NCBI RefSeq assembly: GCF_025642135.1
Contig: NZ_CP106793.1
Coordinates: forward strand, 1,054,001 to 1,118,000
Source: Streptomyces cynarae
GTDB lineage: Bacteria; Actinomycetota; Actinomycetes; Streptomycetales; Streptomycetaceae
Length of the DNA stretch: 64,000 nucleotides
Direction of reading: 5' to 3'
Part shown: positions 1 through 64,000 of the stretch, piece after piece
How the letters are laid out: every line of letters starts with the position of its first letter
How positions within the stretch are numbered: position 1 is the stretch's first letter
Position numbers and translations under genes: made by a program
The notes under the pieces: model-generated
What the model was told of the DNA's origin: nothing
The model's database searches: none
What the model saw: only the letters and a program-made list of their open reading frames with translations

Positions 1-1490
1 GCTACGCCCTCTCCGACGCGGCGGCTCCGCTGCGCGGCGAGGTCGTCACCCTGGCGGTCTGGGCGTTCCGCGCCGCGGACGCCGAACAAGCGGAGGAAGT
101 GACCGTCGGTGGCCGTACGACCGCCCCGGCCGGAGCCGACGACGCGCTACGCGCGGCCGTGGCACTCGCCGACGAACTCCTCCTGGACGGCGTGCAACAG
201 GCCGGGCCGGTCTTCACCGGCTCACTACGCCGCGCCGAACAGGCGCTGACCGCCGTCTCCCACCACTGGCCCGCCGGCGCGGTGGCCGACCTGCGGGACC
301 AGTTGGAGGCCTACGCGGCCCGCGCCAGTCGCTACGCGCCCGAACGCCTGGCCCTGCTCCTTGCCGAACTGCACGCCCGGCACCGCGGGGCCGATCGCAA
401 CCGGGTCGGCGTGCTGGGCACCTCGGAGGCACCGGTGACACCGCTGCGGCGGGTGCGTCTGGTGGCGCTGGGTTGCCGGATCGGCGGCACCGCCCGGGAC
501 CGTACGGCCGAGACGTACTTCGCGCACGCCGACGCCGGCACCGTGCTGGTCCTGCGCAAGCGGTGGGAGCTGACGGGAGATCAGGCACCCACCGGCCACG
601 AGCTGTCGACGCGCCGCCTGCTCGGTTCACCGCTGCGCGCGCTGGCCACGGCCAACGTCGTCAGCGAGCACACCGCACGGGCCGCCGACCGCACAGTCGT
701 CCTCTCGCGGGGCCGGATCGCCGCGACCAGCATCACACCCGTCGGCTCCGCATGGACGGAACTGCCGGACAGGCTGCTGCTGCGGGACACCGCCGCACAT
801 CTGCGGGAGGCCGGCGAACGTCCACCACGTCTGATCCGTCCCCGGGTCGAGGCGGATGCGGTACGGGTCATCGCGGTCGACACCGTGGACGACATCGGCT
901 ACGACCCCGCCGGGCAGCGCCTGGAAGCGGTGCTGCGCGATCCCGCGGGCAACCCCGTCCACCTCCGTGCCGAGTACAACCCGCTGTGCCCCGGTGGCCT
1001 GGACGCCCTGGCCGCCGCGCTGGCCGACGGCGAGGTCCACTGCGTCAGCGGCATGCTGGGCCGGGGCCGCGGCCGGATCGTCCTGGACCCGCTGGCCGTC
1101 CTCACCTCTGAGGGCGTCACCGTCCCGGACTTGGCCCCGGGCGAGGGCGACACCAGGCTCACCACGATCCGCCCCCGCCCGTCCGACCCGATCACGACGA
1201 CCCTCGAGTCGGCACTCACCGCCCTGGCCGACGCGGCCCATCACGGCCTGCGCCACCTCACCGGCACGTCCCGCACCACCCTCGCGGACACTGCCACACA
1301 CCTGCGCCGCACCGGCCTGCGCACCGCCGCCCGCCTCGTGGACGCCCTGACCGGCGCCCTGCACACCCAGGGCGCGACGGCGGCCGTCCCCCACTGGGTG
1401 GCTGCCCACATCCACCTGACGACGAGCCTGGACCTGCACCAGGAGAACGCACTGGAGACACCGGTGGCGGAAAGGGGAGGCAGCCACTGA
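1..1490 (+). CDS. C-terminal part of an unrecognised protein (possibly SWIM zinc-finger-associated)
   Basis: The reading frame is open from base 3 to the TGA at 1488-1490, so at least 495 codons of a larger protein are present and its start lies outside the window. A GTG at 99 is possible, but its GGAGG lies only 2 bases upstream, so I treat the gene as 5'-truncated. The protein is soluble and Ala/Leu/Arg-rich, with no transmembrane segment and no catalytic motif I can name. The C-terminal third is helical, with repeated L-A-D-A/H-L-R patterns. The general look resembles the C-terminal region of Streptomyces SWIM zinc-finger proteins, but the zinc motif itself is not in the visible part, so this is a weak guess. 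The high GC at third codon positions supports real coding. Confidence 0.55.
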   Translation, partial: YALSDAAAPLRGEVVTLAVWAFRAADAEQAEEVTVGGRTTAPAGADDALRAAVALADELLLDGVQQAGPVFTGSLRRAEQALTAVSHHWPAGAVADLRDQLEAYAARASRYAPERLALLLAELHARHRGADRNRVGVLGTSEAPVTPLRRVRLVALGCRIGGTARDRTAETYFAHADAGTVLVLRKRWELTGDQAPTGHELSTRRLLGSPLRALATANVVSEHTARAADRTVVLSRGRIAATSITPVGSAWTELPDRLLLRDTAAHLREAGERPPRLIRPRVEADAVRVIAVDTVDDIGYDPAGQRLEAVLRDPAGNPVHLRAEYNPLCPGGLDALAAALADGEVHCVSGMLGRGRGRIVLDPLAVLTSEGVTVPDLAPGEGDTRLTTIRPRPSDPITTTLESALTALADAAHHGLRHLTGTSRTTLADTATHLRRTGLRTAARLVDALTGALHTQGATAAVPHWVAAHIHLTTSLDLHQENALETPVAERGGSH

Positions 1491-1558
1491 TGTCAGGCGG
1501 TGTCACGGGCGTCGGCAGCCGCCGCCCCCGGCGGGCGGCCGGACGGCGCCGGGCGGCG

Positions 1559-1711
1559 TCACCGAGGGAAAGCCATGCGGAACAGGTCCCAGGCGGTCGC
1601 GTCACCGACTGCCGCGCTGCCGCCCTGCGCGGCTCGCACACGCCGGTACGCCGACTCCGTGAACGCGGTACCGGATCGCGCCGGTTCGGAGTCGACCGGG
1701 ATCATCTCCAC
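1559..1711 (-). CDS. possible small hypothetical protein (about 50 aa)
   Basis: A short minus-strand frame starts at GTG 1711, with alternatives at GTG 1717 and ATG 1705. A GGAAGGAAGG-type ribosome binding site lies just upstream, and the frame ends in TGA at 1559-1561. Codons favour G or C in the third position and the composition is protein-like (D, E, F, T and Y all present), unlike the Arg/Pro-rich frames around it. I recognise no family. The rest of the gap between 1491 and 1948 shows nothing I can assign. Confidence 0.35.
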   Translation of the reverse strand: MEMIPVDSEPARSGTAFTESAYRRVRAAQGGSAAVGDATAWDLFRMAFPR

Positions 1712-1948
1712 GGACACCCCTTCCTTCCGTACGCGCCGTCCAGGGACCGACGGCCCACACGGCGCGCGAGCGTGGTACCGCCCGGCAGGGCCACGGTTCG
1801 CCCAGACGGACCCGACCCGACCCCGCAGCCTGCCACCCCGGCACCCCGCACGCGCTCCCGCCCCGCATACGCGCCGCACCGACTCCCACGCGTCCACCCG
1901 AACGGCCCAACGCGGCCGAGCCGTCCGGATCGCCGCGGTTCCGCGCTC

Positions 1949-2401
1949 TCAGTCGGCCCCCTTCTCCCCCTCACCCCTGCGCACCCCCGTCGGAACGGCC
2001 TCCCGTGCCCGGTCCAGTGCCTCCGCCGACGCCTGGCCGGCGGCGCGTACCCGGTTGCGGGCGGCGACGCCCAGCGTTGCGGCGCCCGTGGCATAGGCGC
2101 AGGTCAGTACGGCCGACGCGCGGGCGCCCGGCAGGGCCGGCTCCAGTGCCCGCAGGGCCGTCTCGTGGGCCGACCACAGGGCCAGCAGGCCGCACACCCC
2201 GGCGGCGCCCAGCAGCGCGCCACCCGCTCCGAACCGGCGCAGCGCCGCCCTGACCTCGCTCTGCACCGCGAGTATCTCGTGGCGAGCGAGCTGCGCGGTG
2301 TCCTGGGCCAGCCGCGCCGCCGCGTCGCCCACACGGCTCCTGCCCTCCGCCGGGTCGTCGCCTTGCATCCGCATCGCTGCCGCCTCCGTCTCGTTCCGCA
2401 T
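1949..2401 (-). CDS. phage holin family-like (DUF1469-type) membrane protein
   Basis: A 150-residue protein. The N-terminal 65 residues form an amphipathic helix (pattern RLAQDTAQLARHEILAVQSE) typical of actinobacterial proteins annotated as the phage holin family. Two hydrophobic segments follow, at roughly residues 68-85 and 95-115, and then a charged C-terminal tail (EALDRAREAVPTGVRRG). Despite the family name, such chromosomal copies are not known to lyse cells; they are small inner-membrane proteins of unknown role. The gene stands alone on the minus strand, divergent from the hydrogenase operon that starts at 2594, with about 190 bp between them. Confidence 0.6.
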   Translation of the reverse strand: MRNETEAAAMRMQGDDPAEGRSRVGDAAARLAQDTAQLARHEILAVQSEVRAALRRFGAGGALLGAAGVCGLLALWSAHETALRALEPALPGARASAVLTCAYATGAATLGVAARNRVRAAGQASAEALDRAREAVPTGVRRGEGEKGAD

Positions 2402-2540
2402 CGCGTTCCCGCCGGGGCCGACGGCCGTCAGTCACCTCCCCGCAGTACCCGCTCAGACCGTGCCGACACGACGACTCCCCGCCCCTCTCGACGCGCCACT
2501 CACCCATCCGCCCTCAATACGCGCCCATCGCACGAAAAGG

Positions 2541-2593
2541 TGTGATCGTTGTAAACCACTGCAATACGCACATCTGGTCAGTGAGGAGTTACG
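2541..2593 (+). promoter_or_regulatory. leader of hydrogenase operon with TGCAATA motif and strong RBS
   Basis: This is an AT-richer stretch just before the first gene of the hydrogenase operon. It holds TGCAATA at 2560-2566, which also occurs twice as an inverted pair upstream of the pyruvate-oxidase-like gene (42665-42671 and 42723-42729). A GAGGAG ribosome binding site follows about 7 bases before the GTG start at 2594. A shared regulator is an inference. I see no clear -35/-10 pair. Confidence 0.35.
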
Positions 2594-3700
2594 GTGAGCG
2601 ACCCCTTGGGCGATCCCGTGAGCGTGCATTCCGCGGTCGAAGAGGCGTGCGCCGTGGCCGACGCCGTCCTCTATGAGGGATACCTGCTCTACCCGTACCG
2701 CCGCTCGTCGGCCAAGAACCGGGTGCGCTGGCAGTTCGGCATCCTCGCCCCCCGCGCCTGGGCCGAGGCCCACGGCCCGGTGACGCCGGGTGTCTCGGGG
2801 TCCGTGGAGTCCTGGCAGCAGCAGACCGAGTGCCTGCTGCGCGCGCGACCCGACGCCGTGGTACGGGTGCGCGTGCGCTATCTGCAGATGCAGTACCGAG
2901 GCGTGGAGCGACGGGACGCGGACGGTCACTACACGCCCGTGGACTCCCTGGAGACGGCCGGTACGGTCCATCTCTCCTTCGACGAGGCGATGCCGCGCGA
3001 GACCGACCTCACCGCCCCGCTCGCCGAACTCCTCGCCCACGACGCGGAGTTCACCTTCGGCGCTCCCGGCGGCGACGAGTCCGAGCCCCTGCCCGCAGAC
3101 GCGGGGCGCCTGGTGCGCCGCCGCTCCCCCGTCGAGGCGCGCACCACGCTGCACGTCGAACCCGTCGCGGGCGCCGACTCCTTGTACCGCCTGCGCGTCC
3201 GCACCGAGAACACCGGACGTAGGACGCCGCCCGACGCTCCCCGCGACGAGGCCCTGCGGCACTCGCTCATCGCGGCGCACACCTTCGTCGCCGGTGAGGG
3301 ACTCGGCTTCTACTCCTCGATCGACCCGCCCGAGGACGTCGCGCCGTACGTGAGGGAGTGCCGCAACCTGCACACCTTCCCGGTGCTCGCGGGCCCGGAG
3401 GGGTCCGACTCGCTCGTCCTGTCGTCGCCGATCATCCTGCCCGACCATCCGCAGGTGGCCCCGGAGAGCCCCGGCGACCTGCACGACGCCGCGGAGATCG
3501 ACGAGATCCTGACCCTGCGGACGCTGCTGCTCACGGACGACGAGAAACGCGAGGCACGCGCCACCGACCCGCGGGCCGCGCGGATCCTCGACCGGGTGGA
3601 GACCATGCCGCCGGAGGTGCTCGCCCGGCTGCACGGCGCCATCCGCTCCCTCACCCCCTCCCCCGCCCCGTCCCCCTCCTCCGCCTCCTCCGCCTCCTAG
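2594..3700 (+). CDS. conserved hypothetical protein, first gene of the hydrogenase operon
   Basis: A 368-residue soluble protein that starts at GTG 2594 behind GAGGAG. There is no transmembrane segment or signal peptide. The N-terminal region (about 1-120) contains an aromatic stretch with YEGYLLYPYR and a WQFGILAPRAW motif; the C-terminus ends in a Ser/Pro/Ala tail of about 20 residues that looks disordered. I do not recognise an enzyme family. Position is the main clue: it is 55 bp upstream of the hemerythrin and then of the hydrogenase subunits, all on the same strand, so it is probably an accessory or maturation factor of the actinobacterial hydrogenase. I cannot tell from sequence whether it acts in assembly, electron transfer or storage. 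Confidence 0.8.
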   Translation: MSDPLGDPVSVHSAVEEACAVADAVLYEGYLLYPYRRSSAKNRVRWQFGILAPRAWAEAHGPVTPGVSGSVESWQQQTECLLRARPDAVVRVRVRYLQMQYRGVERRDADGHYTPVDSLETAGTVHLSFDEAMPRETDLTAPLAELLAHDAEFTFGAPGGDESEPLPADAGRLVRRRSPVEARTTLHVEPVAGADSLYRLRVRTENTGRRTPPDAPRDEALRHSLIAAHTFVAGEGLGFYSSIDPPEDVAPYVRECRNLHTFPVLAGPEGSDSLVLSSPIILPDHPQVAPESPGDLHDAAEIDEILTLRTLLLTDDEKREARATDPRAARILDRVETMPPEVLARLHGAIRSLTPSPAPSPSSASSAS

Positions 3701-3755
3701 CCGGCGGATCCGCCCCACCTCTGTGCCGCCACCGTCCCCGACCAGGAAGGCCGTA

Positions 3756-4301
3756 ATGGACGCCATCGAGTTGCTGATGCACGACCACCGGATGGTCGAG
3801 CAGCTGTTCCGCGACTACCACGCCGCCGCCTCCGCAGCGCAGCGCCGGGCCGTGGTGGAAACCCTGGTCCGCGAGCTGTCCAAGCACGCGGCGCTCGAGG
3901 AGCTGATGGTCTACCCGCTGGCCAAGAAGGTCCTGTCGGACGGGGACCAGCGGATCCGCGAGCACCTGAGCGAGCACAGGGCGGTCAAGGAGACCCTCCT
4001 GGCCCTGGACAAGCAGTCCGGGGACGACGAGCGCACGAGCGAACTCATGGACGAGCTGCGCCGCGAGGTCGAGGAGCACATCCGCGAGGAGGAGGGCGAG
4101 CTGATGCCCCTGCTCCGCGACGCGGTCTCCGAGGAGGAGCTGTTGCGGCTCGGCAAAATGCTGGCCCGGTCCAAGCAGACCGCCCCGACCCGGCCGCACC
4201 CCAACGCGCCCGACGAGCCTCCCGCCCTGGCCTTCGCCGGACCGGTGGCCGCGGCCTACGACCGCCTTAGGGACCGACTGCAAGGGAGGCCGAGGACATG
4301 A
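3756..4301 (+). CDS. hemerythrin HHE domain protein
   Basis: A 181-residue protein that starts at ATG 3756, with AGGAAGG 5 bases upstream. It has the hemerythrin cation-binding pattern: His in LLMHDHRMVEQLF near the N-terminus, HAALEELMVYP (HxxxE), EHLSEHRAVKE (HxxxH) and EEHIREEEGELMPLL. Such four-helix bundles carry a di-iron site that binds O2 or NO, or senses redox state. A Pro-rich tail of about 40 residues follows. Its TGA overlaps the ATG of the hydrogenase small subunit (ATGA), so the two are translationally coupled. This makes a role in supplying or protecting iron, or in dealing with oxygen near the hydrogenase, plausible, though not shown. Confidence 0.88.
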   Translation: MDAIELLMHDHRMVEQLFRDYHAAASAAQRRAVVETLVRELSKHAALEELMVYPLAKKVLSDGDQRIREHLSEHRAVKETLLALDKQSGDDERTSELMDELRREVEEHIREEEGELMPLLRDAVSEEELLRLGKMLARSKQTAPTRPHPNAPDEPPALAFAGPVAAAYDRLRDRLQGRPRT

Positions 4302-5419
4302 CCGTCGAAAGCGGGACCACGGAGGTCAGCCAGCAGCCCACGAGGGCTGAACAGAGGAACGGCTTCGACGAGATCCATATCCTGTGGATCTCCGAGGGCA
4401 TGAGCTGTGACGGGGACACCGTCTCCATGACGGCGTCCGGCCAGCCGGCGATCGAGGACATCGTCGCCGGGCTGGTGCCCGGCCTGCCGAAGGTGAACCT
4501 GTACAACAAGGTGCTCTCCCCGAGCCTGGGCGGCGAGGACTTCCTCGCCCCGTTCCGCGCCGCGGCCCGCGGTGAACTGGCGCCGTTCATCCTCGTCATC
4601 GAGGGCTCGATCCCCAACCAGAACATCATCGAGGGCGACGGCTACTGGACGTCGTTCGGCAACGACCAGGACACCGGCGAACCGCTCACCCTCAACTGGT
4701 GGATCGACCAGCTCGCGCCCAAGGCCTGGGCGGTCGTCGCCGCCGGCACCTGCGCCACGTACGGCGGGATCCACGCGATGGCGGGCAACCCCACGGGCTG
4801 TATGGGTCTCGCGGACTACCTGGGCTGGGACTTCAAGTCGCAGGGCGCGCTTCCGATCGTCAACGTGCCGGGCTGCCCGATCCAGCCGGAGAACTTCATG
4901 GAGACCCTCACCTGGGTGCTCTACCACGCGGCCGGGTCGGCGCCGCCGCCCCCGCTGGACCACATGCTGCGCCCGCAGTGGCTGTTCGGGAAGACGGTGC
5001 ACGAGGGGTGCGACCGGGCCGCCTACTACGAGCAGGCCGACTTCGCGAAGGACTACAACTCTCCCAAGTGCCAGGTCAAGGTGGGCTGCTGGGGTCCGGT
5101 CGTCAACTGCAACGTGCCCAAGCGCGGCTGGATGGCCGGCATCGGCGGCTGCCCGAACGTCGGTGGCATCTGCATCGGCTGCACGATGCCCGGGTTCCCG
5201 GACGCCTTCATGCCGTTCATGGACGAACCGACGGGCGGCACCCTCTCGTCCGCTGTGATCAGGCCCTATGGGGCCGTGATCCGGCGCCTGCGCGGCATCA
5301 CCAACATGGCCGTCAACCGTGAGCCCAAGTGGCGCCACAACAAGGACAAGTTGACGAGCGGCTACGACCCGTACTGGCGCCCCGACGGGCGCAGACGACA
5401 GCGAGAGAGAGCGAGGTAG
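4298..5419 (+). CDS. hhyS: [NiFe] hydrogenase small subunit, group 1h (actinobacterial type)
   Basis: A 373-residue Fe-S electron-transfer subunit. The N-terminal cluster motif reads GMSCDGDTVS, with Cys37 followed by Asp40 where ordinary hydrogenases have a second Cys. This 3Cys-1Asp proximal cluster is a known mark of the actinobacterial-type group 1h/5 enzymes such as Cupriavidus AH. Further ligands lie in GTCATYGG, VPGCPIQPENF, GCDRAAYYE, GCWGPVVNCNVPKRGW and GGICIGCTMPGFPD. There is no twin-arginine signal, so the enzyme is probably cytoplasmic or attached to the inside of the membrane. The start overlaps the hemerythrin stop, and hhyL follows 8 bp after the stop. The family oxidises H2 at or near atmospheric levels in aerobic, often sporulating or starved cells. 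Confidence 0.95.
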   Translation: MTVESGTTEVSQQPTRAEQRNGFDEIHILWISEGMSCDGDTVSMTASGQPAIEDIVAGLVPGLPKVNLYNKVLSPSLGGEDFLAPFRAAARGELAPFILVIEGSIPNQNIIEGDGYWTSFGNDQDTGEPLTLNWWIDQLAPKAWAVVAAGTCATYGGIHAMAGNPTGCMGLADYLGWDFKSQGALPIVNVPGCPIQPENFMETLTWVLYHAAGSAPPPPLDHMLRPQWLFGKTVHEGCDRAAYYEQADFAKDYNSPKCQVKVGCWGPVVNCNVPKRGWMAGIGGCPNVGGICIGCTMPGFPDAFMPFMDEPTGGTLSSAVIRPYGAVIRRLRGITNMAVNREPKWRHNKDKLTSGYDPYWRPDGRRRQRERAR

Positions 5420-5427
5420 GCACGGAC

Positions 5428-7221
5428 ATGACGGCAACCGAGGCGCGGGCCGCGGCGCGAAAGCCCGCGCAGATCGTGGACATGTCCTGGGATCCGATCA
5501 CGCGGATCATCGGCAATCTCGGCATCTACACGAAGATCGACTTCGCGAACCGCGAGGTGGTGGAGTGCCACAGCACGTCCTCGCTCTTCAGGGGCTACTC
5601 CGTCTTCATGAAGGGCAAGGACCCCCGGGACGCGGGTTTCATCACCTCGCGAATCTGCGGGATCTGCGGTGACAACCACACGACGTGTTCCAACTACGCC
5701 CAGCAGATGGCCTACGGCGTCAAGCCGCCGCGACTGGCGGAGACCATCGTCAACCTGGGCGAAGCGGCCGAATACATGTTCGACCACACCATCTTTCAGG
5801 ACAACCTGGTGTTCGTCGACTTCTGTGAGGCCATGGTCAAGGCCACCAATCCGAGCGTCATGGCCCGGGCCGAGCGCACCGAGGCCCGCAACGGCTACAT
5901 CCACGGCTACCGGACCATCGCCGACATCATGCGCGCCTTCAACCCGTTCGAGGGCGAGCTGTACAAGGAGGCGCTCAAGGTCAGCCGCATCACGCGGGAG
6001 ATGTTCTGCCTGATGGAGGGGCGCCATGTGCACCCGTCCACGCTGTATCCGGGCGGGGTCGGCACCATGCCCGAGCCGACCACGTTCACCGACTACCTCT
6101 CCCGGCTGCTGCGGGTCCTGGACTTCATCAAGCAGGCCGTGTCGATGAACGACGACGTCTTCGACTTCTTCTACGAGGCGCTGCCCGGCTACGAGGAGGT
6201 GGGCCGCCGCCGGATCCTGCTCGGCTGCTGGGGCGCCTGGCAGAACCCGGACGTCGTGGACTACCGCTACGAGACGATGAGCGACTGGGGCAAGGCGATG
6301 TTCGTCACCCCGGGCATCATCGTGGACGGCAGTCTCGTCACCAACGACCTGGTCGACATCAACCTGGGCATGCGGATCATGCTGGGAAGTTCGTACTACG
6401 AGGACTGGGTGAACGAGGAGCCGTTCGTCACCCACGACCCGCTCGGCAACGCCGTCGACATGCGCCACCCGTGGAACCAGACGACGGTGCCGGTACCGCA
6501 GAAGCGGAACTTCGAGGGCAACTACAGCTGGGTGATGAGCCCGCGCTGGTACGACAAGAACAGCGCCCAGCACCTGGCGCTGGACACCGGCGGCGGTCCG
6601 CTCGCCCGGCTGTGGTCGACGGCGCTCAACGGGCTGGTCGACACGCCGTACGTCAAGGCCACCGGACACAGCGTGCGCATCTCGCTGCCCAAGAGCGACA
6701 AGATGCCGGAGATGACGTTCGAGTGGAAGATCCCCCAGTGGAGCAACACGATCGAGCGCGACCGGGCCCGGCCGTACTTCGTCGCCTACTCCGCCGCCAT
6801 GGCCTTCTTCTTCCTGGAGCGGGCGATGGACCAGGTCCGCAGCGGTGACACCAAGATCTTCGAGAACTACGAGGTGCCGGACGAGGCGATCGGCTGCGGC
6901 TTCCACGAGGCGGTGCGGGGTGTCCTCTCCCACCACCTGGTGATCAAGGACAAGAAGATCGCGAACTACCACCCGTACCCGCCGACGCCGTGGAACGCGA
7001 GCCCGCGGGACCACTACGGCACCCCCGGACCGTACGAGGACGCCGTCCAGGGCCAGCCGATCTTCGAGGAGAACGGCCCGGAGGACTTCAAGGGCGTCGA
7101 CATCATGCGCACCGTCCGCAGTTTCGACCCCTGTCTGCCCTGCGGCGTGCACATGTACCTCGGCAAGGGCAACACGCTGACCAAGCTGCACTCGCCCATG
7201 TTCGGAGCGGCTCATGGATGA
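5428..7221 (+). CDS. hhyL: [NiFe] hydrogenase large (catalytic) subunit, group 1h
   Basis: A 597-residue subunit holding the NiFe(CN)2CO centre. The start is ATG 5428 (MTATEARAAA); the frame stays open further upstream, but that part overlaps hhyS. The N-terminal nickel motif is RICGICGDNHTT (Cys77 and Cys80) and the C-terminal one is FDPCLPCGVH. All four ligands use Cys codons, so this is not a NiFeSe enzyme. A 22-residue tail after the last His would be removed by a maturation endopeptidase, whose gene is not in the window; nor are the hypABCDEF genes. It overlaps the next gene by 8 bp. Together with hhyS it catalyses H2 = 2H+ + 2e-, and electrons presumably go to the respiratory chain encoded just downstream. 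Confidence 0.96.
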   Translation: MTATEARAAARKPAQIVDMSWDPITRIIGNLGIYTKIDFANREVVECHSTSSLFRGYSVFMKGKDPRDAGFITSRICGICGDNHTTCSNYAQQMAYGVKPPRLAETIVNLGEAAEYMFDHTIFQDNLVFVDFCEAMVKATNPSVMARAERTEARNGYIHGYRTIADIMRAFNPFEGELYKEALKVSRITREMFCLMEGRHVHPSTLYPGGVGTMPEPTTFTDYLSRLLRVLDFIKQAVSMNDDVFDFFYEALPGYEEVGRRRILLGCWGAWQNPDVVDYRYETMSDWGKAMFVTPGIIVDGSLVTNDLVDINLGMRIMLGSSYYEDWVNEEPFVTHDPLGNAVDMRHPWNQTTVPVPQKRNFEGNYSWVMSPRWYDKNSAQHLALDTGGGPLARLWSTALNGLVDTPYVKATGHSVRISLPKSDKMPEMTFEWKIPQWSNTIERDRARPYFVAYSAAMAFFFLERAMDQVRSGDTKIFENYEVPDEAIGCGFHEAVRGVLSHHLVIKDKKIANYHPYPPTPWNASPRDHYGTPGPYEDAVQGQPIFEENGPEDFKGVDIMRTVRSFDPCLPCGVHMYLGKGNTLTKLHSPMFGAAHG

Positions 7222-7765
7222 CTACGCCCGGCTCGGCGAAGCGGCGGTCGCGCAGCGGCTCTCCCGCCTCGACGGGCTGCTCGAGCAGCTCGAAGGCGCT
7301 CCGGGTCCGATGACCGGGGCGGCGATCGAGGCGGTGCGGACCCTGACCGAGATCTACGGCGAGGCCCTCGCCCGAGTGCTGGACGCCGCCGACCCCGCCC
7401 TGGTCGACCGTATGGCCGCCGACGACCTCGTCGGTCATCTCCTGGTGCTGCACGACATCCACCCCGAGCCGCCCGAGGTCCGCGCCGCCCGCGCCGTCGA
7501 CGGGCTGCGTCCGGCGGTGCGGGAGCGGGGCGGGGACGTGGAGCTGGCGGGCGTCGAGGAGGGGGTCGCCCGGGTGCGGCTCGCCGGCAAGGGGTGCGGA
7601 TCCTCCTCGGCCTCGCTGGAGGAGGCGGTCCGTGAGGCGGTGCTCGCCCTGGCGCCCGAACTCTCCGGCGTGGAACGGGCGCCTGGTGACGACGCGAGGC
7701 CCCCCGCCTTCGTCCCGGTCGACACGCTCACCGTGCGCACGGTGCCCGCCGGAGAGCGGTCGTGA
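7214..7765 (+). CDS. NifU-like (Nfu C-terminal) domain protein of the hydrogenase operon
   Basis: A 183-residue protein. The N-terminal half is helical (LSRLDGLLEQLEGAPGP). Residues about 90-150 show the NifU C-terminal fold, with LRPAVRERGGDVELAGVEEG and then GKGCGSSSASLEEAVREAV. Classical Nfu proteins carry CxxC in that loop to hold a [4Fe-4S] cluster; here only one Cys remains (GCGSSS), so binding of a standard cluster is doubtful. It overlaps hhyL by 8 bp and the next gene by 4 bp, so it is translated with them. It may help to insert Fe-S clusters into HhyS, or it may have lost scaffold function and act as a specific chaperone; both are inferences from family and position. Confidence 0.75.
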   Translation: MDDYARLGEAAVAQRLSRLDGLLEQLEGAPGPMTGAAIEAVRTLTEIYGEALARVLDAADPALVDRMAADDLVGHLLVLHDIHPEPPEVRAARAVDGLRPAVRERGGDVELAGVEEGVARVRLAGKGCGSSSASLEEAVREAVLALAPELSGVERAPGDDARPPAFVPVDTLTVRTVPAGERS

Positions 7766-8367
7766 CCACCGGCGCGCTGGCCCGCGTCATCCGCTCGGCC
7801 GCCGCCCGGCGGCCGGACGCGGAGCGGTGCGACCTGTGTGGCGCCGACGTCGAGCCCGAGCACCGGCACCTGTACGACACTGGGCAGGAGGAGGTGCTGT
7901 GCGCGTGCCGGCCCTGCTCCCTGCTCTTCATGGAGGAGGAGGCGAGCGAGGGGCGGTACCGGCTGGTGCCACGGCGCCGGGTGCGGCTGCCCGAGGTGGG
8001 CACGCGGGAACTCGGCGTTCCGGTGGGGCTGGCGTTCTTCGTACGGCACTCGGACGGCACCGTGAGCGCGCACTACCCGAGCCCCGCGGGCGCCACCCGC
8101 TGGGAGGCGGACGCGGGGGCCTGGCGTGAGGTGGTCGCCCGGTGTCCCCCGCTCGCCGGTCTCGTACCGGAGGTGGAGGCACTGCTGGTGAACACCGCAC
8201 GGTCCGCGAAGCACCACTGGATCGTCCCGGTCGACGACTGCTTCCGGATGGTGGCGCTCGTCCGGCGGGAGTGGCGGGGCCTGTCCGGCGGCAGCCGGGT
8301 GTGGCCCGCCATTGAGCGGTTCTTCGCGGAGCTGACCGAACAACCGCAGGACCCGGCAAGGAGCTGA
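7762..8367 (+). CDS. DUF5947-like protein of the hydrogenase operon
   Basis: A 201-residue protein that starts at GTG 7762 and overlaps the NifU-like gene (GTGA). Residues 25-60 contain CDLCGADVE followed by LCACRPCSLLF, a spaced pair of Cys motifs that could hold zinc or iron in a rubredoxin-like knuckle. The rest is soluble, Arg-rich and Trp-containing (HHWIVPVDDCFRMVALVRREW). It resembles proteins I remember as DUF5947, which sit beside hydrogenase genes in Streptomyces; I could not check this here. No enzymatic function is known. Position suggests assembly of, or electron transfer to, the hydrogenase. Confidence 0.7.
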   Translation: MTTGALARVIRSAAARRPDAERCDLCGADVEPEHRHLYDTGQEEVLCACRPCSLLFMEEEASEGRYRLVPRRRVRLPEVGTRELGVPVGLAFFVRHSDGTVSAHYPSPAGATRWEADAGAWREVVARCPPLAGLVPEVEALLVNTARSAKHHWIVPVDDCFRMVALVRREWRGLSGGSRVWPAIERFFAELTEQPQDPARS

Positions 8368-8369
8368 CG

Positions 8370-8576
8370 ATGGGCAGGATCCGAGTAGGCAGACCGCAGG
8401 TCAAAACCTATACGCCCCGGCACGTCACCGGGCTGCACCAGGGGAACAAGGGCCCCTACCACCGGCAGCCCGGACACCACAAGGACGGCACCGCCGACGC
8501 GCGGCGCTCGACCGGGATCCATTGGAAGAAGCACGACGCGATCATGAAGATGATGCCGAGTCTCTCCCCGGGATGA
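8370..8576 (+). CDS. small basic hypothetical protein (68 aa)
   Basis: The ATG at 8370 lies 2 bp after the previous stop, and an AAGGAG sits within the end of the previous gene at suitable spacing. The protein is His/Lys/Arg-rich (9 His in 68 residues, including YHRQPGHHKD and GIHWKKHD) and has no hydrophobic segment. Its tight coupling to the hydrogenase genes argues for a real gene. His-rich small proteins can bind nickel or other metals, but nothing here proves it. I recognise no family. Confidence 0.6.
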   Translation: MGRIRVGRPQVKTYTPRHVTGLHQGNKGPYHRQPGHHKDGTADARRSTGIHWKKHDAIMKMMPSLSPG

Positions 8577-8587
8577 GGTACCGGCCA

Positions 8588-8613
8588 CGGCCGCGCCCGC
8601 TGGGGCGCGGCCG
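8588..8613 (+). terminator. GC-rich hairpin after the hydrogenase operon
   Basis: A perfect 11-bp inverted repeat (arms 8588-8598 and 8603-8613) with a GCTG loop lies 12 bases after the 68-residue ORF. There is no U-run, as is usual for Streptomyces terminators. It may reduce read-through into the small membrane-protein gene at 8642. Confidence 0.55.
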
Positions 8614-8641
8614 CACTTACGACGAGCGAGGAGGACGGAAG

Positions 8642-8791
8642 ATGACGGCCAGACGAGTGCTGATGGCGGAGGCGCTGATCGTGGGCGGCTTGGCGCTGAC
8701 CCTGCTGGTGAGGGAGATGCCCGGAATCATGCGCGAGGTCAGGATCTGGCGGATGGTTGCGTTGCGGCACGGCTCCCGGCGCCCCCGCTGA
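8642..8791 (+). CDS. small single-span membrane protein (49 aa, DUF6893-like)
   Basis: The ATG at 8642 follows a purine-rich GAGGACGGAAG leader. The protein has one transmembrane helix (about residues 8-26: MAEALIVGGLALTLLVREMPG) and then a basic tail with WRMVALRHGSRRPR. The positively charged tail suggests N-out/C-in topology. It lies between the hydrogenase operon and the cytochrome oxidase genes on the same strand. Such a peptide could anchor the signal-less hydrogenase or be a small oxidase subunit; this is inference. It looks like small Streptomyces proteins filed as DUF6893, from memory only. Confidence 0.6.
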   Translation: MTARRVLMAEALIVGGLALTLLVREMPGIMREVRIWRMVALRHGSRRPR

Positions 8792-8887
8792 ACCATGGGC
8801 GTGCGGAGTGTCACCTGGCCGGGAAACGCCGTTCGCCCGTAATGTCCGTTCCTGTTCACGCGTCCGGCGCGACACAACAGGAGCCCC

Positions 8888-9547
8888 ATGACCACGCGGC
8901 AGTTCTTCGGGACGGTGTTCGCCCTCGAGTCCGCCCTCGCCGCGTTCGTGTTCGCCGTCGTCGCGATGCTGGTGTGCCTCGCCGTGGTACGGCGCCGGGC
9001 AGGGGCCCGGCGCCGCCCGTCGCGCCGGCTCGAACACACCCGTCCCGAAGCCTTCTACGTCGCCGTGCTGGTCGCCGTGGCGGCCTTCCTGGTCGTCTAC
9101 ACGGCCCGGCAGAATCACGACGAGCACCGCGCGGCGGCGCACGGCGATCCGGTCGAGGTGACCGTCACGGCGTTCCAGTGGTGCTGGCGGTTCGACTACC
9201 CGCAGGCCAGGAAGCCGCTCGCGGTGCGTGCCGACTGCCGGGCGGGAAGGCGGCCGACTCTCGTGGTGCCGACGGGACGGCCGATCAGGTTCAAGATGGC
9301 CTCACCGGACGTCATCCACTCGCTGTGGGTGCCCGATCTCCGCTACAAGCGGGACATCTTCCCGCACCACGTGAACACCGTCACCCTCACCGTGGACCGC
9401 GAGGGCCGGTGGATCGGCCGGTGCGGGGAGTTCTGCGGGGACCGCCACCACACGATGGACTTCTGGCTGAGGGCCGTCTCGCCCGCGGCGTACGACAAGT
9501 GGCTGGCACAGCACGCGGGGGCACCGGCGGGCGGTACGCCCGCATGA
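8888..9547 (+). CDS. cytochrome c oxidase subunit II (CuA subunit)
   Basis: A 219-residue protein that starts at ATG 8888, behind AACAGGAGCCCC. Two N-terminal transmembrane helices (about residues 8-35 and 55-75) precede a cupredoxin domain. The CuA site is complete: His in SPDVIHSLWVP and the loop CGEFCGDRHHTM. VTAFQWCWRFDYP is the aromatic stretch by which cytochrome c or another donor usually approaches. Family length is typically 220-350, so this is a short form without a fused cytochrome c domain. The stop overlaps the start of subunit I (ATGA). With its neighbours it forms a second aa3-like oxidase module directly behind the hydrogenase operon. Confidence 0.93.
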   Translation: MTTRQFFGTVFALESALAAFVFAVVAMLVCLAVVRRRAGARRRPSRRLEHTRPEAFYVAVLVAVAAFLVVYTARQNHDEHRAAAHGDPVEVTVTAFQWCWRFDYPQARKPLAVRADCRAGRRPTLVVPTGRPIRFKMASPDVIHSLWVPDLRYKRDIFPHHVNTVTLTVDREGRWIGRCGEFCGDRHHTMDFWLRAVSPAAYDKWLAQHAGAPAGGTPA

Positions 9548-11217
9548 CGACCGCTCAGGCGCCGAGCGGGTCCAAGGAGGTGCCGGCGGGGAACTGGCTC
9601 GGCTGGGCGACCAGCACCGACCACAAGCGGATCGGGCTGCTGACCGTCGCCACCTCGCTGGTGCTGCTGCTGGTGATGGGCGTCTTCGCCCTGATCATGC
9701 GCGGTCAGCTCGCCCAGCCGGAGCTGGACCTGGTGCTCCCGCACACCTACAGCCAACTGTTCACCCTGCACGGCTCGGGGATGATCTACCTGGTCATCAC
9801 GCCGTTCGCCCTCGGGATGGGTGTCTACCTGGTCCCGCTGCAGATCGGGGCCCCGGCCATCGCCGCGCCCCGCACCACACTGCTCGGCTACTGGCTCTAC
9901 GTGTGCGGGGCCGTTCTGGTGCTGGTCAGTCTCGCCGCCGCCAACGGCAGCGCCAGTTCGGGCTGGTTCTCGTATCCGCCGCTGGCCGACAGCGACTTCT
10001 CCCCCGGCGTGGGACCCGACCTGTGGATCGTCGGCGTGGTGCTCTCCACCACCGGCATGATCCTCATGGGCTGGACCGTGCTCTGGACGGCGCTGCGCAA
10101 GCGGACCCAGGGGATGACCATGCTGCGGATGCCCGTCTTCACCTGGTCCATGGTCGCCAGCTGCCTGATGGTCATCGGCTCCTTCCCCTCGCTCCTGGCC
10201 GCGATGGCCCTGCTCGCCGCGGGCCGCGCCGACCCGTCCGTCTTCCACGCGAACGCGTGGAACATCGGCTACCAGCACCTGTTCTGGTTCTACGGCCACC
10301 CGGTCGTGTACGTGATGTTCTTCCCGTATCTAGGGGCGGTCGCCGAGGTGCTGGCCGTCTTCTCCGGGCGGGCGTTCTTCGGCTACAAGGGGACCGTCCT
10401 GTCCCTGCTCGTGTTCGCCGCTCTGTCCATGAGTGTGTGGGCCCACCACATGTTCGCGACCGGACAGGTTGCGAACGACTACTACTCCCTGACGTCGATC
10501 AGCCTGCTGGTCCCGGCGGGCGTGGAGTACTTCGCCATGATCGGCACGGTGCTCGGCGGCCGGCTGGTCTTCCGCACCCCGATGCTCTTCGCCCTGGCCT
10601 TCCTGCCGCAGTTCCTGATCGGGGGCCTGACCGGGATCATGGTCGGCACCCCGGTCCTCGACTACCACCTGACGGACAGCTACTTCGTGGTGGCCCATCT
10701 GCACTACGTGCTGTTCGCCGGCAGCGCCTTCGGGCTGTTCGCGGCCGTCTACTTCTGGTTCCCGAAGGCCACCGGTGTGGAGCTGGGCGAGCGCCTGGGC
10801 CGTCTGCACTTCGTGCTGCTGGTGATCGGCACCAACCTGACCTTCCTGCCCATGTTCGCCCTCGGTTACGAGGGCATGCCACGCCGCGTCGTCAGCTACG
10901 CCCCCTTCGACGGATTCAGCCTGCTCAACCTGTTGGCCAGCTGCGGAGCGGCGGTGCTGGCGGCGGGCATGGTCGTGTTCGTCGTCAATGTGCTGTGGAC
11001 GCTGCGCAAGCGCTCGCTGGGCCGCCATGTGCCCGCGCCGCCCGACCCCTGGGGTGCGGGCACCCTGGAATGGGCCACCTCCTCGCCCCCGCCCGCCACG
11101 AACTTCACGCCGGAGTACCCGGTGCCGCCGGTGCGCGGCCACGCCCCGCTGCTGACGCTGAGGGAGGGGCAGGGGGAGCCGGACGACCGGGCAACGCTGT
11201 CCGGGAGCCGCGGGTGA
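9544..11217 (+). CDS. haem-copper oxidase subunit I, divergent (GHPV variant)
   Basis: A 557-residue protein with about 12 transmembrane helices. The start is ATG 9544, inside the end of subunit II. Haem and CuB ligands are present: TLHGSGMIYL, HLFWFYGHPVVYV (with the Tyr of the His-Tyr crosslink), WAHHMFATG and VAHLHYVLF. The residue after GHP is Val, whereas ordinary A1-type oxidases, including the second copy in this window at 44510, have Glu (GHPE), the key residue of the D proton channel. The enzyme is therefore not a standard A1 oxidase. Its position suggests it reduces O2 with electrons from H2 oxidation. The stop overlaps the GTG of the next gene. Confidence 0.93.
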   Translation: MTTAQAPSGSKEVPAGNWLGWATSTDHKRIGLLTVATSLVLLLVMGVFALIMRGQLAQPELDLVLPHTYSQLFTLHGSGMIYLVITPFALGMGVYLVPLQIGAPAIAAPRTTLLGYWLYVCGAVLVLVSLAAANGSASSGWFSYPPLADSDFSPGVGPDLWIVGVVLSTTGMILMGWTVLWTALRKRTQGMTMLRMPVFTWSMVASCLMVIGSFPSLLAAMALLAAGRADPSVFHANAWNIGYQHLFWFYGHPVVYVMFFPYLGAVAEVLAVFSGRAFFGYKGTVLSLLVFAALSMSVWAHHMFATGQVANDYYSLTSISLLVPAGVEYFAMIGTVLGGRLVFRTPMLFALAFLPQFLIGGLTGIMVGTPVLDYHLTDSYFVVAHLHYVLFAGSAFGLFAAVYFWFPKATGVELGERLGRLHFVLLVIGTNLTFLPMFALGYEGMPRRVVSYAPFDGFSLLNLLASCGAAVLAAGMVVFVVNVLWTLRKRSLGRHVPAPPDPWGAGTLEWATSSPPPATNFTPEYPVPPVRGHAPLLTLREGQGEPDDRATLSGSRG

Positions 11218-11576
11218 AACGGCACGCGGCAGCGGTCATGGTGGCCGGGTGGGGGCTGCTCAACGGCGTCCTGCTCGCGGTCCTCTCCGTCTACGGGGAG
11301 GCGAGCCTCGTCTACTGGCTGTGGGGCTCGGTGGTGGCGCTGCTCGAACTGGCCGCACTGCTCGTGCTCGGCTCCTCGGAGGCCGGGCCGGAGGAGCACA
11401 CCCGCTACCGGCTGCCCCGGGGCGGCGCGCCGGCGGTCCTGCCCGCGGCGGCGGGGATCACCCTGGGCGTGCTCTCCGCCGTGTACGGCCTGTGGCTGCT
11501 GGTCGTGGCCGTCCCGCTGCTGGGGGTGGCCGCCGCCCTGGCCGTACGGGGCGCCTCGACCCCGGGCGAGGGGTGA
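11214..11576 (+). CDS. small membrane protein of the oxidase module (subunit IV-like position)
   Basis: A 120-residue protein that starts at GTG 11214, overlapping the stop of subunit I (GTGA). It has four hydrophobic segments (about residues 5-25, 31-52, 72-90 and 92-110) and a short charged loop with EEHTRYRLPRGG. No metal-binding motif is seen. Position and size match the small accessory subunits that follow CtaD in Gram-positive oxidases, but the sequence itself is not a clear subunit III or IV. No subunit III gene occurs in the module. Confidence 0.7.
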   Translation: MKRHAAAVMVAGWGLLNGVLLAVLSVYGEASLVYWLWGSVVALLELAALLVLGSSEAGPEEHTRYRLPRGGAPAVLPAAAGITLGVLSAVYGLWLLVVAVPLLGVAAALAVRGASTPGEG

Positions 11577-11579
11577 GGC

Positions 11580-12071
11580 GTGACCGGGCACGCGATGGCC
11601 GGCCCCGCCTGGACCATGGCGGTGACCGGGCTGTCGGTGTCCGCGCTGGTCCCGGGCGTGATCCGGGCCACCCGGCGGCACCCGGTGTGGTGGCGCCTGT
11701 CGCTGCCCGCGGGGGCCGCGCTGCCGTTCTTCCTCGTACTGCACGCCGCGGTGACGCTCGCGCACACCGGGGCTGCCCGGCCGCCTGGCCCCATGGCCTG
11801 GTGGGAGGCGGCCGTGGTGGTGGCGGCGGTGTGGTTCTGGCTGCCGGTCGTGGGCACCCGGCACCGTCTGACGGACCCCGGCAGATGCCTTTACCTCTAC
11901 CTGTCCATGCCGTTGCTCGACCTGCCCGCCGTGGGGCTGATCGCCGCGGGTGAGGACGCGGCGGGGCTCTCCATGGTGGTGTCCATGCTGCCGGTCGGTC
12001 TCGCGGCGCTGACGGTGACCTGGCGGTGGATCCACGCCGAGGAGACCCGGGAACTACGACGCACCGGCTGA
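11580..12071 (+). CDS. CtaG-like membrane protein (putative oxidase assembly)
   Basis: A 163-residue protein that starts at GTG 11580, 3 bp after the previous stop. It has about four transmembrane helices. The C-terminal part (MPLLDLPAVGLIAAGED, then SMLPVGLAALTVTWRW and an EE-rich tail) resembles the end of actinobacterial CtaG proteins, which help to build the CuB/CuA centres. CtaG is normally longer (about 280 residues or more), so this would be a half-size relative. The gene ends 10 bp before the stop of the convergent cytochrome b gene. The CtaG assignment is tentative; membrane topology and operon membership are firm. Confidence 0.55.
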   Translation: MTGHAMAGPAWTMAVTGLSVSALVPGVIRATRRHPVWWRLSLPAGAALPFFLVLHAAVTLAHTGAARPPGPMAWWEAAVVVAAVWFWLPVVGTRHRLTDPGRCLYLYLSMPLLDLPAVGLIAAGEDAAGLSMVVSMLPVGLAALTVTWRWIHAEETRELRRTG

Positions 12072-12081
12072 CCCCGGCGAA

Positions 12082-13764
12082 CTAGCCGCTGTGGGCCTTC
12101 TCGGTCTCCTCCGGGTCGGCGGTCACGGCACGTACCGCCCGCTTCTGCCAGTCGGCGGCGGGCAGTTCGACGCGGTCGCCGAAGTACCAGGCGCTGAGCC
12201 GGTTGCGCACCCGGTGCCGGCGGAAGAGCCGCCATGCCTCCGTGCCGTGCGCCCTGGGGCGGGGGGTGTCGCGCACCAGGATCCGGTAGGCCTCCTCGGC
12301 CGGGAGCGGTGTCCGGCCCTCGCGGTAGCCGCCCGCCGCCGTGCGCCGTACGTCCCCGGTGCCCCCTCCCTCCCGCAGCCTGCGCCGGTCCGCCGTCTGG
12401 AGTCCCAGGCACAGACGCCGCGTCGCCCAGTAGGCGAAGAGGGGCCCGACGAACAGCAGGGTGCGGAAGGCGTAGGTCAGGTACTCGACCGGAACGTGGA
12501 AGACGTACGCGAGCACGTCCTGGCCCCCGGCCATCAGCAGCACCGCGTAGACGGTCACGCCCGCCACGCCGAGCGCCGTGCGCGTGGGCTGGTTGCGCGG
12601 CCGGTCGCACAGGTGGTGCTCGTGGGACGGTCCCGTCAGCCAGCGTTCGAACAGTGGATAGCAGTAGAGGACCCCGAACAACACGGCGGGCAGCGCCACC
12701 CCGGGCAGGAACACGTCCCAGGCGATCGTGTGGCCGGCGAAGTTCATCTCCCAGGCGGGCATCAGGCGCAGGGCGCCCTCCAGATAGCCGACGTACCAGT
12801 CGGGCTGCGAGTCCAGCGACACATGGTCCGCGCGGTAGGGACCGAAATCCCAGATCGGGTTGATCTGGAACAGCGCCGCCATCAGGGTGAGGGCACCGGC
12901 GACGGCGAAGAACAGCCCCGTCGACTTGGCGGCGTACTGGGGGAAGAGCGGCTTGCCGACCGCGTTGCGGTTGGTGCGTCCGGGCTCGGCCCACTGGGTG
13001 TGCTTGAGTTGCACCACGAGCCCGAGGTGCACCCGGATCAGGAGCAGAAGCAGGCCGGGGACCAGCAGGACGTGCGCGATGTACAGCCGGGGGATGATGG
13101 CGTGTCCCGGGTACTGGCCGTCGAAGACGAAGAAGCTCAGATAGGTGCCGATGACGGGGATCGACAGCACGATCCCCTGCGAGGTGCGCAGCCCCGTGCC
13201 GGAGAGCAGGTCGTCGGGGAGCGAGTAGCCGCAGAACCCCTCGAGCAGGGCCAGCAGGAACAACGTCACCCCGATCATCCAGTTGACCTCGCGGGGGCGG
13301 CGGAAGGCTCCGGTGAAGAAGATCCGCAGCAGATGGCAGCCGATGGCGGCGACGAAGACGTCCGCCCCCCAGTGGTGGATCTGCCGGATGAGCAGCCCGC
13401 CCCGGACGTCGAAACTGATGTCCAGCGCCGAGATGTACGCCTGGGAGGCCCGGGTGCCCCGCAGCGGGGCGTAGGAGCCGGTGTACGGGGTCTCGGTCAT
13501 GTCCGGGTGGAAGTAGAACGTGAGGTAGACACCCGTCACGATCAGAACGAGCAGGCTGTAGAGGGCGATCTCGCCGAGCAGGAACGACCAGTGGTCGGGA
13601 AAGGCCTTGCGCAGGTACTCCTGTGCCGGCGTCCGCAGCGGCATGCGCCGGTCGAGCACCGACACCAGGCGCTCTCCGCGGTGCTGCGCCGCACCGGACC
13701 GCTCATCCTCTGACGCCGGCACGCGCTCGTCCTCCCGGGGCAGCCGTCCGCTTTCGATCGACAC
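12082..13764 (-). CDS. cytochrome b subunit (QcrB type) of a bc-complex-like enzyme
   Basis: A 560-residue protein. The start is GTG 13764 with an AGAGGA-type site upstream; the longer open frame beyond it runs antisense to the ThDP gene and is not coding. Haem ligands lie in IRQIHHWGADVF and AIGCHLLRIFFTGAFR. The actinobacterial QcrB marks GYSLPDDLLSGTGLR and PDWYVGYLEGALRLMP are present, and the C-terminal half has further transmembrane helices and a cytosolic tail of about 100 residues. It normally works with a Rieske protein (QcrA) and a dihaem cytochrome c (QcrC), neither of which is here. It converges on the oxidase genes, so it may link quinol from hydrogenase or formate dehydrogenase to the oxidase, using partners encoded elsewhere. 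Confidence 0.9.
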   Translation of the reverse strand: MSIESGRLPREDERVPASEDERSGAAQHRGERLVSVLDRRMPLRTPAQEYLRKAFPDHWSFLLGEIALYSLLVLIVTGVYLTFYFHPDMTETPYTGSYAPLRGTRASQAYISALDISFDVRGGLLIRQIHHWGADVFVAAIGCHLLRIFFTGAFRRPREVNWMIGVTLFLLALLEGFCGYSLPDDLLSGTGLRTSQGIVLSIPVIGTYLSFFVFDGQYPGHAIIPRLYIAHVLLVPGLLLLLIRVHLGLVVQLKHTQWAEPGRTNRNAVGKPLFPQYAAKSTGLFFAVAGALTLMAALFQINPIWDFGPYRADHVSLDSQPDWYVGYLEGALRLMPAWEMNFAGHTIAWDVFLPGVALPAVLFGVLYCYPLFERWLTGPSHEHHLCDRPRNQPTRTALGVAGVTVYAVLLMAGGQDVLAYVFHVPVEYLTYAFRTLLFVGPLFAYWATRRLCLGLQTADRRRLREGGGTGDVRRTAAGGYREGRTPLPAEEAYRILVRDTPRPRAHGTEAWRLFRRHRVRNRLSAWYFGDRVELPAADWQKRAVRAVTADPEETEKAHSG

Positions 13765-13971
13765 AGCCGTGTCCTCTCGTGGCGCGGGCGAAACGCCTGC
13801 TGCGCCGGACGGGTGCCCGCGTCCGGCCTTGGCCGCGGGCGGGCACGCCTGGCGGGGACCTGCGCCAATGGGTGGAAAAAGCGGTCCGGCGGGACCCATT
13901 CGCCCCGGCGGCGGTCGGGGACGGCCGGGCCCGGGGCAGGTCTGGTCACAGCACATGTGCTGGGAGGACTC

Positions 13972-15702
13972 ATGGCCGTGGTTTCGGAAGTCGTACGGGA
14001 GCGCCTGCGCGCCTGGGGCGTCGTCCGGGTGTACGGCTATCCGGGGCAGGGGGCCGACCCGCTGCTGGAGGCCTTCCGCCGGGCGGGCCGGGAGCCGGAG
14101 TTCGTCCAGGCCCGGCACGGCGAGGCCGCCTCCTTCATGGCCTGCGGGCACGCTCGGTTCACGGACACGGTCGGCTGCTGCCTCGCCCCGTCCGGGCCGG
14201 GGGCCGTACAGGTCCTCAACGGCCTGTACGACGCCCGGCTGGACCGGCAGCCGGTGGTGGCCCTGCTCGGCGACACGCCGCGGAGCGGCCCGGGGGCGCG
14301 TCGGCCGCAGGCGGTGCACCTGGACCGGCTGTGCGCGGACGTGTCGGAGTCCTGCGAGGTGGTCGTCTCCCCGGACCAGGCGGGGCCCGTCCTGGACCGG
14401 GCCTTCCGGACGGCGTCGGCCCGGCGCGGTGTCGCCGTGGTGATCCTGCCGGCCGACGTCCTGGATCAGCAGGCCCCGCCATCGGCCGGCGGCGCGGTTC
14501 CGCCGGACGTCCTCGCGCTCGGAGGGAGCCGGCCGGTCCTGATGCCGGAGGAGGGGGAGCTCCGCCGTGCGGCCGGCATCCTCGACGAGGGCCGGAAGAT
14601 GGCCATGGTCATCGGGCGGGGCGCGGCGCGCGCGGGGGCGGAGGTCGAGCGGGCGGCCGAGCTGCTCGGTGCCGGGGTGGCGAAGGCGCTGCTGGCGCTG
14701 GACGTTCTCCCCGACGACCTGGGGTACGTGACCGGTCCGGCGGGCCGGGTCGCCAGTCCGGCCAGCGAGAGGCTGGTGCGTGCCTGCGACACCCTGCTGC
14801 TGGTCGGGGCGGGGCCCCGCGAGGCCTGGCTGCCGCCGGGCCGGTGGGCGGTGCGGAGCGTCGAGATCAACCCGGAGGCGGGCGTGACCGCTCCGTGCCG
14901 ACCGGGGGACGTGCGTCTGGTCGGCGATCCTAAGGCGACCCTGGAGGCGCTGCTGCCCCTGCTGCACCACAAGAAGAACCACGCCTGGCGCCGAAGCGTC
15001 GAGAAGAGCGTGCGGACCTGGCACAGGAACCGGCGCACCGAGGCCCGGCAGCACTTCGGGCACCTCATCAACCCGGCCGCCGTCGCCACCGAGCTGTCCG
15101 ACCGGCTCCCCGACCGGGCGCTGCTCACGGCCGACGCGGGCTCCAGCACCGTGTGGTGGGCGCGCCATCTCCGCCTGCGCGCCGGCATGCGCGCCGCGCT
15201 CTCGGGGCACCACGCGGCCATGGGCACCGCCGTCCCGTACGCCCTGGCGGCCCGCTTCGCGCATCCGGACCGGCCGGTCATCGCCTTCGTGGGGGACGGC
15301 GCCTTCCAGATGAGCGGGATGGCCGAGATGATCACGGTCAAGGACCATCTGGAGCGGCTGTCCGGCGGCCCCCCGCTGGTCTTCTGCGTGTTCAACAACC
15401 GGGACCTCAACCAGGCGACCTGGGACCGGCGGGCCGAGACCGGCAATCCCCGGCTCAGCGGCACCTCCTCGGTCCCGGACGTGCCATACGCCGCCTACGC
15501 CCGCCTGCTGGGCCTGGAGGGTGTCCACTGCTACCGCCCGAAGGACATCGGCGCCACCTGGGACGCCGCTCTCGCCGCGCGGCGGCCCGTGGTCGTGGAG
15601 TTCGTGGTCGACGCGGAGACCGAGCCGCCGCGACCCGCCCGCCTCGCAGAAGAGGGCGGACCCCGGCGGATCCGCGCGCTCCTGCGGGGACGGCGGACCT
15701 GA
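13972..15702 (+). CDS. ThDP-dependent pyruvate oxidase-like enzyme (copy 1)
   Basis: A 576-residue protein that starts at ATG 13972 behind GGGAGGACTC. It has the three-domain plan of pyruvate oxidase/acetolactate synthase: an N-terminal PYR domain with the activating Glu (VQARHGEAASFMACGHARF), a central FAD/dehydrogenase-like domain (about 195-330), and a C-terminal PP domain with the ThDP/Mg motif GDGAFQMSGMAEM through VFNNRDLNQ. It is a paralogue of the gene at 40762-42567. It most likely decarboxylates pyruvate (or another 2-oxoacid) and passes electrons to quinone, giving acetate and CO2. It is divergent from the cytochrome b gene, with a 207-bp shared upstream region. Confidence 0.85.
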   Translation: MAVVSEVVRERLRAWGVVRVYGYPGQGADPLLEAFRRAGREPEFVQARHGEAASFMACGHARFTDTVGCCLAPSGPGAVQVLNGLYDARLDRQPVVALLGDTPRSGPGARRPQAVHLDRLCADVSESCEVVVSPDQAGPVLDRAFRTASARRGVAVVILPADVLDQQAPPSAGGAVPPDVLALGGSRPVLMPEEGELRRAAGILDEGRKMAMVIGRGAARAGAEVERAAELLGAGVAKALLALDVLPDDLGYVTGPAGRVASPASERLVRACDTLLLVGAGPREAWLPPGRWAVRSVEINPEAGVTAPCRPGDVRLVGDPKATLEALLPLLHHKKNHAWRRSVEKSVRTWHRNRRTEARQHFGHLINPAAVATELSDRLPDRALLTADAGSSTVWWARHLRLRAGMRAALSGHHAAMGTAVPYALAARFAHPDRPVIAFVGDGAFQMSGMAEMITVKDHLERLSGGPPLVFCVFNNRDLNQATWDRRAETGNPRLSGTSSVPDVPYAAYARLLGLEGVHCYRPKDIGATWDAALAARRPVVVEFVVDAETEPPRPARLAEEGGPRRIRALLRGRRT

Positions 15703-15741
15703 GCGGGCGGCTCTGCTGCCACGGTCGGTTCCTTCGCCCCG

Positions 15742-17259
15742 TCACGAGGGGTGTTTCGGCGGCCGGACCCAGCCCAGGGACCGCTCGACGGCCCGCTGCC
15801 AGTTCTCGTACTCCCACTCCCGCCGCTCGGGGTCCATGTCGGGCAGCCACTGGGCGGCCCGGTGCCAGTTGCGGCGCAGCACCTCCAGATCGGGCCAGTA
15901 GCCGGAGGCCAGTCCGGCGGCGTAGGCGGCGCCGAGGGAGACCGTCTCGGCGACCATCGGCCGTACCACGGGGACGTCGAGCACATCGGCCAGGAACTGC
16001 ATGAGCAGGTTGTCGGAGGTCATGCCGCCGTCCACCTTGAGCTGCTTCAGGGCGAGCCCGGAGTCCGCGTTGATCGCGTCGACGACCTCCCGCGTCTGCC
16101 AGCCGGTGGCCTCCAGGACGGCCCGGGCCAGGTGGCCCTTGGTGATGTAGGAGGTGAGGCCGACGATGACGCCGCGTGCGTCGCTGCGCCAGTGCGGGGC
16201 GAACAGGCCTGAGAACGCGGGGACGATGTAGCAGCCGCCGTTGTCCTCGACGGTGCGGGCCAGGGTCTCGATCTCGGGTGCGCTGTTGATCAGGCCGAGA
16301 CGGTCGCGGAACCACTGGACCAGGGAGCCGGTGACGGCGATGGGGCCCTCCAGGGCGTAGACCGTGGGATGGGGGGCGATCCGGTACGCGACGGTGGTGA
16401 GCAGCCCGTGCCGGGACCGCACGAGGTCGGTACCGGTGTTCATCAGCAGGAAGCTGCCGGTGCCGTAGGTGCACTTCGCCTCGCCGGGCGAGAAGCAGGT
16501 CTGCCCGAACAGGGCCGCCTGCTGGTCGCCGAGGGCGGCCGTGATGCGCACGCCCGGGAGCACCGAGCGGGCCTCGGCGTAGATCTCGGCGGAGGAGCGG
16601 ATCTCCGGCAGCATCGGGCGCGGCACCCCGAAGAACTCCATCAGTTCCTGGTCCCAGGTCAGCGTCCGGATGTTGATCAGCATGGTGCGGCTGGCGTTGG
16701 TGACGTCGGTGATGTGCAGACCGCCCTCGGTGCCGCCGGTGAGGTTCCAGATCAGCCAGCTCTCGATGGTGCCGAACAGCACCTCGCCGGCCTGGGCCCG
16801 CTGCTCGAGGCCCTCGACGTTGTCGAACAGCCAGCGGATCCGGGGCGCGGAGAAGTAGGTGGAGGGGGGAAGGCCGCAGCGGTCGAGGAAGAACTCCTCC
16901 CCCGGCCGGTCCATGAGGTCCTCGACCATGGGACCGGTACGGGTGTCCTGCCAGACGATCGCCCGTCCCAGCGGGGCCCCGGTGCGCGGATCCCACAGCA
17001 CGGTGGTCTCGCGCTGGTTGGCGATCCCGATGGCGGCGACCTGCCCGGGGTCGATACCGGCGTTGGCCAGCGCCTCGGGCACCACACGCTGCAGGTTGCG
17101 CCAGATCTCCACGGCGTCGTGCTCCACCCAGCCGGGCCGGGGGAAGTACTGCTGGTGCTCCCTCTGGGCGACCGACACCAGCCGCCCGCGGTGGTCGAAC
17201 AGGATGCACCGCGTGGAGGTGGTGCCCTGGTCGATGGACACCACATACCGTTCAACCAT
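15742..17259 (-). CDS. glpK: glycerol kinase
   Basis: A 505-residue FGGY-family kinase. The N-terminus has the phosphate loop ([18 protein letters not shown]), the glycerol-binding pair [17 protein letters not shown], and an ATP-site region with [13 protein letters not shown] and [12 protein letters not shown]. The C-terminal domain carries [19 protein letters not shown] and [16 protein letters not shown]. It phosphorylates glycerol to sn-glycerol 3-phosphate. The IclR-family regulator lies 42 bp upstream on the same strand. The usual glpF (facilitator) and glpD (dehydrogenase) genes do not follow, so this is a partial glycerol locus or a second copy. Confidence 0.95.
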
Positions 17260-17301
17260 GATCGGGCCTGCCTTCCCAATGCGTCGCCGGGGCGCCCGGA
17301 C

Positions 17302-18069
17302 CTACCACCGGGCCGCGCCCAGGTCTCTGGAGATCGCCCGCGCGGCCTCCCGGAGCAAGGTGATCAGGGCCGGCAGGGGCCGGCCTCTGGTGTCGCAGAT
17401 CCGCTCGACGGGGCCGGACAGGCCGATCGCGCCCACCACCAGACCGCCGTGCCCCCGGATCGGCGCGGCGATCCCGCCCTCGCCGACACTCATCTCCTGC
17501 ACCTCGGCGCCCCAGCCGAGCTCCCGGATTTCGCCGAGCACCCGGGTGAGGTCCTCCGGGAGGACCAGGGTGTGCCGGGTGTACGCCTCCAGTTCGGTCT
17601 CCAGCAGGGGTTCCACGGGCGCTGCTCCGAAGGCCAGCAGGACCTTGCCGAGCGAGGAGGCGTGGAGCGGCAGAAGGGCGCCCACGTCCAGGGTCTGGAG
17701 GGTGTCGTCCGGCCGGAAGACGTGGTGGACCACGAGCACCTTGCCCTCCAGGGGGGTGCCCAGGCGGACCGCCTCCCCGCTGCGGGCGGCCAGGGCGTCG
17801 GCCCAGTTGATGGCGCGCGACCGCAGCTCGTTCACATCGAGGTAGCTGGTGCCGAGGTGCAGCAGGGCCGCACCGAGCTGGTACTTTCCCGTCGCCGCGT
17901 CCTGCTCCACGAAGTCGACGTGCTGGAGGGTGCGCAGGATGCCGTGGGCGGTGCCCTTGGCCAGGCCCAGCGCGGACGCCACCTCGCCGAGTCCGAGCCG
18001 ACGGGGGCCGGCGGCGAGCAGGCGCAAGATCGCCGCCGCCCTCTCTATGGACTGGACCGGGCCTGCCAT
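17302..18069 (-). CDS. gylR: IclR-family regulator, GylR-like
   Basis: A 255-residue protein. Residues 1-65 form the winged helix-turn-helix (SIERAAAILRLLAAGP, LGLGEVASALGLAKGTAHGI). The C-terminal IclR effector domain includes PLHASSLGKVLLAFG and GGIAAPIRGHGGLVVGAIGLSGP. In Streptomyces the protein next to glycerol kinase is GylR, which represses the glycerol operon until glycerol or glycerol 3-phosphate is present. Here it is transcribed towards glpK with a 42-bp gap, so both probably form one autoregulated unit. The start ATG 18069 fits the family N-terminus (SIERAAAILR). Confidence 0.88.
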   Translation of the reverse strand: MAGPVQSIERAAAILRLLAAGPRRLGLGEVASALGLAKGTAHGILRTLQHVDFVEQDAATGKYQLGAALLHLGTSYLDVNELRSRAINWADALAARSGEAVRLGTPLEGKVLVVHHVFRPDDTLQTLDVGALLPLHASSLGKVLLAFGAAPVEPLLETELEAYTRHTLVLPEDLTRVLGEIRELGWGAEVQEMSVGEGGIAAPIRGHGGLVVGAIGLSGPVERICDTRGRPLPALITLLREAARAISRDLGAARW

Positions 18070-18080
18070 GAAGCGATCAT

Positions 18081-18125
18081 AGTCCTGATTCGTCCCGATT
18101 AAGGACTTGTGTTCGGTAATGCCGA
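18081..18125 (-). promoter_or_regulatory. candidate operator upstream of gylR-glpK
   Basis: Between the divergent gylR and HATPase genes there is an inverted pair AGTCCT (18081-18086) / AGGACT (18102-18107), 15 bases apart, and beside it the small palindrome TCGGTAATGCCGA (18113-18125). Both lie within 60 bp of the gylR start, where an IclR-type autoregulator would bind. The arms are short, so this is suggestive only. Confidence 0.25.
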
Positions 18126-18215
18126 CCGCAGTTCATTGACCCGCACCATTTCCGTCCTTAGCGTTCCATCACGCCCGGCTCCCGGCCGAGGGCGCTGCCC
18201 GGAGGAGGAAGGCCC

Positions 18216-18632
18216 ATGATCACAGCGCAGCTCAGCGCCGCGCCGTGCGCGGAGGTGGAACACGTTTTTCCGCTGCCGTACGCGCCCAGGGCCGTCTCAG
18301 CGGTGCGCCGGCGCGTGCAGGCGCTCCTCACCCGCTGGAACGTGCCCACGGACGCCGCTGACGACGTGCTCCTCGTGACCTCGGAGCTGCTCACCAACGC
18401 GCTCGTGCACGCCCTGCCCCCGGCCACGCTCAGAGTGTCGCGGACCCTGGTGGACGGACACGGTGCCGTACGGGTCGACGTGACCGACACGGGACCCACG
18501 CGTATGTCCTGCGAGGTCGACCCGGACGAGCACGGCCGGGGCATCGACATCGTCACCACACTGTCGGCCCGGTGCGGCGTGCACACCCACCCGGGCGGCA
18601 CCAGCCGCTGGGCGGACGTGCTCGTGGGGTGA
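18216..18632 (+). CDS. HATPase-fold anti-sigma-like ATP-binding protein (RsbW/SpoIIAB type)
   Basis: A 138-residue single-domain protein that starts at ATG 18216 behind GGAGGAGGAAGGCCC. It has the GHKL ATP-binding boxes: N-box TSELLTNALVHA, G1 VDVTDTGPT and the later DEHGRGIDIVTTLSARCGV. Streptomyces encode dozens of such short ATPases. Some phosphorylate or sequester anti-sigma antagonists, and most have no assigned partner. No sigma factor or antagonist gene is adjacent, so the target is unknown. It is monocistronic and converges on the LuxR-family gene with only 8 bp between the stops. Confidence 0.85.
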   Translation: MITAQLSAAPCAEVEHVFPLPYAPRAVSAVRRRVQALLTRWNVPTDAADDVLLVTSELLTNALVHALPPATLRVSRTLVDGHGAVRVDVTDTGPTRMSCEVDPDEHGRGIDIVTTLSARCGVHTHPGGTSRWADVLVG

Positions 18633-18640
18633 GGGCGCGG

Positions 18641-21564
18641 TCACGGCCGGGGAAACGTCGTCAGGGCCCGGGCGAGCCCCGAGGCGTCGGTGCCGATCTT
18701 GCGGTAGACGGAGGAGAGCAACTGCCTCACGCCCTGCTCGGTCAGACCCAGCTCCTTGGCCACGACCGACGCCGGGTGGCCCTGGGCGGTCAGTTCGGCG
18801 GCGGTGCGTTCCTGAGCGGTGAGGGTGTCCGACTGGGCGTAGCGCAGGGGCAGCGACGGCAGTCCCGCCGCGGACAGCTCCGCCCTGGCCCGGGTGGCGA
18901 CGCCCTCCGCGCCGCAGTGGACGGCGACCTCCAACCCTCGGTAGAGCCGGTCGGCGGCCTCCTGCACCCTCGCGCCCCGCAGCAGTGCGGCGCCGTGCCC
19001 GACCAGGGCCCGGGCCAGCTCGTACGACGCCGGTGAGCGCTCCAGCTGGGCCACGGCCTCCGCGTGGATGTCGAGCGCGGCGGCGCCGCCAGTCACCTCG
19101 GCCTCGAGATGCAGGGCCTGGCCGATCACGGATGCCGCGCCGAAGTCCCGGGCCCGCTTGACGGCCTCCTCGGCCAGGCGGGCCGCGCGCTGCGGGGACC
19201 TGGCGGCGAGGGCGGACGCCAGGTCGAGCCGCCAGGGGCACCAGGCCGGATTGCGCCAGGCCCGCGACTCCAGCCATTCACCGACAGCGGACAGCAGTCT
19301 CTCCGCCTCCTCCTCGCGTCCCTCCGCCAGGAGCAGTTCGGCGTACACCGTGCGCGGGTCGGGGTAGACGACGGCGCGCGGGACGGTCTCGCCGTAGCGG
19401 TGGGCGTCGGCGACCTGGCGCGCCTCGGCGGTGCGTCCCCGGGCCAGCAGGATCTGGATGAGGATGCCGATCGCGAACCACTGCGCCGGAAGCGCCTCCC
19501 GCACCCGTTCGGCGATGTGCAGCCCCTCCCGTACCAGGTCCTCCGCCTCGGCGAGGCAGCCGCGGCGATAGCGGATGTAGCCGAGGAGGGTCTGGCCGAG
19601 CGCCAGGTGGGAGCCGCGCCAGCCCTTCGCCTCGCACTCCGCGATGCCCCGGGTGAACAGCTCCTCCGCCCGTCCTGGCTGGTCGCAGTACATGTACGTG
19701 AGCGCGACCGAGACGGGCACCTCGAAGCCGCGGTCCTCCTCGGTCCAGCTCAGTCCGCCGCGCAGGGCCTTCTCGGCGTACTCCAGGACCGTGCTGCGCG
19801 GCTCGCAGCACAGGAGGGCGTCCCAGGCCCTCAGCCCGAGGATGCAGCGTTCCTCCAGGCTCCGGCCGGGCAGCCGGGCCGCCAGTCCGGCCAGCCGTCG
19901 GGAGCGGGCCCGCGGATCGGGTTCGTCGGTGCGGCAGGAACTCCACTGGAAGTGGTCGGCCCGCATCCTCAGGCGGGTGCGCGAGTGCGTGGCCCGGCGC
20001 GCCTCTTCGGCGGCCACGGCCGCGGCCTGAGCGACCTGGTCGGTGTGCGCGAGCGCCTGTGTCAGCCGGTAGACGATACGGGCGCGCAGCTCGTCGTCGA
20101 TCACGGGCTCGGCGAGCGCCGCACGCAGATGGCCGACGGTCGCCACCGGGTCGATCAGGAACGTCGAACCGGCGAGTTCGTGGAGCAGCGCCGCACGCTC
20201 CTCCTCGGCGGGCGGCTCGCGCAGCGCCGGGTCAGGACCCGCCGGGCGGCCTCGGGGGCCCCGGCGCGCAGGTGCTCACGGGCGGCCTCGCGCAGGCACT
20301 CGACCGCGTCGGCGTTGCCCTCGCAGGGGACCTCCAGCAGATGCCGGGCGGCCGCGACTGCGCCGAGTCCGGCCGTGCGGACGGCCTCCGCGGCCGCGTT
20401 GTGCAGCCCGACCCGCACGCCCGGCGGGATCGCCCGGTAGACGGTGGTGGCGATAAGCGGGTGAACGAACTCCAGGGCGCCCTCGGGGTCCTCGCCCTCG
20501 GGGCCCTCGGCCTCGGCCTCGGCCAGGATGCGGGCGGAGCGCAGCGTATCGACCGCCTCGGCTGCCTGCTCGATGCCGACCACCGCGATCGCGGCCGCGA
20601 GGTCCCGCGAGATGGAGCTGCCGAGCACGGCCGCGGCCCAGGCGAAGCGGACGGTGGGCGTACCGAGTCGCCGCAGGCGTGCGAGCAGTCCCGGGCCCTT
20701 GACCGCGGAGGCGAGCTCCCGCATCACGGGAAGCTCCTCACGGGTGCCCTTCACCTGGCGCCGGCCGAGCCGGATCGCGAGCTCGACGGTCTCGAACGGG
20801 CTGCCACCGGTGATCTGCCGGCATTCGTCGCAGAACGCGTCCTCGGCTTCCTGTCCCAGTTCGTCCCGCAGGATCCGCGCGACGCCGTCACCGGTGAGCG
20901 GCGCCAGGGTGTAGGGGCGTCCCTCGTGGCGTCCGGTGAGGGGGCCGAACGCGGTCGCTCCGGGGGGCAGTTCGTCCGGCCGGTAGGCGACGACGATGAG
21001 CAGCGGCAGGTCGTGGGCCCGTGGCGCGAAGGAGGCGAGCCAGCTCAGGGACTCGTCGTCGGCCCAGTGCATGTCGTCCAGGAGCAGCACGACGGGCGCC
21101 TTCAACACCGTCAGGCGGGTCATGACCCAGTCCAGGCCGTCACGGACCACGGTCGGGTCCGGCACCGGCGCGGCGCACTCCGCCTCCAGACCGAGGGCGG
21201 CGGCGACGATGTCGTACCAACTGCCCAGCAGTTCCCGCCGGTTCGTGTCGTCCATCGTCGCGAGGACGGGCTGCAGGAGTTGCCGGACCACGCGGAACGC
21301 CAGGCCCTGTTCGTTCTCGCCGCCCTTGCCGGAGAGCACGGTGCATCCGTGGGTCGCGGCGCGGGAGCGGACTTCCGCGAGGAGGGCGGTCTTGCCCATG
21401 CCGGCCGATCCGGTGAAGGCGAGCAGTCCGCCCCGCCGTGCGGGCGGGGCGCCGTCGGCCGCGTCGCACAGGTCCGCCAACGCGGAGTCGATCGCCTTCA
21501 GTTCCCGGTTCCGCTCGAGCAAGTGCCGGTGGCCGGTGATCGGCTGCCGTGGTCCGTGTGCCAT
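18641..21564 (-). pseudogene. LuxR-family (LAL type) transcriptional regulator, frameshifted
   Basis: Two minus-strand frames make one protein of about 974 residues. The 5' part (21564-about 20230) is an AAA/NACHT-like ATPase with Walker A GSAGMGKTALL and Walker B VVLLLDDMHWADDES. The 3' part (to 18641) holds TPR-like helices and ends in a LuxR helix-turn-helix (LTAQERTAAELTAQG, VRQLLSSVYRKIG). The frame changes around 20228-20235: after ARRVLTR the first frame turns to Arg/Ser-rich noise, while the next frame reads ALREPPAEEERAALLHEL and runs smoothly into the second part. One inserted base there would restore a single gene. Either the gene is inactive or the base is missing from the assembly. 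LAL regulators usually activate nearby catabolic or secondary-metabolite genes; the terpene pair next door is a possible target. Confidence 0.8.
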
Positions 21565-21719
21565 GTGCCCCGCCGCTTCCTGCCGTCAGCTGTCGGAAGT
21601 CAGGCTGAGCGTATGCCCTGGTGGGCGCGGTCAGGGGGCTTTCGAGCGGCACGGCGTATGGAAAGAATGAATCATGAACGACGGCGGTTTACCCGTCTCC
21701 ACCTCGGGTATTGCCGCGA

Positions 21720-21744
21720 ACTGGGCTCCTTGTGGGAGCCCAGT
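21720..21744 (-). terminator. hairpin terminator after the terpene synthase-P450 operon
   Basis: A perfect 10-bp inverted repeat (21720-21729 and 21735-21744) with a TTGTG loop is nested in a looser outer pair CCTCGGG/CCCGAGG. It lies about 50 bp past the terpene synthase stop in the direction of transcription, and between that gene and the start of the LuxR-family gene. Confidence 0.65.
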
Positions 21745-21797
21745 GGGCAGTGCCCGAGGCGTCGCCGTCACGCGGGGCGGCGCTTGCGCGTCGTACG

Positions 21798-22802
21798 TCA
21801 GCCGACGGGGACGGTCGCGGTGTCCGCGTAGCGCGGCACGTCGCGGGACCAGTAGTAACAGCCGCGGATCCAGCCCGCCATGCCGTCCACATAGCCGAGG
21901 GCTGCGGGGCTCGACCGCGGCCTGATCTGCTCGGAGAGCCGCTCGAACTCCCTGACGGTGCGGTTGATCCTTCCGATGGCGAGCCGGACGGCCTGCGGCA
22001 GGGTGCAGTGGTGCTCCCTGGCGTAGGCCAGGGCCAGGTTGATCACGCCGCCCTCCCGCTGCTCCTTCATGGCGGAGAACAGGTCGGGTATCCACACCGC
22101 GGCGTCGGCCGACAGTCTGCGCAGTCGGCGCATGGCCGGGTGCCAGAGCTCGCCGGGGGACAGTTGGTGGGGCTGTGCTGCCTCGCACAGCGGGTAAAAG
22201 GGTTCGACGCCCGCGGTGAGGGACCGTATCGAGCCGCAGAGACCGATCCGTATACGGGGAGGGTCGGTCTGTGCCACCGCCTCGTACAGCAGGCCGTGCA
22301 CGTACTCGCGGCCGTGCCATGCCCAGCGTGCCGTCTGGTCCGGGGTGCAGCGCTCTTCGACCTGCCGGTGCAGGTCGGCCAGGGCGGCCCCGAGAGGCGT
22401 GGTCGGCGGCCGGCCGTCGCGCAGGATGCCGATGCTCTCGCACAGCATGGGCAGCAGCCTGCTCGGCCGGCGCCGGCCGAGCTCTTCGGCCTGGTCGTCG
22501 AAGACGAACTGGTAGGCGATCTGGTTCGCCACGATCCGTAGGATGCCGGCGTCCATGGTCGGGCTGTTGTAGGAGGCCAGTTCCGCGGGACGGGTCCGGG
22601 CGATCATCGCCGCGACTGCGGGGTCGTCGGTCAGTCCCCAGCTCCGCAACCATTCCTCGACGCCGGCCGCGGCTTCCGATTCGTGCGGATTGCGCAGTGG
22701 GGGAAAGGGCATGTAGAGCTCGGACTCGATCAGTTCCTTGAGGTTTCCCGACGGATTTCCGGCATACGGTCGGGCTGTGCTGTCCTCATGCTCCACCGAC
22801 AT
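21798..22802 (-). CDS. class I terpene synthase
   Basis: A 334-residue enzyme that starts at ATG 22802 (MSVEHEDSTARPY) with GGAGGGAAGG upstream; the longer frame upstream is the P450 tail region read in another frame. The first metal-binding motif is FVFDDQAEE, at about residue 110. The second (NSE) triad appears as INLALAYAREHH, where N and E are in place but the middle Ser is Ala. The C-terminal SRDVPRYAD matches the diphosphate-sensing Arg-Tyr pair. Bacterial sesquiterpene and diterpene cyclases of this kind ionise a prenyl diphosphate and cyclise the cation. It does not look like geosmin, methylisoborneol or epi-isozizaene synthase, so the product is unknown. It overlaps the upstream P450 gene by 17 bp. 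Confidence 0.85.
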   Translation of the reverse strand: MSVEHEDSTARPYAGNPSGNLKELIESELYMPFPPLRNPHESEAAAGVEEWLRSWGLTDDPAVAAMIARTRPAELASYNSPTMDAGILRIVANQIAYQFVFDDQAEELGRRRPSRLLPMLCESIGILRDGRPPTTPLGAALADLHRQVEERCTPDQTARWAWHGREYVHGLLYEAVAQTDPPRIRIGLCGSIRSLTAGVEPFYPLCEAAQPHQLSPGELWHPAMRRLRRLSADAAVWIPDLFSAMKEQREGGVINLALAYAREHHCTLPQAVRLAIGRINRTVREFERLSEQIRPRSSPAALGYVDGMAGWIRGCYYWSRDVPRYADTATVPVG

Positions 22803-24351
22803 GTTTGTCACCTTCCCTCCGGCGGTTCCGCGGCGAGGATGTAACCGTTCCGTTTGCGGGGAATTCCTGGGGGGACCGCGTGGTGGTGCCGGGCGGAATG
22901 CGTACGACCTCTGGCGGAGACCCAAAGGGCTGCGCACCGTCTTTGTCCGGGGTGCCGGACGCTTGCGACGGCGGTTTCCCCGGCGGCGTCTGCGACCGGG
23001 ATTCGCAGATCATCTCCAGCGCCCTCGGCCCGAGGGTCGCTGCGGGGCGCGGCTGCTCGACATGCCCGGGCAGCGGCCGCAGCCGCCAGCGGCGGGCGAC
23101 CGTCGCCACGGCCAGGGTGGCCTCCGCCATGGCGAAGGCGTCCCCGACGCATTTGCGGCTGCCGGCGGCGAAGGGCAACAGGGCGCCGTTGCGCACGGCC
23201 GCGGACTGCCCGGGCAGCCAGCGCTCGGGCAGGAACCGGTCGGGGTCGGGGAACGACGCGGGATCGTGGTGCAGGACGTAGGGGCTGTACAGCACGGTCG
23301 TCCCCCTCGGGAGCCGAACGCCTGCGAGGTCGGTCTCCTTGGTGGTGGTCCGGGTGAAGAGCCAGCCCGGCGGATACACCCGGAGCGTCTCCGTCACCAC
23401 GCCGCGGGTGTACACCAGGCGCGTCAGTTCCTCCTGGCCGGGCGGCCGCCCCTCGGCGAGCACCTCGTCGACCTCCGCGTGCAGTCGGCGCTCGGCCTCC
23501 GGATGGCGGGGCAGCAGGGCGAACAGCGAGCCGAGGCACATCGCCGTGCTCTCGACGCCGGTGAGCAGGAGCGTGATCAGCTGGTCGTGGATCTCCCGAC
23601 CGGTGACCGCCGCTCCCCCGTGGCCCCGCTCGGCCTCCAGCAGGCTCCCCAGCAGATCGTCACGGGGGCGGCCTCGCCGCCGTTCGTCGATGACGGAGTC
23701 GACGATCGCGTGCAGGCGGTCGAAGGCACGGCGGTAACGGCGGTTGGCGGGCGTGGGCAGCCGGAACAGGGGGGCGAGCGGCACGACCGTACGGACGAAC
23801 AGGCCCCGGACCAGGGCCGCCAGGCAGTCCCGCAGCTCGGCGACGGTCGCGGCGTCCAGTGCGTCGGAAAGCAGGAAGCGGCTGGTCACCCGGGTGGTCA
23901 GGGCCAGCATCGCCCCGCTCACGTCGACCCGCTCGCCGGGCCGCCACGCGCCGAGGACGGACTCGGCCTCCTCGCCCATCACCCGCGCGCAGTCGGCGAT
24001 GCGGGCCGCGTGGAAGGCGGGCTGGATCAGCTTGCGCTGCCGTCGGTGGTCCTCGTGGGCGCAGGTGACCAGGCCGTTGCCCATCAGCGGCCGCAGCCTG
24101 TCGTACTGCGGACCGCCCTTGTCGAAGGTACGGGCGTCCATGAGGACCCGGTGCACCAGCTCCGGGTGGCACACCAGCCAGGCGCGCTGGGGACCTAAGC
24201 GTATCTCGACCAGATCACCGTAACTGGAAACGGAATTCAGAAAGGGCAGTGGGTTCCGGAACAGGGTGATACCGTGACCGACGAATGGGAATATGCCCGG
24301 CGCAGTGGCCACCGTCCATACTCGCCGGGTCTCGGGCAGGGAACCGCTCAT
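22786..24351 (-). CDS. cytochrome P450, terpene-associated, with long C-terminal tail
   Basis: A 521-residue protein that starts at ATG 24351 (MSGSLPETRRVW), with GGAAGG 9 bases upstream. It contains the I-helix LLLTGVESTA, ExxR in VVTETLRVYPPG, and the haem loop FAAGSRKCVGDAF with the proximal Cys. The fold ends near MICESRS. A further 60-70 residues rich in Pro, Gly and Arg follow, which most bacterial P450s (about 400-460 residues) lack; this tail encodes the stretch that overlaps and leads into the terpene synthase gene. The pair is one transcription unit, so the P450 very probably oxidises the terpene made by its partner. Redox partners are not encoded nearby. Confidence 0.9.
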   Translation of the reverse strand: MSGSLPETRRVWTVATAPGIFPFVGHGITLFRNPLPFLNSVSSYGDLVEIRLGPQRAWLVCHPELVHRVLMDARTFDKGGPQYDRLRPLMGNGLVTCAHEDHRRQRKLIQPAFHAARIADCARVMGEEAESVLGAWRPGERVDVSGAMLALTTRVTSRFLLSDALDAATVAELRDCLAALVRGLFVRTVVPLAPLFRLPTPANRRYRRAFDRLHAIVDSVIDERRRGRPRDDLLGSLLEAERGHGGAAVTGREIHDQLITLLLTGVESTAMCLGSLFALLPRHPEAERRLHAEVDEVLAEGRPPGQEELTRLVYTRGVVTETLRVYPPGWLFTRTTTKETDLAGVRLPRGTTVLYSPYVLHHDPASFPDPDRFLPERWLPGQSAAVRNGALLPFAAGSRKCVGDAFAMAEATLAVATVARRWRLRPLPGHVEQPRPAATLGPRALEMICESRSQTPPGKPPSQASGTPDKDGAQPFGSPPEVVRIPPGTTTRSPQEFPANGTVTSSPRNRRREGDKHVGGA

Positions 24352-24674
24352 CGAATACCACCTTCCGCGGTCGACACAGGAAATCGGTGAACGTTCCTCG
24401 GACGTGGAGCATGAGTCCTGTCCTGCCCAGTCCAACCCGCCGCCCGCTTCCCGCGCGCTTTTCCCGGGGGGCGCACAGGAGCACGAAGGCGCATGGGACC
24501 GGCCACTGTTGATGTCGGCTACACCGACCGGCAATTCTTCCTTCTCCGGATTCGTCGCCGGCTTACCCCGGCCGGGCGCCGTTCCGGGGCCGGGCGAGGG
24601 ACCATGAGAAGTGACCCGGGAATGCCCCGCCGCCGGGCGCCGGGTGACATCGCACTGGTGGGAGGAGGCGGTGG
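24352..24674 (+). other. non-coding gap between P450 and ftsH-like gene
   Basis: This 323-bp stretch separates divergent genes and must hold both promoters. Frames that cross it have poor codon bias and no recognisable protein. GGAGGAGG at 24661-24668 serves the FtsH-like start. I see no repeat, RNA gene or clear operator in it. Confidence 0.5.
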
Positions 24675-26771
24675 GTGGTGATCACGCGAGTGCGGATGCC
24701 GCACCGGCATCTCACGCCGCCGGCCAAGTCCGGGCCGCCCCGGGACGCGCCGAGGCCGCCCGGGAACCAGCGGCCCACGCCGGGGGGCCGGCAGTGGTGG
24801 ATCGTTCCGCTGCTGTGGCTGGCCTTCCTGGTCGTCATCATGCTGGTGCGCGCCCCGTCGGGGACCCCGCCGGCCCACCTGACGTACAGCGACTTCACCG
24901 CCAAGGTCGGTGCCGGGCAGGTCAGGACGGTCGACATCAACGACAAGGGGGCGGTCAGCGGCAGCCTGAAGAACGGAACCAAGTTCACCACCCAGCTGCC
25001 CACCGCACTGGGGACCGGGTCGCTGCAGCAGCAGCTCCAGGCCAAGCACGTGCAGATCACCGCCTCACAGAGCAAGAGCGGCGGCAACCCGTTCCTGTCG
25101 TTCTTCGTCACCTTCCTCCCGCTGCTGCTCCTGGTCGGCGCCTTCTGGTGGTTCGGGCGCCGCGCCGCGCGCTCGGTCACCGGTGGGCTCAGCGCCATCG
25201 GCCGCTCCCGGGCGAAGATCATCGAGGCGGAGCGGCCCACCACCCGGTTCGACGACGTGGCCGGATACGACGGGGTGAAGCAGGAGATCAGCGAGGTCGT
25301 CGACTTCCTGCGCAACCCCATGCGCTATGCGGCGGCCGGCGCCAAGGGACCCCGCGGAGTGATCATGGTGGGACCCCCCGGCACCGGCAAGACGCTCTTC
25401 GCGCGTGCGGTCGCCGGTGAGGCGGACGTCCCGTTCCTGTCGGTGACCGGGTCCGCGTTCGTGGAGATGTTCGTCGGCGTGGGCGCCTCCCGGGTGCGGG
25501 ACCTGTTCGACGAGGCCCGCAAGCGCGCGCCGTCGATCATCTTCATCGACGAGCTGGACGCAGTGGGCGCGCGCCGCTCGGGCAGCGGTCACATCGGCGG
25601 CAACGACGAACGAGAGCAGACCCTGAACCAGTTGCTGGCCGAGATGGACGGCTTCGACCAGTCCACCGGCATCGTCGTGCTCGCCGCCACCAACCGGCCG
25701 GAGGCGCTGGACCCGGCCCTCTTGCGCCCGGGCAGGTTCGACCGGCAGGTCACCGTCCCCCTGCCCAACCAGGCCGAGCGCGCCGCGATCCTCACCGTCC
25801 ACGCCCGGGGCAAGATCCTTTCGTCCGACGTCGACCTCGGCACGGTGGCCCGAGCCACACCCGGCTTCTCCGGCGCCGACCTCGCCAACCTGGTCAACGA
25901 GGCCGCCATCAACGCTGTACGGGCCGACCGCGTGCTGATCGAGGCGCACGACCTGGACGCCGCCCGCGACCGGGTCCTGCTGGGCCGTCGCGAGGCGTCC
26001 AACGCCCTGCTCCCGGAGGAGCGCCACTCGGTCGCCGTCCACGAGTCGGGGCATGCCCTGGTCGCCGCGCTGTGCGAGCACGCCGACCCCGTCGCGAAGG
26101 TCACCGTCCTGCCGTCGGGCATGACGCTGGGGGTGACCGAGCAGCTGCCCGAGGCCGAACGCCATCTGTACAGCGAGGCCTATCTGACGGATCTGCTCGC
26201 GGTGCGGCTCGGCGGCCGGTCGGCCGAGCTCGTGGTCTTCGGCGAAGGCTCCAGCGGCGCCGCCAACGACCTGGCCGGGGCCACCCAGATCGCCACCCGC
26301 ATGGTGCGGGACTTCGGCCTGTCCTCGGCGCTCGGCCCGGTCGGCTACGCCGCCGCGGGCCCGCACTACCTGGGTGAGACCCCGGAGGACTCGATCCGGC
26401 AGCCGTACTCGGAACAGACCCAGCGGATCATCGACCAGGAGGCCGCACGCCTGCTGCGCGAGGCCGAGGAGCGGGCGACGGGGCTGCTGCGGGAGCACCG
26501 CCGGGCCCTGGACCGGCTCGCCGGCCTGCTCGTCAGCCGCGAGACCATCGACGGCTCGGCCGTCCTGGACGTCCTGAGGCAGGAGGGTGAGCAGCGGCGG
26601 GAGTCGGACGGAAACCTTCCGGAGCGCGCGGTCGAGGATCTGCGGGCCGCGACGCCACCGGTCCGCGTGCCGGGAGAGGTTCCCGGGCAGGAAGATCAGG
26701 GCGGCGCCACCGAGACCGGCGCCACCGAGACCGGCGCCGCCACCGGTACCGGCACCGGAGCAGGATCCTGA
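24675..26771 (+). CDS. ftsH: FtsH-like ATP-dependent zinc metalloprotease
   Basis: A 698-residue membrane AAA+ protease. The start is GTG 24675 or GTG 24678 behind GGAGGAGG. Two transmembrane helices (about residues 45-63 and 133-153) flank a small extracytoplasmic domain. The AAA module has Walker [13 protein letters not shown], Walker [12 protein letters not shown] and an SRH region [20 protein letters not shown]; the protease site is HESGHAL, and the third zinc ligand region follows. It degrades damaged membrane and short-lived cytosolic proteins. The C-terminus is an odd low-complexity run of Glu-Thr-Gly-Ala and Gly-Thr units from a short direct repeat. It is probably an extra FtsH paralogue rather than the housekeeping copy: there are no tilS/folE neighbours. 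Confidence 0.93.
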
Positions 26772-26775
26772 CGGC

Positions 26776-27657
26776 TCATGCGTGGAGGTCGTGCGGCACG
26801 ATGACGACGGGGCAGTGCGCGTGGTGCAGCACGCCCTGGCTCACCGAGCCGAGCAGCATGCCGGCGAAGTCGCCGTGCCCGCGGGTGCCCACCACCAGAC
26901 CGAGCGCGTGGGCGGAGGAGTCGGTCAGCTCCTTCACGGGATGGCCGCCGACCAGCTCCTGATGCAGTGCGACGTCCGGGTACGCGGCGCCGCGATCGGC
27001 CACCGTCTCGTGGAGCAGCCGCCGGCAGTCCTGACGGGCCGCGTGCTCGTCCAGCACCCCGAGCAGCCCCGGCTGCCAGACGTAGAGCGCGCACAGCCCG
27101 GCCCCGCGCAGGGCGGCCTCCTGGAAGGCCACGTCGACGGCGGCAGCGGAACGCGCGCTGCCGTCCACGCCGACGACGAAGTACTCGTCCTGATGGACGG
27201 TGTCCTGCGGTTCGGGCACGACGACCACAGGGCAACGGGCGTGCGCCATGACGTTCAGGGTGACCGAGGCGGAGAAGACCTCCCGGACCCGGCTCAGATG
27301 CCATGACCCGAGGACGACGGCCGCCGCGTCGTGTCCCTGCTCCCGCAGGACCCACGCCGGGTCGCCCTCGGCCGGCAGGCCGGACACCTCGATCCCCGGC
27401 TGCCGGGCCTCCACGAACGACACCGCCGCCCTGAGCACCTGCTCCCCCGCCTCCCGCAGCGCTCGGGCGCAGGCCTCCCACGAGGGCGGCGGCTCCCATC
27501 TCCTGATCCCCGCGGTGGGAAGCGTCTCCGCGTGCACCAGACGCAGGGGCACACGGCGCAGGGCGGCCTCGTCCGCCGCCCAGGCGAGCGCCCAACGCTT
27601 GGCGGGATCGGGGTCGACACCGGCCACGATCGGCCGGCGATCCTCGGGTCGGGCCAT
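26776..27657 (-). CDS. tandem universal stress protein
   Basis: A 293-residue protein with two Usp domains. The start is ATG 27657 (MARPEDRRPIV), which has CGGAG about 6 bases upstream, rather than the TTG further up. Each half begins with a nucleotide-binding strand (IVAGVDPDPAKRWAL and YFVVGVDGSARSAAA) and ends with an ATP-loop version: GSWHLSRVREVF in the first and GTRGHGDFAGMLLGSVSQG in the second, which is the full G-x2-G-x9-G-S/T form. Such proteins accumulate in hypoxia, starvation or redox stress. The gene converges on ftsH with 4 bp between stops and follows the zinc dehydrogenase gene on the same strand across a hairpin. Confidence 0.9.
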   Translation of the reverse strand: MARPEDRRPIVAGVDPDPAKRWALAWAADEAALRRVPLRLVHAETLPTAGIRRWEPPPSWEACARALREAGEQVLRAAVSFVEARQPGIEVSGLPAEGDPAWVLREQGHDAAAVVLGSWHLSRVREVFSASVTLNVMAHARCPVVVVPEPQDTVHQDEYFVVGVDGSARSAAAVDVAFQEAALRGAGLCALYVWQPGLLGVLDEHAARQDCRRLLHETVADRGAAYPDVALHQELVGGHPVKELTDSSAHALGLVVGTRGHGDFAGMLLGSVSQGVLHHAHCPVVIVPHDLHA

Positions 27658-27679
27658 CGTCGTCTCCGGCAACCAGAAC

Positions 27680-27718
27680 CGACGGGGTCCGGCCGCCCGT
27701 TCGCGCCCGGACCCGTCG
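27680..27718 (-). terminator. hairpin between the zinc dehydrogenase and universal stress protein genes
   Basis: The inverted repeat at 27680-27692 and 27707-27718 pairs over 12 bases with one bulged G and encloses a 14-base GC-rich loop. It starts directly after the dehydrogenase stop codon and ends 22 bases before the Usp start. It could terminate most dehydrogenase transcripts or protect their 3' end. Confidence 0.5.
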
Positions 27719-27719
27719 C

Positions 27720-28871
27720 TCAGGCCGCGAGGGCGTGACCGGGGTGCAGTACCACCTTGGTGTAGCCCTCGATCCTCTTGTCGAACTTCTCGTACGCCTG
27801 CGGCGCCTGGTCCAGCGGCAGTTCATGGGAGACCACAAAGCTGGGCTTGGCCCGCCCCGCGATGATCATGTCGCGCAGCTGGCGGTTGTACCGCTTGACG
27901 TTGCACTGGCCGGTGCCCATCTGCTGACCCTTCTCGAACATCCGGCCGATGGAGACCAGCAACTGCCCCCGCTTGGCGTGCTCGTCGGGTCCGCCGGGGT
28001 CGGAGGGCACGTACAGGCCCGGTACACCGAGCATGCCGGTGGGCCGCACCGTCTCCACGAGCTCGTTGAGGACGATGGCGGGTTCCTCGTGGCTGGCGTC
28101 GTGCGCCTGGGCCTGGTAGCCGACGGCGTCCACGCCCTTGTCGGTGCCCTCTCCGTTCGTCTGTTCCTTGATCTGCTCGGCAGGGTCGCCCTTGGTGAAG
28201 TCGATGGGGACGGCCCCGATCTCCTCCGCCTTGGCGAGCCGCTCGGGCACCCGGTCGACGGAGAACACCTTCGACGCCCCGCGCAGCAAGGCCGAGTAGG
28301 CGGCCATCAGACCCACCGGGCCGGCACCATACACGGCCACGCTCTCCCCGGGGGACACCTGGGCGAGTTCGCATCCGTGGTAACCGGTCGGGAAGATGTC
28401 GGCGAGCAGGACGAAATCGGTCTCGAACTCCTCACCGGGTGGCAGTTTCAGGCAGTTGAAATCGGCGTAGGGCACCCGCAGCCGTTCCGCCTGACCACCG
28501 ATGAACGGGCCCATCGCCACATATCCATAGGCGCCGCCGGCGAACCCGGGATTCACCGTGAGGCAGAAACCGGTCTTTCCCACGAGGCAGTTCTTGCAGA
28601 ATCCGCAGGCGACATTGAAGGGCATCACGACCCGGTCACCCTCGGACAGGGAGGTCACGCCGCTGCCGACCTCCTCGATGATGCCGAGGTTCTCGTGTCC
28701 GAAGACGATGCCCGACTCGGCCGCCGTGCGGCCCTCGTACATGTGCAGGTCCGAACCGCAGATCGCGGTCGACGTGACCCGTACGAGCACATCGTTCGGG
28801 TGCTCGATCCGGGGATCCTGGACATCCCTCACAGCCACGCTGAAGGGCTTCTCGTAGACGACGGCTTTCAC
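27720..28871 (-). CDS. zinc-dependent alcohol dehydrogenase, glutathione-independent formaldehyde dehydrogenase type
   Basis: A 383-residue MDR-family enzyme that starts at GTG 28871 with GGAGG 8-9 bases upstream. Catalytic zinc ligands are in CGSDLHMYEGR and GHENLG, and the four structural-zinc Cys are in ACGFCKNCLVGKTGFC. The NAD-binding fold has VAVYGAGPVGLMAAY. The long insertion and the GYQAQAHDASHEE stretch match the glutathione-independent formaldehyde dehydrogenase subgroup. If it makes formate from formaldehyde it could feed the formate dehydrogenase encoded 20 kb away; that link is inference. The 190 bp upstream hold the promoter. Confidence 0.85.
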   Translation of the reverse strand: MKAVVYEKPFSVAVRDVQDPRIEHPNDVLVRVTSTAICGSDLHMYEGRTAAESGIVFGHENLGIIEEVGSGVTSLSEGDRVVMPFNVACGFCKNCLVGKTGFCLTVNPGFAGGAYGYVAMGPFIGGQAERLRVPYADFNCLKLPPGEEFETDFVLLADIFPTGYHGCELAQVSPGESVAVYGAGPVGLMAAYSALLRGASKVFSVDRVPERLAKAEEIGAVPIDFTKGDPAEQIKEQTNGEGTDKGVDAVGYQAQAHDASHEEPAIVLNELVETVRPTGMLGVPGLYVPSDPGGPDEHAKRGQLLVSIGRMFEKGQQMGTGQCNVKRYNRQLRDMIIAGRAKPSFVVSHELPLDQAPQAYEKFDKRIEGYTKVVLHPGHALAA

Positions 28872-29062
28872 CTGCGTCACCTCCGCGTCGAATCCGGCTG
28901 ACGGCGGCGGGACGGAGCCGCTACCGGGGGAGGCACTACAGGCGCGGGCCCTCGGGCTGTGCCGTGGCCCCGTTCGCGCTCTTTCACCGCCGGTCACTTC
29001 CAGAAAACGCCCCTGCGACAGGGGCCGCAACCCACGTCGGCGGTCCGCCGCGGGTCCTGCGG

Positions 29063-29473
29063 TCAGCTCTCCCCCGGGACGGGGATCGCCTCCCGCGCGC
29101 GGGTCGAGGAGTCGATCCCGGGTGCGAGCCGGCGCAGTCGTCGCGCCGTGGCCTCGGCGCCGTCCGGCACCGAGACGGCAAGGAGGCGGAAGGGGGCGCC
29201 GGGCCGCAGGGCGACGCACACGGCGGGCGCGCCGGGCCGCACCACCACGAAGTCCTCTCCGCCGGGATGGCCCCGCGTCCCGATGCACAGCGTCCCGGGG
29301 ATCCACAGCCCCCGCCGGCGGTCTCCCCGCAGGGCACGCCACCAGTCCGGTTCGACGGTCACCCGGCGTACCGCCTCGAGCGGCACCCGTACGTCGCCCC
29401 GGCGGGCGGCCGCCCTTTCCCGCCACCTCAGGCGTACGACGAGTTCTTCGCGGTCGACGAGTATCCGTGCCAT
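29063..29473 (-). CDS. hypothetical protein (136 aa)
   Basis: The start is ATG 29473 (MARILVDREELVVRL) with GGGAGGAAG upstream. The protein is soluble, Arg-rich and beta-strand-rich (VDREELVVRLRWRER, VPLEAVRRVTVEPDWW, DFVVVRPGAPAVCVALRPG). The alternation of short strands and the conserved-looking WWRALRG and GTRGHPGGEDFVVV resemble small bacterial PH-like domains, but I cannot confirm this. It is monocistronic, between the dehydrogenase and the P-type ATPase. Confidence 0.65.
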   Translation of the reverse strand: MARILVDREELVVRLRWRERAAARRGDVRVPLEAVRRVTVEPDWWRALRGDRRRGLWIPGTLCIGTRGHPGGEDFVVVRPGAPAVCVALRPGAPFRLLAVSVPDGAEATARRLRRLAPGIDSSTRAREAIPVPGES

Positions 29474-29620
29474 AACGCTTCCTCCCTTCCATTTTGACGT
29501 CCGGGACGAATCCGCACGTTTCTCGAAACGTCTCACCATGCGAACGCCCTCTTACTCAGCACCGCGGCATCTCGTTGAATGGCTTTTCCGCCGGCTTCCG
29601 TCAGCGAGAGGAGACGCGCC

Positions 29621-29761
29621 GTGGGTGAACATGTTCACGTGCGCATCGGACACGGTCTGAGTGTGAGCGAGAACGGCGAACTGATCGAGTCGTCCCGCTG
29701 CCGCTGTGGCGCCACCTGGACCAAGGCGTACCGGGTGGACGAGGACGCGCCCGAGGAGTGA
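29621..29761 (+). CDS. small hypothetical protein with CxC motif (46 aa)
   Basis: The GTG at 29621 follows GAGAGGAGAC at good spacing. The short product (VGEHVHVRIGHGLSVSENGE, then SSRCRCGATW and a charged tail) has two Cys and several His that could hold a metal. Codon use is that of a real gene. It ends 25 bp before the stop of the convergent P-type ATPase gene. No family recognised. Confidence 0.55.
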   Translation: MGEHVHVRIGHGLSVSENGELIESSRCRCGATWTKAYRVDEDAPEE

Positions 29762-29786
29762 CAGGAACGCGGGACCGGCTTTTCGC

Positions 29787-32700
29787 TCACGCGACGACAG
29801 TGCCCGTCCCGGGTACCGGCAGGCCCAGGCGGGACAGCGCACCGCTCAGCCAGGCCGTCAGGGCGGCGGCCGCCGGCATGGGCACGGCCTCCCCGGGCGC
29901 CTCGGCCCCGGCGTCCTCGCCCCAGGCGGGCAGCCATCCCGCACCGGCCAGGCGCTGCGACAGGGGCTTGAGCGTCCCGTGGAGGAGCGTGGCGGTCGCG
30001 ATGGACGCCACAGCGGTGCCCCAGCCGACGGGGCCGAGCGGGGTGGAACCGAAGAACCGACTGATGCCCGGGGTCTGGACGATCCCGACGAGCACGGCGG
30101 CCGAACCGACGGTGGCGGCGAGCACCTGGAGGTCGGCGCCGCCGCTGGTGAGGGTCTGGGCGAGCTGGGTGCCGACCACCGCGACCAGCGCCACCGTGGC
30201 GGCGCGGCGGCGCGTGCCGGTGAACCGGGCGGCCGTCCAGGCGAGGCCCGCGCCGAGAGCCGTGGTGAGCCCGCGCTGCACCATCTCCTGGGTGAGCGAG
30301 GTGCCCAGCGAGTGGTGCGGTCCTTCCCGGAGCAGGTTCTCCCCCGTGCTCTCGGCCGGCGTGCGGACGGCGATGGACAGCGCCGGGGCGAGGTCGGTGA
30401 GAAGGTTCACCAGCATGATCTGACGGGCACTGAGCGGTGAGCTGCCCGCCACGGCCGAGGCGAGCACGCTGAAGGTGACCTCGCCGAGGTTGCCGCCGAT
30501 CAGGATGGCCAGCGCGGTCCTGACCGAGGTCCACATCGCCCGGCCCTCGGTGAGCGCGGTGACGATCGTCTCCAGACGGTCGTCACCGATGACGAGATCG
30601 GCGGCGGCCGTCGCCGCGGGCGTGCCGCGCCGCCCCAGGGCGATGCCTACGTCGGCGAGCCGGATGGCCGGGGCGTCGTTGGCGCCGTCGCCGGTCATCG
30701 CCACCACGCGGCCGAGCCGCTGGAACGCTTCGACGATACGGACCTTGTGGTGCGGGGTGCACCGCGCGATCACGTCCACCGTGGGCAGCAGGGCGTCGAG
30801 TTCCTCGTCGTCGAGCGCGTCCAACTCCGGCCCGGTGCAGACCTTCTGGTGCGGCTCGCCGGTGACGGAGGCCGCGATGGCCTCCGCGGTGGCGGCGTGG
30901 TCGCCGGTGAGCAGGACGGTGTGCACGCCCGCCGCGCGCAGCCGGGCGGTGGCGGCGCGGCCGAACGGCGCACCGGGTCGGCGAGGACGACGAAGCCCAC
31001 GAAGACGAGGTCCCGCACCGCGTCGTCGGTCAGCTCCTCGCCCTGCCCCAGGGTGCGTTCGGCCACGGCGAGGACGCGGCGGCCCCCGTCGGCGAGCTCC
31101 TCCGTGGCCCGGGCGAGTGCCCTGCGCCCGGCGTAGTCGAGCGCGCTCTCGGCCCCGTTCCGGCGTCTGCGCGAGCAGCGGGCCAGCACGGTCTCCGGGG
31201 CGCCCTTGACGCTCAACAGGGTGGAGCCGGCGGTGCGGCCCACCGTGGCGTGGTAGGCCCGGGACGGGTCGAAGGGCAGGGTGCCGGTGCGCCGCCAGCC
31301 GGGCGCGCCGCGGCCTACCGACACCCGCGCCCGGCGGGCCCCGGTGTCCACCGCCCGGTCGGTCCGGTGGGCCATCGGCTCGGACTGCCGGACGGCGGGG
31401 GTGGCTCGGAGCGCCGCGGACAGGATCGCCTTGTGCCGTGGGCCCAGCCGGTCGACGGACACGTTCCGCTCTCCGTCGCCGACCGCGACGAGCTGGAGGT
31501 TGCCCTCGGTGAGGGTGCCGGTCTTGTCGAAGCAGAGCACATCGGCCCGGCCGAGTGCCTCGATGGTGCGCGGGTTGCGGACGAGGGCTCCCTGCTCGGC
31601 CAGGCGGCGCGCGGAGGCCAGTTGGGCGGCGTTGACGAGGAACGGCAGCCCTTCGGGGACCGAGGCGACGGCCAGATTCACCGCGGAGGTGATGCTCTGG
31701 GCGAGCGGGCGCCCGTGCAGCAGTCCCGCCCCGGCCACCGCCACCGCGGACGCCGTCGCCACGGGGAGGCTGGCCTTGGTCAGCGACGACAGCCGCGCCT
31801 CGACGCCGGTGACCGGTGCTGCCTCCCGTGCGGTGGCCATGGTGCGCCCCACCTCGGTGGCCGCGCCGGTGGCCACCACCACGGCGACCGCCTCGCCGGC
31901 GGAGACGGTGCTGCCCTCGTAGAGCATCGAGGAGCGCTCGGTGAGCTGCGCGGCGACCACGGGTGCCGGGGTCTTGGCGACGGGCAGGGACTCTCCGGTC
32001 AGCGACGACTCGTCGACCTCCAGTCCCTCGGCGTGCAGCAGCCGGCAGTCGGCGGGCACCACGTCCTCGGGCCTCAGCACGACGACGTCCCCCGGCACCA
32101 GCTCTTCGGCGGTGACCAGCCGCTCGACGCCACCGCGCCGTACCCGTGCCCCGACCGCGGAGCGGGCGGTCAGCTCTGCGAGGGCACGCTCGGTGCGGAC
32201 CCGCTGCACAGCGCCGACCAGGGCCGAGGTGGCGGTGACCGCGGCGACCAGTGCGGCGTCCGCCCTGGACCCGACGGCGGCGGCCAGGGCGGCCCCGCCC
32301 GCGAGCACCGGAGTCAGCGGGTTGGCCAGTTCCTCGACGAACGCGGACAGCAGGGTGGTGTGCGGCGCGGCACCTGTCCCCGAGGGGCCTTTGGCTCGCG
32401 CGGCGGCCTCCTGCGGGGAGAGCCCGTCGGCGGACGTCCGCAGCCTCTGAAGGACCCGCGCGGGCGGCATCAGGTGCCAGGGCACGGTCGCCACGGAGGG
32501 TGTGACGGGCCGGGAGCAGAGTTGCCGGGCACGCCAGACGCCCAGGCAGAAGGCGATCGCCCCGGCCGTGTTGCAGGCCGCCTGCCCGCGCGAGCACGCC
32601 TCGGCGGCCGGTGCCCGCAACGCCGCCACCGCGCCGATGCCGCTGCCGCCGCTGGACAGCACGGCGCTGTCCCGGTCGACCCTGCGGGCCACGCCCACGC

Positions 32701-34351
32701 CGGACAGGATCAGCGCGACGGACTCCAGATCGGTGCCGACCAGCAGGTCGGCGCCCCAGGCCGCCGGCTCCCCGTCCCGGTGCACGCCGATGCCGCAGTC
32801 CGACGCCGCGAGCGCACGGCGGTTGCCCGACACCAGCAGCACCACCGCGCCGTCCGCCTGAAGGGCCCGCACCGACGCCACCAGGTGGCGCCCCGAGGGC
32901 ACCGTCGCGTCGACGAAACCGAGCCGCGGGTCGGTCCGGTCTCCGGCGAGGACCACACGGATCTGGGAACGCCGGGCGGCCGCGGCCAGGGCCTGCGTGC
33001 CCGGAAGGGTCTGCGTCGCCACGCCCGCGACGGCCATCAGGCGGCGCCGCCGGGCGAGTCCCAGCACCCGTTCGCTGCCCCGGGACCGCAGCCGCTCGGC
33101 GGCCGGGCGCCCGGTGCGGCCGGTCAGCTCCAGGTCCTCCAGTGGGCCGATCACCCAGCCTTCGCCGTCGCGCCGGATCCGTGTCGGCGCGGCCGGGTCG
33201 AACAGGGCGAAGAGCCGGTCGGAGCACTGTTCGGTGTCGGCGCCGTCGAGCGGCACCAGGTCGGTCAGCTCGTACCGCCCACCGCGCAGCACGTCCACGT
33301 CCAGCACCACGGTGTCCACCTGGCCCAGGCGGCGCAGCGCACCGCGGTCCATGGCCACGACGCCGCGCAGTGCGAGGACCCTGCCGAGGCTGGTGGCGAA
33401 GCCCTCCCGCCCGGCCTCGGGAGCCTTCGGCATGCCGGCCAGCGCCACCGCGAGCGCGCGCCGCGGTCCTGCGTACGGTGCGGTCAGGGCGCCCACGGCG
33501 GCGCCCGCCCCCATGGCCCGTTCGGCGTAACGTGCCGTCACGTCGCGGTGGAGCCGGGGCCGTTCCACGACGACGGGTTCGGCCTGCGCATGCTCCGGTC
33601 CCCGCACCAGCCGCGGCTCGGCGTCCGCCCACGCCTCGAGGGTCGCGTTCGCCTCCCGCCACTGCGCGATGCGCTGCGCGGTGTCGAGCATCAGTCCTCC
33701 GCCGCGGGTGGCCAGGCCCTGGACGAGCGCGTTGAGCGTCAGAACCACCGATTCGGGGCGTTCCAGTTCCGTGAGGCCTGAGGTGACCAGTCTGCGCAGC
33801 CAGGGATGGCACTGGACGGCGGTGGCCAGCGCCCCCGCCTCGGCCGGCAGCGGCGTCCACGGCGACAGGCGCGTGGCGACCGTGAGGAGCAGGCCCGCGA
33901 TGTCCGCGGCGAGGACCGGGAGTGTGGGCCGGCTGCGCGGCGCCTGACAGGGGTGGTGCGGTTCGGGACACCATTCGTCGTGCTCGCCGGGGTCCGCGGT
34001 GGCGGCGGCCCCGTGGGCCTCGGCGTGGGCGACGATCCGGAGCAGCTCCTGCCGCGACGGCGGCGGCGAGGCCAGTTCCACGACGACCCGTTCCGCCGGT
34101 GCGTTCACGCGCGCCCACAGCACCCGGGGGTGCTCCTCCAGAGCGCGCTCCACGATCCGGCCGACCCCGATGCCGCGGGGGCCGTGCACGCCACGGACCT
34201 GAATGTGGCAACGGCCCGGGCGGGACCACACGTCCCGTCGGCCGAGGCCGAGCAGCGTCACGGCCGCCTCCGCGGCACCCCGGGCTCCGGCGGCCAGGCC
34301 GTCGGCCAGCGGGCCCGGCAGTGGCAGGCGCGTCCCTGACAGCAGCGACAT
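29787..34351 (-). pseudogene. CtpI-like P-type ATPase, frameshifted
   Basis: Two frames together encode about 1521 residues, close to the giant mycobacterial CtpI-type ATPases. The start is ATG 34351 (MSLLSGTRLPLPG) with GGGAGG 8 bases upstream. The N-terminal 680 residues are a degenerate, non-catalytic ATPase-like half. The C-terminal half has SSLTGESLPVAK, the phosphorylation site CFDKTGTLTEG, KGAPE, and in the second frame LLTGDHAATAEAI and MTGDGANDAPAIR. The break lies at about 30950-30965: the first frame goes from LADPVRRSAA into Pro/Arg noise, while the other frame continues with ATARLRAAGVHTVLLTGDH. One missing base explains it. Without repair the protein would lose its hinge motif and final membrane helices. 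The transported cation of this family is not established. Confidence 0.85.
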
Positions 34352-34526
34352 CGGTGCCACCTCCCGAGCGGGCCGGTCCTCGTACGGATCCGATCATCGC
34401 GCCCACCCGAAGCGCCCGCCCGGCGGGCTGATCCGAACGGCTTCCCGGCTCGCAGGCCCCTTTCCCCGCCGGTACCGTCTGCCTCGGTGGGGGGCGATGT
34501 CCCGGACCCACGAACGGATGTGAACC

Positions 34527-35315
34527 GTGACCACGCCGAAGACCGCGCGAAAGTCCACACAGAAGCGCTCGGTGGAGACCGCTCAGAGACGCACGGTGAC
34601 GAGCAGCACGAAGGCGGCGCAGCCCACCGCCTCGGCGCGCACGAGGCAGCGCTCCGACGCGTCGTCGGGCGCCCGTAGGCCGGTCGCCGGCCGGCCGAAC
34701 GCCACGCAAACGACGACCAGACAGCCGGCCGCCAGACAGTCGGCGACAAGGCCTGCGACGACAAGACGGGCGACGACAGGACAGGCGGCCGCGACACCGC
34801 CGAAGACGAGACGGGCGACGAGCCGGGCGACGACGACACAGTCGACCGCTCGGCAGTCGACCGCTCGGCAGTCGTCTGCGACGCGGTCGGTCGCGCGGCA
34901 GTCGACCCCGAAACGGCCGGTCACGAGGCAGGCGAACACGAGGCAGGCGGCAGCGAGGCAGGCGACCACGAGGCAGGCGGCCGTGAGGCAGGCCGTCACG
35001 ACTCGGCCGGTCGTGCGGCAATCGGCCGTGAGACGGCCGGAGAGGAAACAGCCCGCCGCCTCCGGTAAGCGCACGATCACGTTGACCGTCCCCTCGTTCG
35101 GCGAGGCCGCCACCTGGGCTGTCAACGCCGTCGCGGTTCCTGTGGCCGCCGCGCGCCGGGTCCTGCCCGCCGCGCACGGCCTGCCCCTGTACGTCGGTAT
35201 CGGCGCGCTGGCCGTCGCGGGCGCTCTCGAGGCTCCGGTGGCCCTGGGGCTCGGCATCGGATACGCCCTGCTCCGGCACAAGGGGCCGCTCGCCCGGTTC
35301 TCCGGCTCGAAGTGA
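34527..35315 (+). CDS. Arg/Gln pentapeptide-repeat protein with C-terminal membrane segments
   Basis: A 262-residue protein that starts at GTG 34527. Residues 1-170 are Arg, Gln, Thr and Ala only, more or less, and between about 100 and 165 they fall into five-residue steps ending in RQ (such as TRQAAARQATTRQAAVRQAV). No acidic residue occurs for long stretches, so this part is strongly basic and probably disordered, like the tails of nucleoid proteins. The last 80 residues have two hydrophobic segments (AATWAVNAVAVPVAAAR and IGALAVAGALEAPVALGLGIG) and end in a basic tail. It is divergent from the CtpI-like ATPase and may be its partner. I recognise no family. The 15-bp DNA repeat underneath is listed separately. 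Confidence 0.7.
   Translation: MTTPKTARKSTQKRSVETAQRRTVTSSTKAAQPTASARTRQRSDASSGARRPVAGRPNATQTTTRQPAARQSATRPATTRRATTGQAAATPPKTRRATSRATTTQSTARQSTARQSSATRSVARQSTPKRPVTRQANTRQAAARQATTRQAAVRQAVTTRPVVRQSAVRRPERKQPAASGKRTITLTVPSFGEAATWAVNAVAVPVAAARRVLPAAHGLPLYVGIGALAVAGALEAPVALGLGIGYALLRHKGPLARFSGSK
34839..34996 (+). repeat. in-frame 15-bp tandem repeats
   Basis: Two exact 15-bp units (34839-34853 and 34854-34868) are followed further on by five imperfect 15-bp units (34922-34996, core CGAGGCAGGCG). The period is a multiple of three, so copy-number changes would keep the reading frame and only lengthen or shorten the Arg/Gln repeat region of the surrounding gene. Confidence 0.8.
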
Positions 35316-35361
35316 CGGCGGACGTCGCGGACGCGGCACGGCGGGCCTCGGGCGGTCGCCC

Positions 35362-35405
35362 ACCCGCCGTCGGCCGATCGTCCGCCCGCCGTCGGCCGGT
35401 CGTCC
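35362..35405. repeat. two-copy 22-bp tandem repeat in intergenic DNA
   Basis: Two units of 22 bp (35362-35383 and 35384-35405) differ at about two positions, with a partial third copy after them. They lie in the 275-bp gap between the repeat-protein gene and the YihY gene. The core CCGCCGTCGGCC has dyad character. A terminator or recombination product is possible; no function is evident. Confidence 0.5.
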
Positions 35406-35590
35406 GCCCGCCGGCGGACCTTCGCCTCCGGACACCGCCCCGGCCCTCGCGGCCCCGGTCCAGCGCAAGGTGATGTGATCCGGGGTGATCCCGTCAGGTC
35501 ACGGCGGGTGCGCCCGGGCGGTCCCACGTTTGTCAACCCGTCCCCCGATCACCCGTCAGGCATCGGCGGGGCGCCCCAGGGAGCGGGAGG

Positions 35591-36400
35591 ATGATCGCGG
35601 AACAGGCCGTGAAACTGGCCCGGCAGGCCGTGCACCACGTGTGGGACCGGCTGAAGACGTACGACCTGGTCCGGCGCGGCCGTGAACTGGAGCTGATGCA
35701 CCGCGCCCTCGGCTTCGCCACGCTGGCCCTGGTGACCCTGGCGCCCCTGCTCATCGTGGTGGCGGCCGCCGACCCTCTGGCGCACGGGGGCTTCACGACG
35801 TGGCTGGTCGACGGCATGGGGCTGTCCGGCCGCTCCGCGCACGTGGTCACCGACATCACCACCGCGCCGCGCAAGGTGATCAGCGCGACCAGCGTGTGGG
35901 GCGGGATTCTGCTCGCCGTGTTCGGGGTGTCCTTCGGCGGGAGCGTCCAGAACGGTTACGAGCGGATCTGGAACCTGCCTCCCGGCCCGTGGCACCGCAT
36001 CTGGCGCCAGGCCACCTGGCTCATCGTGCTCACCGCCTACCTCTACCAGGAGGTGCAGACGCGTCTGGCGTTGCACGGATGGCTGCGGGTCGTGGTGTCC
36101 CTCGCGACCGGAGTGCTGTTCTTCTGGTGGGGCCAGCGCTTCCTCCTGGGCGGTCAGGTCCGCTGGCGAGACCTGCTGCCGGGCGCGTTCGCCACCATGG
36201 TCGGTCTGATCGGTCTGCGGGTCTTCTCCTATCTCGTCTTCACGCCGCTCATCGTCAGCAACGCGGTCAGTTACGGACCGCTCGGGGTCGTCCTCGTGCT
36301 GGAGTCCTGGCTGACCGGTGTCGGGTTCGTGGTCTTCGGCGGCGCGCTGTTCGGCCGCTGGTTCTGCGAGCATCACTGGTGGCCGCGCGTCAACCGGTGA
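35591..36400 (+). CDS. YihY/BrkB-family inner membrane protein (copy 1)
   Basis: A 269-residue protein with six predicted transmembrane helices, starting at ATG 35591 after GGGAG. It contains the family's N-terminal amphipathic lead (LELMHRALGFATLALVTLAP), VWGGILLAVFGVSFGGSVQNGYERIWN and a central VRWRDLLPGAF loop. Members were once called ribonuclease BN or virulence factor BrkB; their real function is unknown and may be transport. A second, longer relative is at 43286-44299. It ends 26 bp before the stop of the convergent FAD-linked dehydrogenase. Confidence 0.82.
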   Translation: MIAEQAVKLARQAVHHVWDRLKTYDLVRRGRELELMHRALGFATLALVTLAPLLIVVAAADPLAHGGFTTWLVDGMGLSGRSAHVVTDITTAPRKVISATSVWGGILLAVFGVSFGGSVQNGYERIWNLPPGPWHRIWRQATWLIVLTAYLYQEVQTRLALHGWLRVVVSLATGVLFFWWGQRFLLGGQVRWRDLLPGAFATMVGLIGLRVFSYLVFTPLIVSNAVSYGPLGVVLVLESWLTGVGFVVFGGALFGRWFCEHHWWPRVNR

Positions 36401-36425
36401 CCGGCCCGGCCCGCATCACCGCGGC

Positions 36426-39400
36426 TCAGCGGCGCACCGCACGGACCCCTGCTGCCGAGATGGCGGCCACCACTGCGGCCGCCACCGCGACCCGCAGTGC
36501 CCGTTCCCGCCAGGGCGGAGCCGACCTGCGGGCGGCACCGCGCTCGGGCCGTCGCGTGATGGCTTGGGCGCCTCTGTCGCGGGCGATCTTCATCACTTCG
36601 GCCACATGCAGGGCCTGCCGTCCCGTGCGCGCGTCCTTGATCTGGGTGGTGCAGGAGAAACCGTCGGCGACGATCAGGCAGTCCTTGTCGGCGTCGCGGA
36701 TCGCGGGCAGCAGGGCCTGTTCGCCGCAGTCCATGGAGATCTCGTACTTGCCGGACTCGAAGCCCCAGGATCCGGCGAGTCCGCAGCACCCGCCCTGGAG
36801 GCTCTCCACCTCCAGGCCCATCTTCTCCAGCAGCTCCTGCTCGGGACTCATGCCGCCGGTGGCGCGCTGGTGGCAGTGGCCCCACAGCAACGCCCTGCCC
36901 TTGAGGGAGGGAGGGTCGATGCCGAACGTCTGGAAGAACTCCGGGAAGTGGTAGGCGCTGCGTGTGAGCCGTTTCGCGTCGTCGTCGTGCGGGAGCAGCT
37001 TGGGCAGTTCGTCCTTGAAGACGGCGAGGCAGCTCGGTTCCATGCCGACGATCGGTGTGCCGGCCCTGAGATGGGGCCGCAGGACGTCCAGGACCCGGTG
37101 GAGGTAGCGTTCGGCGGTGTCCAGGAAGCCGTAGTCGTACAGGGGCCGTCCGCAGCAGATGTGCTCCTCCGGCATGATCACCCGCCAGCCCGCGGCCTCG
37201 ATCGCCTCGACACAGGCCACCCCCACGTCTGTGTGGAAGTGGTTGTTGAACGTGTCGGGGAAGAGGACCACGGGCCGCCCGCTCGGATTGGCGGTGCCGC
37301 CGCGCCGGGTGAACCACTCCTGGAGCGTCATGGGTGCGAAGCGGGGCAGCGGCCGGCGGCGGTCGATGCCCGCGACCAGCTTGGCGAGGTGGGACAGTCC
37401 GGGGGTATGGGTGACGAGGTTGACGGCTTCCGGAACGCGTGAGGCGATTCTGGCGGCCTGGTCGACGAACCCGAAGGCGTATGCATGGCGGGGGCGCCGG
37501 CGGCGGGGCGACTTGTAGTGGTGGTACAGGAACTCCGCCTTGTAGGTGGGCATGTCCACGTTGACGGGACAGTCGTTGGTGCAGCCCTTGCAGGCCAGGC
37601 ACAGGTCGAGCGCCTCGGCGACCTCCTTGGACTGCCAGCCGTCGGTGATCACCTCGCCCTGGAGCATCTCGTACAGCAGCCGGGCCCGGCCGCGGGTGGT
37701 GTGCTTCTCCTCCCGGGTGACCTGGTAGCTCGGGCACATCGTCGTCTCGGCCTGCGGCACCCGGCACTTGCCGATCCCGACGCACCGCAGCGTCGCGTGG
37801 GCGAAGTCCCCGCCGTCCTCCTCGTAGGCGAACTTGGTCCGGTGCCGGGGCGGGTTGTAGTCGGTGCCCAGTTTCAGGTTCTCGTCCATCCGGTAGGGAT
37901 CGACGACCTTGCCGGGGTTCATCTTCCCCTGCGGGTCCCAGATCGCCTTGAACTCCCGCATGGCCTGGACGAGTTCGGGCCCGTACTGCTTCTCCAGCAA
38001 CTCGCCGCGCTGCTGGCCGTCACCGTGCTCCCCGGAGACCGAGCCTCCCATGGAGACGACCAGGTCGGCGGCCTCCTCCATGAACGCCCGGTACGTCGCC
38101 AGGCCGTCGGCGGTGCGCAGGTCGAAGCTGAGCCGGCAGTGGATGCAGCCCTGCCCGAAGTGGCCGTACATGGCGCCCTTGATGCCGTGCCGGTCCATCA
38201 CCTTGCGCAGCTCGCGCACGTACTCGCCGATCCGGTCCGGCGGGACGGCCGAGTCCTCCCACCCCGGCCAGTGGTCCTTCCCGTCCGGCGGGAACGCGGT
38301 CGAGCCGAGACCGCTCTCCCGGATCGCCCACAGGTGCTCGCTGGTGCCGCCCTCCTGCTTGCTCTTGGCGACCCGGACACGGTCCCGCTCGTACCCCTTG
38401 TCCTCGGTGAGCCACCGCAGGAAACGGTGCGCCTGGCCGACGGACTCCTCGGCGGTGTCCGCGCCGAACTGCACCAGCAGCCAGGCGCCGCCGCCGAGAC
38501 GCGGCAGCTCCTGGATGTCCTCCACGTTCATGTTCTGCAGTTGCTGGTCGCGGATGAGTTCGTCGTCGAGCGCCTCCAGTCCGATCGGCTTGAAATGCTC
38601 GATGATCTCCATGCAGTGTTCGGCCGCGTCGGCGAGGTCGTCGTACTCGACGACGACGAGGGTGCGCTGCAGCAGGGCGGGGGTGAGCATGAGGACCGCC
38701 TGCAGGGCGGTGGCGCAGGTGCTCTCGGTGCCGACCAGGGCGCGGGCGACGTTGAAGCCGCGTTCCGGCAGGAGTTCGTCGAGGTTGTAGCCGGAGACCC
38801 GGCGCGGCACCTGTTCGGCTGAGCGGAAGCCGGCCCGGATGGCGTCGGCGTACTTGTCGCGAAGGTCGCGCAGCGCGGCGTAGATCTCGCCCTTGCGGCC
38901 GCCCTTGGCGATGATGCGGTCGAGGTCCTTCTCCTCGTCGACGCCGACCCAAAAGCGGGCGCCGTCGTAGGTGACCACCTCAAGGGCGTGGGTGTTGTCG
39001 CTGGTCCGGGGGCCGGGTCCGTACAACTGCGACTGCACCGAGTGGATGCCGCAGGAGTTGTTGCCGATGTTGCCGCCGATGACGCAGCGGGAGTGGGAGG
39101 ACGGGTCGGGCCCGAAGACCAGGTTGTAGCGGCCGGTGTGCCGGTTCAGTTCCTCGTTGATGACGCCCGGCTCACAGGTGACCAAGCGGCGATCGGGGTC
39201 GATCTTCCCGATGCGGGTGAGGTACTTGGAGTGGTCGATCACGACGGCTTCGTTGACCGTCTCGCCGGACAGGCTGGTGCCTCCGCCCCGGTTGAGGACG
39301 GGCGCACCGAACCGGTGGCAGATCTTGTGCACGGCGACCACGTCGTCCAACGTGCGGGGGATGACGACGCCGATGGGGACCTGGCGGAAGTTGGAGGCGT

Positions 39401-39578
39401 CCTGTGCGTAAAGGCCCTGGGAGGCGGTGTCGAAGCGGACCTCGCCCTCGACCGCCTTGCGCAGGGCGCTCTCGAGCTTGCCCACGTCCAGGGTCATGCG
39501 GGCCCGCGGCGGGCCCGCGATCTCCGGGTGGGTCTTGGTCGGCACCTCGCGCGTCGCCCGGCGTGCTGCCTTCGCCAT
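36426..39578 (-). CDS. FAD-linked 2-hydroxyacid dehydrogenase fused to Fe-S/CCG domains
   Basis: A 1050-residue protein. Residues about 30-600 form a GlcD/D-lactate-dehydrogenase-type FAD domain: PVLNRGGGTSLSGE, GPDPSSHSRCVIGGNIGNNS, SVSGEHGDGQQRG, FKAIWDPQGKMNPGKVVDP. Then come Fe-S motifs (CVGIGKCRVPQAETTMCPSY and CLACKGCTNDCPVNVDM) and two CCG domains (HICCGRPLYDYG, GGCCGLAGSWGFE). A single hydrophobic helix at the extreme C-terminus (ALRVAVAAAVVAAISAAG) could tether it to the membrane. This is the YdiJ-like single-chain plan, which oxidises D-2-hydroxyglutarate or D-lactate. Electrons would pass to quinone or an Fe-S partner. It is transcribed in line with the enolase-family gene 30 bp upstream. 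Confidence 0.9.
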   Translation of the reverse strand: MAKAARRATREVPTKTHPEIAGPPRARMTLDVGKLESALRKAVEGEVRFDTASQGLYAQDASNFRQVPIGVVIPRTLDDVVAVHKICHRFGAPVLNRGGGTSLSGETVNEAVVIDHSKYLTRIGKIDPDRRLVTCEPGVINEELNRHTGRYNLVFGPDPSSHSRCVIGGNIGNNSCGIHSVQSQLYGPGPRTSDNTHALEVVTYDGARFWVGVDEEKDLDRIIAKGGRKGEIYAALRDLRDKYADAIRAGFRSAEQVPRRVSGYNLDELLPERGFNVARALVGTESTCATALQAVLMLTPALLQRTLVVVEYDDLADAAEHCMEIIEHFKPIGLEALDDELIRDQQLQNMNVEDIQELPRLGGGAWLLVQFGADTAEESVGQAHRFLRWLTEDKGYERDRVRVAKSKQEGGTSEHLWAIRESGLGSTAFPPDGKDHWPGWEDSAVPPDRIGEYVRELRKVMDRHGIKGAMYGHFGQGCIHCRLSFDLRTADGLATYRAFMEEAADLVVSMGGSVSGEHGDGQQRGELLEKQYGPELVQAMREFKAIWDPQGKMNPGKVVDPYRMDENLKLGTDYNPPRHRTKFAYEEDGGDFAHATLRCVGIGKCRVPQAETTMCPSYQVTREEKHTTRGRARLLYEMLQGEVITDGWQSKEVAEALDLCLACKGCTNDCPVNVDMPTYKAEFLYHHYKSPRRRRPRHAYAFGFVDQAARIASRVPEAVNLVTHTPGLSHLAKLVAGIDRRRPLPRFAPMTLQEWFTRRGGTANPSGRPVVLFPDTFNNHFHTDVGVACVEAIEAAGWRVIMPEEHICCGRPLYDYGFLDTAERYLHRVLDVLRPHLRAGTPIVGMEPSCLAVFKDELPKLLPHDDDAKRLTRSAYHFPEFFQTFGIDPPSLKGRALLWGHCHQRATGGMSPEQELLEKMGLEVESLQGGCCGLAGSWGFESGKYEISMDCGEQALLPAIRDADKDCLIVADGFSCTTQIKDARTGRQALHVAEVMKIARDRGAQAITRRPERGAARRSAPPWRERALRVAVAAAVVAAISAAGVRAVRR

Positions 39579-39608
39579 CGGATCCTCACCTTTCCTCAGC
39601 GAGTCTGG

Positions 39609-40772
39609 TCAGGCCGGCCGCGCCCCGTACACGCGGTACGGCTCGGCGTCGGCCCACTTGACGTCCAGCCCGAGTCCCGGACGGCCGGTGTCCGGTCGCA
39701 GGGCGCCGTCCACCGGCGACAGAGTGCCGTCGAACAGCAGGTCCTCGACCCGTACGTGATCGTGGAAGTACTCCAGGTGCCGCAGCCGTCGTACGGCGCA
39801 GAAGGCGTGCGCGGACACCGCCGGGGCGCAGTGCGCCGACAGGTCGAGGTCATGGGCCGCCGAGAGGCCGGCCACCTCCAGGACGCCGGTGATGCCGCCG
39901 CAGCGGGTGACGTCCGCCTGGAGGCAGTCCACGGCGGGACGCTCCACGAGGTTGACGAAGTCCCGCATCGTGTAGGCGTACTCGCCCGCGGCGATCTCCA
40001 GTCGCTCCGGGCCGCGCTCGCGCAGCAGGCGCAGTCCTTCCAGGTCGGCGGAGCTGACGGGTTCCTCGAACCAGCGCACGTCCCACTCTTCGTGGAAGCG
40101 GCGCGCCCAGTGGAGCGCCTCCTTGCGCCCGAGGGCCCCGTTGGCGTCGGTGAACAGCTCCGGCTCGTCGCCGACCGCCTTGCGCACCGTGGTCAGCCGC
40201 AGCGGGTCGCGCTCGGGGTCCCGCGAGGTCTTCAGCTTGACGCGGGGGATGCCCTGGTCCACCCATCCGGTGAGCTGGTCGGTGAGGCGGTCCAGCGGGT
40301 AGTTGGTGAAGCCGCCGCTGCCGTAGACGGGAACGCGGTCGTGGTACGCCGGGAGCAGCCGGACCAGGGGGAGCCCCAGCAGCCTCGCCTTGAGGTCCCA
40401 CAGCGCCACGTCGACGGCGGACACCGCCATGGCTCCGACGCCCGGGCGTCCGGCGTTGCGGATCCGCACGCCCATCCGTTGCCACAGGGCCGGCGGCGAG
40501 GTGACGTCCTGGCCCTTGATCGCCGGCGCCAGCTTGGATTCGAGGAACGAGGCGGCCGACACGTCCCCGTAGGTGTACCCCAGCCCGGTCCGCCCGCCGG
40601 CGTGAACCCGGACCAGGACGACCGTGGTGGAGCCCCAGTCCAGCGTTCCGTCCTGCTCCTTGCCGTCCGGGCCGTCCGTGGGCACCTCGAAAGCGTGCAC
40701 GTCGACCGCGTCGATGCGGTACTCGGCAGGCTCCGGGCCCGCGGACCCGGCGGCCCCGGGGTCAGTCCCCAT
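39609..40772 (-). CDS. enolase-superfamily sugar-acid dehydratase/racemase
   Basis: A 387-residue protein of the mandelate racemase/muconate-lactonising group. An N-terminal capping domain is followed by a barrel with the base motif PRVKLKTSRD (KxK) and the three metal ligands in LFTDANGAL, WFEEPVSSAD and AAGEYAYT. A His near SAHCAPAVSAHAF is the likely partner base at the C-terminal end of the barrel. Substrate is probably an acid sugar or amino-acid derivative and cannot be set from sequence. Its ATG (40772) lies inside the 3' end of the pyruvate-oxidase-like gene, 11 bp overlap, so the two are translated together. The FAD dehydrogenase follows 30 bp later. Confidence 0.85.
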   Translation of the reverse strand: MGTDPGAAGSAGPEPAEYRIDAVDVHAFEVPTDGPDGKEQDGTLDWGSTTVVLVRVHAGGRTGLGYTYGDVSAASFLESKLAPAIKGQDVTSPPALWQRMGVRIRNAGRPGVGAMAVSAVDVALWDLKARLLGLPLVRLLPAYHDRVPVYGSGGFTNYPLDRLTDQLTGWVDQGIPRVKLKTSRDPERDPLRLTTVRKAVGDEPELFTDANGALGRKEALHWARRFHEEWDVRWFEEPVSSADLEGLRLLRERGPERLEIAAGEYAYTMRDFVNLVERPAVDCLQADVTRCGGITGVLEVAGLSAAHDLDLSAHCAPAVSAHAFCAVRRLRHLEYFHDHVRVEDLLFDGTLSPVDGALRPDTGRPGLGLDVKWADAEPYRVYGARPA

Positions 40773-42567
40773 GGTGGCGTCCGGGAAGGCGCTCGGCGTA
40801 CTCGGCGAGCTTCTGGCGTACGCCCTTGGTGGCGATGCCCACCCTCTCCGGGTCGTGCACGGCGGCCTTGGCGGCCTTCTTCCCCTGCTCGGTCATGATG
40901 TGCGGCGGGATCGGGGCGATCTCCTGGTCCACCTTGAACTCCAGCACGACCGGCCGGTCGCTGGCGAGCGCCTCGTCCCAGGCGGCGCCGACCTTCTTCG
41001 GCTTGTCGCAGTAGACGCCCTTCAGACCGAGGAGTTCGGCGTACTTCGCGTACGGGACGTCCGGGATGTACTGCGAGCCCGGGAACTTGGGGTCCCCGGC
41101 CATGGCCCGCTGCTCCCAGGTGACCTGGTTGAGGTCCTGGTTGTTGAACACGCAGAAGACGAACGGCGCGGGCCCGGACAACCGGTCCAGGTACCGCTTG
41201 ATGGTGATCATCTCGTTCATGCCGTTCATCTGGAACGCGCCGTCGCCGACGAACGCGATCACCGGCCGGTCCGGATAGGCGAACCGCGCGGCGATCGCGT
41301 ACGGCGTCCCCGGCCCCATCGTGGCCAGCGTGCCCGACAGGGACGCCTGCATCCCCTTGCGCAGCTTCAGATGACGCGCCCACCAGTTCGTCCCCGAGCC
41401 CGAGTCGGCCGTCAGGATGCAGTTGTCGGGCAGCCGGGGCGACAGCTCGGCCGCGACGGCCTGGGGGTTGATCTTCCCGCCGAAGTGCTGGTCGGACCAC
41501 TTCTCGCAGACCGCGCTCCACTCGGCGACATCCTTCTCGACCTGCTGCCGCCAGCGTCGGTCCTCCTTGCGCCTGAGCAGCGGCAGGAGGGCCTTGAGCG
41601 TCTCCTTGGAGTCCCCGACGAGGTGGGCCTCCATCGGGTAGCGGATGCCGATCATCCGCCCGTCGATGTCGATCTCGACACCGCGGGCCTGGCCCTCGTC
41701 GGGCAGCCATTCGGCGTACGGGAAGCTGGTGCCGACCATCAGCAGGGTGTCGCAGCCCTGGATCATGTTGTCGCTGGCCTTGCTGCCGAGCAGACCGATG
41801 GGGCCGGTGACGAACGGCAGGTCGTCCGGCAGCACCTCGCGGCCCAGCAGCGCCTTGGCGACCCCCGCGCCCAGCAGTTCGGCCGTCTCGACGACTTCGC
41901 TCTCGGCGTGGGCCGCACCCTGACCGATGATCATGGCGACCTTGCTGCCGGAGTTCAGGACGTCGGCCGCCTTGCGCAGCTCGCCCTCGTCGGGCAGCAC
42001 CCGGGGGCGGCTCCAGCCCACGCTGGAGAAGACGGCGCCGTGCATCTTGGGCGGCGAGGGCTGGGCGTCCGCCTCCTGCACGTCCTCAGGAATGATGATC
42101 GTGGCCACACCCCGGGTGGTCAGCGCCGTCTTGAACGCCCGGTCGATGACGTGCCGCGCCTGCGCCGGCTCCACGACCATCTGGCAGTACTCGGAGACGT
42201 CCGCGAACAGCTGCTCCAGAGCGATCTCCTGCTGGTAGTGCGAGCCGAGACAGAGCCGCTTCTGCTGACCCACCACCGCGACCACCGGCTGGTGGTCCAG
42301 CTTGGCGTCGTACAACCCATTGAGCAGGTGCACCGCGCCGGGACCTGAGGTGGCCGTGCAACAGCCGACCTCACCGGTGAACTTGGCATGGGCGCACGCC
42401 ATGAACGCGGCCATCTCCTCATGCCTGACCTGGATCAACTCCGGGCTGCCCTTGGCCCGGTCGAAGGCTCCGAGCAGTCCGTTGATCCCGTCACCCGGAT
42501 AGCCGTAGATCCGCCCGACACCCCATTCGCGCAGCCGCTGCAACACGAAATCCGCCACCAACGCCAT
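40762..42567 (-). CDS. ThDP-dependent pyruvate oxidase-like enzyme (copy 2)
   Basis: A 601-residue protein that starts at ATG 42567 (MALVADFVLQRLREWG) with GAGGGAGC upstream. It has the PYR domain with GRIYGYPGDGINGLLGAF and the activating Glu in QVRHEEMAAFMACAHAKF, the middle nucleotide domain, and a PP domain with GDGAFQMNGMNEM through VFNNQDLNQVTW. The C-terminal 50 residues are more charged than in copy 1 and end in an amphipathic KLAEYAERLPGRHHGD, reminiscent of the membrane-binding tail of E. coli PoxB. It probably oxidises pyruvate to acetate and CO2 with quinone as acceptor. It heads the operon with the enolase-family and FAD dehydrogenase genes. Confidence 0.87.
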   Translation of the reverse strand: MALVADFVLQRLREWGVGRIYGYPGDGINGLLGAFDRAKGSPELIQVRHEEMAAFMACAHAKFTGEVGCCTATSGPGAVHLLNGLYDAKLDHQPVVAVVGQQKRLCLGSHYQQEIALEQLFADVSEYCQMVVEPAQARHVIDRAFKTALTTRGVATIIIPEDVQEADAQPSPPKMHGAVFSSVGWSRPRVLPDEGELRKAADVLNSGSKVAMIIGQGAAHAESEVVETAELLGAGVAKALLGREVLPDDLPFVTGPIGLLGSKASDNMIQGCDTLLMVGTSFPYAEWLPDEGQARGVEIDIDGRMIGIRYPMEAHLVGDSKETLKALLPLLRRKEDRRWRQQVEKDVAEWSAVCEKWSDQHFGGKINPQAVAAELSPRLPDNCILTADSGSGTNWWARHLKLRKGMQASLSGTLATMGPGTPYAIAARFAYPDRPVIAFVGDGAFQMNGMNEMITIKRYLDRLSGPAPFVFCVFNNQDLNQVTWEQRAMAGDPKFPGSQYIPDVPYAKYAELLGLKGVYCDKPKKVGAAWDEALASDRPVVLEFKVDQEIAPIPPHIMTEQGKKAAKAAVHDPERVGIATKGVRQKLAEYAERLPGRHHGD

Positions 42568-42664
42568 GTCCGCTCCCTCGCCGCGCACCTCTGCCGCCAC
42601 GATGAGTGACCCTCCCGGGCGCGGCGTAAACAGCACGGCGACGCGGCCACCCTCACGCCATAGG

Positions 42665-42729
42665 TGCAATAACCCCCAGATAACGCCGCAAGATCTTACA
42701 TAACCACCAAAACGGAGTAAACTATTGCA
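42665..42729. promoter_or_regulatory. TGCAATA inverted pair in divergent promoter region
   Basis: TGCAATA at 42665-42671 and its reverse complement TATTGCA at 42723-42729 enclose 51 bp of AT-rich DNA between the divergent pyruvate-oxidase-like and SPW genes. The same heptamer occurs once before the hydrogenase operon (2560-2566). In DNA this GC-rich, three copies all outside genes is notable and suggests a shared activator or repressor site. Confidence 0.4.
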
Positions 42730-42768
42730 TGAGGCAAAGAACGCCCCTATTCAAAGGAGGCGACAGCA

Positions 42769-43209
42769 ATGGCGCAGCACACCACCGGCATGACCACGCA
42801 TCCCGACCTGGCGGAGATGCGGGAACGGCTGGAACGCACCGCGTCCAGCGGGTCGGCCGTCGCTCTGGGCGGACTGGTCCTGTTGGCGGGTCTCTACGCG
42901 GCGATCTCGCCCTGGGTCGTGCACTTCTCGGGCACCCCGTTCATCGCCGTCAACAACCTGATCGTCGGCATCGCCGTCGGCCTCATCGGGTTCTGCGCGG
43001 CCCTGGCTCCGGAACGGATGCTCCGCCTGGCGTGGGTGGTCGCCCCGCTCGGCGCGTGGCTCATCATCTCGCCCTGGGTGGTCACCGCCGCGCACGGCGC
43101 GCGGGCCGGCATCGTCTGGAACAACTGCTGGATCGGCGCCGTCACGGCTGTCCTGGGGCTGGCGGCCATGGGCCTGACCGTCCGCTTCGCCCGCCGCGCC
43201 CCTCACTGA
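42769..43209 (+). CDS. SPW-repeat membrane protein
   Basis: A 146-residue protein with four transmembrane helices. It carries two copies of the SPW signature: AAISPWVVHFSG near residue 45 and LIISPWVVTAAHG near residue 105, each followed by a W/N-containing re-entrant stretch (NNLIVGIAVG, WNNCWIGAVT). The start ATG 42769 has an unusually strong ribosome binding site, AAAGGAGG. SPW proteins are common in actinobacteria and often lie near stress genes; function is unknown. It is divergent from the pyruvate oxidase operon and ends at a perfect hairpin. Confidence 0.85.
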   Translation: MAQHTTGMTTHPDLAEMRERLERTASSGSAVALGGLVLLAGLYAAISPWVVHFSGTPFIAVNNLIVGIAVGLIGFCAALAPERMLRLAWVVAPLGAWLIISPWVVTAAHGARAGIVWNNCWIGAVTAVLGLAAMGLTVRFARRAPH

Positions 43210-43230
43210 GACGAGCGGATGGCATCACCG

Positions 43231-43261
43231 CGGCGTGTCGTGTCACGGACACGACACGCCG
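43231..43261. terminator. bidirectional hairpin terminator
   Basis: A perfect 14-bp inverted repeat (43231-43244 and 43248-43261) with a 3-base ACG loop stands between the convergent SPW gene and the second YihY gene, 22 bp and 25 bp from their stop codons. It can end transcription from both sides. Confidence 0.85.
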
Positions 43262-43285
43262 TCCTGCATGGTGGCCACCCGGTGA

Positions 43286-44299
43286 TCAGCCCTCTTCCTC
43301 GGGGGGGCCGCCGGAGGGCGGGCGCGGGGGCGAACCGAAGCGGACCCTGATCTTCTGGAAGCCCTTGAAGGCCTCGGTGGCCGCGTACGACTGGTAGGCC
43401 CGCCGGTCGGCCGGAGTGAGCTGCACCCGGTCGGTGAACGGGGTCAACAGGCTGCGCGGCCACAGCCGCATGATCCGGACCACGCTGACCTCGGCCGTCA
43501 TGAGGAAGATCAGTGCCCCGAGGTAGAGCCAGGCCAGCAGACCGAGGACGATGCCGAACAGGCCGTAGGTGGCCGTGGCGCCGCGCAGCACCTTGCTGAC
43601 GTAGTACGAACCGCCCCACTGCAGCAGCTGCCAGGCGAAGGCGCCCCCGAGGACGGCGCCGAACAGACGGCGCAGCGGCAGCCGGCGCCGGATCAGCGTC
43701 CGGTAGACGAGCAGCAGCAGAGCCGCATTGAGGACGATGGCCGCGGCCGCGGCGGCGACTCTGACGCCGGTCTCCAGCCGGGCGCCGAACACGCTCGCCC
43801 GCGACTCCGCGACGGACAGCCCCGTGGTCAGGCACAGCCCGAGCGCGAGGATCGACAGGAACAGCAGGCCCCTCAGACGTGACCGGAACGGATCGGGGCG
43901 CGCGTGCCGCGGCACGGCCCAGATCTTGTTCAGCGCGTGCTGCGCGGCCTGCGCCACGCCCAGGGCGCCGTACAGACTGCCCAGGACGCCCACCACGAGG
44001 GCGACGCCGCTGCCGTGGAAGGAGTGGATGTTCTCGCCGAGCTGGTCGCCGATGACGGGGAACTCGCCGAGCGCGGAGTTCAGCACACGTTCCCGCAGCT
44101 GGGGGTTGCCGCTGAGCAGGGTGCCGAGGACGGAGACGAGGATCAGCAGCAGCGGGAACAGCGACAGGAACGAGTAGTAGGTGAGGACCGCGGCGAGATA
44201 GGTCGCCTGGTCGTCGTAGAACTTGTACACCACGGCGAGCGGCAGCCCCGCCCAGCGGTGGCGCCGCTGGTACGCGTCCACGCGGGCCACGACTCCCAT
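43286..44299 (-). CDS. YihY/BrkB-family inner membrane protein (copy 2)
   Basis: A 337-residue protein with six transmembrane helices. The family motifs are VYKFYDDQATYLAAVLTYYS near the N-terminus, GVLGSLYGALGVAQAAQHALNKIW, the RRLFGAVLGGAFAWQLLQWG loop and FGIVLGLLAWLYLGALIFLM. The C-terminus is a soluble tail that ends in a Pro/Gly/Glu run (PPRPPSGGPPEEEG). It is only distantly similar to copy 1 at 35591. Function is unknown for the family; the name ribonuclease BN is obsolete. It is divergent from the second ctaD, with about 210 bp between them. Confidence 0.87.
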   Translation of the reverse strand: MGVVARVDAYQRRHRWAGLPLAVVYKFYDDQATYLAAVLTYYSFLSLFPLLLILVSVLGTLLSGNPQLRERVLNSALGEFPVIGDQLGENIHSFHGSGVALVVGVLGSLYGALGVAQAAQHALNKIWAVPRHARPDPFRSRLRGLLFLSILALGLCLTTGLSVAESRASVFGARLETGVRVAAAAAAIVLNAALLLLVYRTLIRRRLPLRRLFGAVLGGAFAWQLLQWGGSYYVSKVLRGATATYGLFGIVLGLLAWLYLGALIFLMTAEVSVVRIMRLWPRSLLTPFTDRVQLTPADRRAYQSYAATEAFKGFQKIRVRFGSPPRPPSGGPPEEEG

Positions 44300-44509
44300 G
44301 GTCTGCCTCGTGCGCTCCGCCGGGCACCCGCCGGCACCTCACGTCGTCCTGCTCGTGAGGATAGGTCAGGTGGCATGCACCCGCCACTGGGCGGTGGTCC
44401 GACACGACGAGCCATTCAGCCGCATGCGCGTGCGCAGCAAGCGCCGTTACGGGATCTTTGACCGCGTAATTCCCATTCGCGGCTTTTTCCCGTATCTGGA
44501 GTTGTTGCG

Positions 44510-46222
44510 ATGACCGCACAGACGGAGCCGGCCACCTTCGTACCGGCCGAGGGGCGTCGCCACCCGGGGCGCGTGGTGGTGTCCTGGCTGACGACGACGG
44601 ATCACAAGAAGATCGGGCATCTGTATCTGATCACGTCGTTCGCCTTCTTCCTGATCGGCGGGGTGATGGCGCTGCTGATCCGGGCGGAGCTGGCGCGCCC
44701 GGGCCTGCAGATCGTGTCCAAGGAGCAGTACAACCAGCTGTTCACGATGCACGGCACGATCATGCTGCTGCTGTTCGCCACACCGACCTTCGCCGGCTTC
44801 GCCAACGCGGTCATGCCACTCCAGATCGGCTCGCCCGACGTGGCCTTCCCGCGGCTGAACATGCTGTCGTACTGGCTGTTCCTGTTCGGCGCGCTGATCG
44901 TGATGAGCAGCTTCCTCACCCCCAACGGGGCGGCGGACTTCGGGTGGACGGCCTACACCCCGCTCAGCGGCCCCGAACGCGCCGTCCAGCTCGGTGCCGA
45001 CCTGTGGATCATGGGGCTGGCGCTGGCGGGGTTCGGGACCATCCTGGGTGCGGTCAACTTCCTCACCACGATCGTGTGCATGCGCGCTCCCGGCATGACG
45101 ATCTTCCGGATGCCGATCTTCACCTGGAACGTGCTGCTGACCTCGGTCCTGGTCCTGTTCGCCTTCCCCGTGCTGGCCGCCGCCCTCTTCGCGTTGGAAG
45201 CCGACCGCCGCTTCGGCGCCCATGTCTTCGATCCGGCCAACGGCGGGTCGCTCCTGTGGCAGCACCTGTTCTGGTTCTTCGGGCACCCCGAGGTCTACAT
45301 CCTCGCCCTGCCGTTCTTCGGCGTGATCACCGAGATCATCCCCGTCTTCGCCCGCAAACCGATCTTCGGCTACATGGGCCTGGTCGGTGCGACGATCTCG
45401 ATCGCCGGCCTCTCGGTCACGGTGTGGGCCCACCACATGTTCGCCACCGGGGGCGTGCTGCTGCCGTTCTTCTCCTTGCTGACCTACCTCATCGCCGTGC
45501 CGACCGGTGTGAAGTTCTTCAACTGGATCGGCACCATGTGGAAGGGCTCGCTGTCCTTCGAGCCGCCGATGCTGTGGGCGGCCGGCTTCCTCGTCACCTT
45601 CCTCTTCGGCGGGCTGACCGGCGTGATCCTGGGCTCGCCGCCACTCGACTGGGAAGTCACCGACAGCTACTTCGTCATCGCGCACTTCCACTACGTGCTC
45701 TTCGGCACCATCGTGTTCGCGATGTTCGGCGGATTCAGCTTCTGGTGGCCGAAGATGACCGGCACCATGCTCAACCACCGCCTGGAGTACATCCACTTCT
45801 GGACGCTGTTCGTCGGCTTCCACACCACGTTCCTGGTCCAGCACTGGCTCGGCGCCGAGGGCATGCCCCGCCGCTACGCCGACTACCTGGCCGCCGACGG
45901 CTTCACCTGGCTGAACACCGTCTCCAGCATCGGCGCCTTCCTGCTGGGCCTGTCCACCCTGCCGTTCCTGTACAACGTGTGGAGGACCGCGCAGTACGGC
46001 GAGCGCGTCCAGGTCGACGACCCCTGGGGTTACGGCCGCTCGCTGGAGTGGGCGACCTCCTGCCCACCGCCGCGCCACAACTTCACCACCCTGCCCCGGA
46101 TCCGCTCCGAGTCCCCCGCCTTCGACCTCCACCACCCCGACCTGGCCGAGGTCGACTACGCGACCTACACCGGCAAGCGCGACGTGCTCAAGGCACCGGG
46201 ACACCAGGAGCCCCGGCGGTGA
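44510..46222 (+). CDS. ctaD: cytochrome c oxidase subunit I (canonical A1 type)
   Basis: A 570-residue protein with 12 transmembrane helices, starting at ATG 44510 with GGAG 8 bases upstream. Ligands and channel residues are standard: [12 protein letters not shown] for haem a, [13 protein letters not shown] with the D-channel Glu and the crosslinked Tyr, WAHHMFATG for CuB, and [10 protein letters not shown]. It closely resembles the aa3 oxidase CtaD of Streptomyces. No ctaC (subunit II) or ctaE (subunit III) gene is adjacent, so this is an extra, isolated subunit I that must borrow partners. Its TGA overlaps the GTG of the next small gene, so the two are coupled. Confidence 0.94.
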
Positions 46223-46590
46223 GCGCGGCACCGGACGACGGGGCACCGCACGCCGAGGGCCCCGCGCTCGCCGCCGAAGTCGAGGGTTACCTGCTCGCCC
46301 ACGCCGAGTACGACAGGGCGCACCGCGAGGCCGAGGCCCTGTGCGCCCGGCTCCCCTGGCTGACGACCGCACAGGCCGAGGACCTGGTACGCCACTACGT
46401 CACCCAGCGTCTCGACATCACCCGTCAGACGCTGGCCGTCATCGCCCGGCGCGCCCGGGAGCTGCGGGACGAGTACGAGGCCCGGTACACCGCACTGCGG
46501 CGCGCTCTGTTCAAGGCCCACGCGGCGTGCGCCTGCGCGCTCCTCGGCATCACAGGCCTGATCACGGCCCTGTGCGCCCTGACACGGTGA
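46219..46590 (+). CDS. small C-terminally anchored protein coupled to ctaD (123 aa)
   Basis: Starts at GTG 46219, overlapping the ctaD stop by 4 bp. Residues 15-95 are helical and charged with heptad-like spacing ([40 protein letters not shown]), probably a coiled coil, and the last 25 residues form one transmembrane helix with three Cys/Ala-rich turns ([20 protein letters not shown]). No family recognised. Coupling to ctaD suggests an oxidase accessory or assembly protein. A strong terminator follows. Confidence 0.7.
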
Positions 46591-46605
46591 GCCCCCCGCA
46601 CACCT

Positions 46606-46645
46606 CCTCCTGTGACGCACGACACAGGAGGCTGAACAAGTTTTT
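46606..46645 (+). terminator. rho-independent-type terminator after the ctaD unit
   Basis: CCTCCTGTG (46606-46614) pairs with CACAGGAGG (46623-46631) over 9 bp with an 8-base loop, and TTTTT lies at 46641-46645. It comes 16 bp after the small gene's stop. Confidence 0.75.
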
Positions 46646-46718
46646 CCCAAAGCAATGATCGATGCGGCTGGCGCCTACGTACCTCCTGCTGTACAAGCCG
46701 CTCGCGCATGGAGGCAGC

Positions 46719-47459
46719 ATGCCCATATCCCGCAACATCGCAGGAACCCTCTTCGTGGCCGGGGCGCTGGGCCTGACTCTCACCGCTCTCGCCTACCCCG
46801 CCATGCTCGGGGTCCAGACCACGTCCAGCTCTCCGGACCGGATCATCGCCAACACCCGGTACGGCCCGCTGACCGAGGCCGACCGCGACTTCGTGGTCAA
46901 GGTGCGTTCCGCGGGGCTGTGGGAGTACCCCCTGGGCGAGATCTCGCTGAAGAAGGGCTCGTCGCCGGAGATGCGGGAAGCCGGCAAGCACCTGATCGTC
47001 GGGCACGCCGGACTCGACGAGATGTGCCGCAAGATCGCCCCGGAACTGGGCATCGCCCTGCCCAACCGGGCGACACCGCAACAGCAGCAGTTCGTGGCGA
47101 CCGCGGATGCGGCCAACGGCAAGGAGTTCGACTCCACCGCCGCGAACATCATGCGTGTGACCCACGGCCAGATCTTCCCGGTGATCGCCAAGATCCGTGC
47201 CACCACCAAGAACACGCTGGTGCGTCAGCTCGCCGACCTGGCCAACGACACCGTCCTGGACCACCTGACCATGATGGAGAAGACGGGCACGGTCAACTTC
47301 GAGCAGGCCAACTTCCAGCAGACCACCCCGCCCAAGCTCCCCAAGGACCAGCTCACCCCTCCGGCGCCCCAGCCCGGAGAGCCGATGGTCGTCCTCACTC
47401 CGCGCCCGGACCTGAACGTCAACACGGCCTCCCCCACGCCCAGTCCGTCGGCCAACTGA
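46719..47459 (+). CDS. secreted DUF4142 (ferritin-like fold) protein
   Basis: A 246-residue protein that starts at ATG 46719 with GGAGG 4 bases upstream; the open frame further upstream is not needed. A signal sequence or anchor occupies residues 5-28 (IAGTLFVAGALGLTLTALAY). The DUF4142 domain follows: LTEADRDFVVKVRSAGLWE, GEISLKKGSSPEMREAGKHLIVGHAGLDE, and a second helix pair around VTHGQIFPVIAKIR. The C-terminal 50 residues are Pro/Thr-rich. DUF4142 proteins are four-helix bundles in the cell envelope; metal binding and function are mostly untested. The gene stands alone between a terminator and a convergent marR gene. Confidence 0.82.
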   Translation: MPISRNIAGTLFVAGALGLTLTALAYPAMLGVQTTSSSPDRIIANTRYGPLTEADRDFVVKVRSAGLWEYPLGEISLKKGSSPEMREAGKHLIVGHAGLDEMCRKIAPELGIALPNRATPQQQQFVATADAANGKEFDSTAANIMRVTHGQIFPVIAKIRATTKNTLVRQLADLANDTVLDHLTMMEKTGTVNFEQANFQQTTPPKLPKDQLTPPAPQPGEPMVVLTPRPDLNVNTASPTPSPSAN

Positions 47460-47492
47460 CCTCCGCCCGCGCGGCGCCGGGGGAACGGGCCG

Positions 47493-47996
47493 TCACGCGA
47501 GCGGGTGCGGCTCCGTCTCGTCCTCCGCGGGTGCCGGCGGCGCTCCGCCCGCCTCGTTGAAGGCGGCGAGGGCCTCGATGAGCGCCGCCCGACGCTCCGG
47601 CGCGAGCCTTTCGACGATCGCGGCGATCTCGGAACGGCGCCGCGCGGTGACGTCCTCCACCGTCCGCCTGCCGTCCTCGGTGAGCCGCAGCAGGGTCTCG
47701 CGCCGGTCGTCGGGGTTCGTCTGCCGGTCGGCGAGCCCGGCCGCGATGAGCCGGTCGACCATGCGCATGGCGGTGGAGGGGGCCACCTGCAGCAGGTCGG
47801 CCAGGGTGACCAGTTTGGTGGTCCCGCGGGTGGACAGCACCACCAGCATCCGGAACTGCGGGAGGGTCACCGGCTCCTCGACCTGCGCGAGGGAACGGGC
47901 GGAGATTCCCATCAGCAGCCGGGACGCGGTCATGACGGCGCGGGTCACCGCATCGACGTCGTCCCCGGCCCGCCCGGGGCTCTCACGCTGCGGCAT
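47493..47996 (-). CDS. MarR-family transcriptional regulator
   Basis: A 167-residue protein with the MarR winged helix: LPQFRMLVVLSTRGTTKLV, then LADLLQVAPSTAMRMVDRLIAAGL for recognition and the wing RQTNPDDRRETLLRLTEDG. There are no Cys residues for redox sensing, so a ligand-type sensor is more likely. It is divergent from the formate dehydrogenase operon (170 bp apart) and is therefore the obvious candidate regulator of that operon, by position only. Confidence 0.88.
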   Translation of the reverse strand: MPQRESPGRAGDDVDAVTRAVMTASRLLMGISARSLAQVEEPVTLPQFRMLVVLSTRGTTKLVTLADLLQVAPSTAMRMVDRLIAAGLADRQTNPDDRRETLLRLTEDGRRTVEDVTARRRSEIAAIVERLAPERRAALIEALAAFNEAGGAPPAPAEDETEPHPLA

Positions 47997-48166
47997 ACGC
48001 CCTTTCTACCGCGCGGCACCCGCCGCCCACCCACGCGACGCCGCCGAAACGGAGTCCCCGAGAGCGTTTCCGGCGAGCGCGCCCGGGGGACTCGTGCCAG
48101 GCTCGAACAGCGAGTGAGCGCCGAGTCGACGGGTGCCGACGACCACAGGCCGAGGAGGTTGGGGGC

Positions 48167-49213
48167 ATGACACGTGGCAGCGCCGCGGCGGCCGGCGGGG
48201 CAGGCGAGGAAGCAGTGCGCGCCAACCTGCTCTTCGGTCCGCAACCCGACGTGGCGAAGGCGGCCGGGTACACCGACACCCCGCCGCGCATGGGTTTCTT
48301 CACGGACACCTCCGTGTGCATCGGCTGCAAGGCGTGCGAGGTGGCGTGCAAGGAGTGGAACTCCGTACCCGAGGACGGCCTGGAACTGACCGGCATGTCC
48401 TACGACAACACCCAGGGGCTGGGCGCGGACACCTGGCGGCACGTGGCGTTCATCGAGCAGCGCAAACCGCTGGGCGGTCAGGAGCCCGGCACCGGTCACC
48501 AGGACGTGGACGTCTTCGACGCCGCCCGGAGCCTCGGCACCTCCGCCTCCTCCCCGGGCCCGGGAGCCACGGCCCCCACGCCCGGCTCCGCACCCGTCGG
48601 CGCACCGGCCGGGGAGATCTCGCCCGTGTCCCCGGACGGACGCACCGAACTCCGCTGGCTGATGTCCTCGGACGTCTGCAAGCACTGCACGCACGCCGCC
48701 TGTCTCGACGTGTGCCCGACCGGATCGCTGTTCCGGACGGAGTTCGGCACGGTGGTGGTCCAGGAGGACATCTGCAACGGCTGCGGGTACTGCGTGCCCG
48801 CCTGCCCGTACGGCGTCATCGACCAGCGTCCCCACGACGGGCGGGTGTGGAAGTGCACCCTGTGCTACGACCGGCTCGGCGTCGGGATGGAACCGGCGTG
48901 CGCCAAGTCCTGCCCCACCGACTCCATCCAGTTCGGCCCGCTCGACGAGCTGCGCGAACGCGCCGCCGCCCGGGTCGCCCGGCTCCACGCCGCCGGCGTC
49001 ACCGATGCCCGCCTGTACGGCGAGAACCCCGAGGACGGTGTCGGCGGTGACGGCGCGTTCTTCCTGCTGCTGGACGAGCCGGAGGTCTACGGTCTGCCGC
49101 CCGACCCGGTCGTCACCACCCGGGACCTGCCCTCGATGTGGCGGCACGCGGCGGTGGCCGCCGCATCCCTCGCGGCGCTGGCCGCCGTCAGCTTCGCCAG
49201 GAGGCCGCGATGA
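48167..49213 (+). CDS. fdhB: formate dehydrogenase iron-sulfur (beta) subunit
   Basis: A 348-residue protein that starts at ATG 48167 behind GAGGAGG. Four [4Fe-4S] sites can be read: CIGCKACEVACKEWN, CKHCTHAACLDVCPTGSL, CNGCGYCVPACPYGVID and CTLCYDRLG with PACAKSCPTDSI. A Ser/Pro/Ala-rich insert of about 55 residues (roughly 105-160) separates the first pair of motifs from the next. A single C-terminal transmembrane helix (AAVAAASLAALAAVSFARR) anchors it, as in FdnH of E. coli, but there is no Tat signal on this or the catalytic subunit. It moves electrons from FdhA to the membrane partner, and overlaps that gene by 4 bp. Confidence 0.93.
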   Translation: MTRGSAAAAGGAGEEAVRANLLFGPQPDVAKAAGYTDTPPRMGFFTDTSVCIGCKACEVACKEWNSVPEDGLELTGMSYDNTQGLGADTWRHVAFIEQRKPLGGQEPGTGHQDVDVFDAARSLGTSASSPGPGATAPTPGSAPVGAPAGEISPVSPDGRTELRWLMSSDVCKHCTHAACLDVCPTGSLFRTEFGTVVVQEDICNGCGYCVPACPYGVIDQRPHDGRVWKCTLCYDRLGVGMEPACAKSCPTDSIQFGPLDELRERAAARVARLHAAGVTDARLYGENPEDGVGGDGAFFLLLDEPEVYGLPPDPVVTTRDLPSMWRHAAVAAASLAALAAVSFARRPR

Positions 49214-50238
49214 CCGGCTCCGACGTCACCCGCGACGGCGTGGAGGAGGCTCGCCCCGAACGCGAGGCCCTCACCGGCGCGCACACCGGACGCCGACGGC
49301 GACGCCGCGGTCGCGGCGAGCGGTCCATGGTGCCCGAGGCGCGGTTCTCCTCGTACTACGGCAAACCGATCCTCAACAAGCCGGTCTGGAAACCCCTCGA
49401 CATCGCGGGCTACCTCTACCTCGGCGGCCTCGCGGGCGCGTCGTCGCTGCTCGCCGCCGGGGGCCAGGCCACCGGGCGGCCGGTACTGGCCCGTACCGCG
49501 AAGCTGGGCGCCGCAAGTGCGATCTCGCTCTCGCTGGCCGCGCTCGTGCACGACCTGGGGCGCCCGGCCCGTTTCGTCAACATGCTCCGCGTCCTCAAGC
49601 CGACCTCACCGATGAGCGTCGGCTCCTGGCTGCTCGCCGGTTACGCGCCGCTGACGGTGGCCGCCGCTGCCGCCGACGTGGCGGGCCGCTACCGCATGGC
49701 CGGGGCCGCCGCCACGGCGGGCGCGGCCGTCGTGGGACCGGCGGTCGCCACCTACACCGCCGTGCTGATCTCCGACACGGCGGTGCCCACCTGGCACGAG
49801 GGCTACCGTGAGATGCCGTTCGTGTTCGCGGGATCCGCCGCGAGCGCGGCGGCCGGACTGGGCCTGGTCGGCGCCCCGGCGGCGCAGGCGGGGCCCGCGC
49901 GCCGTATGGCGGTGCTGGGTGCCGCCCTGGAGCTGGGCGCCTTCCAGCTGATGAAGCGGCGCACGGGCCTGGCGGCGGAACCGTACGAGCAGGGCAGGCC
50001 CCGTACGCTGCTGCGCGCCGCGGAGGCGCTCACGGCGGGCGGCGCCGCACTGGCGGCCCTCGCGGGCCGGCGTCCGGGCCGCGAGGGCCGCCGTCTGCCG
50101 GCGACGGCCGGCGCGGCACTGCTGGCCGGCTCGGCGGCGCTGCGGTTCGCCGTGTTCCATGCCGGGGTGGTGTCCGCCGAGGACCCCAAGTACACGGTCG
50201 TACCGCAACGGGAACGGCTGGACGCCCGCGGTCGCTGA
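49210..50238 (+). CDS. NrfD/PsrC-type membrane subunit of the formate dehydrogenase
   Basis: A 342-residue protein starting at ATG 49210, overlapping fdhB (ATGA). A basic N-terminal stretch ([10 protein letters not shown]) precedes eight or so hydrophobic segments. SYYGKPILNKPVWKPLD, GGLAGASSLLAAGG and LGRPARFVNMLRVLKPTSPMSVGSW are the usual NrfD/polysulfide reductase signatures around the quinol site. It has no haem ligands, unlike the cytochrome b subunit FdnI. It would therefore pass electrons directly from the FdhB clusters to menaquinone. The C-terminal part reads ALRFAVFHAGVVSAEDPKYTV, a typical family ending. Confidence 0.87.
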   Translation: MTGSDVTRDGVEEARPEREALTGAHTGRRRRRRGRGERSMVPEARFSSYYGKPILNKPVWKPLDIAGYLYLGGLAGASSLLAAGGQATGRPVLARTAKLGAASAISLSLAALVHDLGRPARFVNMLRVLKPTSPMSVGSWLLAGYAPLTVAAAAADVAGRYRMAGAAATAGAAVVGPAVATYTAVLISDTAVPTWHEGYREMPFVFAGSAASAAAGLGLVGAPAAQAGPARRMAVLGAALELGAFQLMKRRTGLAAEPYEQGRPRTLLRAAEALTAGGAALAALAGRRPGREGRRLPATAGAALLAGSAALRFAVFHAGVVSAEDPKYTVVPQRERLDARGR

Positions 50239-50323
50239 CGGTTCGACGCCCCTGCAGTGCGACCGTTTCGCCGGCCGCGTCGCGGGTACCCAGGACCAGC
50301 CGGGCCGGAAGGAGATGGACGGC

Positions 50324-51139
50324 ATGCCCACCCGGAGCCAGGTGTTGGACCTGCTCTCGGACGGTCTCGACTACGAGGAGGCCGGCCGGCGGCTCGGCAT
50401 ACCCGCGGGGCAGGCCTTCCTGATCGCGACGGGGCTGCCCGCGGACGGCGGCGGCACCCTCACCACCGCGGAGCAGCACCGTCCGGGTATGCCCCGGGAG
50501 TCCACCCAGCACCTGTCCGACCCGCCGTCCGAGAACCCCACCGGCAAGGAATCGGTGCACCGGTGGGTCGAGCACCGCGCCGCTGCGGACGGCCAGATGC
50601 GGCGGGCCGCCGAGCAGCGGGATCTCCGCCCGGAGGGTGAGCGGGCCCCCGGTGAGGTGCACGAGCTGACCACGGTGCTGACGCGCGACCACGACCGGGT
50701 GACGGCCCTGCTGAAGCAGGTACAGGCTCTGCCGGGCGCCAAGAAGGGCGGCTCGAAGACCCAGCGGTCGCGCAGGGGGTCCCTCGTCGGCCTGATCACC
50801 GAGGCGTTGCAGGGTCATGAGCCGGCCGAGCAGCGCCACCTCTGGCCGGCCGTACGGGACGTCCTCGAGGACGGGGACCATCTGGCGGACCAGGGACTCC
50901 GGCAGGAGCGGGAGGGGGCCGGCATCCTGGCGGCCCTGAGCGAAGCCTCACCTGACACCGAGGAGTTCGACGAACTGGTCGAGCAACTGGTGGACCGACT
51001 GCGCCGGCACGTGGCCTTCGAGGATGCCGTGTTCGCCCGCCTGCGGGAGAATCTGCCGCAGGAGGACCGGGAACGTCTCGGGTCCGGCGTCGTACGCGCC
51101 TGGGAGGCCGCACGACGAGGAACCGAACGGGAGGAGTAG
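50324..51139 (+). CDS. hemerythrin-domain protein within the formate dehydrogenase operon
   Basis: A 271-residue protein. ATG 50324 is preferred, because GGAAGGAG lies 9 bases before it but directly abuts ATG 50315. Residues 1-40 hold a small helical domain (VLDLLSDGLDYEEAGRRLGIPAG) that looks like a DNA- or protein-binding helix-turn-helix. A charged linker follows, then a hemerythrin-like bundle with LTRDHDRVTALLKQV, LQGHEPAEQRHLWPAV and LRRHVAFEDAVFARL giving His and Glu ligands. It sits between the membrane subunit and fdhA, 5 bp before the latter, so it is co-expressed. A role in oxygen sensing or protection of the Mo/W-Sec enzyme is plausible and untested. It is the second hemerythrin next to a hydrogen/formate enzyme in this window. 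Confidence 0.82.
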   Translation: MPTRSQVLDLLSDGLDYEEAGRRLGIPAGQAFLIATGLPADGGGTLTTAEQHRPGMPRESTQHLSDPPSENPTGKESVHRWVEHRAAADGQMRRAAEQRDLRPEGERAPGEVHELTTVLTRDHDRVTALLKQVQALPGAKKGGSKTQRSRRGSLVGLITEALQGHEPAEQRHLWPAVRDVLEDGDHLADQGLRQEREGAGILAALSEASPDTEEFDELVEQLVDRLRRHVAFEDAVFARLRENLPQEDRERLGSGVVRAWEAARRGTEREE

Positions 51140-51144
51140 CAGAC

Positions 51145-54100
51145 ATGGGCGTGCGCACATGGATCGACTCCTGGCCGGTCTACCGCCAGCTCAAGGGAAC
51201 CGACCCGCTGGGCCGCGGGGCCGCGGCCAAGAGCGGGACCAGCGCGCGGCTCACGCCCCGGGTCGCCACCGCCGACCGGGTGGTCAAGTCGGTGTGCCCG
51301 TACTGCGCCGTGGGCTGCGGCCAGAACGTCTACGTCGAGGACGAGCGGGTCACGCAGATCGAGGGCGACCCCGACTCCCCCGTCTCCCGCGGCCGTCTGT
51401 GCCCCAAGGGCGCCGCGAGCCTCCAGCTGACCACCGGCGACGCGCGCGAGCACCACGTCCTGTACCGGCGCCCCTACGGCACCGAGTGGGAGCGTCTCGA
51501 CCTCGACACGGCGATGGACATGATCGCCGACCGGGTGATCGCGGCGCGCCGGGCCGGCTGGGAGTGGGAGGTCGACGGGAACCGCACCCGGCGCACGCTC
51601 GGCATCGCGAGCCTCGGCGGGGCGACCCTCGACAACGAAGAGAACTACCTGATCAAGAAGCTTTTCACCGCCCTGGGAGCGATTCAGATCGAGAACCAGG
51701 CGCGTGTTTGACACTCCTCCACCGTTCCCAGTCTGGGAACCTCGTTCGGCCGCGGCGGCGCGACCACCTTCCAGCAGGACCTGCAGAACTCCGACTGCAT
51801 CGTCATCCAGGGCTCGAACATGGCCGAGTGCCATCCGGTCGGGTTCCAGTGGGTGATGGAGGCCAAGGCCCGCGGAGCGAAGGTGATCCACGTCGACCCG
51901 CGGTTCACCCGCACCAGCGCGCTGGCCGACCTCCATGTGCCGCTGCGCGCGGGTTCGGACATCGCCTTCCTGGGCGGGATCGTCAACTACGTCCTGAGCA
52001 ACGAGAAGTACTTCCGCGACTACATCGTGGCGTACACCAACGCGCCGGTGGTGCTGCGGGAGGACTTCCGGGACACCGAGGACCTCGACGGCGTCTTCTC
52101 GGGTCTGGACGCCGACAGCCGCAGCTACGACAGCCGCAGCTACGACAACAGCAGCTGGCAGTACGAGGGCACGGAGATCCAGGCGGCCTCGGGCGAACGT
52201 GACCAGGAGTACGAGGAGCGCACCCGTGGCGGCCGCTCGGTGTCGGAGGCGGCGCGCGGTGAGGCCCACGGTTCGGGTGGCGCCGCGATCCCGGAGGGCG
52301 AGCCCGAGCGCGACGAGACACTGACCCACCCGCGCTGTGTCTTCCAGGTGCTCAAGCGCCACTACGCCCGCTACACCCCGGAGATGGTCGAGCGGATCTG
52401 CGGGGTGCCGCAGGACCTGTTCCGCCAGGTGTGCGAACTCGTGTCGGAGAACTCCGGACGCGAGCGGACCACCGCCTTCGCCTACGCGGTCGGCTGGACG
52501 CAGCACACCGTCGGTGTCCAGTACATCCGCGCGGCCGCCGTGCTGCAGAGCCTGCTCGGCAACATCGGCCGTCCGGGCGGAGGCATCCTCGCCCTGCGCG
52601 GACACGCCTCCATCCAGGGTTCGACCGACATCCCCACCCTGTTTAACCTGCTGCCCGGCTACATCCCGATGCCGCACGCGCACCACAACCAGGACCTCGA
52701 CGCCTTCATCGAGGCGGAGGCGGCGCACAAGGGCTACTGGGGCAACATGCGCTCGTACCTGGTGAGCCTGCTCAAGGCGTACTGGGGCGAGGCCGCGACA
52801 CCGGACAACGACTTCTGCTTCGACTACCTGCCGCGCCTGACGGGCTCCCACTCGACCTACGAGACGGTGATGGCCCAGCTGGAGGGAACCTGCAAGGGCT
52901 ATTTCCTGATGGGTGAGAACCCGGCGGTCGGCTCGGCGAACTCCAAGATGCAGCGCCTCGGCATGGCCAACCTCGACTGGCTCGTCGTACGCGACTTCTC
53001 CCTCATCGAGTCGGCCACCTGGTGGAAGGACGGCCCCGAGATCGAGACGGGTGAGCTGCGCACGGAGGACATCCGCACCGAGGTGTTCTTCCTTCCCGCC
53101 GCGGCGCACACCGAGAAGGACGGCACCTTCACCAACACCCAGCGTCTGCTGCAGTGGCACCACCAGGCCGTCGAACCGCCCGGCGAGGCGCGCAGCGACC
53201 TGTGGTTCACCTACCACCTCGGCCGCATCATCCGGGAGAAGCTCGCCGGGTCGGCCGACGGGATGGACCGCCCGGTGCTGGACCTGACCTGGGACTACCC
53301 CACCAAGGGCGAGAACGCCGAGCCCGAGGCGGAGGCGGTCCTCGCGGAGATCAACGGCTACGACGCCGAGGGCGAACCGCTGGCCTCCTACGAACAACTC
53401 AACGACGACGGCTCCACCGCCTGCGGCTGCTGGATCTACTGCGGGGTCTACGCCGACGGCGTGAACCAGGCGGCCCGCCGCAAGCCGGGCAAGCAGCAGA
53501 ACTGGGTGGCGAACGAGTGGGGCTGGGCCTGGCCGGCCAACCGCCGCATCCTGTACAACCGGGCCTCCGCCGACCCGGACGGCAAGCCGTGGAGCGAGCG
53601 CAAGGCACTGGTGTGGTGGGACGAGGACAAGGCGCTGTGGGTGGGCCACGACATCCCCGACTTCGCGAACAACAAGTCCCCTCATCACCAGCCCCCGCCG
53701 GACGCCACGGGCGCCGAGGCGCTGTCGGGCACCGACGCGTTCATCATGCAGGCCGACGGCAAGGCCTGGCTGTTCGTGCCCTCCGGGCTCACCGACGGGC
53801 CGCTTCCCACGCACTACGAGCCGCAGGACTCGCCCTTCACCAACCTGCTGTACCCCCAGCAGCGCAATCCCGTACGGCAGTTGATGCCGACGCACCCGGA
53901 CAACCGCTACCAGCCCAGCGGCGACGAGCCGGGCACGGAGGTGTTCCCGTACGTCGCCACCACCTACCGGCTCACCGAGCACCACACCGCGGGCGGCATG
54001 TCCCGCTGGCAGCCCTACCTGGCCGAGTTGCAGCCGGAGTTCTTCTGCGAGGTGTCGCCCGAACTCGCTGCCGAGCGCGGCCTGGAGCACACCGGCTGGG

Positions 54101-54420
54101 CGACGATCGTCAGCGCCCGGAACGTCATCGAGGCGCGGGTGCTGGTGACCGACCGGGTGCCGCCGCTGACCGTGCACGGCCGCACCCTGCACCAGGTCGG
54201 TCTGCCCTACCACTGGGGGCCGAACGGCTACACCACGGGCGACGCGGCCAACGAGCTGGTGCACATGTCCCTCGACCCCAACACCCATATCCAGGAGACG
54301 AAGGCCTTCGCCGTCGACATCCGGCCCGGCCGCCGTCCCAGGGGCCCCGCGGCCGTCGAGCTGGTGCGCGCCTACCGGGCCCGGGCCGGCATCGACGACC
54401 AGACCGGTACGGAGGTCTGA
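51145..54420 (+). CDS. fdhA: formate dehydrogenase catalytic subunit, selenocysteine-containing (UGA at codon 189)
   Basis: A 1091-residue Mo/W-bis-MGD enzyme that oxidises formate to CO2. The start is ATG 51145 with GGGAGGAG upstream. Residues 50-90 bind a [4Fe-4S] cluster (CPYCAVGCGQN through GRLCPKG). The frame is interrupted by TGA at 51709-51711, exactly where formate dehydrogenases carry selenocysteine: the context reads IENQARV-U-HSSTVPSL, matching E. coli FdnG/FdhF with U followed by the catalytic His. A SECIS hairpin sits 12 bases downstream, and tRNA-Sec, selA, selB and selD lie next door. The rest shows GSNMAECHPVGFQWVMEAK, VDPRFTRTSALAD and the C-terminal MGD-binding part VGLPYHWGPNGYTTGDAANEL. 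No Tat signal, so it faces the cytoplasm. An annotation that stops at 51711 would be wrong. Confidence 0.95.
51724..51740 (+). promoter_or_regulatory. bacterial SECIS hairpin of fdhA
   Basis: GUUCCCA (51724-51730) pairs perfectly with UGGGAAC (51734-51740) around a GUC loop. It starts 12 bases after the in-frame UGA. The E. coli fdhF element has the same distance (11 bases) and a similar apical stem with an exposed GU, which SelB contacts. The hairpin lies inside the coding sequence and is translated as TVPSLGT. Confidence 0.9.
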
Positions 54421-54436
54421 ACCACCGTCGCGGAGC

Positions 54437-55444
54437 TCACTTCAGTACCACCGAGTGCGAGCCGCGCGGCACGAGTTCCCCGATCACGGGCGCGCCGGGT
54501 ACCTCCCCGGCGACGAGCAGGCCGCCGGAGGTCTGCGCGTCGGCCAGCAGCAGGCGGGTGTCGGCGTCCGTGTCCCCGAAGTCGGTGTGCGGGGTGACCC
54601 ATTCGAGGTTGCGCCGGGTGCCGCCGCTGACGTAACCGTCCCGTACGGCTTCCCGGGCGCCGTCCAGGTAAGGCACGGCGGCGGTGTCGACCACGGCGGT
54701 GACGCCGGAGGCGCGGCCCAGCTTGTGCAGATGGCCGAGGAGGCCGAAGCCGGTGACGTCGGTGGCACAGGTGACTCCGGCCGCGAGCGCGGCACGGGAT
54801 GCGTCCCGGTTGAGGGCGGCCATCGTGGCGACGGCCTGCTCGAACCGTTCGCCGGTGGCCTTGTGCCGGTTGTTGAGCACACCGATGCCCAGGGGCTTGG
54901 TCAGCGACAGGGCCAGTCCCGGCCGGCCGGCGTCGTTGCGCAGCAGCCGCTCGGGGTCGGCGACACCGGTGACGGCCATGCCGTACTTCGGTTCCGGGTC
55001 GTCCACGCTGTGCCCGCCGCCTACGTGGCAGTCCGCCTCGGTGGCGACGTCCAGTCCACCGCGCAGCACCTCGCGGGCCAGGTCGAACGGGAGCCGGTCG
55101 CGCGGCCACGCCAGCAGGTTCACGGCCAGCACAGGCCGGCCGCCCATCGCGTACACGTCGGACAGGGCGTTGGCGGCGGCGATGCGCCCCCAGTCGTAGG
55201 GGTCGTCCACGACCGGGGTGAAGAAGTCGGCGGTGCAGACGATCGCCGTCCCCCGGTGGGTGACCACGGCCGCGTCGTCGCCGGTGGCGAGGCCGACCAG
55301 CAGCGGGGTGTCGCCCCCGGCGAGCGGCGGCACGGTCAGCCCGGCGACCACCTCCTCCAGCTCTCCGGGCGGGATCTTGCAGGCGCAGCCGCCGCCATGG
55401 GCGAACTGCGTGAGGCGGACGGTCTCTTGGCGGGTCGGTGTCAT
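54437..55444 (-). CDS. selD: selenide, water dikinase (selenophosphate synthetase)
   Basis: A 335-residue enzyme that makes selenophosphate from selenide and ATP, the selenium donor for SelA. The start is ATG 55444 (MTPTRQETVRLTQF) with CAGGAG 7 bases upstream; a GTG 18 bases further up is less likely. The N-terminal catalytic loop is HGGGCACKIPPG, in which the active-site residue is Cys, not Sec, followed by Lys. Other family marks are GLATGDDAAVV, FTPVVDDPYDWGRIAAANALSD and GGGHSVDDPEPKYG. It converges on fdhA with 16 bp between the stops and lies downstream of selA-selB on the same strand, with the tRNA-Sec gene on the opposite strand between selB and selD. Confidence 0.95.
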   Translation of the reverse strand: MTPTRQETVRLTQFAHGGGCACKIPPGELEEVVAGLTVPPLAGGDTPLLVGLATGDDAAVVTHRGTAIVCTADFFTPVVDDPYDWGRIAAANALSDVYAMGGRPVLAVNLLAWPRDRLPFDLAREVLRGGLDVATEADCHVGGGHSVDDPEPKYGMAVTGVADPERLLRNDAGRPGLALSLTKPLGIGVLNNRHKATGERFEQAVATMAALNRDASRAALAAGVTCATDVTGFGLLGHLHKLGRASGVTAVVDTAAVPYLDGAREAVRDGYVSGGTRRNLEWVTPHTDFGDTDADTRLLLADAQTSGGLLVAGEVPGAPVIGELVPRGSHSVVLK

Positions 55445-55478
55445 ACCTGTCTCCTGGGGCACTAGCCTGGCGAGCGGT

Positions 55479-55571
55479 GGAGGCGTGTGGGTGCCTGGTG
55501 GCCCTCCCGGTCTTCAAAACCGAGGTGTCCGAGGATCTCGGGCAGGCGGGTTCGATTCCCGTCCGCCTCCG
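55479..55571 (+). tRNA. selC: tRNA-Sec (anticodon UCA)
   Basis: A 93-base tRNA. The acceptor stem GGAGGCG (55479-55485) pairs with CGCCTCC (55564-55570), with discriminator G at 55571; CCA is not encoded. The anticodon loop CTTCAAA (55512-55518) carries TCA at 55514-55516 on a CGGT/ACCG stem. The long variable arm has a 7-bp stem (55527-55533 / 55537-55543) with a GAT loop, and the T arm is GCGGG-TTCGATT-CCCGT with one G-U pair. Long extra arm plus UCA anticodon identify selenocysteine tRNA, which reads UGA. A TAGCCT at 55463-55468 could be its -10 box. Its 3' half is antisense to the end of selB. Confidence 0.95.
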
Positions 55572-57355
55572 CTGCCCGGCTCGGGCCGGCAGCGCCGGCG
55601 CTGGTCGTCCACCCGCTCGGTGTGTCCCTGCGCGTCCAGCAGTTCCAGGAGCGGCACGGCCACCCTGCGCGTGGTGTCCAGGGCCCGGCGGGCCTCGCTG
55701 AGTGTGAACGGCTGGGGCAGCCGGCGCAGGACGTCGGCGGCCCGGGCGTCCGCTCCCGGGAGCAGCACGATGCCGTCGGCCACCGCCAGCAGCGCGCCCG
55801 CCGAGACCGCGGCGGCCACCGCCTTGCGGGTGAGCCCGAGTTCCTTCAGGCGGTCGGCCTCCGGTGCGCGGAACGGCGTCCGCGTCAGCTCGCGCCGTAC
55901 GGCGTCGACGGCGGCCTGGAGGGGCGGTGGCAGTGTCGGCCGGAGGCTGTCGGGACCGTACAACCGGCCTTGCCGGCGCAGCAGCCGGGCCTGGCCCGGT
56001 GTCTCGGCGAGCGCGTCCACCAACGCCCGGTCGGGCAGGCCGAGCAGGCGCCGGGCCGCCTCGGTCGGCAGGCCCGGTTCCAGCGGGTGCTCCTCGGCGT
56101 ACCGCTTCACCTCGGCGGCCAGGCGCTCCCGCAGTGCCGCCCAGTGGGTCTCGTCGACCAGCCATTCCCCGGCGATGGGCGCGGTGGGCGGCGGCACCCC
56201 CATCGCCGACAGCTCCGAGCGACGGACGAGCCGTCGGCGCCGCAGCTCCGCGGCACCGTCCGGGCGGCCGGTCATGGCCGCCAGTTCGGCCGCCCGTGTA
56301 CGTCCCGCACCCCGCCGGGCCAGTCGCGGCGGGCGTACGTCGAGCACGGTCACCCCGCGCGGCATGCGCTGCCCTCCCGGCTCCCGCAGCACGGCCCGGT
56401 CCCCGACACGCAGGGGCAGGGCCCGGTTCAGGGTCAGCCGCGCGGTGTCCTCCCCCAGTGGGCGGACCGTCGCAGGGACGGCGGCCGTACCGATGTGGAC
56501 GGTGACCGTGCGAGGCAGGTCGGCGACCGGTTCGCCGGTGACACGCACGTCCACGAGGTCGGTGAGCAGCCAGCGGTCCGGTGTCAGCAGCACCTGCCCC
56601 CGCCGCAGGGCACCGTCCACGGAGCCGTGCACGTTGACCGCCACCCGCGCCACGCCGCTGACGGCGGACCGGTCCTCGTGCAGGCACTGCAGCCCGCGCA
56701 CCTTCAGCAGGGTGGAGCCGTCGCCCGTCACCAGCCGGTCGCCGACGCGCAGGGTGCCCGCGCCGAGCGTGCCGGTCACCACGGTGCCGTGGCCGCGTAC
56801 GGTGAAGGCGCGGTCCAGCCACAGGCGCACGTCCGCGTCCGCGGGCGGCACCGGCAGCGACCGCGCCGACCGGGCCAGTTCCGCACGCAGTTCGTCCAGT
56901 CCGGCGCCGGTCACCGCGCTGACCGCCACCGACGGCACCGCGCCGAGCGAGGTGGCGGCCAGGCGCTCCACGGCGTCGGCGCGCACGGGCTCGGGGTCCG
57001 CCAGGTCGCTGCGGGTCACCGCGAGCACGGCGTGCCGTACGCCGAGGGCGTCGAGGATCGCCAGGTGTTCCTGGGACTGGGGTTGCCAGCCCTGGTCGGC
57101 CGCCACGACGAACAGCACGGCGGGCACGGGTCCGACTCCGGCCAGCATGGTGGCGACGAACCGTTCGTGTCCCGGCACGTCGACGAAGGCCAGATGCTCC
57201 CCGTCCGTCCCCAGCCGGGTCCACACGAAACCGAGGTCGAGGGTGAGCCCCCTGCGCCGCTCCTCCTCGAAGCGGTCGGGTTCCATCCCGGTCAGCGCCC
57301 GCACCAGGGCGGACTTGCCGTGGTCGACGTGCCCGGCGGTGGCCAGCACCCGCAT
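55514..57355 (-). CDS. selB: selenocysteine-specific elongation factor
   Basis: A 613-residue GTPase that brings Sec-tRNA to the UGA at the SECIS hairpin. The start is ATG 57355, 5 bp after selA. G-motifs are TAGHVDHGKSALVRAL, VDVPGHERFVATM and VTRSDLADP. Domains II and III follow (about 175-340: VFTVRGHGTVVTGTLGAGTL). The C-terminal winged helices (about 400-600), which bind the SECIS, include FTLSEARRALDTTRRVAVPLLE. Length equals the E. coli protein. The last 18 or so codons run antisense through the tRNA-Sec gene, and the TGA stop (55514-55516) is the complement of the tRNA anticodon. That tail (ESNPPARDPRTPRF) is probably not functional sequence but is read because no earlier stop exists. 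Confidence 0.93.
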   Translation of the reverse strand: MRVLATAGHVDHGKSALVRALTGMEPDRFEEERRRGLTLDLGFVWTRLGTDGEHLAFVDVPGHERFVATMLAGVGPVPAVLFVVAADQGWQPQSQEHLAILDALGVRHAVLAVTRSDLADPEPVRADAVERLAATSLGAVPSVAVSAVTGAGLDELRAELARSARSLPVPPADADVRLWLDRAFTVRGHGTVVTGTLGAGTLRVGDRLVTGDGSTLLKVRGLQCLHEDRSAVSGVARVAVNVHGSVDGALRRGQVLLTPDRWLLTDLVDVRVTGEPVADLPRTVTVHIGTAAVPATVRPLGEDTARLTLNRALPLRVGDRAVLREPGGQRMPRGVTVLDVRPPRLARRGAGRTRAAELAAMTGRPDGAAELRRRRLVRRSELSAMGVPPPTAPIAGEWLVDETHWAALRERLAAEVKRYAEEHPLEPGLPTEAARRLLGLPDRALVDALAETPGQARLLRRQGRLYGPDSLRPTLPPPLQAAVDAVRRELTRTPFRAPEADRLKELGLTRKAVAAAVSAGALLAVADGIVLLPGADARAADVLRRLPQPFTLSEARRALDTTRRVAVPLLELLDAQGHTERVDDQRRRCRPEPGSGGGRESNPPARDPRTPRF

Positions 57356-57360
57356 GGCGC

Positions 57361-58742
57361 CTACCTCCCCGCCGCCGACCGCACGGCCCCGGCCAGCCGC
57401 TCGTCGTCCTTCGGCGGCACCGTCCGCAGGTCGAGCAGACAGCGCCCCGCCTCCAGACGCCCGACGACGGGAACGGCGCCGGTGCGCAGCGAGGCGGCGC
57501 AGGACTCGGGCAGTGACAGGGCGGCGCTGGGCAGCGTCACCCCGCGCGCGCCGCCGCCTCCCACGGTCGCCGCGCTGTCGACGGCGTGTACGTCGATGCC
57601 GTCGGCGCTCAGCGCCTTGGCGAGCTCCTCGGCGCGGGCCATCAGCTGTTCGGGGTCGGCGGCCAGGGCGGCGGCGGTCGGGGTCCGCGGTCCGGTGAGC
57701 GTGGCTTCCAGGGCGGCCAGGGTCAGCTTGTCCACGCGCAGGGCGCGGGCCAGGGGGTGCCGGGAGACGGTGCGGACCAACTCCCCGTCGCCGAGGAGCA
57801 GGCCGCACTGCGGGCCGCCGAGCAGTTTGTCGCCGCTCGCGGTGACAAGTGAGGCGCCTGACCGCAACTGGGTCTCGGCGTCGGGTTCCTCGGGCAGCAG
57901 CGGGTGGGGGGCGAGCAGCCCGGAGCCGATGTCGGAGACGACCGGGACGCCCAGCGGCGCCAGTTCGCCGGCATCGGCGGCGCGGGTGAACCCGGTGACG
58001 CGGAAGTTGGAGGGGTGGACCTTCAGTACGAATCCCGTCTCCGGCCCGATCGCGGCGGCGTAGTCCGCGGCGGTCGTGCGGTTGGTGGTGCCCACCTCTC
58101 GGAGCCGGGCCCCGGTGGAGACCAGGAGGTCCGGCAGTCGGAAACCGTCGCCGATCTCCACCATCTCCCCCCGGCTGATCACGATCTCCTTTCCGGCGGC
58201 GAGCGCGGTCGCGACCAGGACCAGCGCGGCGGCTCCGTTGTTGACGACGTGCGCCGCGCCGGCGGAGGGCACCCGGTCGCACAGCGCCTTCAGAGCCGTG
58301 CGCCCGCGGCGGGCCCGGACGCCGGTGTGCAGATCCAATTCGACGTCCGTGGGCCCGGCGGCCTCCAGCACCGCCTGCCGGGCCGCGTCCGACAGGGACG
58401 CCCGGCCGAGGTTGGTGTGCAGCACCACTCCGGTGGCGTTGATCACCGGCCGCAGCCCGCTCGCCGTGCCCGGGAGCAGGGCGAGGGCCGCGTCCCGCAC
58501 CCGCTCCGGCGCGATGCTGCCGTCGCGTGCCTGCTCCTGCGCCTGCCGCACGGCCGCCTTCACCACGCGGGGCCCCAGCCGCCCACGGCCTCCGCAAGGT
58601 GCGGATCGCTCAGCAGGGTGTCGGTGCGGGGAATGCGCCGTCGCGTGTCGACGGCGCCGCTTCGCCGGGGCGCGTGTCCGACGCCGGACGCGGCCGCCCC
58701 GGTCCCGTCACCGACTCCCTCCGGTGTGACCCCCTGCTCCAT
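57361..58742 (-). CDS. selA: L-seryl-tRNA(Sec) selenium transferase, with apparent frameshift near the 5' end
   Basis: A PLP enzyme that converts Ser-tRNA(Sec) to Sec-tRNA(Sec). The main frame (GTG 58566 to 57361, 401 residues) has NATGVVLHTNLGRASLS, VNNGAAALVLVATAL, HPSNFRVTGF and the PLP lysine in SGDKLLGGPQCGLLLG. SelA is normally about 460 residues; the missing N-terminus is present in another frame, from ATG 58742 (MEQGVTPEGVGDG) through RRRIPRTDTLLSDPHLAEAV to GPAW and a TGA at 58560. Comparison with SelA suggests GPA-VVKAAVRQAQ, so a single base is missing around 58563-58568. Either translation starts at GTG 58566 and gives a shortened enzyme, or the assembly lacks one base. selA is followed by selB after 5 bp. 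Confidence 0.85.
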
Positions 58743-58903
58743 GCGGCCCCTGCCTCTCCGGCCCCGGCCCGGCTGTCCGAGGAAACCCCATCGTCTCCCA
58801 GTGCCCCCGGCGGCCCGCTCGACACGCCGGGGCGCCAGGGCCCGGGGCTGTGCGCGGAGTAGCCCGGCATGCGGGCCCGGCCCCCGGGGGCGAGGCTGGA
58901 GCC

Positions 58904-59122
58904 ATGGCCGAGCGTCGAGTGATCGTGTACCCGCCGAGCGAGAGCGGCGGCCGGCGCGTGCGCGCGGACGGTGAGATCCTCGGCACCGCCTATTCGCTGC
59001 ATGACTTGACGGTCTTCCTGCAGCACGCCGGGCTGGAGGGCGTGGACGAGGTGGACGTCGCCGAGTCGCCCTTGATCGAGTGGCACGGCGGTGGCCCCGA
59101 GGTGTGGGAGAGGGCACGCTGA
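58904..59122 (+). CDS. small hypothetical protein (72 aa)
   Basis: Starts at ATG 58904 with GAGG 8 bases upstream. The product (RRVIVYPPSESGGRRVRADG, then AYSLHDLTVFLQHAGLE and VDEVDVAESPLIEWHGG) is soluble and acidic in its second half, with good codon bias. Its pattern is that of small Streptomyces proteins of unknown function found singly. It precedes the phosphatase gene by 51 bp on the same strand. Confidence 0.65.
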   Translation: MAERRVIVYPPSESGGRRVRADGEILGTAYSLHDLTVFLQHAGLEGVDEVDVAESPLIEWHGGGPEVWERAR

Positions 59123-59173
59123 CGGCTTCAGATCGGTCGGCCGTGGCGCGCACAGCGGTGCTAAGAAGGGAAC

Positions 59174-61975
59174 ATGAGGGTACGTTTCGGACGAGACCGG
59201 ACCCAGGCGCGGCCCCCGCCCACCGGACGCGCGCGTGAGCGTCGCGGTTCCGTGCTGAACCCTCACAGCGCGGCCGGGCAGGTGTTCCTCCTTCAGATCG
59301 TGATCGTGGTGCTGCTGGTCCTGGCCGCGGTGGCGAGCGTGATGCTCCAGGCGGCGCGGGACGCGCTGCAGCAGGGGCGCCGCGTGTCGGTCGTCACGGC
59401 CCAGTCGTTCGCGAACGCGCCCGGAGTGGTTGAGGCGCTGCACAGCCGGGACCCGTCGGCGGTCCTGCAGCCGCGGGCCGAAGCGGCGCGGAAGAAGGCG
59501 GGCGTGGATTTCGTGGTCGTCACGGACACGAAGGGAATTCGTTACACGTACCCCTACCCGAAGGAGATCGGGAAGAAGTTCGTCGGCGACATCAAGCCGG
59601 CGCTGGCAGGCCGTACCGTCATCGAGCAGGCCGGTGGGCCGCCCCTTCCCGCCGGCAAGGGCACGGCCGTGCAGGCGGTGGTCCCGGTGAACGACTCGCA
59701 CGGCAAGGTCGTCGGCCTCGTGTCGGCGGGGATCACGGTCAAGAACGTGTCGCGCCTGTGGATGCCGCAGCTGCCGATCATCGTCGGTTCCGGCGCGGTG
59801 GCGCTGGCACTGGCCGCGACCGGGACCACGCTGGCGTCCCGGCGGCTGTTGCGGCAGACGCACGGCCTGGCCCCGGTGGAGCTGGCGCGGCTCTACGAGC
59901 ACCACGAGGCGGTCCTGCACGCGGTGCGGGAAGGGGTGCTCATCACCACCCCCGAAGGGCGGCTGCTGCTGGTCAACGACGAGGCGCGGCGGCTGCTGGG
60001 CCTGCCGGCCGACGCGCAGGGGCGCCCGGTCGGGGAGCTGGGGCTGCCGGAGCAGATCACACGGCTGCTGATCTCGCCGGACGTGGTGACCGACGAGGTG
60101 CACCTCACGGAGGACCGGCTGCTGGCGGTGAACAAGCGGCCCACGTTCCCCCACGGTGGCCCGGGAGGCAGCGTGGTGACGCTGCGGGACACCACGGAGC
60201 TGGCGGCGGTCTCGGGACGGGCCGAGGTGGCGCGGGAGCGGCTGAAGCTCCTCTACGAGGCCGGATTGCGGATCGGGACGACGCTCGATGTGGGGCGTAC
60301 GGCGCAGGAGCTGGCGGATGTGACGGTGCCGCAGTTCGCCGACCTCGTCACCGTCGATCTGCTGGATGCCGTGCTGCGGGGTTGGGAACCGACGGCGGAG
60401 GGGTGGCGGCATCTGCGGCGTACGGCGATCAGCGGGGACCGGCAGGTGATGCCGGTGTATCCGATGGGCGAGATGATCACGTTCTCGCCGGGTACCCCGC
60501 AGATGCACGCGCTCCAGGAGGGTCGGGGGATGCTGGAGCCGGACCTGCGGCAGGCGCACGGCTGGCGGGAGCAGGATCCGGAACGCGCCCGCAAGGCGCT
60601 GGAACTCGGGCTGCATTCGCTGGTGACCATGCCGTTGCAGGCTCGGAACGTGCCGCTCGGTGTCGTCAACTTCTACCGGACGACGGACTCCCCCGCGTTC
60701 GAGCCGGACGACCTGTACTTCGCGGAGGAACTGGCCGCGCGGGCGGCGGTGGCCATCGACAACGCCCGGCGGTTCACGCGGGAGCACGAGATGGCGGTGA
60801 CGTTGCAGCGCAGTCTGCTGCCGCGGGGGCAACCGGAGCAGGACGCGCTCGAGGTGGCCTGGCGGTATCTGCCGGCTGCGACGGGGGTGGGCGGGGACTG
60901 GTTCGACGTCATTCCGCTGCCGGGCGCACGTGTGGCGCTGGCGATGGGCGACGTCGTCGGTCACGGACTGCACGCGGCGGCGACGATGGGGCGACTGCGC
61001 ACCGCGGTGCGCAACTTCTCCACGCTGGACCTCCCCGTGGACGAGGTGCTCGGCAACCTGGACGACCTGGTCGCCCGCATGGACAACGAGGAGGACGCCG
61101 CCGAGACCGCCGACGGCCACGAGGGCGAGGCGGTGACGGGAGCGAGCTGTCTGTACGCGATCTACGACTCGGTGACGGGGGCGTGCACGATGGCCCGCGC
61201 CGGGCACCCCGAACCGGTGGTGGTGCGTCCGGACGGAACCGTCACCTGTCCCGGCGTGCCGGCGTCGGCACCGCTCGGCCTGGGCGGTTACCCCTTCGAA
61301 ACCGCCGAGCTGCGTTTGAGCGAGGGTTCCCAACTGGTGCTCTACACCGACGGTCTGGTGGAGGAACGCGCCCGTGACATCGACGTCGGCCTGGATCGGC
61401 TGCGCCGGGCGTTGGGCGCGGCCGGGAGGCGCAGTCCGGAGGAGGCGTGCCAGGCGGTGATCGAAGCGGTGGGGCCGTCGCGACCCGCCGACGACATCGC
61501 CCTGCTGGTGGCGCGGACCCGGCTGTTCCCGCGCTCGTGCGTGGCCGGGTGGGACGTGCCGCCGGACCCGGCGGTCGTGCCCTCGGTCCGGACACGGTGC
61601 AGGGACACGTTGCTGGAGTGGGGGCTGGAGGAGATCGGGTTCACCACGGAGCTGATCATCAGCGAGTTGGTCACGAACGCGATCCGGCACGGGGCGCCAC
61701 CGGTGTCCGTGCGGCTGCTGTACGGGCGCTGCCTGATCTGCGAGGTGACGGACGGCAGCAGCACCTCGCCGCGGCTGCGGCGGGCGGCGACCACGGACGA
61801 GGGCGGGCGGGGGCTGTTCCTGGTGGCGCAGTTCGCCCAGCGGTGGGGGACGCGCTACACGGCCGAGGGCAAGGTGATCTGGGCGGAGCAGACCCTCCAC
61901 GACGGCACGCCCGCCGCGACGGACCCCACGCCGGTCGACGTCCTCCTGGAACAGTTCGGCGACCCCGCCATGTGA
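59174..61975 (+). CDS. membrane-bound SpoIIE-type phosphatase with Cache-like, PAS, GAF and HATPase domains
   Basis: A 933-residue signalling protein. Transmembrane helix 1 (about 36-58) and helix 2 (about 196-216) bound an extracytoplasmic sensor of about 135 residues (VDFVVVTDTKGIRYTYPYP, as in single-Cache/CitA-type sensors). Inside are a PAS domain (about 225-340, GVLITTPEGRLLLVNDEARR), a GAF domain (350-530), a PP2C/SpoIIE phosphatase (about 545-765; GGDWFDVIPLPG, AMGDVVGHGLHAAA, PADDIALLVAR), and a C-terminal anti-sigma-like HATPase (about 780-900; ELIISELVTNAIRHG). Such proteins dephosphorylate anti-sigma antagonists and so control alternative sigma factors in response to an external ligand. 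Ligand and target are unknown. Confidence 0.92.
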   Translation: MRVRFGRDRTQARPPPTGRARERRGSVLNPHSAAGQVFLLQIVIVVLLVLAAVASVMLQAARDALQQGRRVSVVTAQSFANAPGVVEALHSRDPSAVLQPRAEAARKKAGVDFVVVTDTKGIRYTYPYPKEIGKKFVGDIKPALAGRTVIEQAGGPPLPAGKGTAVQAVVPVNDSHGKVVGLVSAGITVKNVSRLWMPQLPIIVGSGAVALALAATGTTLASRRLLRQTHGLAPVELARLYEHHEAVLHAVREGVLITTPEGRLLLVNDEARRLLGLPADAQGRPVGELGLPEQITRLLISPDVVTDEVHLTEDRLLAVNKRPTFPHGGPGGSVVTLRDTTELAAVSGRAEVARERLKLLYEAGLRIGTTLDVGRTAQELADVTVPQFADLVTVDLLDAVLRGWEPTAEGWRHLRRTAISGDRQVMPVYPMGEMITFSPGTPQMHALQEGRGMLEPDLRQAHGWREQDPERARKALELGLHSLVTMPLQARNVPLGVVNFYRTTDSPAFEPDDLYFAEELAARAAVAIDNARRFTREHEMAVTLQRSLLPRGQPEQDALEVAWRYLPAATGVGGDWFDVIPLPGARVALAMGDVVGHGLHAAATMGRLRTAVRNFSTLDLPVDEVLGNLDDLVARMDNEEDAAETADGHEGEAVTGASCLYAIYDSVTGACTMARAGHPEPVVVRPDGTVTCPGVPASAPLGLGGYPFETAELRLSEGSQLVLYTDGLVEERARDIDVGLDRLRRALGAAGRRSPEEACQAVIEAVGPSRPADDIALLVARTRLFPRSCVAGWDVPPDPAVVPSVRTRCRDTLLEWGLEEIGFTTELIISELVTNAIRHGAPPVSVRLLYGRCLICEVTDGSSTSPRLRRAATTDEGGRGLFLVAQFAQRWGTRYTAEGKVIWAEQTLHDGTPAATDPTPVDVLLEQFGDPAM

Positions 61976-62061
61976 GAGCGGATCTCGCCCCCGGCACCCT
62001 TGCCCGACCGCAGTGACACCGGGGCTGGCACCTGGGCCGCACAGTGCCCGAGGATGACCGG

Positions 62062-62982
62062 GTGAGGACACCGATCAGCCGGCCAGGTCTGCGGCCCTAC
62101 CTGCCTTATCTGCAACGTGCCGCGCTCCCGCACGACGGACTGACCGCCCACTTCCTCGGCACCAGCTCCGTCCTGCTGTCGGACGGTGAGACCCGTCTCC
62201 TCATGGACGGGTTCGTCACCCGGCCCGGCCTGCTGCGCGTGGCCATGGGCCGCATCGCGCCCGACCGCAGGCTGGTCCGCGCGGCCGCCGAGCGACTGGG
62301 CGTGGACGCCCTCGCCGCCGTGGTGTGCGCCCATTCCCACTACGACCACGCCCTCGACGCCCCGCTGTGGGCGCTGGAAACCGGTGCCGAGCTGGTCGGG
62401 TCGCGGTCCACCGCGAACGTCGGGCGCGGTCAGGGGGTCCCCGCACGATCGCTGCGGGTCGTCGAGGACGGCGACACCCTCACCTACGGCGGTTTCGACC
62501 TGACCTTCGTCACCTCCCTGCACAGTCCCGGCGACCACTACCCGGGCAGCATCGACCGGCCCCTGGTCCCGCCGGCCCGCGCCCGGGCCTGGAAGACCGG
62601 CACCGTCTACTCCGTGCTGGTCGCGCATCCCCGCGGCCGTCTGCTGCTGCACGCCAGCGCCAACCACCGGCCGGGCGCCCTGCGCGGTCACCGGGCCGAC
62701 GTCGTCTATCTGGGCATCGGGAACCTGGGCAGGCAGCCCGCCGCGTTCCTCCAGGCGTACTGGGACGAGGTCGTCACCGCCACCGGAGCGCGGCGCGTCG
62801 TCCTCGTGCACTGGGACGACTTCTTCACCGGTCTCGGGCGCCCGTTGCGCCCGCTGCCCTATCTGTTCGACGACCTCGACACGACCATGAGCCGACTGCT
62901 GCCCCTGGCGCGCCGTGACGGCGTCGACGTCGTCCTGCCCGCCGCCTGGCAGCCGAGCGACCCCTTCGCCGGCCTCGGATGA
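62062..62982 (+). CDS. MBL-fold metallo-hydrolase
   Basis: A 306-residue protein. GTG 62062 is preferred (GAGG 8 bases upstream) over GTG 62044. The metal motif is AHSHYDHALDAPLWAL (HxHxDH), followed by a His in TSLHSPGDHYPG, LHASANHRPG and a final LVHWDDFFTG. The beta-lactamase fold strands are clear (SSVLLSDGETRLLMDGF). There is no signal peptide. The family includes lactonases, UlaG-like and phosphodiesterase-type enzymes; substrate cannot be set here. It converges on the DMT transporter gene with 13 bp between the stops. Confidence 0.82.
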   Translation: MRTPISRPGLRPYLPYLQRAALPHDGLTAHFLGTSSVLLSDGETRLLMDGFVTRPGLLRVAMGRIAPDRRLVRAAAERLGVDALAAVVCAHSHYDHALDAPLWALETGAELVGSRSTANVGRGQGVPARSLRVVEDGDTLTYGGFDLTFVTSLHSPGDHYPGSIDRPLVPPARARAWKTGTVYSVLVAHPRGRLLLHASANHRPGALRGHRADVVYLGIGNLGRQPAAFLQAYWDEVVTATGARRVVLVHWDDFFTGLGRPLRPLPYLFDDLDTTMSRLLPLARRDGVDVVLPAAWQPSDPFAGLG

Positions 62983-62995
62983 GAGCTCGGGGACG

Positions 62996-63898
62996 CTATT
63001 GCGTCTTCGCGTCGGCCCCGCCGCGGGGCTGCCCCTCTTCTCCGCGACCGGTCTGGCCGGCGAGCAGGGGCGAACGGGTGAGCAGCGTCACCGCGACGGC
63101 CACGACGACTGCCCCCGCGACCGACAAGACGGTGTAGACGCCGCCCCGGACCGCTTCGCCGAAGACGAAGACGCCCCACAGGATGGCGATGACCGGGTCG
63201 GACATCGTCAGGCCGGGCTGGCTGGCGAGCAGCCGTCCGGCGTGCATGGCCGACTGGAGCAGGAACATCGCGCCCGCGCCGGCCACGATCATGGCGTAGA
63301 GCTGCCAGCTGCTGAACACCGCGCCGATGCCGTGGCTGAAGGCGTCCGTCACGCCCTTGATCAGCGCGGCGGTGAACCCGAAAGCGCATCCCGTCGCCAC
63401 GCCCAGGAGGGCCGCCTTGCGGGCCCCGGGACCGGCGAGACGGGCCCACATCACCATGGCGGCGACCAGCAGCACGTTCACTCCCGAGGCGAACGCCCAC
63501 CTCAGAGCGGTGGCGTGGGCGGCCGAGCCCTGCGAGGGGGACAGGGAGAACAGCAGTCCCGCCAGGCCGACGGCCATCATCACCGAGGCGCCCCATTCCC
63601 GGACGCCCAGTCGGCTCCTGAACACCAGCGATGCCAGCAGCAGGGTGGCGGGCAGTTCCAGCACCAGCACCGGCTGCACCAGTGAGATCTGGCCGTTGCC
63701 CAGCGCCGCGGCCTGCAACAGGAATCCGGCGATGATCGAGAGGACGCCGGCGAACCACACCGGCCGGTGCAACAGGTGCCGTACGAGCCGCAAGCTCAGG
63801 CTCTCGCTCTCCGGGCGGTCCCGTGCCGCCTTGCGCTGCAGCACGGAGGCCAGGGCGTTCGCGATCGCCGCCAGGACGGCGAGCAGCACGCTCAGCAC
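62996..63898 (-). CDS. DMT-superfamily (EamA-like) transporter
   Basis: About 300 residues from GTG 63898 (VLSVLLAVLAAIANALAS); the frame is open further upstream, but with Arg/Gly-rich non-membrane sequence, so that start is doubtful. Nine or ten transmembrane helices are visible. The two halves each have the family's short helix repeats, such as NGQISLVQPVLVLELPATLL in the first and LASQPGLTMSDPVIAILWGV in the second. Members export metabolites or import small polar compounds; no specificity is evident. A short hydrophilic tail rich in Gly and Glu ends the protein. The window ends 102 bp upstream. Confidence 0.8.
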   Translation of the reverse strand: MLSVLLAVLAAIANALASVLQRKAARDRPESESLSLRLVRHLLHRPVWFAGVLSIIAGFLLQAAALGNGQISLVQPVLVLELPATLLLASLVFRSRLGVREWGASVMMAVGLAGLLFSLSPSQGSAAHATALRWAFASGVNVLLVAAMVMWARLAGPGARKAALLGVATGCAFGFTAALIKGVTDAFSHGIGAVFSSWQLYAMIVAGAGAMFLLQSAMHAGRLLASQPGLTMSDPVIAILWGVFVFGEAVRGGVYTVLSVAGAVVVAVAVTLLTRSPLLAGQTGRGEEGQPRGGADAKTQ

Positions 63899-64000
63899 GG
63901 CGCGCCGCCCCCGGGTGCCACCGCCCCCGCAGCGACGATCATGTCTCCTCCACACCAGGTCGGCAGGGCTGCGGGCGCCCCACGCACTCAAGTCCACGGC

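Follow-up and report, generated by a model that had tools for sequence, protein, structure and literature searches.

Overlaps between selB and selC, the gene for tRNA-Sec, have been described before. In the passages of Mukai 2021 (PMC8124441) on this subject, a reversed tRNA-Sec gene overlapping selB is reported for Shewanella and a few Ferrimonas, for which antisense RNAs are proposed and not demonstrated; in the same passages selC is nested on the sense strand within selB in Alphaproteobacteria and overlaps it partially in Dyella/Luteibacter and in a lineage of Nitrospirae. A term search of that text gave no occurrence of Streptomyces or Actinobacteria, and no other account of a selB/selC overlap was found among the matches listed. 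For Streptomyces incarnatus a selABCD cluster near a Sec-dependent formate dehydrogenase has been reported (PMC4498112), the passages on this cluster making no mention of an overlap. The reversed selB/selC overlap is already published; the termination of selB at the anticodon and the Streptomyces cases presented here are new.

The window, i.e. the whole stretch of 64,000 nt of Streptomyces cynarae DNA that was analysed, contains around selC the genes for the formate dehydrogenase alpha subunit (+), selD (−), selC (+), selB (−) and selA (−). The features relevant for the following are:

51709..51711, plus strand: in-frame TGA and likely Sec codon in the gene for the formate dehydrogenase alpha subunit, with a SECIS-like hairpin behind it
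54437..55444, minus strand: selD, in frame with the selB stop, no intervening stop
55463..55468, plus strand: TAGCCT, a −10-like hexamer before selC, in the selD leader
55479..55572, plus strand: selC, tRNA-Sec gene (ARAGORN; Rfam end 55570)
55514..55516, plus strand: anticodon UCA of tRNA-Sec, the complement of which is the TGA that terminates selB on the minus strand (ARAGORN, frame reading)
55514..57355, minus strand: selB, 613 aa, coordinates including the stop (Pfam GTP_EFTU 2-161, Beta-barrel_SelB 283-344, SelB-wing_3 543-587)
55517..55576, minus strand: SelB residues 594-613, a tail predicted to be disordered (low pLDDT) and almost wholly antisense to the 3′ half of selC
57361..58566, minus strand: selA, 5 nt upstream of selB

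The formate dehydrogenase frame at 51820-54420 matches Pfam Molybdopterin and Molydop_binding. A 7-bp hairpin follows its TGA (window 51709-51740), the loop of which opens with a G at the 20th nucleotide past the TGA, as in a bacterial SECIS element.

ARAGORN places selC at 55479-55572 (+) with the anticodon tca at tRNA position 36, corresponding to 55514-55516 of the window, and Rfam RF01852 matches 55479-55570 (+) with 75.4 bits. This score, which is above the gathering threshold, and the UCA anticodon characterize the gene as that of a bacterial tRNA-Sec. On the minus strand, the selB frame starts with MRVLATAGHVDHGKS, its start codon lying at 57355, and stays open until the TGA formed by the reverse complement of 55514-55516; the encoded protein ends with RRRCRPEPGSGGGRESNPPARDPRTPRF directly before this stop. 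The earlier note had claimed that selC and selB overlap tail to tail and that the anticodon, read on the other strand, is the UGA ending selB. The coordinates obtained with ARAGORN, Rfam and frame reading agree with the first statement and the frame reading with the second, and no earlier in-frame stop that would end selB ahead of selC was found between 57355 and the TGA. The tail-to-tail overlap of selC (+) and selB (−), with the selB stop opposite the anticodon, is therefore real.

The selB product combines an EF-Tu-like GTPase with a C-terminal winged helix, as characteristic of bacterial SelB. The SelB-wing_3 domain occupies residues 543-587 of 613, and residue 579 of the solved Aquifex SelB chain 4zu9 (582 residues) aligns to residue 587. 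In an AlphaFold2 model based on 25 sequences the mean pLDDT is 85.7, with values below 50 at residues 594-606 and 609-613 and also at 27-41. The final ca. 20 residues of SelB are an extension.

The coincidence of stop and anticodon has to be separated from the overlap as such. The TCA of the anticodon is the sole antisense stop of this selC, the other two of the three antisense frames being free of stops, and among the 147 distinct selC sequences of the survey 105 likewise have no antisense stop other than the anticodon. A selB that has run into selC encounters this single stop in only one of three possible frames, so that, given an antisense overlap, its ending at the anticodon has by itself a chance of one in three. 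Beyond chance is the maintenance of the frame among relatives, as 71 of 72 distinct overlapping loci, all mutually related, end at the anticodon.

This count derives from several searches. Among 392 genomes of the genus, 68 contained a selC match (E ≤ 1e-12), weaker matches of about 51 bits and less being taken as other tRNAs and left out, as were five weak RF01852 matches in the S. cynarae genome itself (L002-L006). The 68 loci comprise 29 with the anticodon stop, 11 tail-to-tail loci with a stop before selC, 11 with selB downstream on the selC strand and 17 without selB in the stretch examined. The arrangement, for which conservation in other Streptomyces was to be checked, is accordingly shared by many of them and not by all. 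In the class-level survey selC was found in 100 of 394 genomes. The 93 loci outside the family of S. cynarae include 57 with selB on the selC strand and 33 without selB in the stretch; the rest are a minus-strand selB running off the end, a locus without an ARAGORN selC and a tail-to-tail selB stopping 2,225 nt before selC. Not one selB ended at the anticodon in these 93 loci. A pattern search returned 67 related loci (46 with the anticodon stop, 6 with a stop before selC, 1 other, 4 with both genes on the same strand, 10 without selC), a set biased by the presence of the C-terminal HTERVDDQ among its six patterns. The pooled sets contained 102 tail-to-tail loci or 82 distinct ones, divided into 62 with the anticodon stop, 19 with a stop before selC and 1 other. 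The order-level survey (selC in 53 of 293 genomes) yielded 30 further loci, 7 of them repeats, and added 12 distinct tail-to-tail loci, 9 ending at the anticodon and 3 before selC; of the remaining new loci, 6 had selB on the other strand and 5 lacked it. In total, 94 sequence-distinct tail-to-tail loci are available: selB stops at the anticodon in 71, before selC in 22 and elsewhere in selC in 1, and in none of the 94 does it read right through selC. Loci lacking selB or selC in the examined stretch are uninformative on the overlap, and L027 ends at a contig edge.

Two loci met in the surveys concern the gene order. A Georgenia SelB (L149), which gave a tblastn match up to query residue 612, was rejected as an overlap, its selB being ended by a plain stop with selC upstream on the same strand. 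In Saccharopolyspora sp. HNM0983 (L141) both genes lie on the same strand with selC 45 nt past the selB stop, which corresponds to the alphaproteobacterial order without the overlap.

The preservation of the frame was assessed from changes in spacer length, counted by Fitch parsimony on a FastTree phylogeny built from SelB cores, in which several nodes are weak; the loci are related by descent. The length from SelB to the anticodon takes eleven values in the 62 distinct anticodon-stop loci, and all 14 changes among anticodon-stop tips are multiples of three, as opposed to 5 of 30 changes in the length between selC and the selD start (55 anticodon-stop tips). Since anticodon-stop loci are in frame by definition, the test rests on the near absence of out-of-frame overlaps. 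The single overlapping lineage out of frame is that of S. echinoruber (L133), in which selB stops at a TAG opposite an altered acceptor/T-stem region of selC. With this lineage included, 14 of 15 spacing changes are multiples of three versus 5 of 30 on the selD flank (Fisher p = 9e-7); a manual tally that adds the main-clade lineages stopping before selC gives 20 of 23. The two other antisense frames contain no stop within selC in any of the 62 loci (124 cases). For 121 of these cases the next stop follows after a median of 79 codons (range 36-484), the other 3 running past the end of the sequence. The stop frequency in this GC-rich DNA is ca. 1 codon in 76.

Based on these data we consider the overlap, with its stop at the anticodon, to be a passive by-product, a reading to which we assign a probability of roughly 0.78. 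The loss of its own stop would have let a selB gene arranged tail to tail with selC continue into the tRNA gene, where translation would stop at the UGA opposite the UCA anticodon. Selection on the tRNA would guard this stop from loss. With stops this rare and none but the anticodon on the antisense strand of this selC, a selB that lacks its own stop finds a clean end in just one frame. Frame shifts would presumably be purged for the long extensions they add (36-484 codons where measured) and not for a function of the tail. In our view the overlap supplies a convenient stop that is not easily lost, rather than a demonstrated means of control.

The earlier note had further suggested an antisense transcript across selC, and a regulatory role of the overlap would consist in the selA-selB-selD mRNA acting as a cis-antisense RNA to selC, which would tie the output of SelB and SelD to the level of tRNA-Sec. 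Judged by gene order, a coupling of SelB to the amount of tRNA-Sec by antisense transcription appears plausible. selA is followed by selB after 5 nt, and the selD start lies 69 nt beyond the selB stop, on the far side of selC, so that a selA-selB-selD operon transcript, if present, would have to cross selC in antisense orientation. In line with such coupling are also the mutual antisense RNAs proposed in Mukai's passages on the reversed Shewanella overlap (PMC8124441) and the conserved promoter-like box of selC. Of the 62 distinct anticodon-stop loci, 54 carry this TAGCCT hexamer and 60 a near form, TA[GAC]C[CG]T, no more than 25 nt ahead of selC, even though selC and selD lie anywhere between 34 and 406 nt apart (56 loci measured). 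A scan of 55300-55700 for sigma-70 consensus promoters and terminators gave no match and did not pick up the TAGCCT box. selC very likely has a promoter of its own, as suggested by this box. However, antisense passage requires the gene order alone and neither the overlap nor the anticodon stop, the overlap is absent in 22 of 94 distinct tail-to-tail loci, and the cloverleaf-like fold of the antisense strand is no better than that of shuffled sequences (z −1.06). Regulatory coupling as the reason for the arrangement is thus rated as unlikely. We regard as quite improbable a variant of this idea, in which the selA-selB-selD mRNA mirrors its own tRNA, SelB ending in the mirrored anticodon loop and mRNA and tRNA-Sec exerting mutual antisense control; if true, the mirror reading would tie the supply of the UGA-reading factor to that of the UGA-reading tRNA.

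A functional role of the tRNA-encoded tail as a working part of SelB, e.g. in RNA binding, kept by selection on the protein, would agree with its near identity across 71 distinct loci. The tRNA, however, accounts for this sameness. Across 26 equally long sister pairs, the differences at the three codon positions are 77/82/296 in the SelB core, 30/37/40 in the spacer, which is without codon-position bias, and 13/11/4 in the 3′ half of selC, where 4 synonymous stand against 23 nonsynonymous changed codons. These figures bear out the claim of the earlier note that the tRNA fixes the last residues of SelB. The GC content of 54 short spacers by codon position (0.90/0.76/0.86) forms no clear coding-like pattern. 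The tail is, moreover, predicted to be disordered and is absent or replaced in some relatives: SelB stops before selC in the 22 loci mentioned, in L129 (ending RRRCR) and L131 (ending RRRCRG) right at the conserved SelB end, and inserted DNA takes the place of the tail in L097 (S. spiralis), L138 (S. musisoli) and L140 (S. carpinensis), where SelB runs on into other sequence with a different tail. A need for the overlap or an importance of the tail finds no support in these loci. The tail shows no sign of protein-level selection; tRNA and frame appear to be what is selected, and we consider a working tail very improbable.

Recoding of the selB UGA, yielding a SelB-SelD fusion when Sec-tRNA is abundant, finds a basis in the frame of selD: of the 61 anticodon-stop loci that have selD, 34 share the frame, above one third (nominal p 3e-4, uncorrected for kinship), and 33 of these, including the window, have no intervening stop. 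Such recoding is nevertheless hardly credible, as selD is out of frame in 27 of 61, an intervening stop separates the genes in the 1 further in-frame locus, 25 of the 30 length changes between selC and selD alter the frame, and the hairpin past the selB UGA has an ACCA loop without the G of the formate dehydrogenase hairpin in the window. As a conserved feature, SelB-UGA-SelD recoding was rejected by the frame counts and the hairpin fold.

Parsimony favours, without requiring, that the anticodon-stop state arose at least twice in this bacterial family and was lost several times. The anticodon-stop locus L264 is placed inside a clade of loci stopping before selC (support 0.998), as sister to L171 (0.996) and apart from the main clade and from L051/L053; by parsimony this would imply two origins, both in one frame, retention with several losses being a possible alternative. 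A deep node in the extended SelB tree has a support of 0.049. Cores of less than 150 residues (L155, L200) were left out of the first SelB tree and those of less than 300 residues out of the later one. Main-clade exits from the overlap proceeded by early stops in L129 and L131 and by longer spacers in L016, L026, L032 and L128.

Genomic islands are integrated at selC in bacteria such as E. coli. Copies of the selC 3′ end of 16-25 nt are found at the selB end in L097 (4785-4809), L138 (5163-5187), L140 (4788-4803) and L031 (1205-1227), in the last of which SelB stops ahead of the copy. selC in Streptomyces looks like such an integration site as well, and the event would alter or remove the SelB tail. 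The duplicated 3′ ends at selB in these four loci and an integrase near selC in genome G850 resemble the selC islands of E. coli; unlike there, the putative integration event also changes the C-terminal tail of SelB in these Streptomyces. The integrase is a Phage_integrase (PF00589) frame of 420 aa (G850:C4:733106-734462, L254) just 3′ of selC at 717 nt, with no selB beside that selC; among the matches listed for the other eight genomes searched, there was none to Phage_integrase within about 1 kb of selC. A putative recombinase-like frame is present at 5689-6660 of L097.

In these bacteria the conserved stop codon of a protein-coding gene is provided by the complement of a tRNA anticodon. Any stop-reading tRNA has a stop on its back, and tRNA-Pyl and suppressor tRNAs should follow the same logic. 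Altering the selC anticodon in Streptomyces of this type would extend SelB too. The corresponding claim of the earlier note is substantiated for the window, in which the frame continues through selD without a stop and loss of the selB TGA would fuse SelB to SelD, with 358 codons to the next stop. The SelB gene models of these genomes include a tail that belongs to no domain.

Compared with the systems treated in the passages of Mukai 2021 (PMC8124441), the arrangement shares with Alphaproteobacteria, Dyella/Luteibacter and the Nitrospirae lineage a tRNA-Sec-encoded extension of selB that is conserved but not essential, and with Dyella/Luteibacter also a stop at a fixed place inside the tRNA. 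In all three groups, however, both genes lie on the same strand and tRNA processing would cut the mRNA, whereas they are on opposite strands here. The closest counterpart is the reversed overlap of Shewanella/Ferrimonas, in which selB and selC likewise converge tail to tail on opposite strands and SelB acquires a C-terminal extension from the complement of tRNA-Sec, the tail being fixed by the tRNA, as deduced here from the nucleotide sequence. Their relative Photobacterium damselae has a stop between selB and selC, as in the present loci stopping before selC. According to the same passages, the extension in Shewanella/Ferrimonas spans the tRNA and stops around the selC promoter, in contrast to the anticodon stop of the window and of 71 of 94 distinct loci. 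The present case belongs to a phylum other than that of Shewanella/Ferrimonas and adds the frame test to what has been described for them.
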